Assembly (NCBI GenBank): GCA_000827495.1 | Contig: KN817560.1 | Coordinates: 190,772-254,771 of the forward strand | Length of the DNA stretch: 64,000 nt | Source of the DNA: Hypholoma sublateritium FD-334 SS-4 | Taxonomy: Eukaryota; Basidiomycota; Agaricomycetes; Agaricales; Strophariaceae | Direction of reading: 5' to 3' | Part shown: one piece after another, positions 1 to 64,000 of the stretch | Layout: every line of letters begins with the position of its first letter | Numbering within the stretch: the first letter of the stretch is position 1 | The notes under the pieces: generated by a model | The model's input: the letters and a program-made list of their open reading frames with translations, nothing else | Databases searched by the model: none | Told to the model about the DNA's origin: nothing | Program-made: the position numbers and the translations under genes

Positions 1-2290
1 ATCCACATACAGTACATGTCCCATAGACGCCTAGATATCTCCTTCCTGCCTGCCTGTTTGCCCCCGCGCGTCTGCCTGCGCACGCGCGCCATCTATCTAT
101 TCACCCCACTCCATTCCATTCCACCGTCTGCCGCCCATGCCCGCCTTCGTTCTGCTGTCTCCTCTCCCGCCCTGCCCTGCCATACCACCCCTCCCATCTC
201 ATCTGCCTGCCTGCCTGCCTCGTTCGGACCCACCGCCCGCCCATAGACTTACGTACCGCTCGCCTAATACCGCACTTAGACACACGCATACAATATATAT
301 ATACGCACATCGGCCTACGTTATGACACATGCATGCTTGCTTGCTTCCCCGCCCCCGCTGGGATACGTGTAAAAACAGCTAGGTGAGCGCGCCCGGCCGG
401 CGGCATGCTGCGGGGTGTGTATGTACATCATAAAGTGAATGCAGGTATGTGGGGTCGCGTGCGCAGCCGCCGGCCGGACTGCCTGCTGTGGTTTGCTTCG
501 AGAGTCTGTTCGCAGCTGCGTGGTGGTGTGCACCGACCGCGGCCTGCGCGGCGCCGCGGCGGTGCTGCTCGTTGTCCTGCATAAAGTACGTATTTATTGA
601 CACAGGAGCGAGTGTGCACATAACCTCGCCCGCGCGTGCGACGGGCCCGGACGCAGCGCCTCGCCTCCGCCTCCGCCTCTGCCTCTGAAACGCTTGCTCC
701 TGCGCCTGAGACTGAGACTGAGTGGATATCGGCGCAGGCGTAGCGCCCGGCGATCTGGCCCAGCGCTAGTACTAGGCACTGCAGTGCTCTGGAACTGGTG
801 TGTTTACATACGCAGCCCGGCGGCGGGCGCAGCGCGCCCGATGATGGCGCCAGTATTACTTACTATGTAGCATTGCCATCAGCAGCGGAAGGCCCCAGAC
901 AGCGGGCGGCGCGGTGCCTGGATACGGTGCGCGCCACCCCGTACCAGGCCGTATGCTGCTATCTTGCGTGATATATGATACGCGCAGGCACCCGGCGCTG
1001 CGGCGCGCGGTGATGGCGCGCGAGGGCGATGGCGATTGTGCGTGGAGAGGGGGCGAGGGCGGACGGCGGGTGCAAAGGGGGCAGCGGTACAAAGAGGGTG
1101 GGCGACGGACGGTGCGTCTGCCCTGCCTGTCCCGGGGACGTACTCGTCGGGCGTCGGGTGTCGGGCTCGACTCGATATGTACTTGTTCGCTGAGAATGGT
1201 AAGTGCTAAGCGCGCTGCCCCATTCCATGCGACGCGCACGACGAACCCGGCCCGCATCACGCCGGCGTACTCGAATTTCACATGCCCAGCGCGCCCTCGG
1301 ATCGCCCAGCCAGGCCACGCGCGCGGACCCCGGAGGTACATATGCATGCACGGACGCGCGTGCGCCGCCCGGACGTGGAACTGCGCCGCCCTGGCGCCCG
1401 CCCTCGCGACCCGCGACCCGCAATTATACGTGAGCTGGCCCGTCCGGCGCACCCGGCGCCGGGAGCGCGCCTGAGCAGCCCCTTTTCATACGTACTGCGC
1501 GGCTCTGGCGCCCAGGCAGGCTGCGCGGGCGGTTGGGGGCTAACCGCCTGATTAGGCGCGTGTGCTTGGTGTACCCCACTGCCCCGCCTTGCCCCGCGGC
1601 GCGGGGGAGAGACAGGGGCCCCATCTAGCCAGACAGGTTCGCCGCGCCTGTCCGCGCGCAACCTCGAACCCAGGCCGCGCGTGGCCTGCGCCTAGCTACG
1701 CCTGCCCGCCGGAATCACGGCGCCTGGACCGCGCCCCAGCTCCCCAGTCCAGTCCATCCATAGCGCGCCAAACCGAACGCACGCGCGTGCCCCATGGAGC
1801 AAGCAAGCAGCCGGGAAATCCTACGTGGAGTCTGGACGGTGGCTGCTGGGCCACGCCATGCACAGTGCACGCAGGCGCTCCATATTCACATTTCTGGGTG
1901 GCTGGAACACGCATACGTATGTTATGCACAAACGCCGATCTGGGAAAAACGTGCATGTTGGCGGGCGGATATGAGGTTGACAGGGGCTTCCTGGTGCTTC
2001 CTTGTGATATGTATGTATGCACTGTATGTACATATGCCGCACGCGCCTGTCTTGTTGACGGGGAGTTGCTGATCGGCGACGCGCGAGGCCGTTCCGCGCG
2101 CGTGCTGCTGCTGGCTGCTGGGACACTGGGTTTGGTTCGTTTGCATTGCGCCTGTTGCCCTCGCGGTTCGGCCGGCGCAGATGTGATTGGAGCCATCGCA
2201 GGCGCCCGCGGAGGGTTAGGTCAAGATTCGCCAGTCGGGTCATATTAAAGCGAAGGGCACACAACAAATAATAATAATAATTACGATACT
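1..2290. other. GC-rich gene-free stretch
   Basis: I see no supportable gene. The first 250 bases are pyrimidine-rich on the plus strand with CTGC repeats; roughly 350-1800 is very GC- and CpG-rich, which opens long overlapping frames on both strands (for example 856-1452 minus and 914-1474 plus). Those frames lack any recognisable domain and mirror each other, as expected from base composition. The right end is the 3' flank of the SNF5 gene. Confidence 0.6.
203..220 (+). repeat. CTGC microsatellite
   Basis: Four and a half tandem copies of the tetranucleotide CTGC, within a longer C/T-rich tract that contains further scattered TGCC units. Confidence 0.8.
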
Positions 2291-4163
2291 TCACCGTCGC
2301 CTGCTGCGCGTCGAGCTCTGGAACTTGGACGTCTCTCGTCTCAGGCGCCTGCAAAGAATGGGATGTAAGCACGACACCTGAGAAAAAATCGCGCACATAC
2401 CTCGTCGCGCGCTCGCGCTCGATCTCCCGCCGCTCCACCTCCTCCGCCGTCAGCTCCTCGAACGTCGTCCTGAACTCCTCCGCGTCTGCCCAATCGCGCC
2501 ACACGCTCTTGAGCGTCTTCGGCCCGCGCCCGTCGCGCGGCGCGCGGCCCCAGCCGAGCCCCAGCCCCGTCTTGTCCTTGACGAGCCCGAACCCACTGCG
2601 GTCGCGCTTCTCGCCGGGGGCTGCAGCCTCCTCGCCCGCCTCGCGGTCGCCGCCGATGACGCCCCACTCGATCGCGTCCTTCTTGTGCTTGAGCAGCTCC
2701 TCGTGCACCGCGTGCGCGATGAGCGGCACGGCCTCGCCCGTGAGCCCCAGCTCGGCGGCGAGCTTGATCGAGAACTCCTCGGGCGTGAGGGGCGACAGCA
2801 GGTCCCACTCGATGTGGTCCACGAGGTGGTGGTTCGCGATTTGCACGTCGATCTGTGGTGTGCCGCAGGGGGTGAGAAGGGTTAGGGCAGCGCGGGAGGG
2901 GGTGTGACGTACGCTGAGAATGACACGGCATTCTGGAAGCTCCTCGCCGGTCGCAGGCTGCTCGGCGGTGTCCAGCGCGCCGTCCTGCCCGAGCTCCATG
3001 GACGCCACGCCCTCGTGGTCCTCGAGCTGCGCGCGGATTTGGGTCGCGATCGTGTCGGCCCATGTCTGCGGGATGTCGAGGTCGTTGCAGAATATCTTGG
3101 CGAAATTTTCGGGCTTGATCAGCGACTCGTTGATGTTCCACACGAAGCAGTCCCTGATGCGATGCGTGTCCGTCTCGAACTCGACGCGGATGGGGACGAG
3201 CGACGTGCGCTTCTTCGCGTGGCTCTCGAGCACGTCGGGCGACCTGGCAAAGTAAAAATACAGGCATGAATGACGGCTCGGTCGCTATTATTAGGAACGC
3301 ACAGGTATGCATGGGGGGTGGGGAGCATCAACCGCGGCTTTAGGAAGCGCGCTGGAGGCACCATGCCGAGATAGCTCTGGTCCAGCTCTGCTTTTTCGGG
3401 GCGTGGGGTGGCCGTCGGGCGCGGGGAGGAGACGCCCGTGGTGGCGTTGAACACATTGAGGCCCGAGCCCATGCGGGTGCGCGTCTGGCGTATCGACGTG
3501 CGCGTGCCGCCGCTCGCGTGGAAGTCGGAGTCGTCGCTCTCGAGCGCGCCCGCGTCGGGGATGTCGTCGCCCGAGCCGGGGTCGGCGTAGTTGATGACGC
3601 CGCCGCGGCGGGTCGCGGTGCGCGAGGTGAGCGAGGACGTCGAGGCGAGGATCGGCTGCACGAGGAGGGTGGCGCCGGTCTTGAGGCGCGAGGCGTACGT
3701 GGACTGGACGGCCTGCGCGGCGGTGGGCAGGGGCGGGCGCGGCGGATTGGGGGGCACGGCGGGGAGGACGGGGACGACGGGCGGCGGGGGCTGGTAGACG
3801 GGCGGCATCTGGGGCGCGGGGGTTGCGAGGGCGCTGGAGCGCGCGGTGCGGGCGCGGGAGCTGCGCGTGGGCTGTGCGGGGTTTTTGGGCGGGGGCGTGG
3901 TGGTGGTGGACCAGTTCTGCAGGTTTTTCATGTATGCTTGTGGGGAGTCAGAGGAGATGACGGGACGAAGCAGGGATCATGCCTTTTGAGTGGACCGTTT
4001 GCGGCGCGGGCGAAGCATACGCTGCAGATGCTGCAGTTGAGATCTGTGTCATCGTCTGCCGGAACTGGGAATCGGACATGTTGCGGTTGATGTCAAATGC
4101 TGCCGGACTGGCAAATGTGGCAGTTGCGGGCTGCTGGTACGGCGTCCCTGCGCTGTCGGCCAT
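2291..4163 (-). CDS. SNF5: SNF5/Sfh1-type chromatin remodelling subunit
   Basis: SNF5/INI1 family core subunit of SWI/SNF or RSC nucleosome-remodelling complexes, acting in the nucleus. Spliced model: 4163-3996, 3916-3303, 3243-2913, 2852-2401, 2348-2291, summing to 540 aa with all phases consistent. The N-terminal half is low-complexity, rich in Ser, Thr and Pro. Two SNF5 repeats follow: the first contains LVPIRVEFETDTHRIRD and FVWNIN, the second contains VDHIEWDLLSPLTPEEF and AVPLIAHAVHEELLKHKK. The C-terminus is Arg-rich (ends RSRRR). The first intron has a weak donor (GTCCAC), so a start at the Met at 3931 is an alternative. The length is nearer yeast Sfh1 than Snf5, but I cannot separate the two by eye. 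The gene is head to head with the Pol X gene. Confidence 0.9.
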
Positions 4164-4369
4164 GCGGGCGATTACAATAAAGCTTGGATATACACTACCG
4201 AGAAGTAACAAGAAAGCAGAGAGCGAGGCGCCTGCAGCGCTGGCCGAGGATATTGTTTGAACCAAAAAGAGATCCCACAAAACGCGACAGGTCACATCTG
4301 TCACACATGCGTTATGGCGTCACGATATGCTCGTCGTCGCCCTCTACACACTCGTCGCATGGGAGGCGG
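4164..4369. promoter_or_regulatory. Bidirectional promoter region (SNF5 / Pol X)
   Basis: Only 206 bp separate the two divergent start codons, so both promoters and 5' leaders must lie here or overlap the neighbouring gene. No clear TATA box is visible, as is common for housekeeping genes. Confidence 0.55.
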
Positions 4370-6106
4370 ATGCTGAGTCGCAGCCTCTCTGCTCGCTGCT
4401 GCCATGCCTCTCTCTCATTGGCAGTCCGGTACCGCGCCTACACCACCGAGCCGCTTTCGCGGCCTTTGCCTGTCATAAAAAGTCAGCACAACCAGGGCAT
4501 CGTGGACTTGCTCGTCAGATGTAATTTTGGCTGCCTGCTTCACGTCAGTAATAGCTCATATTTCCACACTCAGCTCTGCAGGAGGAAGAAAGCAAAGCTA
4601 GCGCGAATCCATTCAAAATACAGGCCTTCAGCAAGGCAATTGACTCTATACGCACCTTGGATCGTCCAATACGTTCTGGAAATGATGTTCACGCGGTATG
4701 TCGTGTTTTATATCTTAGACGACACCCCAACCCATACCATTCTTCCCATAAGGTTCAAGGCATTGGGCCGGGAATTACGGCTCGGATAAACGACCATCTA
4801 CTTCAACTCTACACAGCTGAAGCCGACAGGGACATGGGTACGTCAATCTCGTATCCGGTCTCAGAAACTCAGTATTAAACCTCTTCCATCAGAAATCTAC
4901 AAGGAAATTGTTAAAAGTAGATGCATCACCATGTTCAACGACATCCCAAGTATTGGGTAACACTTTCAGCGAACCATCACCCTACAATTGGATACCAACA
5001 TTATAATTCACAGACTCAAGAAAGCTACCGACCTCGCTGATGCAGGATGCCTCTCCGTGGATAATCTGGTCTCTGGCCGATTCAATTCCATGTTGTCTGC
5101 GAAACAGATTCTCAACGTTAAATATGCACATCACCTTGAACAACCTACTACGAGACAGCAGGCTGAAGATGTCCTCGTGCGTTGCGTATCAATTCTCTCT
5201 GTTCCGCGCCTCATAACCTATCTTGTTAGGCTTTTTGTCGACATCATTTCGACCCCGCGTTCCAATTTGATCTCGTTGGGGAGTAGTAAGTTCAATAATA
5301 TCTGACCCGTGCTTTCAATACTAATTGAGCACAGTCGACGGGGTATCACGTCCTTGACGGACATCCAAATCATGGTTTCTCATCCCAGTTTTGTGCACAT
5401 TCCACTACCCCCTGATCCATCTATGGCTATTTCCAGCAAAAAGGAAACCAAACCAAAGGCAAAAACAAAACGGAAAAAGCGGGACGACGAAGGCCCTCCA
5501 ACGAACGTCCTTTATTCCGAGATCATCCCCATGCTTCATCAAACAGGTTTTATCTCAGATACGCTGACCTTCGACGCGACGTCCTGGACCGGCTTTGCGC
5601 GTCTCCCCGGACGCGATGACCAATGGGGCACCGTCTTCGAGCGACTAAACGCCATCAAGAACACCGGAGGGGACTTCCGGAGGGTATCACTCAAGTGCGT
5701 CGTCCTCTCCGTCCAATAACCCAATACCAACATACTAACACCTTCTCCTGATGATAGCATCGCGCCGCAGCGATCTCTCGGCTCCGCCCAACTGTGGCTC
5801 ACCGGCAACGCCAAGTTCGAAAAGTACCTGTGCTACCGCGCCCAGCGGCGGGGCCTGATGCTCAACGCGCACGGGCTCTGGAGGTGGACCGCCAGTCGGG
5901 GCAGTGCGCCTCCCGACGGCGACGTGGCCGGCGCGGGGGGCGACGACGGCGCACCACATGATGGGGGCCACTGGGTGCTGCTCCGCTGCGCGACGGAGGA
6001 GGACATCTTCCGCGAGCTGGGGATGGCGTTCGTCGATCCGGAGAGGCGGAGCCTCTCGGCTGCTTTTAGGGTGCCGAAGGTCGAGTATGAGGTGGACGAG
6101 GTGTGA
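4370..6106 (+). CDS. Family X DNA polymerase, mitochondrial-type, catalytic residues lost
   Basis: DNA polymerase beta-like protein. Eight exons (4370-4520, 4574-4695, 4753-4837, 4893-4956, 5014-5176, 5230-5285, 5335-5694, 5758-6106) join in frame to 449 aa. The start at 4370 opens an Arg/Ser-rich, acid-free leader (MLSRSLSARCCHASLSLAVR) typical of mitochondrial import. The 8-kDa helix-hairpin-helix region (VQGIGPGITARINDHL), the second HhH (FNDIPSIGLKKATDLADAG), palm, and thumb (CYRAQRRGLMLNAHGLW, TEEDIFRELGM) are recognisable. The palm motif normally G-D-x-D reads TDIQIMVSHPS and the third carboxylate motif (normally RR-hydrophobic-D) reads RRVSL. So two of three metal-binding Asp are replaced (Gln, Ser). 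The lysine equivalent to Pol beta K72 is Arg. There is no BRCT domain. Probably a non-catalytic repair or DNA-binding factor; function unknown. Confidence 0.85.
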
Positions 6107-8658
6107 GCGGTCCACCGGTTGCGGTGAATACGAATGTCGGGATTATCATCGCATGCCTGTATTTTGGGTTAGATCTTGTAGTATATCTAATTAATTACCG
6201 CTGCGTCTTTTGCAGTGGATACTCTCGTTTTATTACTTATAAGTAGTTTATTTAGTGGTTGTTTGCCGTGCTGGGTTTGTTAGTAGTAGTATGCTTTACC
6301 TTCATTTCTAGTCTCGATACCAGAGGTTGTGCAACCAAACTTCGACAAGTGTGCGGGTATTACACCTGCTCGGTAGATCTATTTTTTGGTTTCCTTGATA
6401 GTGCCTGCATAGTTACTGGTAAGGCTACCTCATTTTTCCCTATTCTGCCGTTGCACATTCCGCCAAACAAGGCCCAAACAGCAGTTATGTGGGTCCCACG
6501 GTTTGGGCAAGTTGGCTCTCCCCCACAACTCCCTCAGCAGCTGATCCAACTGCGATTGGCACCGTGGCTTCTCCCATATAACGCGCCTCAACCGCCCCAA
6601 GACAGTATCATGGTGCTCACGGGGATACAATTGAAAGCAAATATGATATTTTCGATGCACTTCGCAACCAATTCAACGCCCCTCGAGCGCTGGAGCTTCA
6701 CCAACCTCCTACACCCGCTCGCACTGCCCGGGCATCAGCTTTGTGCGGCCTCCGGGTGCCCACCCGAAAAATTCAATCGCGACGCGGTATCAAACGCACG
6801 TCCCGTGTCACCAATGCCGGTGTCTGGCAATGTCCAACCGTTCTGCATGTCAAATGACTCAAATCAACGCGCGCTGTCGCAGTCCCGCCCGACTTCTGCT
6901 GTCTTGTGGAATCAAAATGGTGTTATATATAACCCTCAGCCGTGTATGCGACTCCCTCGCTGGTGCTTTGTTGCGGGTGAGTTGTGCTGAAATCATATCA
7001 GGACAACATACTCTCTGTTATAATACAGATCTTGGGCGGTGTTGGGCGTCTCCGACTAATGAAATTAGCCCTCCTTGGCATCACTGTGTTCATCGATCTC
7101 ACCGCCCGGTTTTAGCTGAACCGCCACGAACTCAAAAATACGCCACACTTACTTATTTTCGTCGAGGAGCACATCTACTGCGTGGCAGGCAGCGTTGGCG
7201 CTGCGCTAAAGCTAGGGCTAGAGCGAAGCTGACAGTGGACCACCGCGATCACGTCGTCTCCTAGTCCCGCCGCGCTATGCTCATGTCCAGCAAATCACCC
7301 CTCGCATCCCCGGTGGGCGACCGGAGGAGTGGGTAATGCACCGCTGACATTTCTCGCCCAGTTAATCACTGCTAGCATAGGTGCTATGGTTGCCATTCAG
7401 GAGCTCAAACATGACGCGTTTTCTGTCACACAGCGGCGCGAGCGTGCGCGGGCGAATGGGCATCGCCGTGGCGCTGTACCGCTCTCCTGGGGGCGCGGCT
7501 TCCAATCGGCATCCTGGTTATTCTTGCACGCACTGGGGACGACATGGGAAGACTGGATTCTGGCTTTCTCGAGCAGCGGATGCTGGTGATTCGCGTTTCT
7601 AGGGACATAAATAGGCCCTTACTTTAAGGACATCCAGACTTTTGGGTGATTTTGCGGGTTATTTTTGGTGGGCTTTTCTTATTATAGACGCTGGGGACTC
7701 TCTCGCCTCGAATTTTACTGGAGGCTTGGCAAAATCTCCAGGGGCTGCGCTGGAGTGGAACTGCACCTGGCTTTGCAAAATGTCTGCTCGAAATTCCACC
7801 GGTTCGCGGCGAACGCCGCTTTTCGTGAAATCTGCGCGCTAGCACTATTTTTGACGCTCGTGGTCATATGATATCAATACGCGGTGTCACCCACTCACAG
7901 TTTATTTGGTTTTACAGAATCGGAAGTCTTGTCCAGCCGTGTTACCGAAATGCCATTTCGCGAAGTGTGGTCAGTCATCTGGAAAGTAGTGGATTTATTT
8001 TCAAGCTCCCTGACTATTTTATCAGTTTCTCCTATACCCCTCCGGTCTTCTGTGCAACTTTCAGCTTCCTGATCTCGTAGTGTCTTGGACGCCTCAGGGA
8101 GAATATTTCGATTGCTAGTGCTGGACGCTACCTTGCCCGCCAGTTTATTCCATCATCCGCGTATGGCAGAAAGCCATGAATATTCCCTGGACAAAAATAA
8201 ACTTTCCGGAATGTCGTTAATACATATACGCTGATGATGCATGCAGTTACTCGAAGCCGTCAAATCACAGGAAATGACATGGCCATCACGAATTCGCTAG
8301 CGACACTGAATGTCCAGCAGTTTGTTGGACAGCGCTCGGGATGCGACCAGGAAGTGTGTGATGGTATCTTTTGCACAGCACAGGAACGACGCTGGAGGCA
8401 ATTTTTAGACCTCGCTATAAAAGAAGTGGACGGCGGGGGAGTATACCTCATTCTTCCTTCGTTCTCTCCTTCTATCCTTTCTTTGTCTTGGCCAGGCTGC
8501 CCTATTCTTTCGTTCGCCTTTACCAGATCAATCTTTACCTTTCGTCCTTCACTCAGTCAATTTCCAGGTATGTTTTTAGCCCTCCCCCGATATCGCACTT
8601 CTCGTTCTGATGTCCGTGTGCCATCAAGTTTCTTCAGCCTCTTTATCACTCTTTAAAA
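6107..8658. other. Intergenic region without recognisable gene
   Basis: 2.5 kb between the Pol X stop and the secreted protein start. The longest open stretch (6259-6990, plus) has no start ATG at its beginning, no domain and no codon character of the neighbours. The last 250 bases are the promoter and leader of the next gene, with a strongly pyrimidine-rich tract at about 8440-8560 after the TATA box. Confidence 0.5.
8416..8423 (+). promoter_or_regulatory. TATA box (TATAAAAG) of the 8659 gene
   Basis: Consensus TATAAAAG about 240 bp before the ATG at 8659, followed by a C/T-rich tract like those near transcription starts of highly expressed fungal genes. The long leader could contain an intron. 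Confidence 0.5.
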
Positions 8659-9386
8659 ATGTTCGCCAAGCTTTTCAAATTCCTCGCCGCTGCCAGCATC
8701 GTCGCGAGCGTTGTGGCCTCCCCGGTTCCGGCTGTTGAGACGACTGATTTGGGTTTGTATTTCGTCTTCCTAAAATATGGCCAGAGGTTAATCAATCTGT
8801 GCAGCCGTTCGTGGAAGTTTCTCGTTCAACAACTACCACGGCGACAGGTCGATGTCTAACTTCGACAGCTTCTACGGCTCGGACAACTTCTCGGGCGAGA
8901 TTTCCAAGACCGTCATCATCAAACAGGACGAGGTCGTCTGCCACAGCGAGACGATCACGATCATCCAACAGCGTCTCCTCGTTCTCCAGGAGATGGCTAA
9001 GAGGTCAGTTTATCCGGCTGATCAGGGCTATAATTAACGGGTACTCAAACAATGAACATGACAGGATCATCACCGAGCAAGTTTGCGACGTTGAGTCGCA
9101 GACTATTGTCTTCGAGCAGTTCTACTCTTCGCTCGGCTCGTTCAGCGGAGACCTCAGGCGCCAATCCGGCCGCAGCGTCGGCTACGACAGCAGCATTGCT
9201 GGCCACTTCGGAAGCATCGTCTCGTCGTCCGGCTCCCTGAGCAGCTCGAACCTCGGCTTCAGCGGAAGCAGCCTCGGAAGCAACTACGTCGTCCCCTCGG
9301 GCTCCAACTGGAACGACGCGTCCTCCCCTGCCTCCGTCGGAAGCGCGTTTAGCAGCGCGCAGTCCGCCATCAGCTCCTCGATCTGA
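8659..9386 (+). CDS. Secreted Ser/Gly-rich protein, unknown function
   Basis: Function unknown. Exon 1 encodes a signal peptide (MFAKLFKFLAAASIVASVVA). Intron 1 starts after GATTTGG near 8754 and ends with the AG near 8804. Exon 2 carries a conserved core with EVVCHSETITIIQQRLLVLQ. Intron 2 starts near 9004 and ends at 9063. Exon 3 contains TEQVCDVESQTIVFEQF and then a Ser/Gly/Asn-rich tail (SSLGSFSGDL, LGFSGSSLGSNYVV) ending QSAISSSI. Two cysteines (in VVCH and QVCDVE) sit in an amphipathic helical segment. I recall similar proteins, also unannotated, from mushroom genomes. A cell-wall or surface protein is plausible but inferred. The TATA box and pyrimidine-rich leader suggest strong expression. 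Confidence 0.75.
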
Positions 9387-10987
9387 TTGGACGCTTCTTC
9401 TGCCCTTCGGACATGACGTAGACTTTTTAATTTCTGTCACGGACGGCCCAAAATACCCGTGCTAGCATTGCTAGATGGACTATCTTTTGACAAGTTTTTT
9501 TTACCCGCACCATTTTTTTTCGTGTTTTACTGAGGCATATATTCATCTTAGAATACTGGTCTTTCCTGTAATCATTGTTCTGGAAGTCAATACATTTAGG
9601 CGTTCACCTTTTACTGTTTACAGACTGGATGATGCAGCGCGAGGACAGGCAGGGTTCTCCGTGGTCATGTTGAAGTCCCCAGTCCGCCACCGGCCGCGGC
9701 GGTACTTATCTATGACCAAGCCAGCCGCTTTCCGAATGTCAACAAATGGTTGAACCCTGTTGAACCAGACCGAGGCTCACCGGACCCATTTAATTTTCTC
9801 ACTACTTACCCGCAAGCAGATCTTGGTCGCCTTCGTCAAGCATGCAACAGACATAAGTATGTGCTAATAATACCAAAATAATACATTCACTTCCAATAGA
9901 GTTGCATTTGAGTTGCATTGCTATGACGGAATTTAGACTCTCCAAGAGGCCTCGAGAAATTGCGTAAGTTGTCACGTACGCTGAACGTATGTATGCTATT
10001 AGCCCGCTGCGGCTCATACAATTTGCAGCGCAACGCCCATAATTTGGGAAAAGTGAAGGCGACCAAGGGCAGCCCCATGCTACAACAGTTCAAACTCAGC
10101 AAGGCCGCAACAGTCAACTGCTCAACGGAATCGTGTAACCTGACTATGTATTTGCCCAATTTGTGTCTGTAAATATGATCTGTTTTCACCTCGGAAGGTG
10201 TATGATCATCGCATGGAGACTCCGGTACGCTGCTCAATTATTGATACCTACCTGATACTTACTTTCCAGCAGATGAACAGAACTTCAATAGAAATCGTTC
10301 ATCATCCGTCATATGTAGTTGCCAAAAAGCAAGAAAGGCACAAGAAAGGCACGTCCTCAATAAAGCTTTTATTGTGCTGATACTCCCCGCATGAGTCTAC
10401 TGAGGCCCCGGTCTGGTCCGGCCAAATGTCGGAGACTTTACTGTGGTTCGGTGGAAATTGTACCCTATAATTAAACGATCACCAGGAGACCAACAGACTT
10501 TTTCTCTTCATCTGGTGTCATCCAGTACTTCTCACTGTCAACAAAGGATTTACCTTAACAACAGATGTTAAAGCATGGCAGATCATGCCCCACCGTACCT
10601 CCCCCTATAATCCGAGGGACTTGGGAGACTCATTGCTGCCCAACTCAGGCTCGGCCTTTGGTCAGCTCGGTTATCCCAGTTGTCGTATGAAATAATTGTC
10701 CTGGAAACAGGTGCAATTCCCTCAACCACAATCAAAAAATCGATCTCCATCAAATATTGTGCTGGCCTTGTATAAAAGGAGTGTTATTTTGTTGTGCGTT
10801 TCCCATTCCACTACTCCCTTTGCCACCCAAGACAGGTTCTTGTAGACTGTTTTTTTGTGAGTAATCTCAACTCTGGAATGTTGCGCTCATCTCATCCATC
10901 GATGCAGTTCTCTTCTTTCTTCTCATCTGAATTGTATTCAACGACACTCTCTTTACTTTTCCTCGAAAAATCTTCCATTTCGTCAAA
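9387..10987. other. Intergenic region without recognisable gene
   Basis: 1.6 kb of AT-richer sequence. A minus-strand frame of about 116 codons (9887-10237) has no recognisable domain. The right end is the promoter of the next gene. Confidence 0.5.
10771..10778 (+). promoter_or_regulatory. TATA box (TATAAAAG) of the 10988 gene
   Basis: TATAAAAG, 217 bp before the ATG at 10988, followed by a C/T-rich leader like that of the 8659 gene. Confidence 0.5.
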
Positions 10988-12484
10988 ATGTTCCGCAACC
11001 TCGTCACACTCCTCACTGTCGCATGTTCGCTCTCGAGCACATTTTCTGCGCCCATTCAACGCCGTGAAGTTCCGCAAGGTGATTAATTTCAGGGGCTGCG
11101 CGCTATAAACGTCGTGACTAATTCTCTTTGATTCATAGAGCATTCGCACGAGCAATTTTTGACCACCGTTCGCGCCAGTCTCAACCTCAACAACCCTAAC
11201 GCCATCCAGGATCCTGTTTTCGGTCTTCTTGGAAATGCTGCCGCCGCAGGGGGCGCAGGAAAGATCACTGTAAGATAGTCGGCCTTTCATGAAAGATGCG
11301 TGCTCAATTTCAACTCCAGGATGCGACATGTCTCCAGCAGGCAACTGCTGATCAGGCGTTCACGAATGCCAAAGCGGCGGGTGATGTCAACGGCCAAGTT
11401 GCTGCCCTGATTTACCGCGCACTGGAGCGAAACTCTGGTGCCGTCGGCCTCGTCACTGCTCCTTGCACAAGCATCAAAGCCGTAAATCCCGAGATTGCTG
11501 CCATTGCACAGCACCAGGTACGTAGCTAACGCGCCCTTTTTTGTGAGCTCATGTTCTGACGCAACATCTATTCCAGGACCCAGCGTCCACTAACGCGGCT
11601 GCCGTTAACAAGGCAATCACCCTTGAACTTGCCAAGCAAATAGCTGCTGTCGGTGGCGATCCCCAAGATGCTCTTAAATCTGGCACATTCGCTCCCGGCA
11701 CCCTGGGTGACCCGACGGCGAAAGGAAACACATGCGACACTACTAACGACCCGGTTGGATGTATCTTCACACAAAACCTTCTGGTCGAGGACGCTACAGC
11801 AGCTGAGATTAGCGCTGCCGTCGCCGCTGTTAGGTATATAGACTGTCGACTTTGGAGCTTCGGGTCATACTGACACTTCTTTGTGCTCAGCGGATCCACT
11901 GCAACGACGACATCGGCCGCGACTGCGGCGACGGATGCCGCCTGCCCTGATGGTAAATTATATATCATCCGCAATGCGTCTGACCAAGTTTTTTTCCTTT
12001 ACATTCAGCCACTACCGTTACTTTAACCGTCACCGCGACTGTCGATGCTGCTGCCGCTACCACTGCAGCTGTCACCACTGCTGCTGCTGCTACAGCCACA
12101 ACTGCTGCGTAAGTTGGTTTTATTCGTGCTCCTTCTATCTTATACTGACTCCTTTCAAGTGCATCGACAAGCGGTAACCTTCAAACGTTCACAGGAAACC
12201 GTAAGTCTCTGTCACTATGGTTGCGGCCGACGATGTTTTTGAACCACTGTTTTTCATGTTTAGTCGGCGGTGTCACTGCACCTGCTGTCACCACTGGCGG
12301 CCGTGGGCTCCTCGTTGCGGGCTCGGACTCATTCCTCAATTTGTCCGCGGCTCTTGGTCGCTCTTGCGACATCCAACATAATGGATGTGCAGATGTTGCC
12401 AATTCAGCTGCGGGACGTGCATCTGGCCTCACCGTCGGCCAATGCGACACTCAGAACACCCAGTGTCACGCGGTTATCAACTAA
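10988..12484 (+). CDS. Secreted cysteine-containing protein, unknown function
   Basis: Function unknown; I recall this as a widespread Agaricomycete secreted family. Starts with a signal peptide (MFRNLVTLLTVACSLSSTFS) followed by a dibasic site (QRR). At least seven exons with small introns. The central domain contains DATCLQQATADQAFTNAKAA, VAALIYRALERNSGAVG, AITLELAKQIAAVGGD and GCIFTQNLLVEDATA. Then comes an Ala/Thr-rich low-complexity linker (about 12005-12115) and a C-terminal cysteine domain with GRSCDIQHNGCADVANS and GQCDTQNTQC. The linker looks like an O-glycosylated spacer, so a cell-wall or extracellular role is likely, but this is inference. No catalytic motif is seen. Confidence 0.8.
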
Positions 12485-13644
12485 TGCCTTTCTTCGTATT
12501 CTGTGTGAGCGTTTTGTATCAGTAGTTCGGATATGTAGGATGTTCGGCCAGGTTTTGCTGAACTCCTATTTGGTTGCTATGGATTTTAACATTTTTGAGG
12601 GTTGTTTTTCATAGTAAAGTGGCATTCAGATGTATTTTTACCTGATTTTTGTGGCATTAATTATTGAAGAGTAGTGTTTTCACTTTCCGTTCTTAGAAAT
12701 GATTCAGAATGAAGGCAAAGCTTCATCCAATTATGCAATGTACGTCTGCTGATATTCACGCGTCCATGATATGTACTCGAAAATTGGTACGGGACGAGCG
12801 ACGTCAGGCAACCCTCTCCGGAGACCTTGAAATTCCCTGTTTGTATCGTTCAAGTTGTAATTATGCTGCATTATAAAGTTGAGCCCATCGGTTATTGATT
12901 AGCTATCTGATATTCGGCGGTCAGCGTTGAAGTTTCCGAAAAACTATGATGAATTATTGTTCCCTGTCTCGGCAAACGTGGGTGCATTTTATAGCTGCAA
13001 CGCCTGCAATACTTGATATCTTTTTCATGTGCATGTATGAGTCGCCCTGTTTATTTAAATATTGCGTCGCTTGCGTTATTCAATTCATTGCTTGCGTGTA
13101 CAGTGTTTGCGCTTCTTCCCTCCAGAAAAATTGAAGTACGCGGCTAATTTAAGTAATGTTGGTTGAATGTCTGCTCAATGAAGTTGAGAGCAAGTTGAAA
13201 GTAAATATTTCTCATTACTTTTCAATCTCGCTGAGCGCGACGTGTTTGCATTTCGGCCCGGATTACGGTCAGTACCACAGAGAGCAAATTGGGCCAAACT
13301 CTTGGCTTTCGACGCCAACAGCGACGAACGACCCAAGTGTCCACAGGTGTCCCATACATCAACCTGGCCCACCTTGTACACCTTTCTCTTGGCTACTCGA
13401 TCCACGCGCTCGCTATAACTTATCAGACATAGTACTCCCGACCACTCTCGGCGCCATGGTCGCATTAGGTGGTATTCGGGCATTGGCATGTGCTCACTTG
13501 GACCATGTAAACGTGCTTCCAGTCTATCACTGATTGCTAGAGCTTTTACTTAAACGCGCCGTGATCAACGCGCCGTAGGACATTCCTTGGACTAAACACT
13601 CCCCCGGCTCTTGGACAACCTTGACGGCGGTAGTTGAGACGACA
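12485..13644. other. Intergenic region without recognisable gene
   Basis: AT-rich 3' flank followed by the upstream region of the EEP gene. A 125-codon plus-strand frame (13156-13533) has no recognised domain and no convincing splice continuation. Confidence 0.5.
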
Positions 13645-15872
13645 ATGGGCAAATTGGCCTCTCTCGTATTCTGGACGGCTTGTATGACTGTCGCTTCATC
13701 GACTTCAATTGTGGATATCCACGGAACTGCCTGGATTAGCCCCCTTCTCGGGCAGGCGGTCACCAATGTCACTGGTTTAGTTACGGCAAAGGTGCGCTCT
13801 TCCTTCTTTTCGATGACCAACGCCTAAATTTAGTGGTATTCCAATCAAATAGACGTCCAGCGGCTTTTATCTAGTGGGGGAGAAGTCGCTTGACGTACGC
13901 GAGTCAAACGGTATCCTTGTTTTCTCGAGCTCTTCGACTGTTTTAAATTCGGTGGCCGTCGGCGATTTCATTTCGTTGAATGGTAAGGTGGCTCAATATC
14001 GACCTGCAGCGTCGCCAAACTACCTATACCTCACGGAGCTATCGTCGCCGACTGGGATTTCTGTGATAACCTCCAACAACACCATCACGCCCCTGATCCT
14101 TGGAAAGGATAGAAGCCCACCCACTCGGGAATTCAGCGCACTCGACGTCGGTGCTGACGGCTTCCTTTCCGTCCCCAACAACAGCAGCAGGATCACTGAA
14201 ATTAATGCCGATCTTCAACCCGACAAATATGGCTTAGATTTTTGGCAGAGTCTTCAAGGCCAGCTTGTCACGATTCCTAAACCCGTTGCGACCTCCTTCC
14301 AGAACTCGTATGGCGAATTCTGGGTGTACGGAGACTGGAATATAACGGGGAAGAACTCTCGCGGAGGCATATCTCTGACGTTCGGTAATGCATATACCTC
14401 TACCGTTTCACTCCCCAGCTAACGTTTGTGTAGGTCCCAACGGGATTCCTGATGGAAATCCTGAAACCGTGATGATTGGCTCTCCCATAGATGGAACTAA
14501 GAACCCGAAGCCTGCTGTCGGTGTCCAATACACGGATATCACTGGCATAGTCCACCAACAGTAAGTGCACCCGTATCCTTACTTTATATCATATCTCAAC
14601 GTTCCTTTTTCATAGATTTGGCTACTTCTACGTGCTCCCTCTCACAGCGCCGACTGTCGTCGCTACGCCGAACGCCACTATTCCTCCTTCGACAATCAAA
14701 GCCCATCCACTTGATCTTTGCGCTGTCACATTCGGTGATTATAACGTGTGTGATCTTTTATTTATTCTACTTTTTGTTCGAATTAATTTCCTGCCGTTTT
14801 AGGTCGAGAATTTAGCGCCTACCTCAAGTCATCTGCCCACTGTTGCCGCACACATCGTCAACTACCTGAACACACCCGACATCCTGTACCTGCAAGAAAT
14901 TCAGGACAACAGTGGTCCCACCGACGACGGCATCGTCGATGCCACCATCACTCTGAACACATTGATTAGCGCCATCGCCAAGATCAGCAATGTCACATAT
15001 TCGTTCGCCACCATCAATCCTGTCGACGGCCAGGACGGAGGCCAACCTGGAGGAAATATCAGGACCGCATACTTGCAAGTTTTGACTCCAACCTGTTATG
15101 ATATAGACTGATGGAGATCACAGGTACCGCCCTGAAAAACTCAAGCTCGTCAGTGGCTCTCCTGCAGGCGGTTCTCTCGATACTACTGAAGTTCTGACCA
15201 CCTCCTTCTTGAGGCCTAAACTGAGGTTCGGTCAAAATATAGTGCATACGTATGGAAAATCAATGTTAAACTTGCAGCTTCAACCCTGGCCGTATTGACC
15301 CTACAAACGGTTTCTGGAACTCGAGTCGCAAGCCTCTTGTTGCCCAATGGCAGACAAAGCTCGGCTTCGATCTGTTTACTATCAATGTCCATCTGAGCTC
15401 AAAGGGAGGCAGCAGCTCCACTCAAGGAGATGCGAGACCTCCAGTCAACTCGCCCGTTCAGAACCGCACAGGCCAAGTCACCACGGTCGCTGTAAGTCAT
15501 GAATTATTTTTCGAGATAAACATTGAAATCTTTGGTCATCAGACTTTTATCAGGTCCCTCCTCCGCGCCAACCCGTTGGCTAATATTGTTGTCGCCGGAG
15601 ACTTCAATGAATACATCCAAGCGCGCTCAGTCTACAAGCCCCTCCTCTCACTCTTGACCGACATCGATGAAGTCGCTGGCATTCCGGAAGTTGAGCGCTA
15701 CAGCTATGTGTTCGATCAGAACTCGCAGCAGCTGGACCATGTACTCGTTTCCCCGGTCATCAAATTACGCGGGGCACAGTTCGAGCATATACATGTGAAC
15801 AATTGGTCGCCCGTGCTCAGCCAGCGTATCAGCGACCACGATCCTTCTGTCGGCAGGATTCGTGTGTGCTAA
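13645..15872 (+). CDS. Secreted endonuclease/exonuclease/phosphatase (EEP) family protein
   Basis: Predicted secreted metal-dependent phosphoesterase, probably a nuclease. Start at 13645 gives a hydrophobic leader (MGKLASLVFWTACMTVASS). The N-terminal half (IVDIHGTAWISPLLGQ, GFYLV, DFISLNGKV) is the beta-rich OB-like module seen in bacterial and fungal extracellular nucleases. The EEP domain follows, with LCAVTFGDYNVENL, the catalytic Glu in YLQEIQD, INVHLSSKGG, the VAGDFNEY motif, LDHVLVS, and the C-terminal catalytic SDHDP. At least eight exons; the exon edges near 14385, 14743, 15083, 15238 and 15493 are clear. All catalytic motifs are kept, so it should be active. The substrate (DNA, RNA or another phosphodiester) cannot be told from sequence. 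Confidence 0.87.
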
Positions 15873-16800
15873 AGTAATAACGCAAGTATATATATCTACA
15901 ATTATTGTTTTATTGTTATTGGAACTTTTCCTTTTCTTTTCCTCCAAGTGATGAACTTACGAAATGCAAAGGACTCGGAGAAATACTTGACGCAAGCTTC
16001 ATAATCCTTATTAGAACATGTGAATGCGATATAAGATATGCTCAAGCTGAGAAGATATTCCAAATTATGTAGAGCATGCACTACCGACCTTCAAGCTCCC
16101 GTCTTTTCCTGGCTAGGACGAGGCATTCAGCGCTTCGTAAGTTCGTCTATTATTGGTCTAAGATGTACTGTAGTACTAATATAGGAATCCAGGGGTGTTT
16201 TTCAGGACTGATCGTCAGCAAATACGTCGAACAAAATTTCCATATGACACTGGACCCCATGACCGACTCCCACCTTCTCAAGACAGGCGTTCTATTTCCT
16301 ATGTACCCACTTTACCTTTTGCCTCATCAATTAGAGTGCCTAGTATACTAGATCAATCGATCATGGCACTAGGCGCAAACAAATCGCAAGCTGTACTTCT
16401 GGAATCTGCGTCCGGCGTCGTGATGATACATGACTTTTCTGGTGCTGAAAAATGAACACACATCACCGACGTGTGCTAACAAGTGAAATGGAAGCAATTC
16501 AACATTCTTTAGCCAACTCAAAATTAGCTCGGATCTACATATTACTGGCATTTAGCATGGTCAGTGGGCAGTGGCTATACTTAACCATATAACTTATCAA
16601 CGGACATATCGCAGGAACCGGCCTGTGCAAGCTTGTGGACCATGCGTAGGGTGAAGCATATTCTCGGACATTGAATGCAATGAAGAGCCTATTTCCGGAT
16701 TTGCTTTCGCAACCTCCCCGGACATATAAACACGACCCCAAGCTCTAAATCCCTTCCCCTCCGGCTTGCATTGTTCTCAGTCGTGAAGCTCTCCTAAGTA
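15873..16800. other. Intergenic region, promoter of glucoamylase 1 at right end
   Basis: 928 bp without a recognisable gene. It contains the downstream flank of the EEP gene and the promoter of the first glucoamylase. Confidence 0.5.
16725..16730 (+). promoter_or_regulatory. TATA box of glucoamylase 1
   Basis: TATAAA 71 bp before the ATG at 16801. The other two glucoamylase genes have TATA boxes at similar spacing. Confidence 0.6.
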
Positions 16801-19025
<2,225 letters not shown>

Positions 19026-19330
19026 ATTTACGGGAAATGTATTCTACTCGCATGTATCAATCAAACATACTTTCGCAATATTGACCACTGAAGCTGCAGG
19101 TATTTTCTGTCTTGTTTCTGTCAGTTTAAGTAGTTTCCTTCAAAGACAATCGTTAGATAGGGGCGTATGTAATATGTACACTTGGCAGATGACGTAATGC
19201 TACTAGCACAACTACTGTGATATGTATGGCACAGCCCGACCTGGTATGTAATTGTTGGGTTACCTATTAGTGCATCTTCCCTTCTTCCAACATCTCCCAC
19301 TGCTGAAGCTACAAGTTTGACCCACAAAAC
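19026..19330. other. Short intergenic region
   Basis: 305 bp between the glucoamylase 1 stop and the SYLF start, on the same strand. Nothing further is seen apart from the expected terminator and promoter functions. Confidence 0.4.
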
Positions 19331-20355
19331 ATGTCTATGCTCGATAAATTCCGCAAGGGAGCACAGAAGGCTGGTGTTCAGGCGACAGCATTCATACAAA
19401 CTAGCGGCACGAAGGTAGCATCGGGCTCCCGAGATTTCGTCCAGACATTCTCGCTTCCAGGAGAGGCAGAGAAAGCTGCAAAGATCCTGGATAGCTTCCT
19501 GGGTATCTATCAGTCCTTTTGTTCGGTTTGACATGGCTCAGGCAGTCCCACGTTCACAGCGGATCCCGACCGCCCCGAATCTGCGCTCAATGCGATTCCC
19601 AAGGCCGTCCTACAAAGAGCAAGAGGTGGGTTGACAATTCAGTGCCCCAATTTGATAAGCTGACGCCTTTGTCGCTCTTCTCTCCCCGTCACCTTCGCAG
19701 GCCTCGCAGTATTCCAGGTGGTCAAGGCGGGTTTCGTCTTCTCAGGCAAGGCCGGATCTGGACTCGTCATCGCTCGGCTCCCCGACGGTTCATGGTCTGC
19801 ACCATCCTGCATCGCGACGGGCGGCGTTGGCTGGGGTCTCCAAATAGGCGCTGACATCACCGACTTCGTTATCGTGCTCAACAGCGAGGACGCCGTGCGC
19901 GCGTTCTCCATGGGCGGGAATGTTACCATCGGTGGGAACATCAGCGCGTCCGCGGGGCCCATCGGTACAGGCGGTAGTGTGCAGGCGTCGCTCGCGCACC
20001 CAGCGCCCATGTTTTCGTACTCCAAGTCCAAAGGTGCGTGTACCGCCCGGTCGTGTCGTCCGATTGCACATAGTGACTCCCGCTACCAGGCCTATTTGCT
20101 GGTTTGTCGTTAGAGGGTACAGTCCTTATTGAACGAAAGGATGCCAACCGCGATTTCTACGGGTCCCCGGTGCCTGCACGCGATATCCTGGGCGGCCGGG
20201 TTCCTCCACCGGAGGTTGCCTCCCGGCTTTACGAGATCATTGAAGCTGCTGAGGGCTTGGACGAGACAGGCCTCCCCGAGGCGGCCTACGTTCCCTCCCC
20301 TGGAGGCCACATGGGCGCGAACGACATGGTGTTTGATGCAGAGGGGCATCAATAA
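19331..20355 (+). CDS. SYLF (Ysc84-like) lipid-binding protein
   Basis: SYLF-domain protein of the Ysc84/SH3YL1 family, which binds phosphoinositides and, in yeast, actin at endocytic sites. Four exons, starting MSMLDKFRKGAQKAG. Domain motifs: ESALNAIPKAVLQRARGLAV, FSGKAGSGLVIARL, WSAPSCIATGGVGWGLQIGA, DFVIVLNSEDAVRAF, GGNVTIGGNISASAGPIG, MFSYSKSKG, and GLSLEGTVLIERKDANRDFY near the C-terminus. There is no SH3 domain, so this is the SYLF-only form common in mushrooms. Two short N-terminal exons precede the domain. The role in membrane or actin dynamics is inferred from the family. Confidence 0.9.
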
Positions 20356-20650
20356 ATTCAGCATCGAGGATTATTCTACCACATTTTCGTCCAGGTCAAG
20401 CTACTCCGTGTCTTCTGTTATATCATCTCGGATCTTCTCAAGCAATCGTCGCCTGCTCTTTACTGACTACGTCAGCGTTATTGTTCTAATGTGTATAACT
20501 GCCGGTTCGTTCTCATGACTGATATGCATGCCTCGACATCACTATTCTACTATTCTGCGATCTATGAAATTAGGGCAAACACAAAAATATGTGCACTGCA
20601 CAGGTACATACGAAGAAAAATCTCCAAAAGATATAAGATAAGTATGTGAA

Positions 20651-22805
20651 CTAAAGATATTGATCCCAAAACCCTGTGGTTCCGTTATTGTTTGCCGCGT
20701 AGTGGCTGATTCCCAAGAGTTTCATGACAAGGTTATAGATTTCCACGTTTTGGAAGGTTTCCATCACGTAAGTATCGTCAGCCGTCGAGTGCCAGCCTGT
20801 CGTAGCCCGAGATGAAAGAGCCCTGTTCTGATGTTGTGCCTTGACATCAGTGGAGAATGGACCATGAGCAACAAACATAGCCTGCATCGAACGCTCCTCG
20901 TTGTCGTATCCGTGATTCTGGGATAACAAACATTCAGCTAAAAGTCGAGATGAAGTAGCGCGAGGAAAGATACATACGCCTTTGCTCATAGGGTCATCTC
21001 CATCGGGATTTGTGGTCAGAACGTACCCGATTTTAGGCACGACGTAAATGGGGGCGATACGATCGTGGTTTGCGAAGTGGTATCGTTCGGGCATCGTTTC
21101 ATGCGTGTACACTGCAAACCTCTCGGGGTTCTCGTAGGACGCTTCCAAGAGAGCATTCAAGTGCTTCGTCGTATTGGCACCACTGTGGAATCGTAATCCT
21201 ACGGAAGGCCAGCCGTCCTCGTGTTCGATGGCCTTTAATCCGTCGTAGCCCAAGATTTCATTGATGAAGACTTGCGTAGGGTGGCTTGTGTCTGTCATGC
21301 CGTGGTCGCTCACAAAAACGATGTCCACGATGTCAGTCAGATTTCTAGCTGCCAATGAGTCGTGGAGGTCCTTTGCAAATTTATCCACTTTGACCAAGGT
21401 ATCCTGAGTCGGCAAATGAGGCGTGTGGTTTGCAGAACTACACAAAAGAGAATCATACATTAACCAATTTGGAGTTGGGACCTTTCCAATGACCAGCTTG
21501 ATCAAGAGATGGTTCGTACGCTGTAAATAAAAGAAATTTTCAGTTCAGACGAGTGACCATACAAACCCTGTTGTAGTGAATTCCTCACCCATGATGAGCT
21601 GAGGTCGCTTCTCGAAAGGCAAGTCTATCCACTGCAGAACTTGGTCGAGTTTCACTTTAAGAGGAACCTTGTTCTGGAAAAGCGGCTTCGCATTACTAAA
21701 ATCGGACGCAGTGGAGGTTATAGATGATCACCTTCCAGGGGATGAAGTAGGTAGATGATGCGCCAGAAGTTGTTTTGGGAGGACCTGGCCTAGCGATAAC
21801 TGGTACATTCAGACTTTCGTTACCGATATATGACTCGACTTACCACATTAGATTTGCTGTCACTATTCCCGCCTTCTCGGCTGTCTCCCACATCTACGCA
21901 CCATGAGCTGCGTTTTCTGGGTTATTGATTGGACATACCGGCTCGCCCAGCCAAAATGCGGGATTCCACGCGGAAGATATTTGATTGTAGTGGAATTCAA
22001 CTTTCTCCACAGGATCCCAAAAATTCTAGTAGATATTTTAGTAAAGAAAGGGGATGAAGGGGATGTGATTGCGCGGAATTTACGTTGGCGACAATTCCGT
22101 GAGATTCGGCGTGAAGGCCGGTCCTATCCATGAAGGTAAGTTGGAAATATCGCAATAAAAATTAAGTTTGCTTACATTAATGCCCAGTGATTTCTTTCAA
22201 GCAATTATGGTCAATGATGTGCAACATGGTTGATTGTTAATACTCACGGGAATGTTAATGTCTGCCAAGATTATGGGTGAATTCAAGGGCGAAGAAAGAA
22301 GTTATTGAGCTCACCGGAAATATAGGTTTCATCGATTTAGCCCTTAGTCCTTTCTTGCTTAGAGCAAGCAGGTGAGGAGTTAGTCCACGGTCCAGATAGT
22401 CAGCTCTGCCACAAAAGTTTGACCATGAGCGACAGATAATAACGAGCGTACGTACCTCAAGCCGTCGATAGAAACGATAAGAACAGTGCGTTTGAACGCT
22501 TCGGTTCCATTTGAGGGGAGCCCAAGCAAAGATACAGGGTCTTTCAATGGACTGAAACCGGAGAAAAGGACTGTGCGGGCCAAGGTGCCGGTTATGAGCA
22601 GTGCGATAAATGCAGCGGCGGTGATTGTTATTCTTCTGCGTGTCGAGGATCGAGGCTGCGATTCAGTACTTTCGAAAGAGGCAATGTCTTCCGCGTCGTC
22701 ATCAGCGTTGTGCAAAAGCGCCTGCCTCTCTTCGGGGTCGAGGTCCTTAGACGTGACTGGGAGAGTCGCCGAGTGTTTTGGCATTGGAAAGCTCGAGGAA
22801 GCCAT
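20651..22805 (-). CDS. Ectonucleotide pyrophosphatase/phosphodiesterase (NPP family)
   Basis: Type II membrane nucleotide pyrophosphatase/phosphodiesterase that hydrolyses nucleotides outside the cell or in the vacuole or Golgi lumen. A cytosolic acidic N-tail with a dibasic patch (STRRR) precedes one transmembrane helix (ITITAAAFIALLITGTLA). The catalytic domain has VLIVSIDGLR, the nucleophile Thr in PTLTFPNHWALMTG, HAESHGIVAN, NFWDPVEKVEF, metal-binding DQAGH and FVSDHGMTD, and NHGYDNEERSMQAMFVAHGP. About a dozen exons. Two are micro-exons: 22261-22248 (14 nt, encoding the catalytic TLTFP) and 22193-22176 (18 nt, HWAL). All catalytic groups are intact. Convergent with the SYLF gene and divergent from the PLK4-like gene. 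Confidence 0.92.
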
Positions 22806-23161
22806 GCGGGGAGTTTATATATGCCAGCAGGATACGAAGCTCAGCACAAACTGTTGGAGACCAAGGAATGTGTGAAGTAGGGAATATGGAATGCGAGACC
22901 TGACAGGGCCAGTGGCAAGAGTCAATATACTTAGCTGTCCGCTAAATCGGGCCCGGGGCCAAGCCTCCCTAAAAAGGAAGAAATCCTGAACGTCCGCATC
23001 TGCACCTCAACTATGTACCACAACCACGCCGTCGAATTCAACCTGTAATCGCATCAAACAACGTAGACCCTTCTCGCTAGCTCTGCTTTCTGTGAGTAAA
23101 GCGTGGATCAATACTGGTCAAAATTGAAAGGTTATAGGCTTCAAGCGGGTTTCATTTCCCA
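22806..23161. promoter_or_regulatory. Divergent promoter region (NPP / PLK4-like)
   Basis: 356 bp between two divergent start codons. No strong TATA box is seen. Both promoters must sit here. Confidence 0.45.
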
Positions 23162-26036
23162 ATGAGTGCCTCCGGCTCCAGAAGCGTAGTTCCTGCGGAG
23201 AAGTTTCCTGAATTCCTCAAAGAGGTACAATACAGCCTGCGTGCAGAATGTAAGACGTGGATCTGATGCACATCGCACATCAGGATTTTGAATTGGTCAA
23301 GAAACTCCGGAATTGTGGCACCGCCATTATATATCAGGCCATTAGCACTCGAGGGCGTCTACGTAGTCGGCATATCGCCCTGAAAAAGGTAAAGCCGCCC
23401 TTTCACAAACGAATAATGATAATTAACTTGAATCAGACCGTTCGGTCAGAACCCATTGCTCCTTCTACTTCACTTCATCAAGGTCTTTGCCACCCAAACA
23501 TCGTCGCTCTTTATTCTATCGCGTCGTCAGATTCTTCGCTTTTCGATTATCATGTCCTAGAACTCTGTTCGGACGGAAGCTTACTCACTCTATTGCACTC
23601 CCGAAACCCACCCACTTTGACTGAAGCAGAACTGCGCAACGTGACCAAAGGGATCGCCGGCGCACTCGGATATTTAAAAGAAGAACGAATCATCCATGGA
23701 AACATATCTCTGCCTCATATCCTCTTAGGTCAGGGATTTAAACCAGTAAGTATCAATATACAAATTGTAACTGTAATCATAATGTGATCCTTACTAAAGT
23801 TGGCTCGGTAATTGCAGAAATTATGTGGGTTCAAAAATTCGGCTTTCTTACAGCAAAACAAGGGCTTTTTATCGCGCTCTCCCAGATTCACTACGCATCC
23901 AGCTCCGTAAGATTATTACCACTGAAATTTCGAAGTGCCAGTTTTGTCAAATTTATGTCTGCTTTTAGGGAAATGCTAGAAAACCCGCCTCGATGTGGCT
24001 TCGCCGTTGATGTATGGGCTTTGGGGTGCGTTCTGCGTACTTGTATTGGAGTGAGTTTCTCTATCTTCAACCAGCTGTGAAAACATTCTTATTTGATCAG
24101 GGGACAACTGATGATGATCTTAGCGTGATTAGCGAAAGCTTCTCCCGTGCCTTCCCCGGGCACCAGCCCGAACTAAGACATCTTATTATGTCCATGTTAC
24201 TGCACGTAAGTACGAACTTACTGCATGTGGTCAAATGCTCATACCCTCCCCAACAAAGCAATCGGACGAACGTTTAAAAGCTGAAAATATAGCAAGGCAT
24301 AACTATTTACTCGAGACTTCATGGTTTAACACTCACTCTCTCCTGGGAACTCGGAAAGGGAAGAATAAAATCGACAATCATATGCTCGACAATTTTGAAC
24401 CCTTCGGGCTCCAACCATCTCAGGGTCATTTACCAGGTAGTCAAAACAACCAACAAAAGATTAGAACAGGCAGTGATGGATCTACGCTCACAACTTATGC
24501 CACGAATTACTCTAAGGAGCGACATGTTTTGAAAGACATTGGGAATGTTCCGCTTCCACGGTTTCTTCGCTCGAGATCGACGTCCAATTTAGGAGAAAGC
24601 GTCTTATGCGAATCTGCCATTTCTGGTCATACCGTAATATCTGAAAGACAGGCCATCCCGTGGAAACTTTCGAATGATCATGACACGGACCCTCATTCTC
24701 TTGAACACACCGTGCGGCCCGGGGGATCGACGGCAAATACATCAAGTCTAGTTCACCATGTCGCTGTGTCCAACATTCCCATCGGGACAACGCGTCCCCT
24801 ACCCATCGATACTAGGTCTCTCAGTCCTAAACTACACAAGCTGGCAATGGGAACGATTACTATCTTGAAATCACGATCTCTCCTTGTCGATTTCCGCCAG
24901 AATCAACGTCGGCTGGGACTCAAAGGTGATCAGGTTATAGTTATCTCTAACCAAGGAACATCCGTGGGTTTTCTTTTTTCACGAATGAATGTCCACTCAG
25001 TTCATTCTCAAGATAATGATCTTCCATGCACCACATCTCTCTGTGCCGACTTGTCTATTGGAACCTATCCATCAATACAATCTCGACAATCTACCGTCAG
25101 TATACTGGAAGCAGTACAATGATGCAGCTAACTTCGTCGATCGACTGAGACGGAAAATTCCTTTCGTGCGTAGCTTAGTCTATGTGATTATATCACTCAC
25201 TCTTCGCAACAGATTGTCATGTATAAATCGGGAGCAAAATGTGCCATGATGTCCAATCATCCCCTCGCAGATATCGAAATTATCTTATACGACGACGATC
25301 ATTCGACAGCGGGAGCGAAAATTCGTGGCGCTCGGCCAACCTCGGAGCAAACGCCTGTTATGCGAATCCAATATTGTCGGAGACGACATTTTCTCGAGCT
25401 AGCGCAAAGGCTCACCGGTGATCGTGGTACGGAATGGAAGAAAGACTGTAAGCCCTGTCTTGGACCGAGTGATATCTCTGGTTTGCTTCTCGGGAACGAA
25501 ATAAACATACTGGGAAAGAAAGGACTCACACTCGTCTTGGATCTTCTGCAGGCCTGTCAACACATTGAGGCATCTGACCCTGTCGATCTGAAAATCACTG
25601 CTTTGTTAAAAGCGTCGCTCAAGAAACGCGGTTCCCTCTCGTCTGAGCTAGAACTGAGGCATTCGACGCAAATGCCTGTCGGAATCCGCGCTGATGACAT
25701 TCTGGAAGAAACCCGCCATCTGCCCTCGGTCGGCTGGTGTAAACGATATCCTATCCCAGGCTCTTCCAACAGCTTCAAGTATATGATGATGCTCTTCGAT
25801 GGAACGTCTCTACTGGTGGACGTTACTGCCAATTCTGTCCTGCTTTCACTTCCCAGCGGAAACCAAATCACGTAATTCTAAAAAAAAAAACCTGTTGTTA
25901 ACGAAGCTAACAAGAAATTACCATCTATAGATGCGCCCTTTCTCCACCAAACCCTTCTGAGCGCCACCCGCAAGTCGCGAAGTATACCCGCTTTATGGCT
26001 GACTTCTTATCGCTCTACGATTGCAAGGAAATTTAA
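23162..26036 (+). CDS. PLK4: PLK4/SAK-like polo protein with degenerate kinase domain
   Basis: Ten exons (23162-23224, 23284-23388, 23437-23745, 23818-23906, 23969-24050, 24101-24205, 24259-24963, 25001-25165, 25213-25871, 25931-26036) join in frame to 795 aa; intron 7 is only 37 nt. Kinase domain about residues 20-250: Lys in HIALKK, CHPNIVALYSI, the APE motif (HPAPEML) and DVWALGC are kept. But HRD reads HGN (IIHGNISLPHILL) and DFG reads GFK (KLCGFK), and the Gly loop is poor. After a linker comes a PLK4-type cryptic polo box: SLSPKLHKLAMGTITILKS, NLDNLPSVYWKQYNDAANF, VMYKSGAKCAMM, PLADIEIILYDDD. The C-terminal polo box has VGWCKRYP, MMLFDGTSLLVDV and FMADFLSLY. PLK4 drives centriole duplication elsewhere, yet mushrooms have none. 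Predicted pseudokinase or scaffold, possibly at the spindle pole body (inference). Confidence 0.85.
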
Positions 26037-26209
26037 GGCACCCACATCTACTTGCTTTCAACAATACACTTACCGCCGGCTCAGCCTCTTGGAAACCTTC
26101 ATTATAAGCCAGATACACAATAGTGTGTTAATTTAAATCTACTATAAATCCAAACGCATGTTACGTAGATATAACCTGTGCAGACCTTAGATGCCGGGGA
26201 GCATACTGT

Positions 26210-28424
<2,215 letters not shown>

Positions 28425-29518
28425 CCTGCAATATTTCAAGGTCGAAAGAGGATGGTATACGCGCGTCGTTTGATGCCGTATTTATACATGCGAAAAGTCG
28501 GATACAGAGCGTCCACAGCGCAAGCCTAGCGGTATGTTCAGAATAGGAGAATGTCAAAAATCGCAAGGGATATTGTCCAAAAGGGAGCTGTATCGATACC
28601 CGCATGGTGCACAGAAGTACCGCGGTCAGCTGGTGATCAGCGCTCAGCATCCGGGCCCGGACGTGACCATGGCCACCTCATTCGAATTTCGGACCTCAAT
28701 ATGTGGCGATGTTCATCAATCATACATACCTGACGCGGAGCATACCTAGGTGGCAAGTATTTGCGATGAAGGATGTATGCACCAGAATGCGGTCGACGCT
28801 GGTATCAATATTGTAGCACAAGTTTGACTGGGCTGTATCGCTACAGCGCCGACCAATAAGTAGTACTCCAAAGTGAGAAAATAAAGGTTTCAGTAGGAGA
28901 CCTCTGACTTGAACTTGTCGCGGGGCAAAATGAAGTTTCCGCTTGGTTTCCGCTGTGTACCGGACAAGCAAGGAGTTAAGATGCGTTTACCGCCGAATTC
29001 GATCCCGTTCGATCACTTAACGAAATTCAAACTCAGCGAAGATCCCGGAGACTGTCTGCGGCGCGAACACAACAGCCTGAGCGGGGTTCGAGTGGAATCA
29101 TCTTCTGGATGCCACGTAAATGTAGTTGTTAATAGTAAGCATATATTGATTAGTTTTGCGTTTTTCCAAAGAGAAAGGCGATACAAATTTCAGGCAAAGT
29201 TCCAGTGAGATAAAACCAAATAGTCGTTGAGTTGAAGGAAGAGAAGGAGTGGATGTGAAGGGAACATTGATCTAGACACGACTCACGAAACAGGGATCCG
29301 TGGGTTTGGGGGCAATTTTTACGATTCACAGGAGTTTTTACAAGTGATAGTACTGCTATGTTGTGTTTAAAAACCATGGTAGTAGCCAAAATAAGATGGA
29401 ATTCCGATATGCTACAATTTTTATTCGTGGCCGAATGCAGGGAAACTTAGAAGAATGACATCTTGGCCGGCTGCCCTGATCACTTGGACTTGTCCAGATG
29501 CATTGGTCGGGCATAAAT
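28425..29518. other. Intergenic region between glucoamylases 2 and 3
   Basis: 1.1 kb holding the promoter of glucoamylase 2 and the 3' flank of glucoamylase 3. No gene is recognised. Confidence 0.5.
28479..28486 (-). promoter_or_regulatory. TATA box of glucoamylase 2
   Basis: TATAAATA on the minus strand, 54 bp before the ATG at 28424, the same arrangement as in the other two glucoamylases. Confidence 0.6.
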
Positions 29519-31777
<2,259 letters not shown>

Positions 31778-31822
31778 TGCAATGAGGATTGAGGATGATA
31801 GATTCTGTTTCGAAAGCACGTT

Positions 31823-31830
31823 CTTTTATA
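31823..31830 (-). promoter_or_regulatory. TATA box of glucoamylase 3
   Basis: TATAAAAG on the minus strand, 45 bp before the ATG at 31777. Confidence 0.6.
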
Positions 31831-32669
31831 CATTTTTGAGAGAGCTTGAACGAGAGATCTTGGACGGATCGAGGAAAGGTCGGCGCGTGGTGCGGATTGA
31901 TCTACAATATACCAGAATGGGTCTGGTTTCCGTAATATAGCGGGAAGTCTGTAAAAGCGCCAGTTTTGTTAGTCAACTGGTACGAACCGAGACGTGCTCG
32001 ATTCTACCGAGCCAGTGTTGTAAGAAATGCGATGCTTTCCTTCACAAGCGTAGAATGCAAGTAGAATGTAGTTCGTCGAGAATTTCTTTCAGAGTAAAAT
32101 AATCTATTGGGCAAGGTTTTCATGAGTTTGCGTAATCATATTTTAGAACAACCATTTTGCAACCATTCAACAACCATTGGAGAAACTTGCCTTGTAATGC
32201 GTTCCATTCTGTCCCGTTGCAAAGGTAAGATCCACGGAGTTCTTGGCGCTTGGTAATGGCTACCCCGTACTTTCGACCACGGGGCAGGTCGAAGATCACA
32301 ATATATTGGTCAAGACCACCGTCAATGAGCTGGGCGCTGCTGGACGCGTTGTTGTGGCCGAAGTTCGAATACCACGTGCAACAGCGCCTCGTCGGACCAT
32401 GATCAACCCAGATTCAGCTGCAGATCACAGTATAGGTCGGCATCAGTAAATTATAAGCGCATCCAATTACCGCTGTCCGTCGCTGGTCCACCTGATTGAC
32501 TCCAAATTCATGCTCACCGCTTGCCACATTTCAGCTGGCATGTTTGTTATTCAAGTAATTTGTAACTTGTAAGGACCGCGAACCGCTTTTCTTCGTACGC
32601 TCGAACGAGGTTGGTTTTTGAGGTCTAACATCCTTAATTTGAGGCAGCAACGGGGGCAAAGGCTAATAT

Positions 32670-32705
32670 TGGGGTACGTCTGGGGTATGCTGGGGTATGT
32701 GGGGA
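32670..32705 (+). repeat. Imperfect GGGGTAYGYT tandem repeat
   Basis: Three to four consecutive variants of a roughly 11-bp unit beginning GGGGTAY (GGGGTACGTCT, GGGGTATGCT, GGGGTATGT, then GGGGAA). Confidence 0.6.
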
Positions 32706-34947
32706 AATCCAAGACGACTTTTGGTAACTCAATACTCTGCCGAATTTGGTGCAAGTCCAGGCAGTGTCAAGCCCAAGGCCCACTTTCCACGGAATCTAGC
32801 ATCAGATTTCTATCTGAGCGGGGGCGGGGCTGCTCCTTTCGTCGTGACATGAGCAAGAAAAACGCTGATTTGTTTCGCCGGTAGTTCTCTGTTCATGTAG
32901 GTGGCGTGCAATATAGATGCGATGTTTCCTGGTGGAACATTTGAAATTATGCCTCCCACTCATTGGCAAGGCCAAGGATCCGATACTAAGGACGCTACAC
33001 TTGGCAATTTCAAGCTTCCTGGCTCGTGCTTTCCAATGACCAGGCGATGACCTCAGTGGAGAGTAAGTACTCTTTCGAGTTACTTATTTGGAAAGTTACA
33101 AACCGAAAAATAATTCGGTGTAGTTTTGGGAGCTTTGACATTGTCGTAGCCCTCGTCACTATGTTTGGGAGCCCCAGTGTAACGATTACTCCCAACGTCG
33201 ATGTCTGTAGAGTCGATGCACCGGGACCCTCAATCGTCGCAACATGTGGTATAGAGCACCTATATTTCCCGGTGTCAACCTGATTTCCCGTTTCATGAAA
33301 TGCTAACCGATCCAGGTTTGTTTCTCATTCGAGTCTTTATTCGAGTCTTTTGTGGGTGTTGGGCCTAATTTGGAATCATCTCGAGTTGATCGATTAGCGC
33401 TAGCGAGTAAACATGTGCGTTTTCCGGGTTCGAAGTAAGCTTTTGACCGTTATGAGCCGTTATGTCCGAAGATTTGTTTGTACGTCGCTTAGATCGTGTA
33501 ACGCGGGGGTCTGATTCTATGCCACCCAACAGCACCCGCGCCAAATACACACTCGGGCTAGAGGCTGCTAGAGGTGGACCTACATATACATTCGGATTCA
33601 AGAAATTAGATGGCAAAGATGACATGCTTTTGTAATCCAAGGGGTGGCAGCTGCTGGCGGGAGTTAGGTGAAATCGTGCTTGAAACAACGGTTTGATGCG
33701 ACCAAGAGGAGATAGAGACGCCACATCGATGGGCACCACACACTGCAATATAGCAGCAGCAGCAGTTCCTGATTTGAAGCAGGCAGGCTGGGCGTAGCTG
33801 GGTGCAATCCCGTTTGATGAGGCTCGTAAGGGCCTGTGGGGTAATCACTGGTAGTCAGCCTGATCTTGCGCAATGCCGAAAGGCTTTTCGATTCCCAACA
33901 GCTTCCTCGACATGCCAAGCCTTTCAAGTATCCCGATAGCGCCTGATAGCGCCGACTGGTATGGGGGCGGAAATAGGTTGGGTGGGATGTCTAGATTTCA
34001 AAGGCGCAAAATATTTTTTGGCTAGTCGTTGCCAGTATGAGGCGCCAGATATGCATGCGTACACAAATTCCCTATTACCAGATTGAACGAGGTTGAACGA
34101 AGCGCTGTAGCGCAGTACCGGCAGTTATTTACTGACGTGCCAGAGCTTCATATACACGAGAGGGGCTTAACGGGAAGGGAGCGGAATCGGAGACAGCATT
34201 CAACGCCTGGGCGTTGTGCGAGAAATGGATAATGATATTGTGACGCTGAGAGAGTGACCGGAAGAGCTGGCGTATCGCGGTGCGCATGGACAAGGGCCGG
34301 TGCACGAAGGTTCAAAGAGCTGTGTTGGAGAAGTCGAATGGTGGTCTAAGTTCTGAAACGCATGCAAGTTCTAGATCCTAATGTTATGGAAAACACAATA
34401 TGGCAATAGCGCTAGAATAGAGATGCGGCGCGCGTCTCCTGCAGGTTACTATCAGCCCGTTGGCGAGGGAGGTTTGAGCATAATTTCGTGCCAGATGGAA
34501 TGGATGTAAACTGGATGGGTGGATGATGAGATAAGGGGCATTTTCACTACACGAACTACATTGGACGGAGAAAGATACGTACAACATGTGCATTGTGCAC
34601 TGATTGATGTCCTCCAAATTGTAGCCATCTCGAACCATGCCAGTAGATAAGTGGAGTTCGTTTGAATTTTTGGGGGTTACGCATGTGTTGACAGCGACAT
34701 TTCAACTAGATTCTTGAGAGTCAGCTTGGTGTCATAAGGACTGAGCAAGTCAAGAGCAAGTCATGATTTCAGAAATCTGAGAGCTCTCGAGCGCCCAGCC
34801 GAGGGCCGAGGCAATTGATCGGCGGGGTCCAGGCAAACACGTGCTGGCAACCGAGTAAGTACCTTCTGCGGCCTGCCTCAGGACACCGCAATTGACGGTT
34901 CTTCATCATCGTCACCGGCAAACCTTCGATCTTTATCCTCCCCCAGC

Positions 34948-36510
34948 ATGCATTTGGGGCTGGTTAGCCTTAGCTACATCAGTACCCTTCTTTTCTTCTC
35001 TCTTGCGTCGCCTGTGGAACCTCAGCCTCATGATGTACTCTTCGCCGCTAAATCTGATCGCAATTGGTTCTCGTGGACTTGGGCATGGGGGACCGAAAGC
35101 ACTGTGACTGTAGTGGACCGTACCCCTGCTGTATCGTTCGCATCGAGGCCGGGTGTGTACTCTACGCCTAATTAGCCGCGGTCTGAGGCTTACTGTCGTA
35201 TCGTCCCATTCAGCGGCCTTCGGGGCAGAGATAACTGATCCACTGTTAGGATATGTTATCCCACTATCATCGTTCACGGTTCCATGCGAGGGCAATTCTT
35301 CGCAAAGAACATCCCTCCCAGAAAACTCAGGTTGCCCAGACCTCTGTCTTAGTGGTCCTCATGAACCCACCGAGACATGGATTGCGCTGGTTCAAAGAGG
35401 AAAATGCGAATTTGTCAAGAAGGTCCGGGAAGCTCAGCGACTAGGGGCCAAAGCAGTCGTGGTCGGGGGAGAAGACCCTGATATAACTGGATTTCCCGAT
35501 ACGCTTGTCAACATGTATAGTCCTGGTGCGCTTTCAATCAATCCTCGAGGAATGAGAGATCCCTGAACCGTTTTCTGCGACAGAGGATTCGTCTGATATC
35601 AATATAGCAGCCACATATATCAAGTTTTCTGATTACTCGGAGTTGTACACCCTCATATCGCGCTCGAATACCACGCATTCTGGTCTACGCACATTGACAT
35701 TGGTTATCACTGCCGAATATTCTGCTTGGGAGTGGTATTCGTAAGTCGCCTCACAAAGATTCTAGAATGACAACCATTCATACAACTGTCGCAGGCCCAT
35801 CATAACATTTGTCATTATTCTTTTGCTCCCCTCAGCTTTGACGTTCATCACGCTCCTGATCCATAGAATCCGCGCGTCTCGTGCGGCGCAGCGTGACCGT
35901 GCTCCGGAGGATGTTGTCAGAAATCTACCATGGAGAGTATGGACCGGAACAGGGTGGGAGAAACACGAAGGCGGAGAGGACGTCAATTCCGTTCCCGACG
36001 TAGTTGTACCGGAGGGCGACATTGAGGAAGGCCTTAGACCCAAAGATAACGTTCCTATACATGTTTCAGAGGCTGATGCTGGCGCGCCACCCCCAGAAGA
36101 AGACGCTTCAACGTCCATCCCCGTCACATCGCCCAGTGAAAACCAGCCATGGTTCGAGTCGCAGCAAGAATGTGCCATCTGCTTGTGTGAATTTGCGAAA
36201 GGCGACAAGGTCCGCGTTTTGCCCTGCCATCATATCTTCCACCTGCATGAAGTGGACGAATGGCTGATACAGCGCAAGAAATTGGTATCATTAACACCAC
36301 ATCTATTTATGCTCGTGGCTAATATTCTGCGCATAGTGCCCCGTTTGTAAAGCTGATGTTACACAACCTCCCCCACCGCCGCCAATACGACCTTACCCTA
36401 CACCTACCTCTCAAGCACTCCCTCAAGCTGCCCCCCTGGCTGATGCGACGGAGAGAACTCCTCTCCTCTCTACTGACTCTCGGGAACACAACGAACTTCC
36501 ACGATCTTAA
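34948..36510 (+). CDS. PA-TM-RING E3 ubiquitin ligase
   Basis: Membrane E3 ubiquitin ligase of the RNF13/GRAIL-like PA-TM-RING type, acting in endosomal, vacuolar or Golgi membranes. Signal peptide near [20 protein letters not shown]. The protease-associated domain has [20 protein letters not shown] and [11 protein letters not shown]. One transmembrane segment follows ([19 protein letters not shown]). The cytosolic part has an acidic/proline linker and a RING-H2 finger: [32 protein letters not shown], and CPVCKADV after the last intron. The tail is proline-rich with ERTPLLS and the stop is at 36508-36510. About five exons. Cysteine and histidine ligands are complete, so it should be active. 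Substrates are unknown. Confidence 0.9.
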
Positions 36511-37940
36511 TGACCACCACTCGCCTGGCTTTACTTATTCTGCCATTGTAATTCATCCCGCTGCGGACTACATGTACTCTATAGTATTGATATCATTTGA
36601 CTTCTTATTGTGCTGTTTAAACCTTACGCCGCGTGAATGATGTTGGTAGCGATAACTGGTGGACTTAATGAACAGATTCTCACTCTTAAGAATGCCCGAC
36701 ACAAGCTGGCACAGTCATTGTTCTGTGGGTACATGCTGCCACTCTATCGAAGTGTGTACTTAGTCCAAGCCCTGGGCCAGGATGACTCGGGTTATTTTTA
36801 GGCTGCGAAAACTACGATCTTATCTTATCTTCTTGAGTTGCCGAACCCACGTGTAGCGCAGATGACATCACCTGATGCCAATCCTTATTGTTTTCGCATC
36901 GCGACGCGGCTCGTTCCTGCCTTTCAAACTTCCATGACCGTCCAACTCGTGCTCGGACCCGGCACGTAATGCTTTCCTTCCTTTTCTTATCTCAGATTCT
37001 GGCGAAAATGTGTAACGAGCGCGTATTGTTGGAATCCGAATGCCACGCGGGTCGTCGGGCCCATGTTTGCCAAATGCTTGCACTCCCCAGGCTCGTCCTT
37101 CTCGCCCGTAGATGGACCCAGCGGCACCGGACGCCCACCTGACCCTGCAATTCGTGTTACAGCGAGTCATCTACAATTTGTCTGTGGCCGACGGTGATTG
37201 TGGCGGCTGTTAAACATTCTCTGATTTGTTCACCGGAGCGCAAGTCAGAATGGCGCTGGGTGTCGACTTCAAATTTCAAGTGAAGTCGTTGCCTACATGC
37301 AACCGGAATCTTATGGACAACTTCCATTGCTTTCAACTGCAATCACAAACACCTTATTTCCTGATATGGCTCCAGAAGACGCTCCCTCTAATGAGGGCCC
37401 CCAAGTTTTGACATGGATAACAATAAGGCCAGGAACGCGCACATATTCATTTCCTTAAACAATAAACCATCAGATTATTAGGTCAGACCGCGCATTTCCT
37501 GAAATTCTATTTGTTCGTCCCAAATTCACACCCTAGCCCGCATTTTGGTCCTGCCTCTTATTGTCTTTCGCGTCCGAAATTGCTCCTTGGGCGTGCATCC
37601 CCCCGGAATGTAGGTTTGGATCCAATGCCGATATTTTTTCACAGATCGAGTGTCCACGCCTCCCTCGTGGGGCACAACTCTATCGAGCGCCGTACATGGG
37701 CACATATATTGTGCTTTGACCACACAGGCCACGAACTGATTCACGGGCAGGGCCTTCTCATTGTTGATATTGTGTTCACTCGCCAAGTTAATCATCGCCG
37801 ACGAAACATAAAGCTGAGCGGCGCGCTGGCCTCGGTGCTTCTTCCTTTTTGTCAGGCTTGTTCTGGATCCGCACCCTCCCCTTCGTTTCCACGACTTTGC
37901 CCCGCCATACCGTCGTCAGGATCTCTGTGCATCCATCGCT
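36511..37940. other. Intergenic region without recognisable gene
   Basis: 1.4 kb between two plus-strand genes. Frames at 36868-37170 (minus) and 37511-37948 (plus) lack recognisable domains. The right end is the promoter of the CCCH gene. Confidence 0.45.
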
Positions 37941-39413
37941 ATGTCTAGGAGGTCACAATCGCAAAAGAAACGACACAGTGCGTAGCTCGTATCCGCTCAG
38001 ACAGCAGCGCAAGCTGAATACCTTGGATGAGCAGCCAAACCATGCAAATTCTTCCAGCTAAATAGATGCCCTCACACGGCCGAGGTCTGCGACTTTGCAC
38101 ACGTCCTGAGCGGACCTCTCCTAGCAGATGCGTCCCCGCTGTGTCGCTACTACTTTACGGGGCATTGCGCCCACGGTGCCTTGTGTAAGTACCGACACGA
38201 AGGTCAGCCCATGCCTACCGTTTCAGCGCCGAGCGACGCTCTTAACGGCATTTTTTTAGCCCTCTCACCTTTTGAAAATCCAGACGACATGTCTATGTCT
38301 GAATGGGCAGCCATGACATCCCCCGAACCTGTAAGTGTTATCCCCCCACCCCTGTATTTATTTTATCTTGAACGTCACGGCGGCCCTTATTATTTCAAAG
38401 TTCCCCGACACTCCGCCCGGCTACAAAACGTTTGCGCCGTACGCGCAGCGCTGGCCATCGTCCATGGCCGTCTACTCGCTCCCAGCCCCTTTCTCGCCTC
38501 AGTCGCCCCAGTCCCTCGTGTTCTCGCCGTCCTCGCGCTCCCGCGACTCAATCCAGTCGCTTGATACCGTGTCGACGGCGAACACCAGTCTGGAGTCGGA
38601 CGACGTCATGATCGTCACGGACGACCCGCAGTATGACGAGCACGCGCACGCGCACCAGTCGCAGATCTGCGTAGCGGAGGAGACGCCCATCGTGCACGTG
38701 TCGCCGTTCCAGCTCGCGCCTCTGTATATGAGGGTGCCGCCGATGCGGGCCTACGACTACACGTACGCGCACACGGTAAGTGGGAAGCCGCGGCTCGGCT
38801 CCCCTAAGTCGTCGACCAAGCAGAAGGCGCTGAAGTACAAGAGTGAGTGAGCCGTTGGCTTTGCCGCGGCGCGTGATAACTGATGTAGGTCGTGCGAGCA
38901 GCGAAGCCGTGTAAATTCTGGGCGACGGAGAAGGGGTGCCCGAATGGGGACGCGTGCACTTTGTGAGCATTTTGCAAGGTGTTTGCGTCAGTTGAACTCA
39001 TTTTTTTTGGAAGCGCGCATGATGAGATATTTTCAAGGAGCCCGTCGCCCCCTGCGGCGAAGCCTACGACATCTGACAAGGACGACACTAGCCGCAAGAA
39101 TTTCGTACCCATACAATGGCGCGTAATCGGCGGTGGCGTCCTTGTTAGCACGGTAAAGAAGGACAGCAACGAAGGCGAGAAATTTGTTCCTAGTATCGAC
39201 TGTTCGCTGCCGTCGAAGCCAGCGAATATCTCCCTGCCACCGCTCAAGATCATCACTCGCCAACGTTCCAATTCCATCCCCACGACCCCGAGTATTACTC
39301 AGATCAACGTAGAGCACGTAAGCCCCCTATGTATATATCGAGTTTATGTGCAGGTTGCTGACCCTTGGATGCGTGTACAGCTGTTCTCCGCTGAATCGCC
39401 TGGTGTTCTATGA
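37941..39413 (+). CDS. CCCH zinc-finger protein (three fingers), likely RNA-binding
   Basis: Three CCCH fingers of the RNA-binding type. The start at 37941 gives a basic N-terminus (MSRRSQSQKKRH), spliced to finger 1 (PCKFFQLNRCPHTAEVCDFA, then H). Finger 2 is CRYYFTGHCAHGALCKYRH. A long Ser/Pro-rich middle follows (SPQSPQSLVFSPSSRSRDS). Finger 3 is CKFWATEKGCPNGDACTFAH, with its last His contributed by a separate exon. The C-terminal region is Ser/Thr/Pro-rich (RQRSNSIPTTPSITQ) and ends ESPGVL. Seven or so exons; the intron after the first exon has alternative acceptors that give nearly the same protein. Probably controls mRNA stability or processing; the specific target is not visible. Confidence 0.82.
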
Positions 39414-40128
39414 TCGGGTATGCAGCAACAGGCTCTCCTTTCTGCATGCATCCACTCTGTCTCCATCTCTGCTGTGCCATCCCCCGTGCTAACGACCCTT
39501 CGATCTTCTCTCGCACGCCCCGGATTTTTGACTAGTACCAGACCTCTCTTCCTTGCGCGTTTACTTACAGTGGACTGCTATATAAATCACTGAATGAATC
39601 GGAATCACAGTAATTACAAGATGCAAATGTACGAGCATATATATATATGCAATGCAAAGCGCTGCCTGCGCTTGACAGGATAGTTGTAATTGAAGCGATG
39701 GGTGCATGTCACGATCAACTCGGTCTTGATTATCTCAGGCCGATGGCTAGACCAGCTGAGCCATGCATGGCTCCCGTTGACGTCCGTTGACACACACCTT
39801 CTGAACAAACCGGTAGTCGGAGCAGTCCAGACTTGGCCTCTTGTGGCGGCCACAAGCCTGGAAGATCCGGCAGCCAGTGAAATCTTCCATCGTTATCAGA
39901 TAAGATGGTGGCATATCCCTACTGCTTTCGTGGTGGGACTGACTCGGCGGTACTCACCCACTGACATATTGCTGTACATAAGTATCTTGGAAGCAAGTTC
40001 TATTACAGGAAACCTCAGCTGGCAACGTCCCGGCACCGCTTGACCACTGACGCAGCAATTTTATAAGGGCAGCACGCAATCGTTCCTTGTCCTTCTCCAT
40101 TCATCCTCTCCTCCTTCCTCCCCCCACC
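39414..40128. other. Intergenic region, heme oxygenase promoter
   Basis: 715 bp without a gene. A TATA-like TATAAG lies at 40062-40067, 62 bp before the heme oxygenase ATG, followed by a C/T-rich leader. Confidence 0.5.
40062..40067 (+). promoter_or_regulatory. TATA-like box of heme oxygenase gene
   Basis: TTTATAAGG context, 62 bp upstream of the ATG at 40129 and followed by a pyrimidine-rich leader. Confidence 0.4.
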
Positions 40129-41283
40129 ATGTCTGCCGTCGACTACACTAGGCCCTTGGCCACCCTCCTCCGCGAGAGTACAATCGAAGCTCACGATCAG
40201 GTCGCCACCTCCGATGGCGCCAAGCGCCTCCTCAGTGGACAGCTCAGCAGGGAGGAGTATGTCCGCTACCTCATGATGCTGTGGCACGTCTACAAGTAAG
40301 CAGTCCCTTTCATGTATATCTTCCAGAAAGGCTCACCGGTTTCAGTGCCGTCGAACGCGCGCTCGACAAGCACGCCGCCGACCCGTCGCTGGAGCCGACA
40401 TACAACCCCGCGCTCCTGGCGCGTGCCCCCGCTCTCGCTGCGGACATCGCGCACCTTCTGCAGGTCGACGAGGCCGACTGGAAGGCTCACCCACTGCACG
40501 TTCGGCTGCAGGCAGCCGCGCCTGAACCACTCGCCGCATACGTGCAGCGTATCGAGGACCTCGCAGGTTCCGCGAACCCAGCGCCGCTGCTGGCGCACGC
40601 GTATGTGCGCTACCTCGGCGACCTGAGTGGCGGACAGACAATCCGGCACATCCTTGCGAAGGCATACGGGCTCGACGAGGCTGCGGGCACGGGCGTCTCG
40701 TTCTACGCGTTCAAGGAGCTGCGCTCGGCGAAGGCGGCAAACCAGGGCGAGATGAAGCGCATCAAGGAGTGGTTCCGCGAGGGCATGAACAAGGCCGGCG
40801 AGCACCAGGGCGGTGCAGTCAAAGGTGAGCATCTTGGGACATGGCGGAGCGGATGACAACGCCGTTTCTCGCGTTACGGAAGCCCTCTGACTCTACTCTA
40901 CATGTACTGACGTATTGGGCTACGTAATTGCCTTCTATAGCCGCTGTCGTCGAGGAAGCGAAGAGCGCCTTCATCATGAACGCGGCCCTGTTCACCGCCC
41001 TTGATTTGGACGAGCCTCAGGCCTTCCTAAACGAGCAAGTGTTTGCGGCCCCACCTGAGGCGCAGAAGACGTATTCCATCGCGCAGGTCCTCGGTGTCAT
41101 CGCCGCAGGTATGTGCCCCCCGGTCACGCAATCTGCTATATATAGACCCTAATACACCGCCTCGATGCAGTCTGTCTTGCCCACTTCATCCTCGTTGTTG
41201 GCGGTTTCACAGGCCAGTCGGGATATGAAAAATTCCTCGCGGCCGAGCAATGGTTCCAGAGCGTTTCTCAGCAAAGCAAGTAA
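40129..41283 (+). CDS. HMX1: Heme oxygenase
   Basis: Oxidises heme to biliverdin, CO and iron; membrane-anchored at the ER by a C-terminal helix. Four exons. The N-terminal helix has the axial His in LLRESTIEAHDQVATSD, followed by LSREEYVRYLMMLWHVYK. The distal-helix signature YVRYLGDLSGGQTIRHILAK is complete, with GVSFYAF and MKRIKEWFREGMN downstream. Exon 3 contains EEAKSAFIMNAALFTAL, and exon 4 completes a hydrophobic C-terminal anchor (QVLGVIAAVCLAHFILVVGG). Fungal heme oxygenases serve iron recovery and possibly phytochrome bilin supply. TATA-like box and C/T-rich leader lie upstream. Convergent with aspartic protease 1 (542 bp between stops). Confidence 0.93.
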
Positions 41284-41825
41284 TGTATATATAATCCTCA
41301 ACGCATCCATAGAGAGCGTGTAGAACACCCATCGACGACCCACTGCTAATCTACGCCCATTTACGATAGGATGTACCCTCCCGAATCATTTTTGTTTATT
41401 TGCTGTCCGACTTACACACTATCACAACCTCATTTCAATACCTGCATTACTAGTCCAATTAAATATATTGTTACTATGGAAGTTTTTCTCCCTACTTAAT
41501 CGAGGTACATATGAATGCTTGGTTAGATAGAGAGGGGGTAAAAGTAAGACGCTGTGAGCTTGCTCTGCGAAGCTGTTGAAAGATGATGAGGGGTATGTAT
41601 AAAGTGAGTCCACTGTCCCAGACAGCAGAAAGGACAAGTGCGTCGTCCTAAAGAATGATGGCGGTCTAAATAGTGGGAATGATAGAGAGATATGCCAATA
41701 GCATATGCCACAACATGCGGTCCGTTCCGTATCGTCCATATATCACAAAGCAAACAAAGCGCGAGAAGTGCCGAAAGCATAACCGTCAAAACCAGATATA
41801 CAGTCGTTGCAGGTGCATACAATCT
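41284..41825. other. Convergent 3' flanks
   Basis: 542 bp between the stops of the heme oxygenase (+) and aspartic protease 1 (-). AT-rich; nothing else is seen. Confidence 0.45.
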
Positions 41826-44009
41826 TCAGTAACCATAGCCCACCGGTTGGTGTTGCTGCTGTTGCGGGTACTGTTGATATTGCTGCTGCTGCGGACTGTA
41901 CGGTGGATATTGCGTCTGGTCATGGTACGAGTGCAGCGAGTTCGTGCTTGCATTCTTATCATAGTTCTGACTATAATGCTGCGTATGCGACATGTTCGAC
42001 GCAGAGGAGGTTCGCGGGTGACTGGGGTAGGTCGGCGTGATTAGGTCTGCCGTGCTATGACTTGGCGTCTGCAGCGGGTGGTAAGACTCGCGCTTCCGGC
42101 CAATCTTGGAGAAGAGGCCGCCCTTTGGCTTGCTATCAGTGCCGCGCAGAGCAGCATCCACCTCGAGATTCTTCTTCGCGTTCCTCGCCTTGCGCCTGCA
42201 GCAGCACTTCCAGATAAGAAAGCCAGTAACAAGGATGACGAAGAGCAGACAGCCGACGAATATGTATGGCCAGCGGCTCAGGATCATCTCTTGGTATGCC
42301 TTCTTCTTCTCCTCTGCAGAAACGGGAGAGTGCTGCATTTCAGACGTAGGGAGCAGCGCCCACTGGGAAGAAGAAATGGTATTGTTCCCACCCAATCGAA
42401 CTTGGACGAAGTCTTGTTGGGCTGCTACTGAATCGACGATGGATGCCAACTGGATATAGGGATGCGCTTGATCAGTAGATTCACCTATCCAGTCACCAAA
42501 ATCGAGAAGCATATAGGCGTTTCGCACTGAAGAGAAAATTTGTTTTAGTCATTAACTACGTTGAATCTGGTTATCAGGCTTACAGAAGCTCATTCCCAGA
42601 ATCATATCGTAATGACCGAGAATACTGAATGCAGAAGTAATTGGTTGGAACTTATGGGCAAATGGTTAGAGTGAGAGTATCTCGACAAAGAAATTACGCA
42701 CAGCTCCTATACAAACTCTCCTTCCGTTGGAGTCTGTAATGGCAAAGTTATCATCGACAAGATCCAGCGGGTGTATAGGATAGTTTTGGCCCCCAAAGTT
42801 GAAAGATATGTTGAGGTATTGGCCGCAAGGAACAAGCCAGTATTGATTGGTGGTATCATAATAAGCACCCTGAACACGACCATACATAGCATCCGAAACA
42901 GTTCGAGGGACCTGAGAAAATGTATAACTTTGTAACCGTCAGAGGGGTATCCATAAAAACATGTATGATACCACGCACCCACTATCAACAACGGCCACCA
43001 ATTGTCCGGACGGTGCAGCTGGAACTATAGATTTGATTGCAATAGGTTCTCCGTCGGGTCCAATGATACCGATGTTCTTGTCTGTCAGCGCTTGCCAGTG
43101 CTGGTCTGACTTAAATGTTAATTACGACTTCAGTCTGCACAACATCGATTCTACGCACCCGATTTCAAGAGCTTATTGACCGTCTCAACATCAAGTTTGG
43201 GCATGCTTGTAATGTTCTCGAATCCAGGGACAACTTCGGAAACCGTGATTTGGCCAGTCATGTTTTGACCCGGATCAGAATTTCTGTTGAGCAGCAGTGT
43301 AATGTAGTTCTCGCTGGAAGTGTCTGCGGTGAAGATACGTTGCAGCAATGTGTCACCCCATGTGTTGTCCGCTTTCTTGCGTATAACACTACTTTCATTA
43401 GGTCCGAGGCCCAATAATCCACTATAGCCTTGAGCTTGGATGTTGGAGGTGAAAGTGCTTGTGTCGTTGACCCACACTGATATTCTCGCTTTAGTTACAG
43501 AAGAAATTGCAGTAAAAAGACAAACAGAATGCTTGATTCGCCACTGTAAGATTTCCAATAGACACTGGCCCAGTCTGGACATCACCTAATTTATAGGCAT
43601 GCTCAGGACACGCTCTAGAAACACTGAAGACGGGGCGTACCTGCCGCCTTCCCAACGGCGTAGGATAGTGTGATAGCCGCTCCCGTATCGTTCATGCTTG
43701 AGGAAGGTATTGTTCCAGGAAAGTTGACCCATAAATCGGAGCTTTGGACAACCCGTTAAATAGAATCCCTCAGAACACCAAACCTCCACACCTTCCTGTG
43801 TCCAAGAGAACTGGCATTGTTACACCAGCTACAGTGATATTACTGACATATTGTGCATTGCCAATATTGCGAATGGGTGATATTTCGCGTCGCGCTATTG
43901 GGGAGGAGGATGCTGGCTCGGCGAAGCGAACGTCGAAAGGGAAAGAAAGGGCATTAACATGATGATCAAAGATCGTAAGAAGGAGAGAAAGTGTTATTAA
44001 AGAGCGCAT
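41826..44009 (-). CDS. Aspartic protease 1 (A1 family) with C-terminal transmembrane anchor
   Basis: Pepsin-like aspartic protease, secreted and membrane-tethered. Signal peptide MRSLITLSLLLTIFDHHVNA. N-lobe catalytic motif in MPVLLDTG; C-lobe catalytic motif in LVAVVDSG followed by FSQVPR. Other family motifs: YSGLLGLGPNESS, WGDTLLQRIFT, HPLDLV, RRVCIGA, LGHYDMILGMSF and NAYMLLDFGDW. After the protease domain comes a juxtamembrane stretch, a transmembrane helix (IFVGCLLFVILVTGFLIW) with a Cys/basic stop-transfer patch (CCCRRKARNAKK), and a cytosolic tail that ends in a Gln/Tyr/Pro-rich repeat (SPQQQQYQQYPQQQQ). About nine exons. It is intact and divergent from aspartic protease 2 across a 2 kb spacer. 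Confidence 0.92.
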
Positions 44010-46034
44010 TCAGGCAGGTTGAGTAGCCAGAGATGGAGAAATACCGGGGTCTAGGTAGAAAGGAGCGGAATTGCAAACGACGACGGCTGGAAGAGAGAAG
44101 ACGGTGAATGATGGTCAGTCAAATCCGTCGCGCAGGTTACACAGCCGGGTTCTGTTATTGCGTAGAACTGCACCGCGTGATGTTTAAGCCAGAGTGAATA
44201 GATATTGGGAATTCCTGAAGAATGGAGCGGTCAACCTCAGCATCACCCCGTGGGACTCAACCCCAGCGCAAAGAGTTATGCGTCTGACTCAACCCTGATA
44301 AAATCCAAATCCGTAAGCGGGGCATCATCCGCCCGAACCGGTGGTGGTTCGTTGGTCCGCCTTGGCAAGCGTTCGGTTGCTCTCAGATTGAATGCAGCGA
44401 TGAAGATAAGATAACAAATTGTATTATGGACTACAAACGCCTACAACAGCATGTACTACGAGTATACATAACACACAGGGACCAGAGAAGTTCAAGACGT
44501 ACATTTGAGGCCCATTTTTGAGTCCGTAAGCGGCCAGCTGGTCTTGACTGTCGCTTTGGATGTACATTGTACGTGCAAAGGTAATGGCAGTCTTCCTATG
44601 TGAAGATAATTTATTAGTGATGACTAAGAAGATAAAGAAGAAGATAACGAACACAGACCATGGGAGGCGCAATTCCTTGTCTGTCAAGAGCGATGAAATG
44701 AGATGGAGGATAGAAAGAGAATCCGTGCCATTCAACATGGTTCCCACAGGCTGGGAAATTGGAAAGACAAGAGTCAATCACGGATCTCATGCACAAGCAA
44801 TGTGCTAGTACAATATAAGATACACTACGAGGAAAAGAGGGAGCGGCAGCGCAGTGAGAGTAGCAGGAGAATTTGGGGAGAAGTGGACGTCGAGAGCAAG
44901 AGTCGTCGCACAGTGTCACAGATTTCATAAATATCATCACCAAACATTACCCAAGCGTTAGCGGCATCTCGGCGGAATGCGATCCAGGGGTAGACCAACG
45001 ATTTGAAAGGGGACGGGGATGAGTTGAGGTCAAAGGGAATCGCAGTGGAGTCGTGGATGGGTTTTTGATTTAAGTGTGGCATGAGGATAAAAAGTTTTGA
45101 GTGAGACTTAGCTCTCGGCTCAAGTCTTGCTCAATAATCGCGGGTCAAATTTGACCGAAGCGGTACTTAAACGTGCCTCATATTTGGAATTCAACCCCGA
45201 CGGAGTTTTCACCACTCAAGTACGGGTCATTTGAACGTCCGGCTGTGTACTCACGGCTGTCTCGACATGTCACACGCCCTGGGTTAATAATAACGGTCAT
45301 CTCAGTCTACTGACTTGAGGTCCACTCTCTGGCCTGAATCCCTGAATCAAGAGAAGAGTTAAACTAGATGGACTTGTTGCTAGCTTGAGCTCTTGGCTTG
45401 AGGGAGCCCCGAGGTAAGCACGACCATACATCCACAATGTCGTGCACTTGACCCACACTTGACCATCGCCAGTTCATTTTTCCTTTGGTAGTATTAAAAC
45501 TTCAGAGCTTTGCTTTATTATTTGAGTAAGGCTTAACTGTCTTCAAATGACTTTACGAAGTGTTTTCAGTGTCTCTTGGCGCGTGAACTTGGGCGCAACC
45601 ACTGTCGAGATCCGCAACATTTCTGATCTCAACTGGCTTGGCCAACGACCATGGCTAAGGGCTGACTTTGCACTCAAGAGGTCCTACATAAAAGGCCTTG
45701 CACGGCGGATGGCAGGTCGAGTATCGAATATGCCGGTCTATGTCCGCAGTGCGCACCCTTCAAACCCTCTCCGGTATTCCCTTTTTCTGTTGATTGCATT
45801 GTATAGAGTGCCATTCTTCGTTAGTCAACGCTTGGTGCCCAGCCCAAAGTGCCCTCGGCAAGCCAAGAGTCACCACCAGCTGTCAGGCTTGATGCTTGTG
45901 TGTCATGGTGCCTCTCTTCCGTTGTCCCTTCATTCGTGAAATGCCCAGAAATATGCCTCTCCCATTCTCCTCTTAACCTGGACTTTTTCTGACTCTTCAA
46001 CCCACTCTTGGCGCCATTTCGTGCTGTCTCTAAT
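44010..46034. other. Spacer between divergent aspartic proteases
   Basis: 2.0 kb between two divergent protease starts. It contains a minus-strand reading region at 44424-45082 (listed separately). The remainder shows no gene. Confidence 0.45.
44424..45082 (-). other. Possible unrecognised small gene (minus strand)
   Basis: I do not recognise this. From an ATG at 45082 a frame of 85 codons reads MPHLNQKPIHDSTAIPFDL, with SLVYPWIAFRRDAANAWVMF and DDIYEICDTVRRL, and ends near 44825. A second frame on the same strand (44777-44424) contains ITFARTMYIQSDSQDQLAAY and GLKNGPQMYVLNF. Both look protein-like in composition and lie on one strand, so they could be exons of one gene in the spacer. I could not find a splice path that joins them convincingly, and a decayed gene is equally possible. 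Confidence 0.3.
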
Positions 46035-48021
46035 ATGGCACAGCCCTCGCTGGTCTTCCTCCTATTCCTAGTTTGCATCGATCTCATCCAGGCGTACCAC
46101 TTTAAATTTCGAGGTTCACATGACATTTCATCCGGCCTGGCCAGTCGAGCCAACGCAGAGACTCAAATAGCGGGAAGTGTTATGTTGAGCAACAAGGGCG
46201 ATGTTAGCTACTATGCCGATATTGTGGTCGGGGCTCAAACCTTCACAGTCCTTGTCGATACAGGAAGGTACGGGCATTCTTCACGATCTTCACGGCATCA
46301 ATACTCCAATGCCTGCTATCTTCTCTGTCGACTTCTACAGTTCGGATTTGTGGGTAGCAGGCACGGTTCTGAAGAGTACGCCTACCGGTCAGAATGCAAG
46401 TATCAAATATGCTGCCAATTCTGTCACAGGTGCGGGACTTACTTCTAGTTGACTGCCTCGCGCATTGATATCTGTGCGAGTCTAGGTTCGATCAAACGCG
46501 CTAATGTGCAATTCGCTGGACAACAGGTCATTGACCAAGCTTTCTGTTGGTGATGGTCTTACGTACACATGGTCTACCTGTGCTGAAGCAGAGGTCATTT
46601 GGATTAGTGGAGATCCAACCGGGCGATAACAATCTTGAAGGGCATGGAATTCTTGGTGTGTGCTCACTCTGTATATTGAATAACGTAAACACGGAATCCA
46701 ACCTCCAACGATAGGTTTGGGTCCAGCATCAGGATCGTTCATTTCGAAGGACTTGCCCCTTGGCACCGGCGAAACTCTTTTGAACCGCATATTCACTCAG
46801 AACTCGAGTACTGCGAACTTCTTCACCCTCTTATTGGGCCGGAACAACGGTTGGAATTTTATAATATCTTAACAGTGGCTCAGCTGACTGGTTACAGATC
46901 CGAGTACTTTTTTCGAGGGAAGCGTCACTGTTGGCGAGGTTCTTTCCGACTACAAAGCAATTCTCGGCGAGCCTCGGATGCCAGTAACGTCAGTTGTTGA
47001 AAGCGATCATGTGGATCAGCACCTACAAGTTTTACTCGACCCCAATGGCATCATAAACTCTGACGGAATTCCGATCCCTATAAAGACTGCGGTTGAACAA
47101 ACAGTTAACAAGGATCAGGCCACTGTAGTTTTTGATTCAGGTTTCACATTGCCACAATTTCCTCGGTTCGATTACTCTTAACTCTCTGCCTAATTATATT
47201 CTAAATTTGTCGCGCAGAGCAATAGTGGATCAAATATATGGGAGATACGCCGAATCAGAATACCGTGAAGTTCCAGGCTTCGGCGGCGTTTATGTGCTAC
47301 CTTGCGAACAAGAAGTAAATCTTACGCTGAAGTTCTTCGGGAAATCTTACCCTATGCATCCCTTGGATATGACGATGTGCGCTCCTTTTTCACTCGAATT
47401 GACGGGAATCTGACTATTAGTAGGGATCCAACTTCTGTAAATCTTTCAGCCCTTGAGACTGCCGACGGTCAGAACGCATGTATAGGCACTGTATGTCTCA
47501 TTTAATTGTCAAATGAAATAGTTTTACTGGAAACATTAACCGTCATAGTTTCAGCCATTTACATATACACGAGGGAATTTTCCAAGTTATGACATAGTTT
47601 TAGGAATGTCTTTTCGTATGTGGTGTCGTTGGATCTCTTTCGTCATCTGATTTACCAGTTGGCACCAACAGTGCGCAACGTGTACTCATTTTTTAATTTC
47701 GGAAAATACACTCAAAATTCCACGACAATCGAAGAGCCCTATATCCAACTCCTTTCAATAACTGACCTAGCCGAAGGTATTTCATGTCTTATGGACATTT
47801 AATAAAATCTACTAAACATCATACAACTGAAAGCCCATAGCGATTTTGTGACTATCCGTCTGGGAGGGATTGACACAACCGCAAGCCGAAAGCTCATACC
47901 CACGACCAGTAGCTCGAGCAAACATAGGACGACATACTACATTGTCGCTGGTGTGCTCGGGGCGCTGGTTCTATCCGCCATTGTAGCTTTCACTGTACTG
48001 CGCTCGGCACGACGCCGCTAG
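46035..48021 (+). CDS. Aspartic protease 2 (A1 family) with C-terminal transmembrane anchor
   Basis: Paralogue of aspartic protease 1. Start at 46035: MAQPSLVFLLFLVCIDLIQA signal peptide. N-lobe catalytic motif FTVLVDTG, then SSDLWVAG. C-lobe catalytic motif ATVVFDSG followed by FTLPQFPRAIVDQIYGR. Other landmarks are GILGLGPASGSFISKDLPL, GETLLNRIFTQNSS, HPLDMT, NACIGT and YDIVLGMSFL. The C-terminus is a juxtamembrane Ser/Thr stretch, a transmembrane helix (IVAGVLGALVLSAIVAFTVL) and a short basic tail (RSARRR). About ten short exons, one flanked by an intron of only about 44 nt. All junctions examined stay in frame. It lacks the long cytosolic tail of protease 1. Its 3' half was copied to make the pseudogene at 49980. 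Confidence 0.88.
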
Positions 48022-48650
48022 CACCGTGTTTCGTCTCCATCGCTGCCAACAGTCACGCTGGCCGCTCCATCCAGCCATGCGATGCTCAACATCGGGTCCA
48101 AGACGCGAGGGTTGTACTTTTGTTCGCATCCCCGTATACATTCAATCTTGGCGCCCCTGTGACGCTGTGGCACCCACAACACTCAACGGAGTCAATGTTC
48201 GAACCTGAGTGCGCTTGGGCCGGCCGATGAATCCAACCCAAGGTATTATCCCTTACTTGAAGGTATCAATGTTGCGCCGCCGGGCGCGCGCTTGGCTGCG
48301 TAGCGGCGGACTTTGCGGTGGAAATGATTATGGACCAGTACGTATATCATGTAATTACGGAGGACATTCAGGCAGCTTGTAGTTTTGGCAAACCGAATGT
48401 ACCCAATTTAAAAATCAAACTTCTACAGCACTGGCAGGTGGGATTGCTCTCCGTTATATTCCGCGTAATCAACGAATATATCTATGAAATTGTATATCGC
48501 GGTGAATATCAAAACAACTGGTCATTTAGCTCTTGAAAATAAATAAATTTTCGGGACAATAAAGTAGGTGTCCTGTATATTTGAATGGGACCATGTTTGA
48601 ATAAATACAGCGTAATATGATAAAATTTTATTCATGAATCGACGCTCAAG
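48022..48650 (+). repeat. Direct duplication, copy A (3' flank of aspartic protease 2)
   Basis: This flank aligns by eye with 50628-51300. Shared blocks include ACCGTGTTTCGTCTCC right after the stop codon, GCGCTTGGCTGCGTAGC, AGGCAGCTTGTA and GGTGTCCTGTATAT, in the same order and orientation with many substitutions between them. The homology continues leftward through the protease genes themselves. Confidence 0.75.
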
Positions 48651-49979
48651 GTAAGTCCTTTTAGAAACAGGCACCTAAAAAGAATCACGCATATGCCGGG
48701 TCTGCTAATTGGAGATTACAGAATCGGTCACCCTGTTCTCCTTTGGTTCTCCTTCATCATCATCATGGCCAAATCATGGCCTCAACGTTTCCTCTTGAGA
48801 TCCAAGTCTATGCGTCGTTTCCTCTCTTCGTGGCTCTCGACGCCAACAACAACATACAATTTAATTTACCATTGCCTCACCTCAGTGCATGCAAAACCAT
48901 ACAAATGGCTTCACTGCGCCTCTGACCTCCCCACCGAGTCAATCGCTCTGCACCTATCACGCGAGCGACGAGGAGAGGGGAGGCATATTCCCAATTGATC
49001 CCAACATTGGACGCACAGATATCACTTCTAGTGTCGCCACCGCTCGGAGGGCTAATTTCCGTATCGACGTTGCAGACCGGGATGGATAGGAGGACATCTT
49101 GATAAATGGCACGGACATCTTCCGGCCCACAGCAAAGGCGATGAGGTATGCCACTCTTACCCTTACTCTATCCTTGCTCAACCCTGCAGTGGCGGCAGTA
49201 CATTTCAATGATTACCCAGCGTCGTAGAGCGTCGTAGTCGAGACCCCGACGGGCGTTGACGTTGTGCGAAACATCGACGGCATCGGGAATGGTCACCTTG
49301 ACACATCGAAACTTGGCACCGACGTCGCATTCCTAATGGTGTACTTCAAAGTTCACGCACATATAATCGGAGTCTGACAGCGGCTATGAACAGACACCCA
49401 ACCCTGCCATGACCACTGCCAATGTCGACCCCACCGTGCCACCAGTGGAGAGAAGGTGTACGGCACATGCCTTCAAGCTTGGTGATCCTTTTTTTCTCGG
49501 TTCCTCCTTTGTTTCTTCGGGTTCGCCACTCCAGATCTCTGATACCGCTACGTGCTCCCTGCCGTCCCCTTTGGTGCTGTCTGTTCTGGAGCTGTAGTTC
49601 ACCATTTTCGGCACTAAAGCAGTGGCAGTCGAGTTCACTTCATCATGGGAAAGCTCCCATTACCCTGGTGGTGTCACAGCTGCTACAGCTGAAAATTTAA
49701 AGGCAACCACTGATCAACGAGCCGTTGACATGCGTAAGTCAGGCACGGGAAGCACACAATGCCCCTCCGAGCTTAGAAATCTTCGACATGTTCATGGGGC
49801 CGTCATCTATGTTTCTGCCAAAGGAACAAATACTGGCTGCACAAAGACAACTTTAGAAGGGAATGGAGGCCAAGGAGCGGAAGTCAATCAGTGCTTGGCC
49901 CAGGGAGACCACCGCTGTAAGTCGCGAGTAATGGTCTTGCTTTTTAGACATCAGGTACGCACAGGCTAAGGGTCAAGAT
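48651..49979. other. Spacer with possible decayed coding remnants
   Basis: 1.3 kb between the intact protease copy and its pseudogene copy. Plus-strand stretches look protein-like but change frame or hit stops: near 48772 STFPLEIQVYASFPLFVALD, near 49000 FPIDPNIGRTDITSS and FRIDVADRDG, near 49230 VVVETPTGVDVVRNIDGIG. I do not recognise the family. It may be an unrelated decayed gene inserted between the duplicated units. Confidence 0.35.
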
Positions 49980-50627
49980 TATTCAGTTTCAAGGACTTGC
50001 CCCTCGGCCGGCCAAGTTCTTGTACCGCACATCCTCTCAGCACTTGAGCACTTCCAATTCTTTACTCTCTTGTTGAACTGGAACAGATATCGGTATTCTA
50101 TGATCTCTTGACGGCAGTGTTATCTGACTGGTCACAGATTCAAGTACATTTTTCAAAGGAGGCGTCAAGTGCTGCTGGGGGGGTTCTTCCTGAAAGCAAA
50201 GCAGTTCTCGACGAACCTTGGATACCAGTATGTAACGCATGGTTCGTGGAATGTCTATTCATATAATTCACCATTTGCCACAAATAGTGCGTTATGTGTA
50301 CTCGCTCATTTAATTAGGGAAAATGCCTTGAAAATTCTACGATATCGAGGAGCCGTGCACCCAACTCCTTATAATAGCCGATTCCGTCGAAGGTATGTAC
50401 GCCTTATGGAACGTTTGATGTGTACACTTTCTCAAAATTTATCCCATCTCAAAGCTCTGCGTGATTTTGTAGTTATCCGTCTGGGAGGAGTCGAAACAAC
50501 TGCGAGTTGAAGACTTATACTCGCGGATCGACCGACCATAAGGTGGTACGCTACATACATAGTATCCGCCCTTCCTCTTTGCTTTCTCTATACTGGTACT
50601 CAATTGCACTTGCTGCGACGCCGCTAG
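49980..50627 (+). pseudogene. Aspartic protease pseudogene (decayed copy of protease 2)
   Basis: Aligns with the 3' half of aspartic protease 2: the left block (about 49990-50230) matches its exon-intron-exon around KDLPLG to DPSTFF, including intron sequence. The right block (about 50270-50520) matches the last exons (EEPCTQLL, DFVVIRLGGVETTAS) and the stop region (CCGCTAG at 50621-50627). About 600 bases between the blocks, including the second catalytic Asp exon, are missing. The 5' half with the first catalytic Asp is absent. Frames are broken by stops and shifts. It cannot make a protease. Confidence 0.85.
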
Positions 50628-51300
50628 CACCGTGTTTCGTCTCCGTCATCGCTAATGGTCGCGCTCGGGTCGCTCTGGCCGCTCCATCACGCCATGCGAT
50701 ACTCAATATCGGATCCAAGGAGAAGACGCGGAGGGTGTAGTTTTTGCCACTCTCGGGCCTCGGGAGTCGGCGCGTCTGTGACCTGTGACGCCCACAACGC
50801 TCAACGACAACGTTTGAAGTTTGAACCGCGAGCGCGTTGACTCTTGAGCACTCGGCGCCGGCCGATAAATCCAACGCACGATATTATCCGCTACCTGCCG
50901 GGATCGACGTTGCATCGAACGTGCGCTTGGCTGCGTAGCAGCGGGCTCCACGATGGAAATGACTCGCAAACGTTTATGGGGCGCTGCGCATATTGTCTAG
51001 GTCTTTCAGGCAGCTTGTATGTAGCCCCGGCGAACGGAATGGGATCAAGTACATCGGTCAACATTTACATACAGTAGGTGGGATTACTTTCTCGTATATT
51101 CCGTATATGTACTAATCAGCAAATACATTTGTAAAATCGGAAATGGGGGTGTGTACTATGTTGGAGATCTAGGTCTACAAAATAAGGTAATTTTAGGGAC
51201 ATGTGCAGTGGAAGTGGGTGTCCTGTATATATTTGACTGGTATCAATTGGTATCATAAGTTAGAATAAGTACGGCATAAAATGGTCATGAAAAACGTTCG
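50628..51300 (+). repeat. Direct duplication, copy B (3' flank of the pseudogene)
   Basis: Diverged second copy of 48022-48650. Together with the pseudogene it shows that a unit of about 1.9 kb (46.73-48.65 kb) was duplicated in direct orientation and then decayed to about 1.3 kb. Confidence 0.75.
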
Positions 51301-51335
51301 TGAGGAGAAAGACCAGAAATATAATGTGGAAGGTT

Positions 51336-52884
51336 TCAAGGTTCTATTGTCCTTTCGAGCCCTGCGGTTTCTGCGAATGAGTCGGTCACAAGTCTAATTG
51401 GGATGGTAATTTTTAGGGGAATAAGCGAGGTAGGTTTGAAGGTATTAGGCGGGGTTATTGTGAGGCAGATGAAGTCCTTTAAGCAGCAGATTAGCCGACA
51501 GTTTGATAGAGATGTTCAATTCACTAACCTTGACTTGCACGTGGGCGGCCATGAACCCACTCACAAGTTTTTCGTCGTCAACGGAGAGCTCGCCTTCCCA
51601 GTCGATGTGGCTCTCTGGGCAAAACTCGCCCGGCGGCGCGTACCAGGACATCAGGTCCGGTGGCACCGGGGAGACAGAACCTTCCGCCAGGCTGACGTTC
51701 TTCCAAGAGTGCCCGTTCTTGAGAGACACCGAGATCTGCCGGAGGAGGGTCACCCGAAGCAGCGGCTCTGCCGGCGCAGAACGCTTCTTGGGCAAGGTCT
51801 CGACGGTGTTGTGCGAGTCCGCAGACATGACGCGATCGAGCATGGTGCCGGAGAACAACTCTCTAAGTGAATGGACGGCACCAGAAATTTGGACGTGAAA
51901 CGGAATTTTCTCTCCCAGGCCGTATATTCTGCCGGCAGGGACAAACAGCTGTGGTTTAAAGTGATAAGAATTGTGGGATGAAAGAAATGCGACAAACATG
52001 ACTTACATTAGCACTAAGCGGGGGTGTCAGCTCTGTGGTGGCGTTTGAAGAGTATCTTTTGAGGTAGGATACCGCTTGGTGCCATTCTTCTGGCGTCGAT
52101 TTGATGGAGGAGAAGAAACAATCGCTGTATATGATTGGGCGGTGCGGACGCGTTCGTGGAATGTATGAAAAGGGAAGCAGAATACTGCGGGAATGTATAT
52201 TCACATCATCGAAAATGCCTTGGATTAGAGGATAGACGTACTGCTTTGTTTTGGGCCAAACAGCGCCTACTTTCTGGTGGCGAAGTCGCGAAACAATAAA
52301 ATGTAGCTGATAGCCAGCGCGTACGAAAAGGCTTGGGAGGTTGTAATATGACGCGTTGTAGGATGGCGGCAGAGGAATGTTTTGACCGTTATGCTGGAAT
52401 GTCGACGGAATAAGGATGTTGAAAGGGAGTTGGCTTGGACAAGGCAAGCCTTGCGACGTAGTGTGCGACCACAATGTGTAAGTGTCGGCGAATAGTTTTA
52501 CAGATTCACTGCCTCCGTTCGAGATGGTGGCATCTAGTTTGCCCTCGATCTACCATTGCAGAAGAAATATGGGAACGAGATATGGAAATATAGGTTGTAA
52601 ATACCTACCTTGAGGACGACGTCGAGGACTGTTTCGCTTCGCTCGAGAAGGATGTTCCCACTAATCACGCCACGGCGCCCGTACGTCGGTGTCGACGCGT
52701 CTTCCACCTGGTCATCTAATGTTATCGTGGTCTTTCCGGCCTTCTTGATGAACAAGGACGTCGGCGGTGATCGCGATGCGCGTGAACGCGGTGTCTGCTG
52801 AAGCGATCTCTCACCAGTCGCGAGCTCGCAAGAGTATGAGGGCACGGGAGCCAATGAGGCGTAGCTCGGGAGTTCAAAATCCAT
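51336..52884 (-). CDS. Alpha-arrestin-like protein
   Basis: Arrestin-fold adaptor, in fungi typically linking Rsp5 ubiquitin ligase to plasma-membrane transporters. Four exons, starting MDFELPSYASLAPVPSYS; exon 1 is 52884-52609. The N-lobe has RRGVISGNILLERSETVLDV, IEGKLDATISNGGSESV and TYTLWSHTTSQGLPCPSQLP. The central strand region has FNILIPSTFQ, PSYNASYYNLPSLFVRAGY and HFIVSRLRHQK. The C-lobe contains LFVPAGRIYGLGEKIPFHVQ, RVTLLRQISVSLKN and SWYAPPGEFCPESHIDWEGE. The last exon holds DFICLTITPPNTFKP and PIRLVTDSF. An N-terminal LPSY (PY-like) is a possible weak Rsp5 contact. Transport substrate is unknown. Confidence 0.82.
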
Positions 52885-53480
52885 TGGGCTTGAGTTGTCG
52901 GACAGGACCAGGAGGATGGAATATGGATAGCCGTAGTGTCGAATACCAGGTATTCATAGGTGCAGAAAACATGATTATTACGAAGATGAGTCACTTCGAA
53001 ATCTAGGGTACCTGCAAAGCGCTTAGTGAGCCAAAAATACTGGAGAACTGAGTCCGATGGCGAATTATGGCGGTGCCTGAAATCTTCAAAGTGCAACTCC
53101 CTTGGAACGCGGTCATCGGCTTGCTAAGCATTTGTGACTCGCATAAGATCCGGTCTCATGCCTGTACAACCCCAAATTCCGACGGCCAAGGAGCCTCTTC
53201 GACAGGCGCTACAAAAACAGCGGCAATCTTTTTTGGGACGCTTATATTTATGGCAAAACCGAATGCCTCTAGGAGAGGTTTGGTAGTACAACAGTTCGGG
53301 ATTGTCCCTATAAATCAGATATAACAATAGCGTCAAGAACATATACAAAAGAAGTATGTCTCAACAATACAAGAATCGTATAAAGACAAAGGATGTACAG
53401 ATGGCTTGCAATATGCGAGTCCGATCTGGCTCCGAGGTTTTGTGAGATTGCCCATAGCAAGTTACTTGAAGATGACCGTG
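52885..53480. other. Intergenic region
   Basis: 596 bp between two minus-strand genes, holding the arrestin promoter and the 3' flank of the two-helix protein gene. A minus-strand frame across 52722-53096 is only an upstream extension that overlaps the arrestin start in another phase. Confidence 0.45.
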
Positions 53481-54494
53481 TCAAAGTCGCCCTTCGCGGG
53501 GGGAAGCAACCTGTGTGGACTGTAATCGATTGAGCGTATCTTCTAACTGCCGCGACCGGTCGGCATTTTGTATCTCTTCCCACTGTTCATCGCTACTGAC
53601 ATAACTGAGATGGCGCATTGTCGTCGATGTTTGGCTATGAACCGACGGGGGACGCTGGACGCGCAAACTATCCCGTAAATATCCCTGGAGAAGGAGGGTG
53701 CTGCCTCGCGTATTGCCGTAGGCGGGCGGTGGGGGTGCAGCTATGAGATTATCTTCCACATCCCCAGTGCCAACACCGCTTTGGGAAAGAGCAGCAGCAT
53801 ACGTCGGAAGTGGTGGTCTATTCCACGGTGCAAACGCGATTGTTGTGCTGTCCGCAGTCGCCGGAATCCTTCTGTGGCGAGGAAGTACTTCGCCGGGGTG
53901 TTTGTGGCTATATCGTTCCCCGCGCATCCGGAAAAGCCGGCGTTCCAAGAATACAAGCTGTACGACAGCTGCGACGAGGAAGATAACGTGAACCAAAACA
54001 GTGGAGGATCCTCCGGCCGGCATATTTTCACCTTGTGAAGCCATGTGTTGCAAGAGTTTCGTCGAGAAAAACCATGCTACACCTGTGCCTCCTAAGAGCA
54101 AGATTTGTGCGGTGAACTGAACGATGGTAGCTGATTGAACACCACCAAACGACTTCTTTGGTTTCAAGAAAAATAGAATGTGGGCTGATTTAGTGATGGA
54201 TACTGTGCTCAAAGTAGATGTTTCATTGTTAGGAGGCGGCGGGATGTCAGGACTGGTTGTCGGCGACGCAGATGAAGGGCCAGGCACTGTTTGCAAAGGA
54301 CCTCTGTCTGCTGGATGCCGTTCAGGAAGGTCAACGTCGGATGCGTTTCCGTGAGGTATTGCTGAGACATCGTGCACCCCATCTACATATCCGATTTCGC
54401 CACGTTTCGAGGGCAATGGATCTGCTTGAGGGCGTACTTCCGTGGCGGTGGTGGTGTTTACAGGAAGTGGACTCTGGGGTAATGGTGATGACAT
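53481..54494 (-). CDS. Two-helix membrane protein with PY motifs, unknown function
   Basis: Family not recognised. Single exon of about 337 aa from the Met at 54494 (MSSPLPQSPLPVNTTTATEV). A Met 90 nt upstream keeps the frame but would add a Ser/Leu/Arg-rich stretch. The first 130 residues are Pro/Ser/Thr-rich and disordered. Two hydrophobic helices follow (QSATIVQFTAQILLLGGTG and STVLVHVIFLVAAVVQLVFL), then a basic segment (ERRLFRMRGERYSHKH) and a long cytosolic tail. The tail holds NRPPLPTYAAAL and APPPPAYGN; the second is a perfect PPxY motif that could bind a WW-domain ubiquitin ligase such as Rsp5. The arrestin next door is the kind of adaptor that works with Rsp5, but a link is speculative. 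Confidence 0.7.
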   Translation of the reverse strand: MSSPLPQSPLPVNTTTATEVRPQADPLPSKRGEIGYVDGVHDVSAIPHGNASDVDLPERHPADRGPLQTVPGPSSASPTTSPDIPPPPNNETSTLSTVSITKSAHILFFLKPKKSFGGVQSATIVQFTAQILLLGGTGVAWFFSTKLLQHMASQGENMPAGGSSTVLVHVIFLVAAVVQLVFLERRLFRMRGERYSHKHPGEVLPRHRRIPATADSTTIAFAPWNRPPLPTYAAALSQSGVGTGDVEDNLIAAPPPPAYGNTRGSTLLLQGYLRDSLRVQRPPSVHSQTSTTMRHLSYVSSDEQWEEIQNADRSRQLEDTLNRLQSTQVASPREGRL

Positions 54495-56011
54495 TATATG
54501 AATGGAATATAAAATGAATAACGGCCGGCGTAGAGAAAGTGAGAATCGGAACGAGCTCAGCTCTAAAAGAATGTAAAGGGACAAGGATTGGTTGTAGCCT
54601 CCGTGGTCAACTGGTCACTACAGAGGGGAGGAGAGGGAGTCGTTTTGTCGCCTCCGCTCGATTGAATCCTGTGACTGATCAGGCGTAACCATAGTCACAC
54701 AATCTGTTAACCTCGAATAATTGGTCAGTTCCAACTTCCAAGTCAGTTCTACTTACTTATTGTGTTCGTTGTGTGTTCGCAGGCAAATAGTAGGGCCTTG
54801 TCGAGCAACTTTCGAAATGAAAGCTGGATTTTGTAGTGATATCCGTTTTCTGAGGGCGCTTGTGCCAAGCTCGAGCAACCATCTAAGTTGGGAAGCCTCC
54901 GAAAGCAGAAAGCCGCTCACTTCAGCTAACTTAGAGTTCTAAGTATAGAAAACGGCGTACTTTCGCATATTTCAGCCATGAGAAATTCAAAGAATTTTTT
55001 CCCTTCATTTTATCGATCTAGTCAGCTCCTCATTCAGTTTATTAAAATTGAACGAAAAATAAAGCGGGGGGGATGAACAAGAATAATGAATCAATCAGTA
55101 GTACAAACGAAGACGATTGATATGATATATGTTGTCGGAAGACAACCTGAACCTGACGACCAAGTTTTGACAGAGTTTTGGTCATTAAATTCAATAATTG
55201 ACCGAGAAGGACTCAAGGGTACTCCAAAAACGTGGGGCAGCTGCGGCACTTACATAGTTCAAGCTGCATAAATATTTTGCGGAAGCAACGTGCGGAATAT
55301 TTAGTGCTCAAGATCCGAGGAAACCTGCCACCATTCTCACTCACAATTTTTAGGGTGCAAATTTCGGGCCTCCGTACGGGCGCTCTTGGACTAGCTTGGA
55401 TGCCGTTTTGCGGGACCACTCTGCGCTTTATATTTCATTTGGAATTGGTATACGAGATTGACCTGGGCGCTTAAATGTAAGAACTGATGTCATTGAGCCC
55501 CTTTTTGCAGGAGGGTATTCATTACACCTAGCGCCTGGAGAAGGTTTTTAGAGATGTACAAGTACCTCATAATTGGTTTGTTGGGACACATTTGGGGTCA
55601 GTATGACCGGGTTGTGGAATTGAAAGTTGCGGGAGCTTGCAAGATCCGCCCATGCGCCTCCAGTGAGCGCACCTAAGCGCACCGACCTTCCTCCTGTCTC
55701 CTCGTATCTCTCCGTGTCCGTTCCGAGAAATCATATCGCAATTCCAATTCATGTTCATCAAATCAAAATTGAAAGATATAAGAATTGCGTCACTACTACT
55801 AGAGCGTAGTCAGCACCCCAGGATCCCTAGAAATTCCAAATTTCAGTGACTCGATTGCAGTTTGCCCAGACAAGCATCAAGGCAACATACCACATCTCAC
55901 GATAGGAGATGAGAAAGGTAAACGTGCTTGATCATGACGGTGCTTGATGGGTACCTCGACAATCATCCGAATAATGACAGTATATATATGACACATAATG
56001 TAGGTTGCACA
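54495..56011. other. Intergenic region without recognisable gene
   Basis: 1.5 kb, AT-rich in the middle. Short frames only; none with a domain. It holds the promoter of the two-helix protein gene and the 3' flank of the DCTN4 gene. Confidence 0.5.
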
Positions 56012-57962
56012 CTAGAAATCTGTTTCGGCTCTTGGTTCATCGCGAGGAATGATGTGCCCAAGGTCAACAACGGTATAAAAGGCAAACGTTTTCACTTCTG
56101 GTTGCTTATTGGCGGCCGATGAAGATTTGGAAGTAGACGAGGGCCCATCGCCGTCATTACTTTCAGATGGGGTGGGGTCGTCCGATCGGTACGTGTACGA
56201 GACGAGCATGTTGAACTATCGCCGTGTCTTCGTTAGCAGTGAACTTTGGCAAAACAGAGAATAAGTGACATACCTTGACGTCTCCTCTTGCTTCTTTCCC
56301 AATCACCACTTCCCCACCCACCAATGTGACGTTCGCCCGTCTCTCTAAGACGCCCACAGTTCGAACTTTTCCTCGGCCATCAGTCTCGCGGCCGCCTTTC
56401 ATACCGAACTCGTCGCCATCGTCCACACCGAACATGTCTTCGTCGTCTTCATATTCCCAAGCCTCCGCAAATGCTGCAACAGAAAAGCCCGATGATGGCA
56501 GGGAAATCGCAAAGGGTGGTCGGCGAGCTTTCTCGGGTGAGCCGTCCTTCACCGGAGCTGTGGAGACGTTCATTCGTGGTGCTGATAGCCTGACTTGTAT
56601 GGGATCATAGAGAGGATTACTCAGAGCAAGATGGAACGCATAAGTCTTCCCTGCGTGCATATTTGATGCAGAAATGCTGGCGTCTTCCACCGCCGCGGCT
56701 GTTGATTTTCCAAGTTGTTTCTTAGCCAGTTCGGCCTTAGCCTTCTGAGCGTGTGGGAGCGCGACAGTGATAGCTGGAAGATAATTAGCAGCGACTAATT
56801 TGATTTTATACCGAACAGACTGCGCTTTCTGTTCGGGTTTGATCAGAATATGCGTGCAAGATGGGCAACGTTTGGATCGTTTTGAATGGAGGGGGATTCG
56901 TAGAGGTTTTAGTTCTCTGCCACGATGTTAGCTCATTTCCAGCGGGAAATAGGCGTAACGCACTTCGTTTGTAGCGGAGAAATCCAGCTATTGACCCATC
57001 GTTGTTCTAACGTCGCGATTGACCCTATAGTTTCTATGTGATCCATAAGTTCGACGTCCGCTTCTCCACCTCCATACGCGCTGGTTTTCGAGATCTCGAC
57101 GCGACTCCTGTATTCGGGCATCTCGTCCTTGTTCCTGCTTCTGTCCTTCCCACTACCCCCTCTCCCGGACGTGGTTCGCGTTAAAGGCTGGTACTTGCTG
57201 ACGCCGGGAATATCGCGCGCTAAAGCGGCGGAAGCAGCAGCTGTAATAGAATTGGAATGAGCGTGATGTGAATGGGCGGCACTGCTGGCATGAGCAGTAG
57301 TATTGCCGCCGATGGTAGAAGAAAGCGAGGATGCACGTAGAAAGGGTTCAAAATGCTCCTTCAAACGTTCAAATTCTAGTGAATCTGGCGCGGAGTCTTC
57401 GTATTTCTGCAGTTGTGCTAAATTCGGGGACGTTCAGCGCGCTTCTGGTAGACAGCGATAGATCCTCCTCACCAGCGAGTCCGGTAGGCTTTTCAAAGGT
57501 TATCCCTACTTCGGCAGAGTCCCATCGACAGTGGTTGCAGTAGAGGAAGAAAGGAGGCTCGTTCAGAGAGCTTATGGGCATGGATAGGCGACTATCGCCA
57601 GTGTCAGGAGGATCCGAGGGAACCACTGAGAGGGTATTTCGGCAGTTTGGACACATAAAACAATTTCGAGCGCATCTGAGTGTTCGATCAGTATGTAAGA
57701 GTATTGGCTTAGAGAAGTTCATAGCATACCTGTTCTTTTCAGCGCGCACGCTGGCACTCGGTACCTCAAAGAGACAATTCGGGCAGTAATAGGAGCTGAC
57801 TTCAATGGAGACACAACGATTGCATCGAACAGCGTCGCATTCTTCGCAAAAGAAAAGGGTATGCAGGGGATGGAAGCTATATGACGACGACGGTAGATTC
57901 GGAGGCGGAGGATGCGGGGAAGACGAGAGACAGGAGCAGTGGTACAAAATAGATGGTGGCAT
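56012..57962 (-). CDS. DCTN4: Dynactin subunit 4 (p62)
   Basis: Pointed-end subunit of the dynactin complex, the cofactor of cytoplasmic dynein for nuclear and organelle transport along microtubules. Start at 57962: MPPSILYHCSCLSSSPHP. The N-terminal Cys-rich zinc region has FFCEECDAVRCNRCV, SSYYCPNCLFEVPS, FMCPNCRNTLSV and FFLYCNHCRWDSAEVGITF. The middle includes EFERLKEHFEPFLRAS and a His/Ser/Ala-rich insert. A second Cys pair lies in SKRCPSCTHILIKPEQKAQ, then VRYKIKLVAANYLPAITVAL. The C-terminal beta-rich region has AFHLALSNPLYDPIQVRLSA, VTLVGGEVVIGKEARGDVK and TFAFYTVVDLGHIIPRDE. About seven exons. Intact, with complete zinc ligands. Confidence 0.93.
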
Positions 57963-58203
57963 TGCAGTGAGGCTTGCGTCTTTGCGCACTCATCAATATG
58001 ACTTCAACTAAAAAACTGATTTCACATAGTTGCAAAATTCTCATTTGGTGATTCTCATAAGTATGTATGTAATTTCAGATATACATAACATCGTACGTCT
58101 ACGAGCTTGTGCTACCACCCTTTTTCTACAACAGAATGCATTTTTGTAGTCAGTTCAAGTTGGGTCTCGTAGTAAGAGGTCCCAACAAGTGAACGGATGA
58201 GAC

Positions 58204-59990
58204 TCAGATGCCATTTTGAGAGTCAATTATGAGCTTCTTTGCCCGGTTAGACCTGGGAGCGATGCTGCATTCGAAAGGAAGGGGAAGGGGATGGCTGTAC
58301 GTCACCAAGTCAATATAGGGAATATGGGCCACCGAAGATCAGTGGAACGACGTACACAAGTAAACCATCAGTATATTCACCATCCCTTGCGCATCTTTTA
58401 AGGGTCTGATGTCGAACGTCGACAGGACTCTCGCGACCGCTAGCCACACCTATATTGAGTGAATGGGAAAGCTGATCAAATCTGGTTATGTGTATTTCAA
58501 TGCGCTTACTGTGGCAAGAGCCGCATGGCGACCAGGGCAAATTCTACGAATGAAATGTTTTGAAATTGTGCTATGCTTTGATAATACAGAATCAGAAATG
58601 CCGACCGTTTGCCAAAACAAAAACATAGGTCACGTCGTAATTGTTGAGCTTCCCGTTTTCGTCAAAGCAGCGATCCGGATTAAATTCTTCTGGATTTCTG
58701 TAAACTGTAGGATACCGAGTAAATGTCCTGTTGGGATCAGATTGAATCTATCTTCATATTCCAATGAGGCTTGGACATCATCGACATACCAGACGTTTGG
58801 TACCACCGTTGTTCCTGCATAATCATGTAGGATTGAGTTCGTGCTACGGCATCCGTGATTGACTCACGCACCTTTTGGAATAAAATATCCTTGGTAAACA
58901 TCACCTGCGGTAGCAGCATGGAAAACGCAAAGTGAAAGGACTGGTCGGAATCGTAAAACTTCTCGGAAAAGGTTTTGAAGGTATGGCAAAGAATCTTGAT
59001 CATCATAGCTTACAAGTCGGTCGTTGCCTACAATTTTGTCGATTTCTTGCTATACTTTCCGTTAAACATCTGGGAAAGCGGACATTGCATGAAAGAAAGT
59101 TCCCAACGACGAGCTAGACGAAAACCATACCTCAGTCAAATATTCTTCGATGAAAGGGCTCCAACAGTACTTATTGTATCAGCTCCAGCTTGTGAATATT
59201 ATAAACATTAAAGGGCTTTCTGACGTCGGAGGATACCTTACTGCTTACCAGCGTGCCGAAGATACCAAAGGAGGTGAGTCGTTCCAGCTGCCTTACAAAA
59301 CATATATATTGTGAGTTCAAGGCGGAGAATTGATAATCCGTACTCACTATTGACTTCTGTGCATATTCATTTGGAACCTGTTGCATTTCGTTGATGATTA
59401 GAACAACTGATGATGCGTATCGCTTGATTTCAGCTCCAGGAAGCTACGAAGGAAGAAACCGGAGAAAAGGAAGGAGGTTCACAATTGCAGCACCAGGAAA
59501 AGATGATTACGATAGTACGGCAAGTGCATCCTCCGCAAGTAGGACAAAAGAGTCTTCGATACTTTTTATGTCATACCCATAAACTGTGGATATGACTACA
59601 GAAGCTGTAAGTCTACATATTTGAATTTACGCCATCGTCGTGATATTTGGTATCAAAGTGCTCACTTTCTAATGTGGACTATATACTTGTCCGGGTCCTC
59701 GAGAGGGTCGTGTACGAAGTCGATTACGTTCCTGGCCTGTTTGGGTCGATACTCGACAGATGCACTAGGTTTGTATGTTTATTGGAGCAGACGCCGGTGT
59801 AAGGGTGGTCCCTTACAACCATATATAGCACTGGGTTTAAAGGTGGATGGCCATCTCTAAACACGCCTTTTGGCTGGGTTGGTTGAGCGCCAGCGCTCTC
59901 TCCCTTCTTCCAGCCGGTGCTTCTGCCAATCACCACAAGACTTGAATGCGGTAGTAAAGGTCCAACCGATCCTAGTATTTCAGATTGATT
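58204..59990 (-). pseudogene. Cytochrome P450 pseudogene
   Basis: Decayed basidiomycete P450. Recognisable in order on the minus strand: YRPKQARNVIDFVHDPLED, YGYDIKSIEDSFVLLAEDAL, AAIVNLLPFLRFLPS, PGAEIKRYASSVV, I-helix AGADTISTV, QEIDKIVGNDRLVSYDDQDS, K-helix ExxR in NLFREVLRFRPVLSL, GDVYQGYFIPKG, TVVPNVW, YRNPEEFNPDRCFDENGK, heme-binding RICPGRHAALATV (Cys codon at 58539-58537) and a terminal PFECSIAPRS. Four in-frame stops interrupt it (59508-59506, 59446-59444, 59064-59062, 59052-59050). A missing base just before the GFGKR segment of the heme loop shifts the frame. The N-terminus is poorly preserved. Not functional. Confidence 0.85.
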
Positions 59991-60193
59991 GCCTGTGTTC
60001 GTCGATAAGGATAAGAATAAGGTCAACCTTGGGTAAACCGTCAATGGATTTGCAATACATAGATATTAAAAGTGAAGGAGAAATTGGGGAGAAATTGGGG
60101 AGAAAGTTGGGAGTTGTCTGCGACACGTGTCGACTTAACAGTCACAATTAAAATGCTAACAGTGGGCTTCACAAGCCAAGTAACAGATGAATC

Positions 60194-62387
60194 ATGACAG
60201 TCAATTTGTCCAATGTTACATCCTCTCAAGCTGGCCTTTCTTCAAGCCTTCGGGCTTCCGAGTCTTTTGCGGAGGTACTAGAAGGGATGCAGTCAAAGGA
60301 TGCAGGTTTCGTCGCACTTCTTCCTCCAAAATTGAGACTGAGCATTGATTTGGAAAATACCTACTTTACATTATTGTTCCCAATGTCTTAGATCTCGATG
60401 AACCATATACTAGCTGGATGCGACCTGCCCTTCCGAATCCTGGTCAAGAAAAACATATCAGTCCGTGAACAATTCAACCTTGCCGTGATGCTTCAGGCTT
60501 CAAGGACTGTCTGTGACAAAAAATTTCAGCTTTCCAACATATTGAGGTACGAGAAAATAACCAACCATCTGGGCGCTCAGAAATACATCTTTTTGGAGTC
60601 ACCAAAGTGAGTAGCTGAATGGTTGTAAAGTCTCCAATCTGACCTGAAAAGAGCAGGCTAGTCACTCTATCCTTGTTCGCGTTCTCGGGTTCGAACACTA
60701 CTTTTATTATCCTGCTCCGCAAGGAATTTCGGAGGACGACCTGGGGTGCTTGAAAGAATACATTAACGCAAGTAATCATCATACTTGCATGGTGGTCATC
60801 TCTCAAAACAATGCGGTCGTGTATTAGGAATGCCTCGTTGAAATTGCCATCTCTGAGATCGAACTGGAAAGCCAATCTGTCTCTCGTGCCAGAGAGCCTC
60901 TACTATTTTTAAAGATATATTTATTCGACCACCGCCAAATGCGACGCGTGAAAGATGAGTAGTATATTCATTACCTGATCGTAGACTGTGTTGACATCCA
61001 AGCGTCGCTACAAACATTTTCTCACTTCAGGAGCTTGCGAATATCGCAATATCTTCTCATCTCCAGAATTAAGTTACGAGACTACCGTTCCTTACTTTCT
61101 GCGATTTATGCTAGATAATGGGGTAAGCGTATCCTTTACTACGCATTTGTATCTTAATACATTGTGATATAGATTACTCCAATGTCCTGGATTCAAATCC
61201 CCGCAAAACGATACACCCGCATAGCTTCCGAACGCGCGGTTTCATTCTGCCAACTGGAAGTGACTGTTCCGTAGGTTTTTGAAATGAATGTCGCTATTCG
61301 ATATTGACTGGGAAGCTTACTCAAAATTTATCTGTGGTAGGTTTGAGTCGCTTCTCAAATGCAAGCCTGTTGAAAACAGCGAAAAATCTGCACCATTTCG
61401 AATCCTAAGTTTCGACCTAGAATGTAACGTACGGCCGGACGGTCAATTTTCTAATGCTCAAGATCAAGAGGTTGTACAAATAGGCAACATGGTTTCCACC
61501 TACGGCAGTAAGAACTTCCATGCCAATAAAGATATAGACGATGATCTGACTCACAGCTACCTGATGTTCCTAGGTGAGGAGGAACCTTTCAGCAGAACCA
61601 TTTTCACTCTTGGTTCTTGCTCAGCAATCTCCGGTTCTCAGGTGTTTTCCTTTGAAGACGAGTCGAAGATGCTCATGGCGTGGAAAAAGTTCTTTATCGA
61701 AGTAGATCCAGATATTGTCACTGGTTACAACATAACCCAATTTGACATACCCTATCTCTTGAATCGTGCACGGGCTTTAATGCTACGTGACTTTCCGTTT
61801 CTCGGAAGAATCAAAGGTGCGCCGTTGATTTGTTTACTCTCGCAGATCGTCCTGCATTCCTTCTCACTCTGGAGTCTGATTTCCGAGTCTTAGCATCCCC
61901 TCAGCGTCTTGTATTACGCCAACCTAATTTCTTGGAATGTCCGGGATATGATGGGCGTCTACTTCTTGACGTGTACCACCATATCAGGGAAAATCACCCT
62001 GGATTGGAAGGGCAAGGGGCATATAAATTGAGCGCTGTCTCTGAGCACTTCTTGAAGGACAGGAAAGAAGACATCCATTACACCGAAATACCAAGGTTAC
62101 AGTCAGAAAGCGCGGACACCCGTCGCCAGCTTGCTGTGTATTGTCTCAAGGTGGATGTTTATGGAATATCGCCCATACTGTCAGCATAATTTTGAACACG
62201 CTTTCAGGACGTTTACCTCCCTTTGCGTCTGATGAAGAAACTGAAATGCTTCGAAAGAGAAGTGAACGAGGCAAAAGACGCACATGTGCCTTACAACGCA
62301 TTGAGGGTTTCCCGTTCCCTCAAAGTAATTGCCAGGCGATACCGTGATGCAATGGATCGAGAGTGCATTCTAGTGGACGCACAATGA
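60194..62387 (+). pseudogene. POL3: Truncated DNA polymerase delta catalytic-subunit paralogue, exonuclease domain only
   Basis: Nine exons (60194-60305, 60392-60460, 60530-60606, 60657-60947, 61003-61122, 61173-61270, 61341-61816, 61894-62150, 62208-62387) join without frame loss to 560 codons, broken only by one TAG at 60825-60827. N-terminal B-family signature: ESFAEVLEGM, SWMRPALPNPG, EIHLFGVTK, LVRVLGFEHYFYYPAPQG, DDLGCLKEYINA, then LSYETTVPYFLRFMLDNG and MSWIQIPAKRY. The DEDDy exonuclease is complete: Exo I FRILSFDLEC, Exo II GYNITQFDIPYLL, Exo III YCLKDVYLPLRLMKKL. It ends at CILVDAQ exactly where the polymerase palm should begin; no palm, fingers or thumb follow. The TAG could be read as a Gln codon mutated by C to T. 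Either a young pseudogene or, if the TAG is suppressed or spliced out, a stand-alone exonuclease. Confidence 0.85.
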
Positions 62388-62585
62388 AGGTCCAATTGCA
62401 TGCATTGTTTTCTCTAATATATATTGAATGGTTGTGAGTTGCAAGCTTTCATGCACATGTCCCAAGGGTTGTCCTGAAAACTTCTAATTCTTTGACCTAG
62501 ATCTTATTATTTGGCATCTATGTTGAGCGCTACAGATTATACCTCAACTACACACATATAAAGTAATGTAATTCGTGATTTCTGC

Positions 62586-63869
62586 TCATAGCCTCGCAGA
62601 TCGCCCATTTCCATTCTTCTCGTTGAGCTCCATGGGTACTATCAATGCCATTTGTGTCGCAATGGCGATGCAAAACTGGTCATCCCGCCAATCACCTGCT
62701 GGTACTCCTTCCCCGATGTTCGAAGGAGCGGTCCATATTTCGCAATATGTATCGTGGCGGCCTTGAGGAGGTGTTACAAATGTTCCACGGGAATAGATGC
62801 CGACAGTGCGTCCCGAATGCCTAGATGAAGGGGGTGGTATCTTGTTTAGGAATTCAATCGATAAAGTCATCGTTGGATACCAACTAAATGGGGGAGAATG
62901 ACCTGAATACCATCATGTGAATTGAGCAATGAAGGAGGTGGAAATACCTGGTTTTCAAACCTGGGCGTTCGTTTTTCGGGAGTAGACTTGGACTATTTGT
63001 AAAAACATCTCCCAAGAATGCTAATGACGACGTTGTAATTCTTTCATCGTCACTGGTGAATTCAAACCAAGTGCCCCATTCGAGGCCACCACCCCCAACA
63101 GTAGTGGATTTCGTGCGGTTCGGATGATCGATACCGTTCTTTGCCAGAATTTCCTCTTCCTTTGTCCACTTAACTCGTGGGTGGAATTTGAAAATGTGCG
63201 GGAGAGGAACAGAGACGGCTTGTGAAGGGTGAGTGTACAGAGGGTGCCTGCGTGCAAATGCTGATGGCGGATTCAAGTTGAGATTTAATGTGTCCTTGGG
63301 ATATGCTCCGTTGACACCGAAGATGACATGGGACATTATTTTGACAACACCCTGTATAACGAGTAAGCAAATTAGGAAGTGCCAGTGGTTGTCCAGGGAT
63401 GTGTAGGGCTACGTACATCCTGGATGAGATCCGCTGTGACGTTGGTAAAACCGGACCCAATCTTTACAGTTCGTATAGATATTGTGAATTCTGCGGTGTA
63501 AGTCGTCCTTAGGAAGTGCGCAGTGGCATGCAAGGCATCCATGTGAGGGGTACAGGCTTGGTATTGAATACAGGCTTCCAATATCAACCCAAGTACATAT
63601 CCTTTGACGGTGGTTGAGTAAGAAACATCAATGCCGTAGTCAGTCAGACTCGGCCAGCATGACACACCTCCATTTGCAACACTGTTTATCGCGCGAAGGA
63701 CACTACTTAGTACTGTGAATTGTGGTTAAGGGGGTGGTACAGACCTACCGATCGTCCACTCGGGATCAACCACTCCTGTATAAAGCGTGGTTTCACTTAC
63801 AATGGGGGGTAAGAGCGTGGAATCGAAGGTGGCAGGCTGGACTGCGATAGCTTTACACATTGGCGCCAT
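62586..63869 (-). CDS. Thioesterase-like (hot-dog superfamily) protein
   Basis: Predicted acyl-CoA thioesterase-like protein of the double hot-dog type. The start at 63869 gives MAPMCKAIAVQPATFDSTLL; two further Met codons upstream are less likely. Motifs seen: LYTGVVDPEWTIG, then after splicing an N-terminal hot-dog with GYVLGLILEACIQYQ and TAHFLRTTYTAEFTISI. The middle has DTLNLNLNPPSAFARRHPL, and GLEWGTWFEFTSDDERI. The C-terminal hot-dog contains WFPTMTLSIEFLNKIPP, RTVGIYSRGTFVTPPQGRHD, CEIWTAPSNIG and DDQFCIAIATQMALIVPM. About five exons, with the stop at 62588-62586. Substrate unknown. It faces the Pol delta relative tail to tail across 198 bp. Confidence 0.8.
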
Positions 63870-64000
63870 ACTTATTGCTGTCAGGGTGAATGGGGGGGGT
63901 TCGAAGCCTCGAGGATGCTGTGAAAAGAGAGAAGGAATCAAAAGAGACCTGACATGCGCCGTCTACCTGAAAGGGGAGAAATTTTCAAACGGGTGTGCCG

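What the first reader, a model, noticed from the sequence alone, without database searches (positions are those of the whole stretch)
23162..26036. PLK4-type polo protein with a dead kinase domain in a fungus without centrioles
The C-terminal half matches the PLK4/SAK cryptic polo box (NLPSVYWKQY, MYKSGAKCAMM, ADIEIILYD) and a terminal polo box, while the kinase core has HRD changed to HGN and DFG changed to GFK, and a poor Gly loop. To my knowledge PLK4 is the master kinase of centriole duplication and is generally thought to be absent from Dikarya. A retained PLK4 scaffold that dropped catalysis would suggest a centriole-independent polo-box function, perhaps at the spindle pole body.
Basis: partly seen in the sequence, partly recalled or inferred. 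Interest (0 to 1): 0.88.

Follow-up and report, generated by a model that had tools for sequence, protein, structure and literature searches.

The report
Kinase-dead PLK4 scaffold in centriole-less mushrooms
Mushroom-forming fungi, which have no centrioles, still carry the triple polo-box protein PLK4 known from centriole duplication, but its kinase has lost catalytic residues over and over and in some lineages is missing from the annotated protein, so it is predicted to work as a binding scaffold rather than as an enzyme.

Summary

It is no one-species oddity. Of 55 kinase-bearing sequences tabulated, 6 keep both catalytic Asp and none has the full Lys-Glu-Asp-Asp set (51 could be scored at all four). 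Sixteen more (eight Russulales, six Armillaria/Desarmillaria, two single species) lack the kinase in the annotated protein. The tree needs at least 4, 9 and 7 changes for kinase presence, HRD-Asp and DFG-Asp. PB1 is more conserved than the kinase in 899 of 903 pairs.

Two additions: a D-box-like linker motif (33 of 67 against 0.34 by shuffling), kept by 10 of 16 kinase-less forms, and a near-invariant Arg-rich PB1 block whose three invariant Arg are not Arg or Lys in human PLK4.

Best reading: a PLK4-derived, catalysis-free polo-box scaffold, probably at the spindle pole body and destroyed by APC/C. Location and timing are inferred.

The parts
23162..26036 (+). PLK4-type polo-box gene, 10 exons: 23162-23224, 23284-23388, 23437-23745, 23818-23906, 23969-24050, 24101-24205, 24259-24963, 25013-25165, 25213-25871, 25931-26036; 791 aa
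   Evidence: open frame and GT-AG introns; acceptor 25013 chosen from the family alignment; model
23284..24330 (+). kinase-like domain (about aa 22-275)
   Evidence: Pfam Pkinase 2.1e-20; first 13 PDB rows PLK1, PLK2 or polo-like kinase; orthologue P0001 kinase modelled at pLDDT mostly over 85
23305..23331 (+). degenerate Gly loop LRNCGTAII
   Evidence: sequence
23374..23388 (+). IALKK, VAIK-type Lys kept
23461..23478 (+). PSTSLH where PLK1 has MEISIH: alpha-C Glu replaced by Ser
   Evidence: alignment
23695..23703 (+). HGN in place of HRD (catalytic Asp lost)
23827..23835 (+). GFK in place of DFG (metal-binding Asp lost)
24520..24546 (+). RHVLKDIGN, D-box-like motif in the linker (predicted APC/C degron)
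24835..25165 (+). polo box 1 of the cryptic polo box (aa 444-537; intron 24964-25012 inside)
   Evidence: Pfam Plk4_PB1, borderline; PDB PLK4 CPB
24877..24936 (+). SLLVDFRQNQRRLGLKGDQV, family-specific near-invariant Arg-rich block in PB1
   Evidence: three Arg columns invariant in the 60 relatives of A3 and in the 28 rows with the window of A1; Val, Tyr and Ala in human PLK4
25213..25569 (+). polo box 2 of the cryptic polo box with its helix (aa 538-656)
   Evidence: Pfam Plk4_PB2, under cut-off; orthologue models
25711..26021 (+). C-terminal polo box 3 (aa 704-787; intron 25872-25930 inside)
   Evidence: family alignment; orthologue PB3 model matches human and fly PLK4 PB3
26491..27575 (-). 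neighbour: two exons of a GH15 glucoamylase, convergent; same neighbour in Psilocybe (P0003)
   Evidence: Pfam GH15 4.3e-30 and 5.6e-12 in the two exons tested; P0003 GH15 + CBM20 + kinase + Plk4_PB2

Best explanation
This gene encodes a PLK4-type protein with all three polo boxes and a kinase-like domain that lacks both catalytic aspartates, and it is predicted to act without catalysis as a polo-box scaffold, likely at the spindle pole body and likely removed each cycle by APC/C. Shown: the PLK4 polo-box homology, the lost residues, the spread over Agaricomycetes, the repeated change of catalytic residues and of kinase presence in annotated proteins, and the stronger conservation of PB1 than of the kinase. 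Inferred, step by step: (1) the CPB dimerises as in animals and docks on a partner, using the fungus-specific Arg-rich block of PB1; (2) PB3 binds a second partner in place of STIL; (3) bringing the two together helps build or duplicate the acentriolar spindle pole body; (4) the D-box-like motif in the linker sets its abundance through APC/C, taking over from the animal route in which PLK4 autophosphorylation marks it for SCF-betaTrCP, a route that a dead kinase could not use; (5) once timing no longer needed catalysis, active-site residues, and in some lineages the domain, could be lost.
For: Dead kinase: HGN and GFK. Across 55 kinase-bearing rows, window included: alpha-C Glu in 2, HRD Asp in 29, DFG Asp in 15, both Asp in 6; full K-E-D-D in 0 of the 51 scored at all four positions; both Asp lost in 17 of 55.
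Catalysis dispensable: 16 sequences lack a kinase Pfam domain in the precomputed annotation; 10 of them rescanned, none with a kinase match; at least 4 changes of kinase presence on the tree.
Scaffold constrained: mean pairwise identity PB1 59.3%, kinase 42.6%, linker 21.3%; PB1 above kinase in 899 of 903 pairs.
Degron: RxxLxx[IV]xN in the linker of 33 of 67 against 0.34 expected by shuffling, 34 of 68 in the recount, in Agaricales, Polyporales, Russulales and Auriculariales; in 10 of 16 kinase-less forms, at residues 8-57; DSGxx[ST] in 4 of 68 and not in the window protein. D-box control of Plk1, Cdc5 and Polo, and SCF-betaTrCP control of Plk4 after self-phosphorylation, are stated in PMC7653357 (passage); CPB homodimers and PB3-STIL binding in PMC12620544 (passages).
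A second PLK with intact HRD and DFG in the same genome; only this locus found for the PLK4-type C-terminus.
Against: No localisation, expression or binding data; the spindle-pole step is inference from PLK4 biology only. Drosophila Plk4 expressed in fission yeast did not go to the spindle pole body (PMC6559791, passage). Six of 55 relatives keep both catalytic Asp, so some may still be active. The strict D-box-like motif is missing in 34 of 68, among them every Mycena and Lactarius row. PB3 seems to be absent from several Polyporaceae and Exidia models. PB2 is less conserved than the kinase (37.9%). The kinase-less state rests on annotated proteins; two of the four cases are single species. 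DNA-level selection was not measured.
Confidence: 0.5

Rival explanations
1. The same PLK4-derived scaffold, but with a job away from the spindle pole body, for example at septa, in cytokinesis or in meiosis, as PLK-derived polo boxes took a new place in the kinetoplastid kinetochore.
For: Nothing here ties it to the pole. Divergent polo boxes of KKT2 and KKT20 suffice for kinetochore localisation (PMC4821238 abstract). The most conserved block of PB1 is fungus-specific, which suggests a new partner. SAS-6_N, STIL_N and Tcp10_C profiles gave no hit in this genome, though these searches have no positive control.
Against: The CPB and PB3 keep the PLK4 fold in the orthologue model, and the D-box-like motif points to cell-cycle timing.
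Confidence: 0.3
2. An active kinase with unusual chemistry: the retained Lys and folded domain still bind nucleotide and phosphorylate slowly.
For: Kinase fold kept in the model of orthologue P0001; Lys kept in 43 of 55 (one of them, P0003, not meaningful because its model is fused to a glucoamylase); HRD Asp kept in 29 of 55; 6 of 55 with both Asp. A pseudokinase with GFG in place of DFG that retains activity exists (CASK, recalled).
Against: The window protein lost both Asp, the Gly loop glycines and the alpha-C Glu; 16 relatives lack the domain in the annotated protein.
Confidence: 0.12
3. A relic on its way to becoming a pseudogene.
For: Fast kinase change; linker identity 21% on average; apparent loss of PB3 in some models.
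Against: Ten-exon frame intact; PB1 57 to 73% identical to three related genera and 59% on average family-wide; found in five orders of Agaricomycetes; PB1 is equally conserved in kinase-less forms (58.7% to kinase-bearing ones).
Confidence: 0.05
4. A gene-model artefact: the true transcript encodes intact HRD and DFG.
For: The exon model is a prediction from genomic DNA; no transcripts were available to me.
Against: The HRD and DFG positions lie inside exons 3 and 4, flanked by conserved family sequence; the four nearest relatives on the tree, annotated by others, also lack the HRD Asp (P0001, P0002, P0003, P0004: HRN).
Confidence: 0.02

Closest known systems
PLK4/SAK/ZYG-1 (animals, chytrids)
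   Same: PLK-type kinase-like N-terminus, linker, cryptic polo box (PB1-PB2) and single C-terminal PB3; model of a relative matches human, fly and worm PLK4 structures.
   Different: No catalytic Asp in the window protein, no centrioles to duplicate, D-box-like motif and no DSG degron, fungus-specific Arg-rich block in PB1.
PLK5 (vertebrates)
   Same: A PLK that lost catalysis and kept polo boxes (PMC8151477, passages).
   Different: PLK5 belongs to the Plk2 subfamily (PMC7653357, passage) with a two-box domain; here the PLK4 branch changed, repeatedly, in fungi.
KKT2, KKT3, KKT20 (kinetoplastid kinetochore)
   Same: Proposed to derive from an ancestral PLK, with polo boxes in a structural role (PMC4821238 abstract).
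   Different: Other polo-box type, partners and lineage; no PLK4 three-box architecture (recalled).
Cdc5/Plo1 (canonical fungal PLK)
   Same: PLK of the same cells, family controlled through a D-box (PMC7653357); this genome has its own copy on C167.
   Different: Canonical polo boxes (Pfam POLO_box) and intact HRD and DFG; a separate gene.

Membership tests
PLK4/SAK (as polo-box architecture) | cryptic polo box of tandem PB1-PB2 | tested here: met
PLK4/SAK (as polo-box architecture) | single C-terminal polo box 3 | tested here: met
PLK4/SAK (as polo-box architecture) | PLK-family kinase domain upstream | tested here: met
   first 13 PDB rows of the full protein are PLK1, PLK2 or 'polo-like kinase'
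PLK4/SAK (as an active kinase) | catalytic Lys, alpha-C Glu, HRD Asp and DFG Asp | tested here: not met
   window reads K-S-N-G; 0 of 51 scorable rows complete. It is therefore not filed as a PLK4 kinase.
PLK4/SAK (as an active kinase) | DSGxx[ST] degron for SCF-betaTrCP | tested here: not met
   absent from the window protein, present in 4 of 68; motif recalled
PLK4/SAK (as an active kinase) | drives centriole duplication | not testable with these tools
   Agaricomycetes have no centrioles (established knowledge)
PLK5 | two-box PLK1-3 type polo domain | tested here: not met
   PLK4 CPB plus PB3 in the orthologue model
APC/C substrate | D-box RxxLxx[IV]xN in disordered sequence | tested here: met
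   RHVLKDIGN aa 339-347; the orthologue's motif at 326 lies in a stretch with pLDDT under 50; consensus recalled
APC/C substrate | cell-cycle degradation through the motif | not testable with these tools
   needs protein-level data

The most novel reading that the evidence does not exclude
Mushrooms kept the centriole master regulator after losing centrioles and turned it, several times over, into a catalysis-free, APC/C-timed polo-box scaffold that duplicates the spindle pole body, showing that PLK4's ancient job was to organise the pole and that its kinase is the dispensable part.
Probability: 0.25. Interest if true: 0.92.

Novelty: new variant of a known kind. Interest (0 to 1): 0.77.

Why it matters
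PLK4 is described as absent from non-chytrid fungi in the surveys I could read. Here it persists in a large group of centriole-less fungi, with PB1 conserved while the kinase decays in parallel lineages. That is a natural experiment that separates PLK4's scaffold from its catalysis, gives fungal cell biology a candidate spindle-pole factor, and makes the question of how spindle pole bodies evolved from centriolar centrosomes directly testable in mushrooms that can be transformed. Kinase-less forms also offer a clean way to ask what CPB and PB3 do on their own.

Tried and rejected
Pseudogene and gene-model artefact: thought unlikely on the intact frame, family-wide PB1 conservation and the residues of relatives annotated by others.

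A second, intact PLK4 in the same genome: a search with the C-terminal 356 aa found this locus only (the tool scores only its best candidates). The Plk4_PB1 Pfam search of the genome found nothing, not even this locus, because the score is borderline and the domain is split by an intron, so that negative is worthless by itself.

Centriole partners: SAS-6_N, STIL_N and Tcp10_C gave no match. The tool warns that nothing rang in its controls either; the canonical POLO_box profile did ring twice in this genome, which shows only that the method works for a conserved domain. I do not use these as proof of absence.

Deeper relatives (chytrids, other Dikarya): a third homologue search, from Exidia, returned only Exidia and one unnamed protein. 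No animal PLK4 was returned in any of the three searches either, so the lack of non-Agaricomycete hits is not evidence of absence.

Foldseek with the full-length P0001 model lists kinases in all of its first 50 rows, as a large domain fills the list; the kinase-less P0015 model was the informative one.

Claim from print: I found no paper on PLK4 in mushrooms in searches of an open-licence library. One search (Dikarya with two PLK terms) is uninformative: 960 papers, 20 listed, none of those holding 'Dikarya'. Subscription papers are mostly missing, and one review that may bear on it (PMC3230524) is not held. Automatic database names already call two of these proteins PLK4 (Lyophyllum shimeji; Trametes pubescens) and others 'Cryptic POLO box 1 (CPB1) domain'. 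A search for the D-box consensus in print found no paper.

Full report
What is there. Window 23162-26036 on the plus strand is a ten-exon gene with nine GT-AG introns and no internal stop. The other (exon start 25013) gives 791 aa and fits the family: none of the other nine rows of alignment A2 has the 4-residue insert at that point. I use the 791-aa model.

The kinase. In the window protein HRD is HGN, DFG is GFK, the alpha-C Glu position is Ser and the Gly loop is degenerate; the VAIK-type Lys, APE and DxW remain. I tabulated 75 sequences: the window, P0001-P0072, P0076 and P0077. The other 27 of the 101 proteins fetched, mostly short or unnamed, were not tabulated. Sixteen have no kinase in the annotated protein, and four were set aside as fragments or unnamed partial rows (P0053, P0058, P0066, P0068), leaving 55. 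Lys is present in 43 of 55 (P0003 is counted but its N-lobe columns are not meaningful, because its model is fused to a glucoamylase), alpha-C Glu in 2, HRD Asp in 29, DFG Asp in 15, both Asp in 6 (Taiwanofungus, Sparassis, Amylocystis, Trametopsis, Irpex, Cytidiella). Fifty-one rows have all four positions aligned and none of them has the full set; 17 of 55 lost both Asp, the window among them. The alpha-C call depends on an alignment through a shortened region and is the least secure. As a control, the genome's own Cdc5-like gene on contig 167 reads HRDLKLGN and DFGLA.

Spread and history. Of the 37 relatives, 36 carry an organism name; these, and the named ones, are Agaricomycetes (13 names checked, in the orders Agaricales, Polyporales, Russulales, Atheliales and Auriculariales; the rest by recalled taxonomy). 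A maximum-likelihood tree of the CPB region holds 65 of the 75 rows. Ten were dropped: P0037, P0053, P0058, P0066 and P0068 as fragments or partial, and P0043, P0049, P0067, P0071 and P0072 because my motif did not catch them. The tree groups the Russulales and the Polyporales rows and most agaric families as expected, which points to vertical descent. The fewest changes on it are 4 for presence of the kinase, 9 for HRD Asp and 7 for DFG Asp. The count cannot tell gain from loss; loss is the natural reading. The kinase-less state is carried by eight Russulales and six Armillaria or Desarmillaria rows, and by Favolaschia and Sphagnurus alone, where a truncated model is possible. All sixteen lack a kinase in the precomputed Pfam column; ten were rescanned and none has a kinase match.

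Constraint. Among 43 kinase-bearing rows, mean pairwise identity is 59.3% for PB1, 42.6% for the kinase, 37.9% for PB2 (903 pairs each), 44.5% for PB3 (378 pairs) and 21.3% for the linker (861 pairs). PB1 exceeds the kinase in 899 of 903 pairs; PB2 does not exceed it on average. The window kinase (alpha-C to alpha-F) is 49 to 58% identical to three related mushrooms, while the same genome's Cdc5-like kinase exon is 59% identical to human PLK1 over a similar stretch. Kinase-less forms keep PB1 as well as the others do (58.7%). I did not measure dN/dS.

First, a D-box-like motif, RxxLxx[IV]xN, sits in the linker of 33 of 67 sequences, window included, against 0.34 expected from shuffled linkers. 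Related rows are not independent, so the point is its survival in a 21%-identity linker in four orders (34 of 68 in the recount with one more row). It is in 10 of 16 kinase-less forms; in the five Russulales that have it, it starts at residue 16-28 of the annotated protein, while in kinase-bearing relatives it follows the kinase. The window has RHVLKDIGN. The D-box consensus is recalled; PMC7653357 (passage) states that Cdc5, Polo and Plk1 are degraded depending on a D-box and that Plk4 is degraded by SCF-betaTrCP through a motif it phosphorylates itself. A DSGxx[ST] degron is present in 4 of 68 and not in the window protein. Second, the most conserved block of the protein, SLLVDFREGERRRGxKG in consensus, has three Arg invariant in the 60 relatives of alignment A3 (R447, R451, R452 of P0001). 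In the human PLK4 alignment these fall on Val, Tyr and Ala. A fungus-specific partner is the simple inference.

Mechanism. Commitment: a catalysis-free polo-box scaffold derived from PLK4, likely at the spindle pole body, with abundance set by APC/C. Shown are the architecture, the losses and the conservation. Inferred are dimerisation, partners, place and degradation. Against it: fly Plk4 expressed in fission yeast did not reach the spindle pole body (PMC6559791, passage), half of the sequences lack the strict D-box, and a few relatives may still be active.

What is known. The passages I read in PMC6559791 and PMC6070874 say animal centriole-biogenesis proteins were found among fungi only in chytrids; words for basidiomycetes do not occur in either main text, nor do Ustilago, Cryptococcus or Coprinopsis in the first, so the surveys may simply not have covered mushrooms. 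PMC7653357 gives budding and fission yeast a single Plk (passage). Precedents for polo proteins without catalysis are PLK5 (PMC8151477, passages) and polo-box kinetochore proteins of kinetoplastids (PMC4821238, abstract). Some database entries already carry automatic PLK4 or CPB1 names. I found no paper describing the family in the searches listed under Tried and rejected.

Locus. The downstream neighbour is a convergent GH15 glucoamylase. In Psilocybe the annotated orthologue P0003 joins GH15, CBM20, kinase and Plk4_PB2 in one protein, most likely a gene-model fusion, which shows the same neighbourhood and supports orthology.

Verdict. New variant of a known kind, and of real interest because repeated kinase decay beside a conserved PLK4 PB1 makes the scaffold hypothesis testable.

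Noticed in passing
window 26491-27575 (-): GH15 glucoamylase next to the PLK4-type gene; Psilocybe P0003 is annotated as one protein joining GH15, CBM20 and the PLK4-type gene, most likely a gene-model error that reveals shared synteny.
   Followed up: partly
relatives P0046 and P0050 (Russulales), residues 517-567 and 444-492: Weak sub-threshold matches of the PB3 region to PF15016 C5orf34_C (E 0.011 and 0.072), a hint that the C5orf34 C-terminal domain may be a polo box.
   Followed up: no
P0028: Labelled Pleurotus ostreatoroseus but sits among Polyporales rows on the tree, so the genome label may be wrong.
   Followed up: no
P0071 and P0072 (Exidia glandulosa): Two copies 97% identical over the queried CPB region, from haplotypes or a recent duplication; HGA and NFT in place of HRD and DFG.
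   Followed up: no
Polyporales relatives P0033-P0036, P0057, P0064: Annotated proteins end about 190-215 residues after the LLVDFR block of PB1, so PB3 seems to be missing there; true loss or split gene models not resolved.
   Followed up: no
window 22380-22814 (-): Upstream divergent gene on the other strand; no Pfam match in this stretch at E up to 0.01.
   Followed up: no
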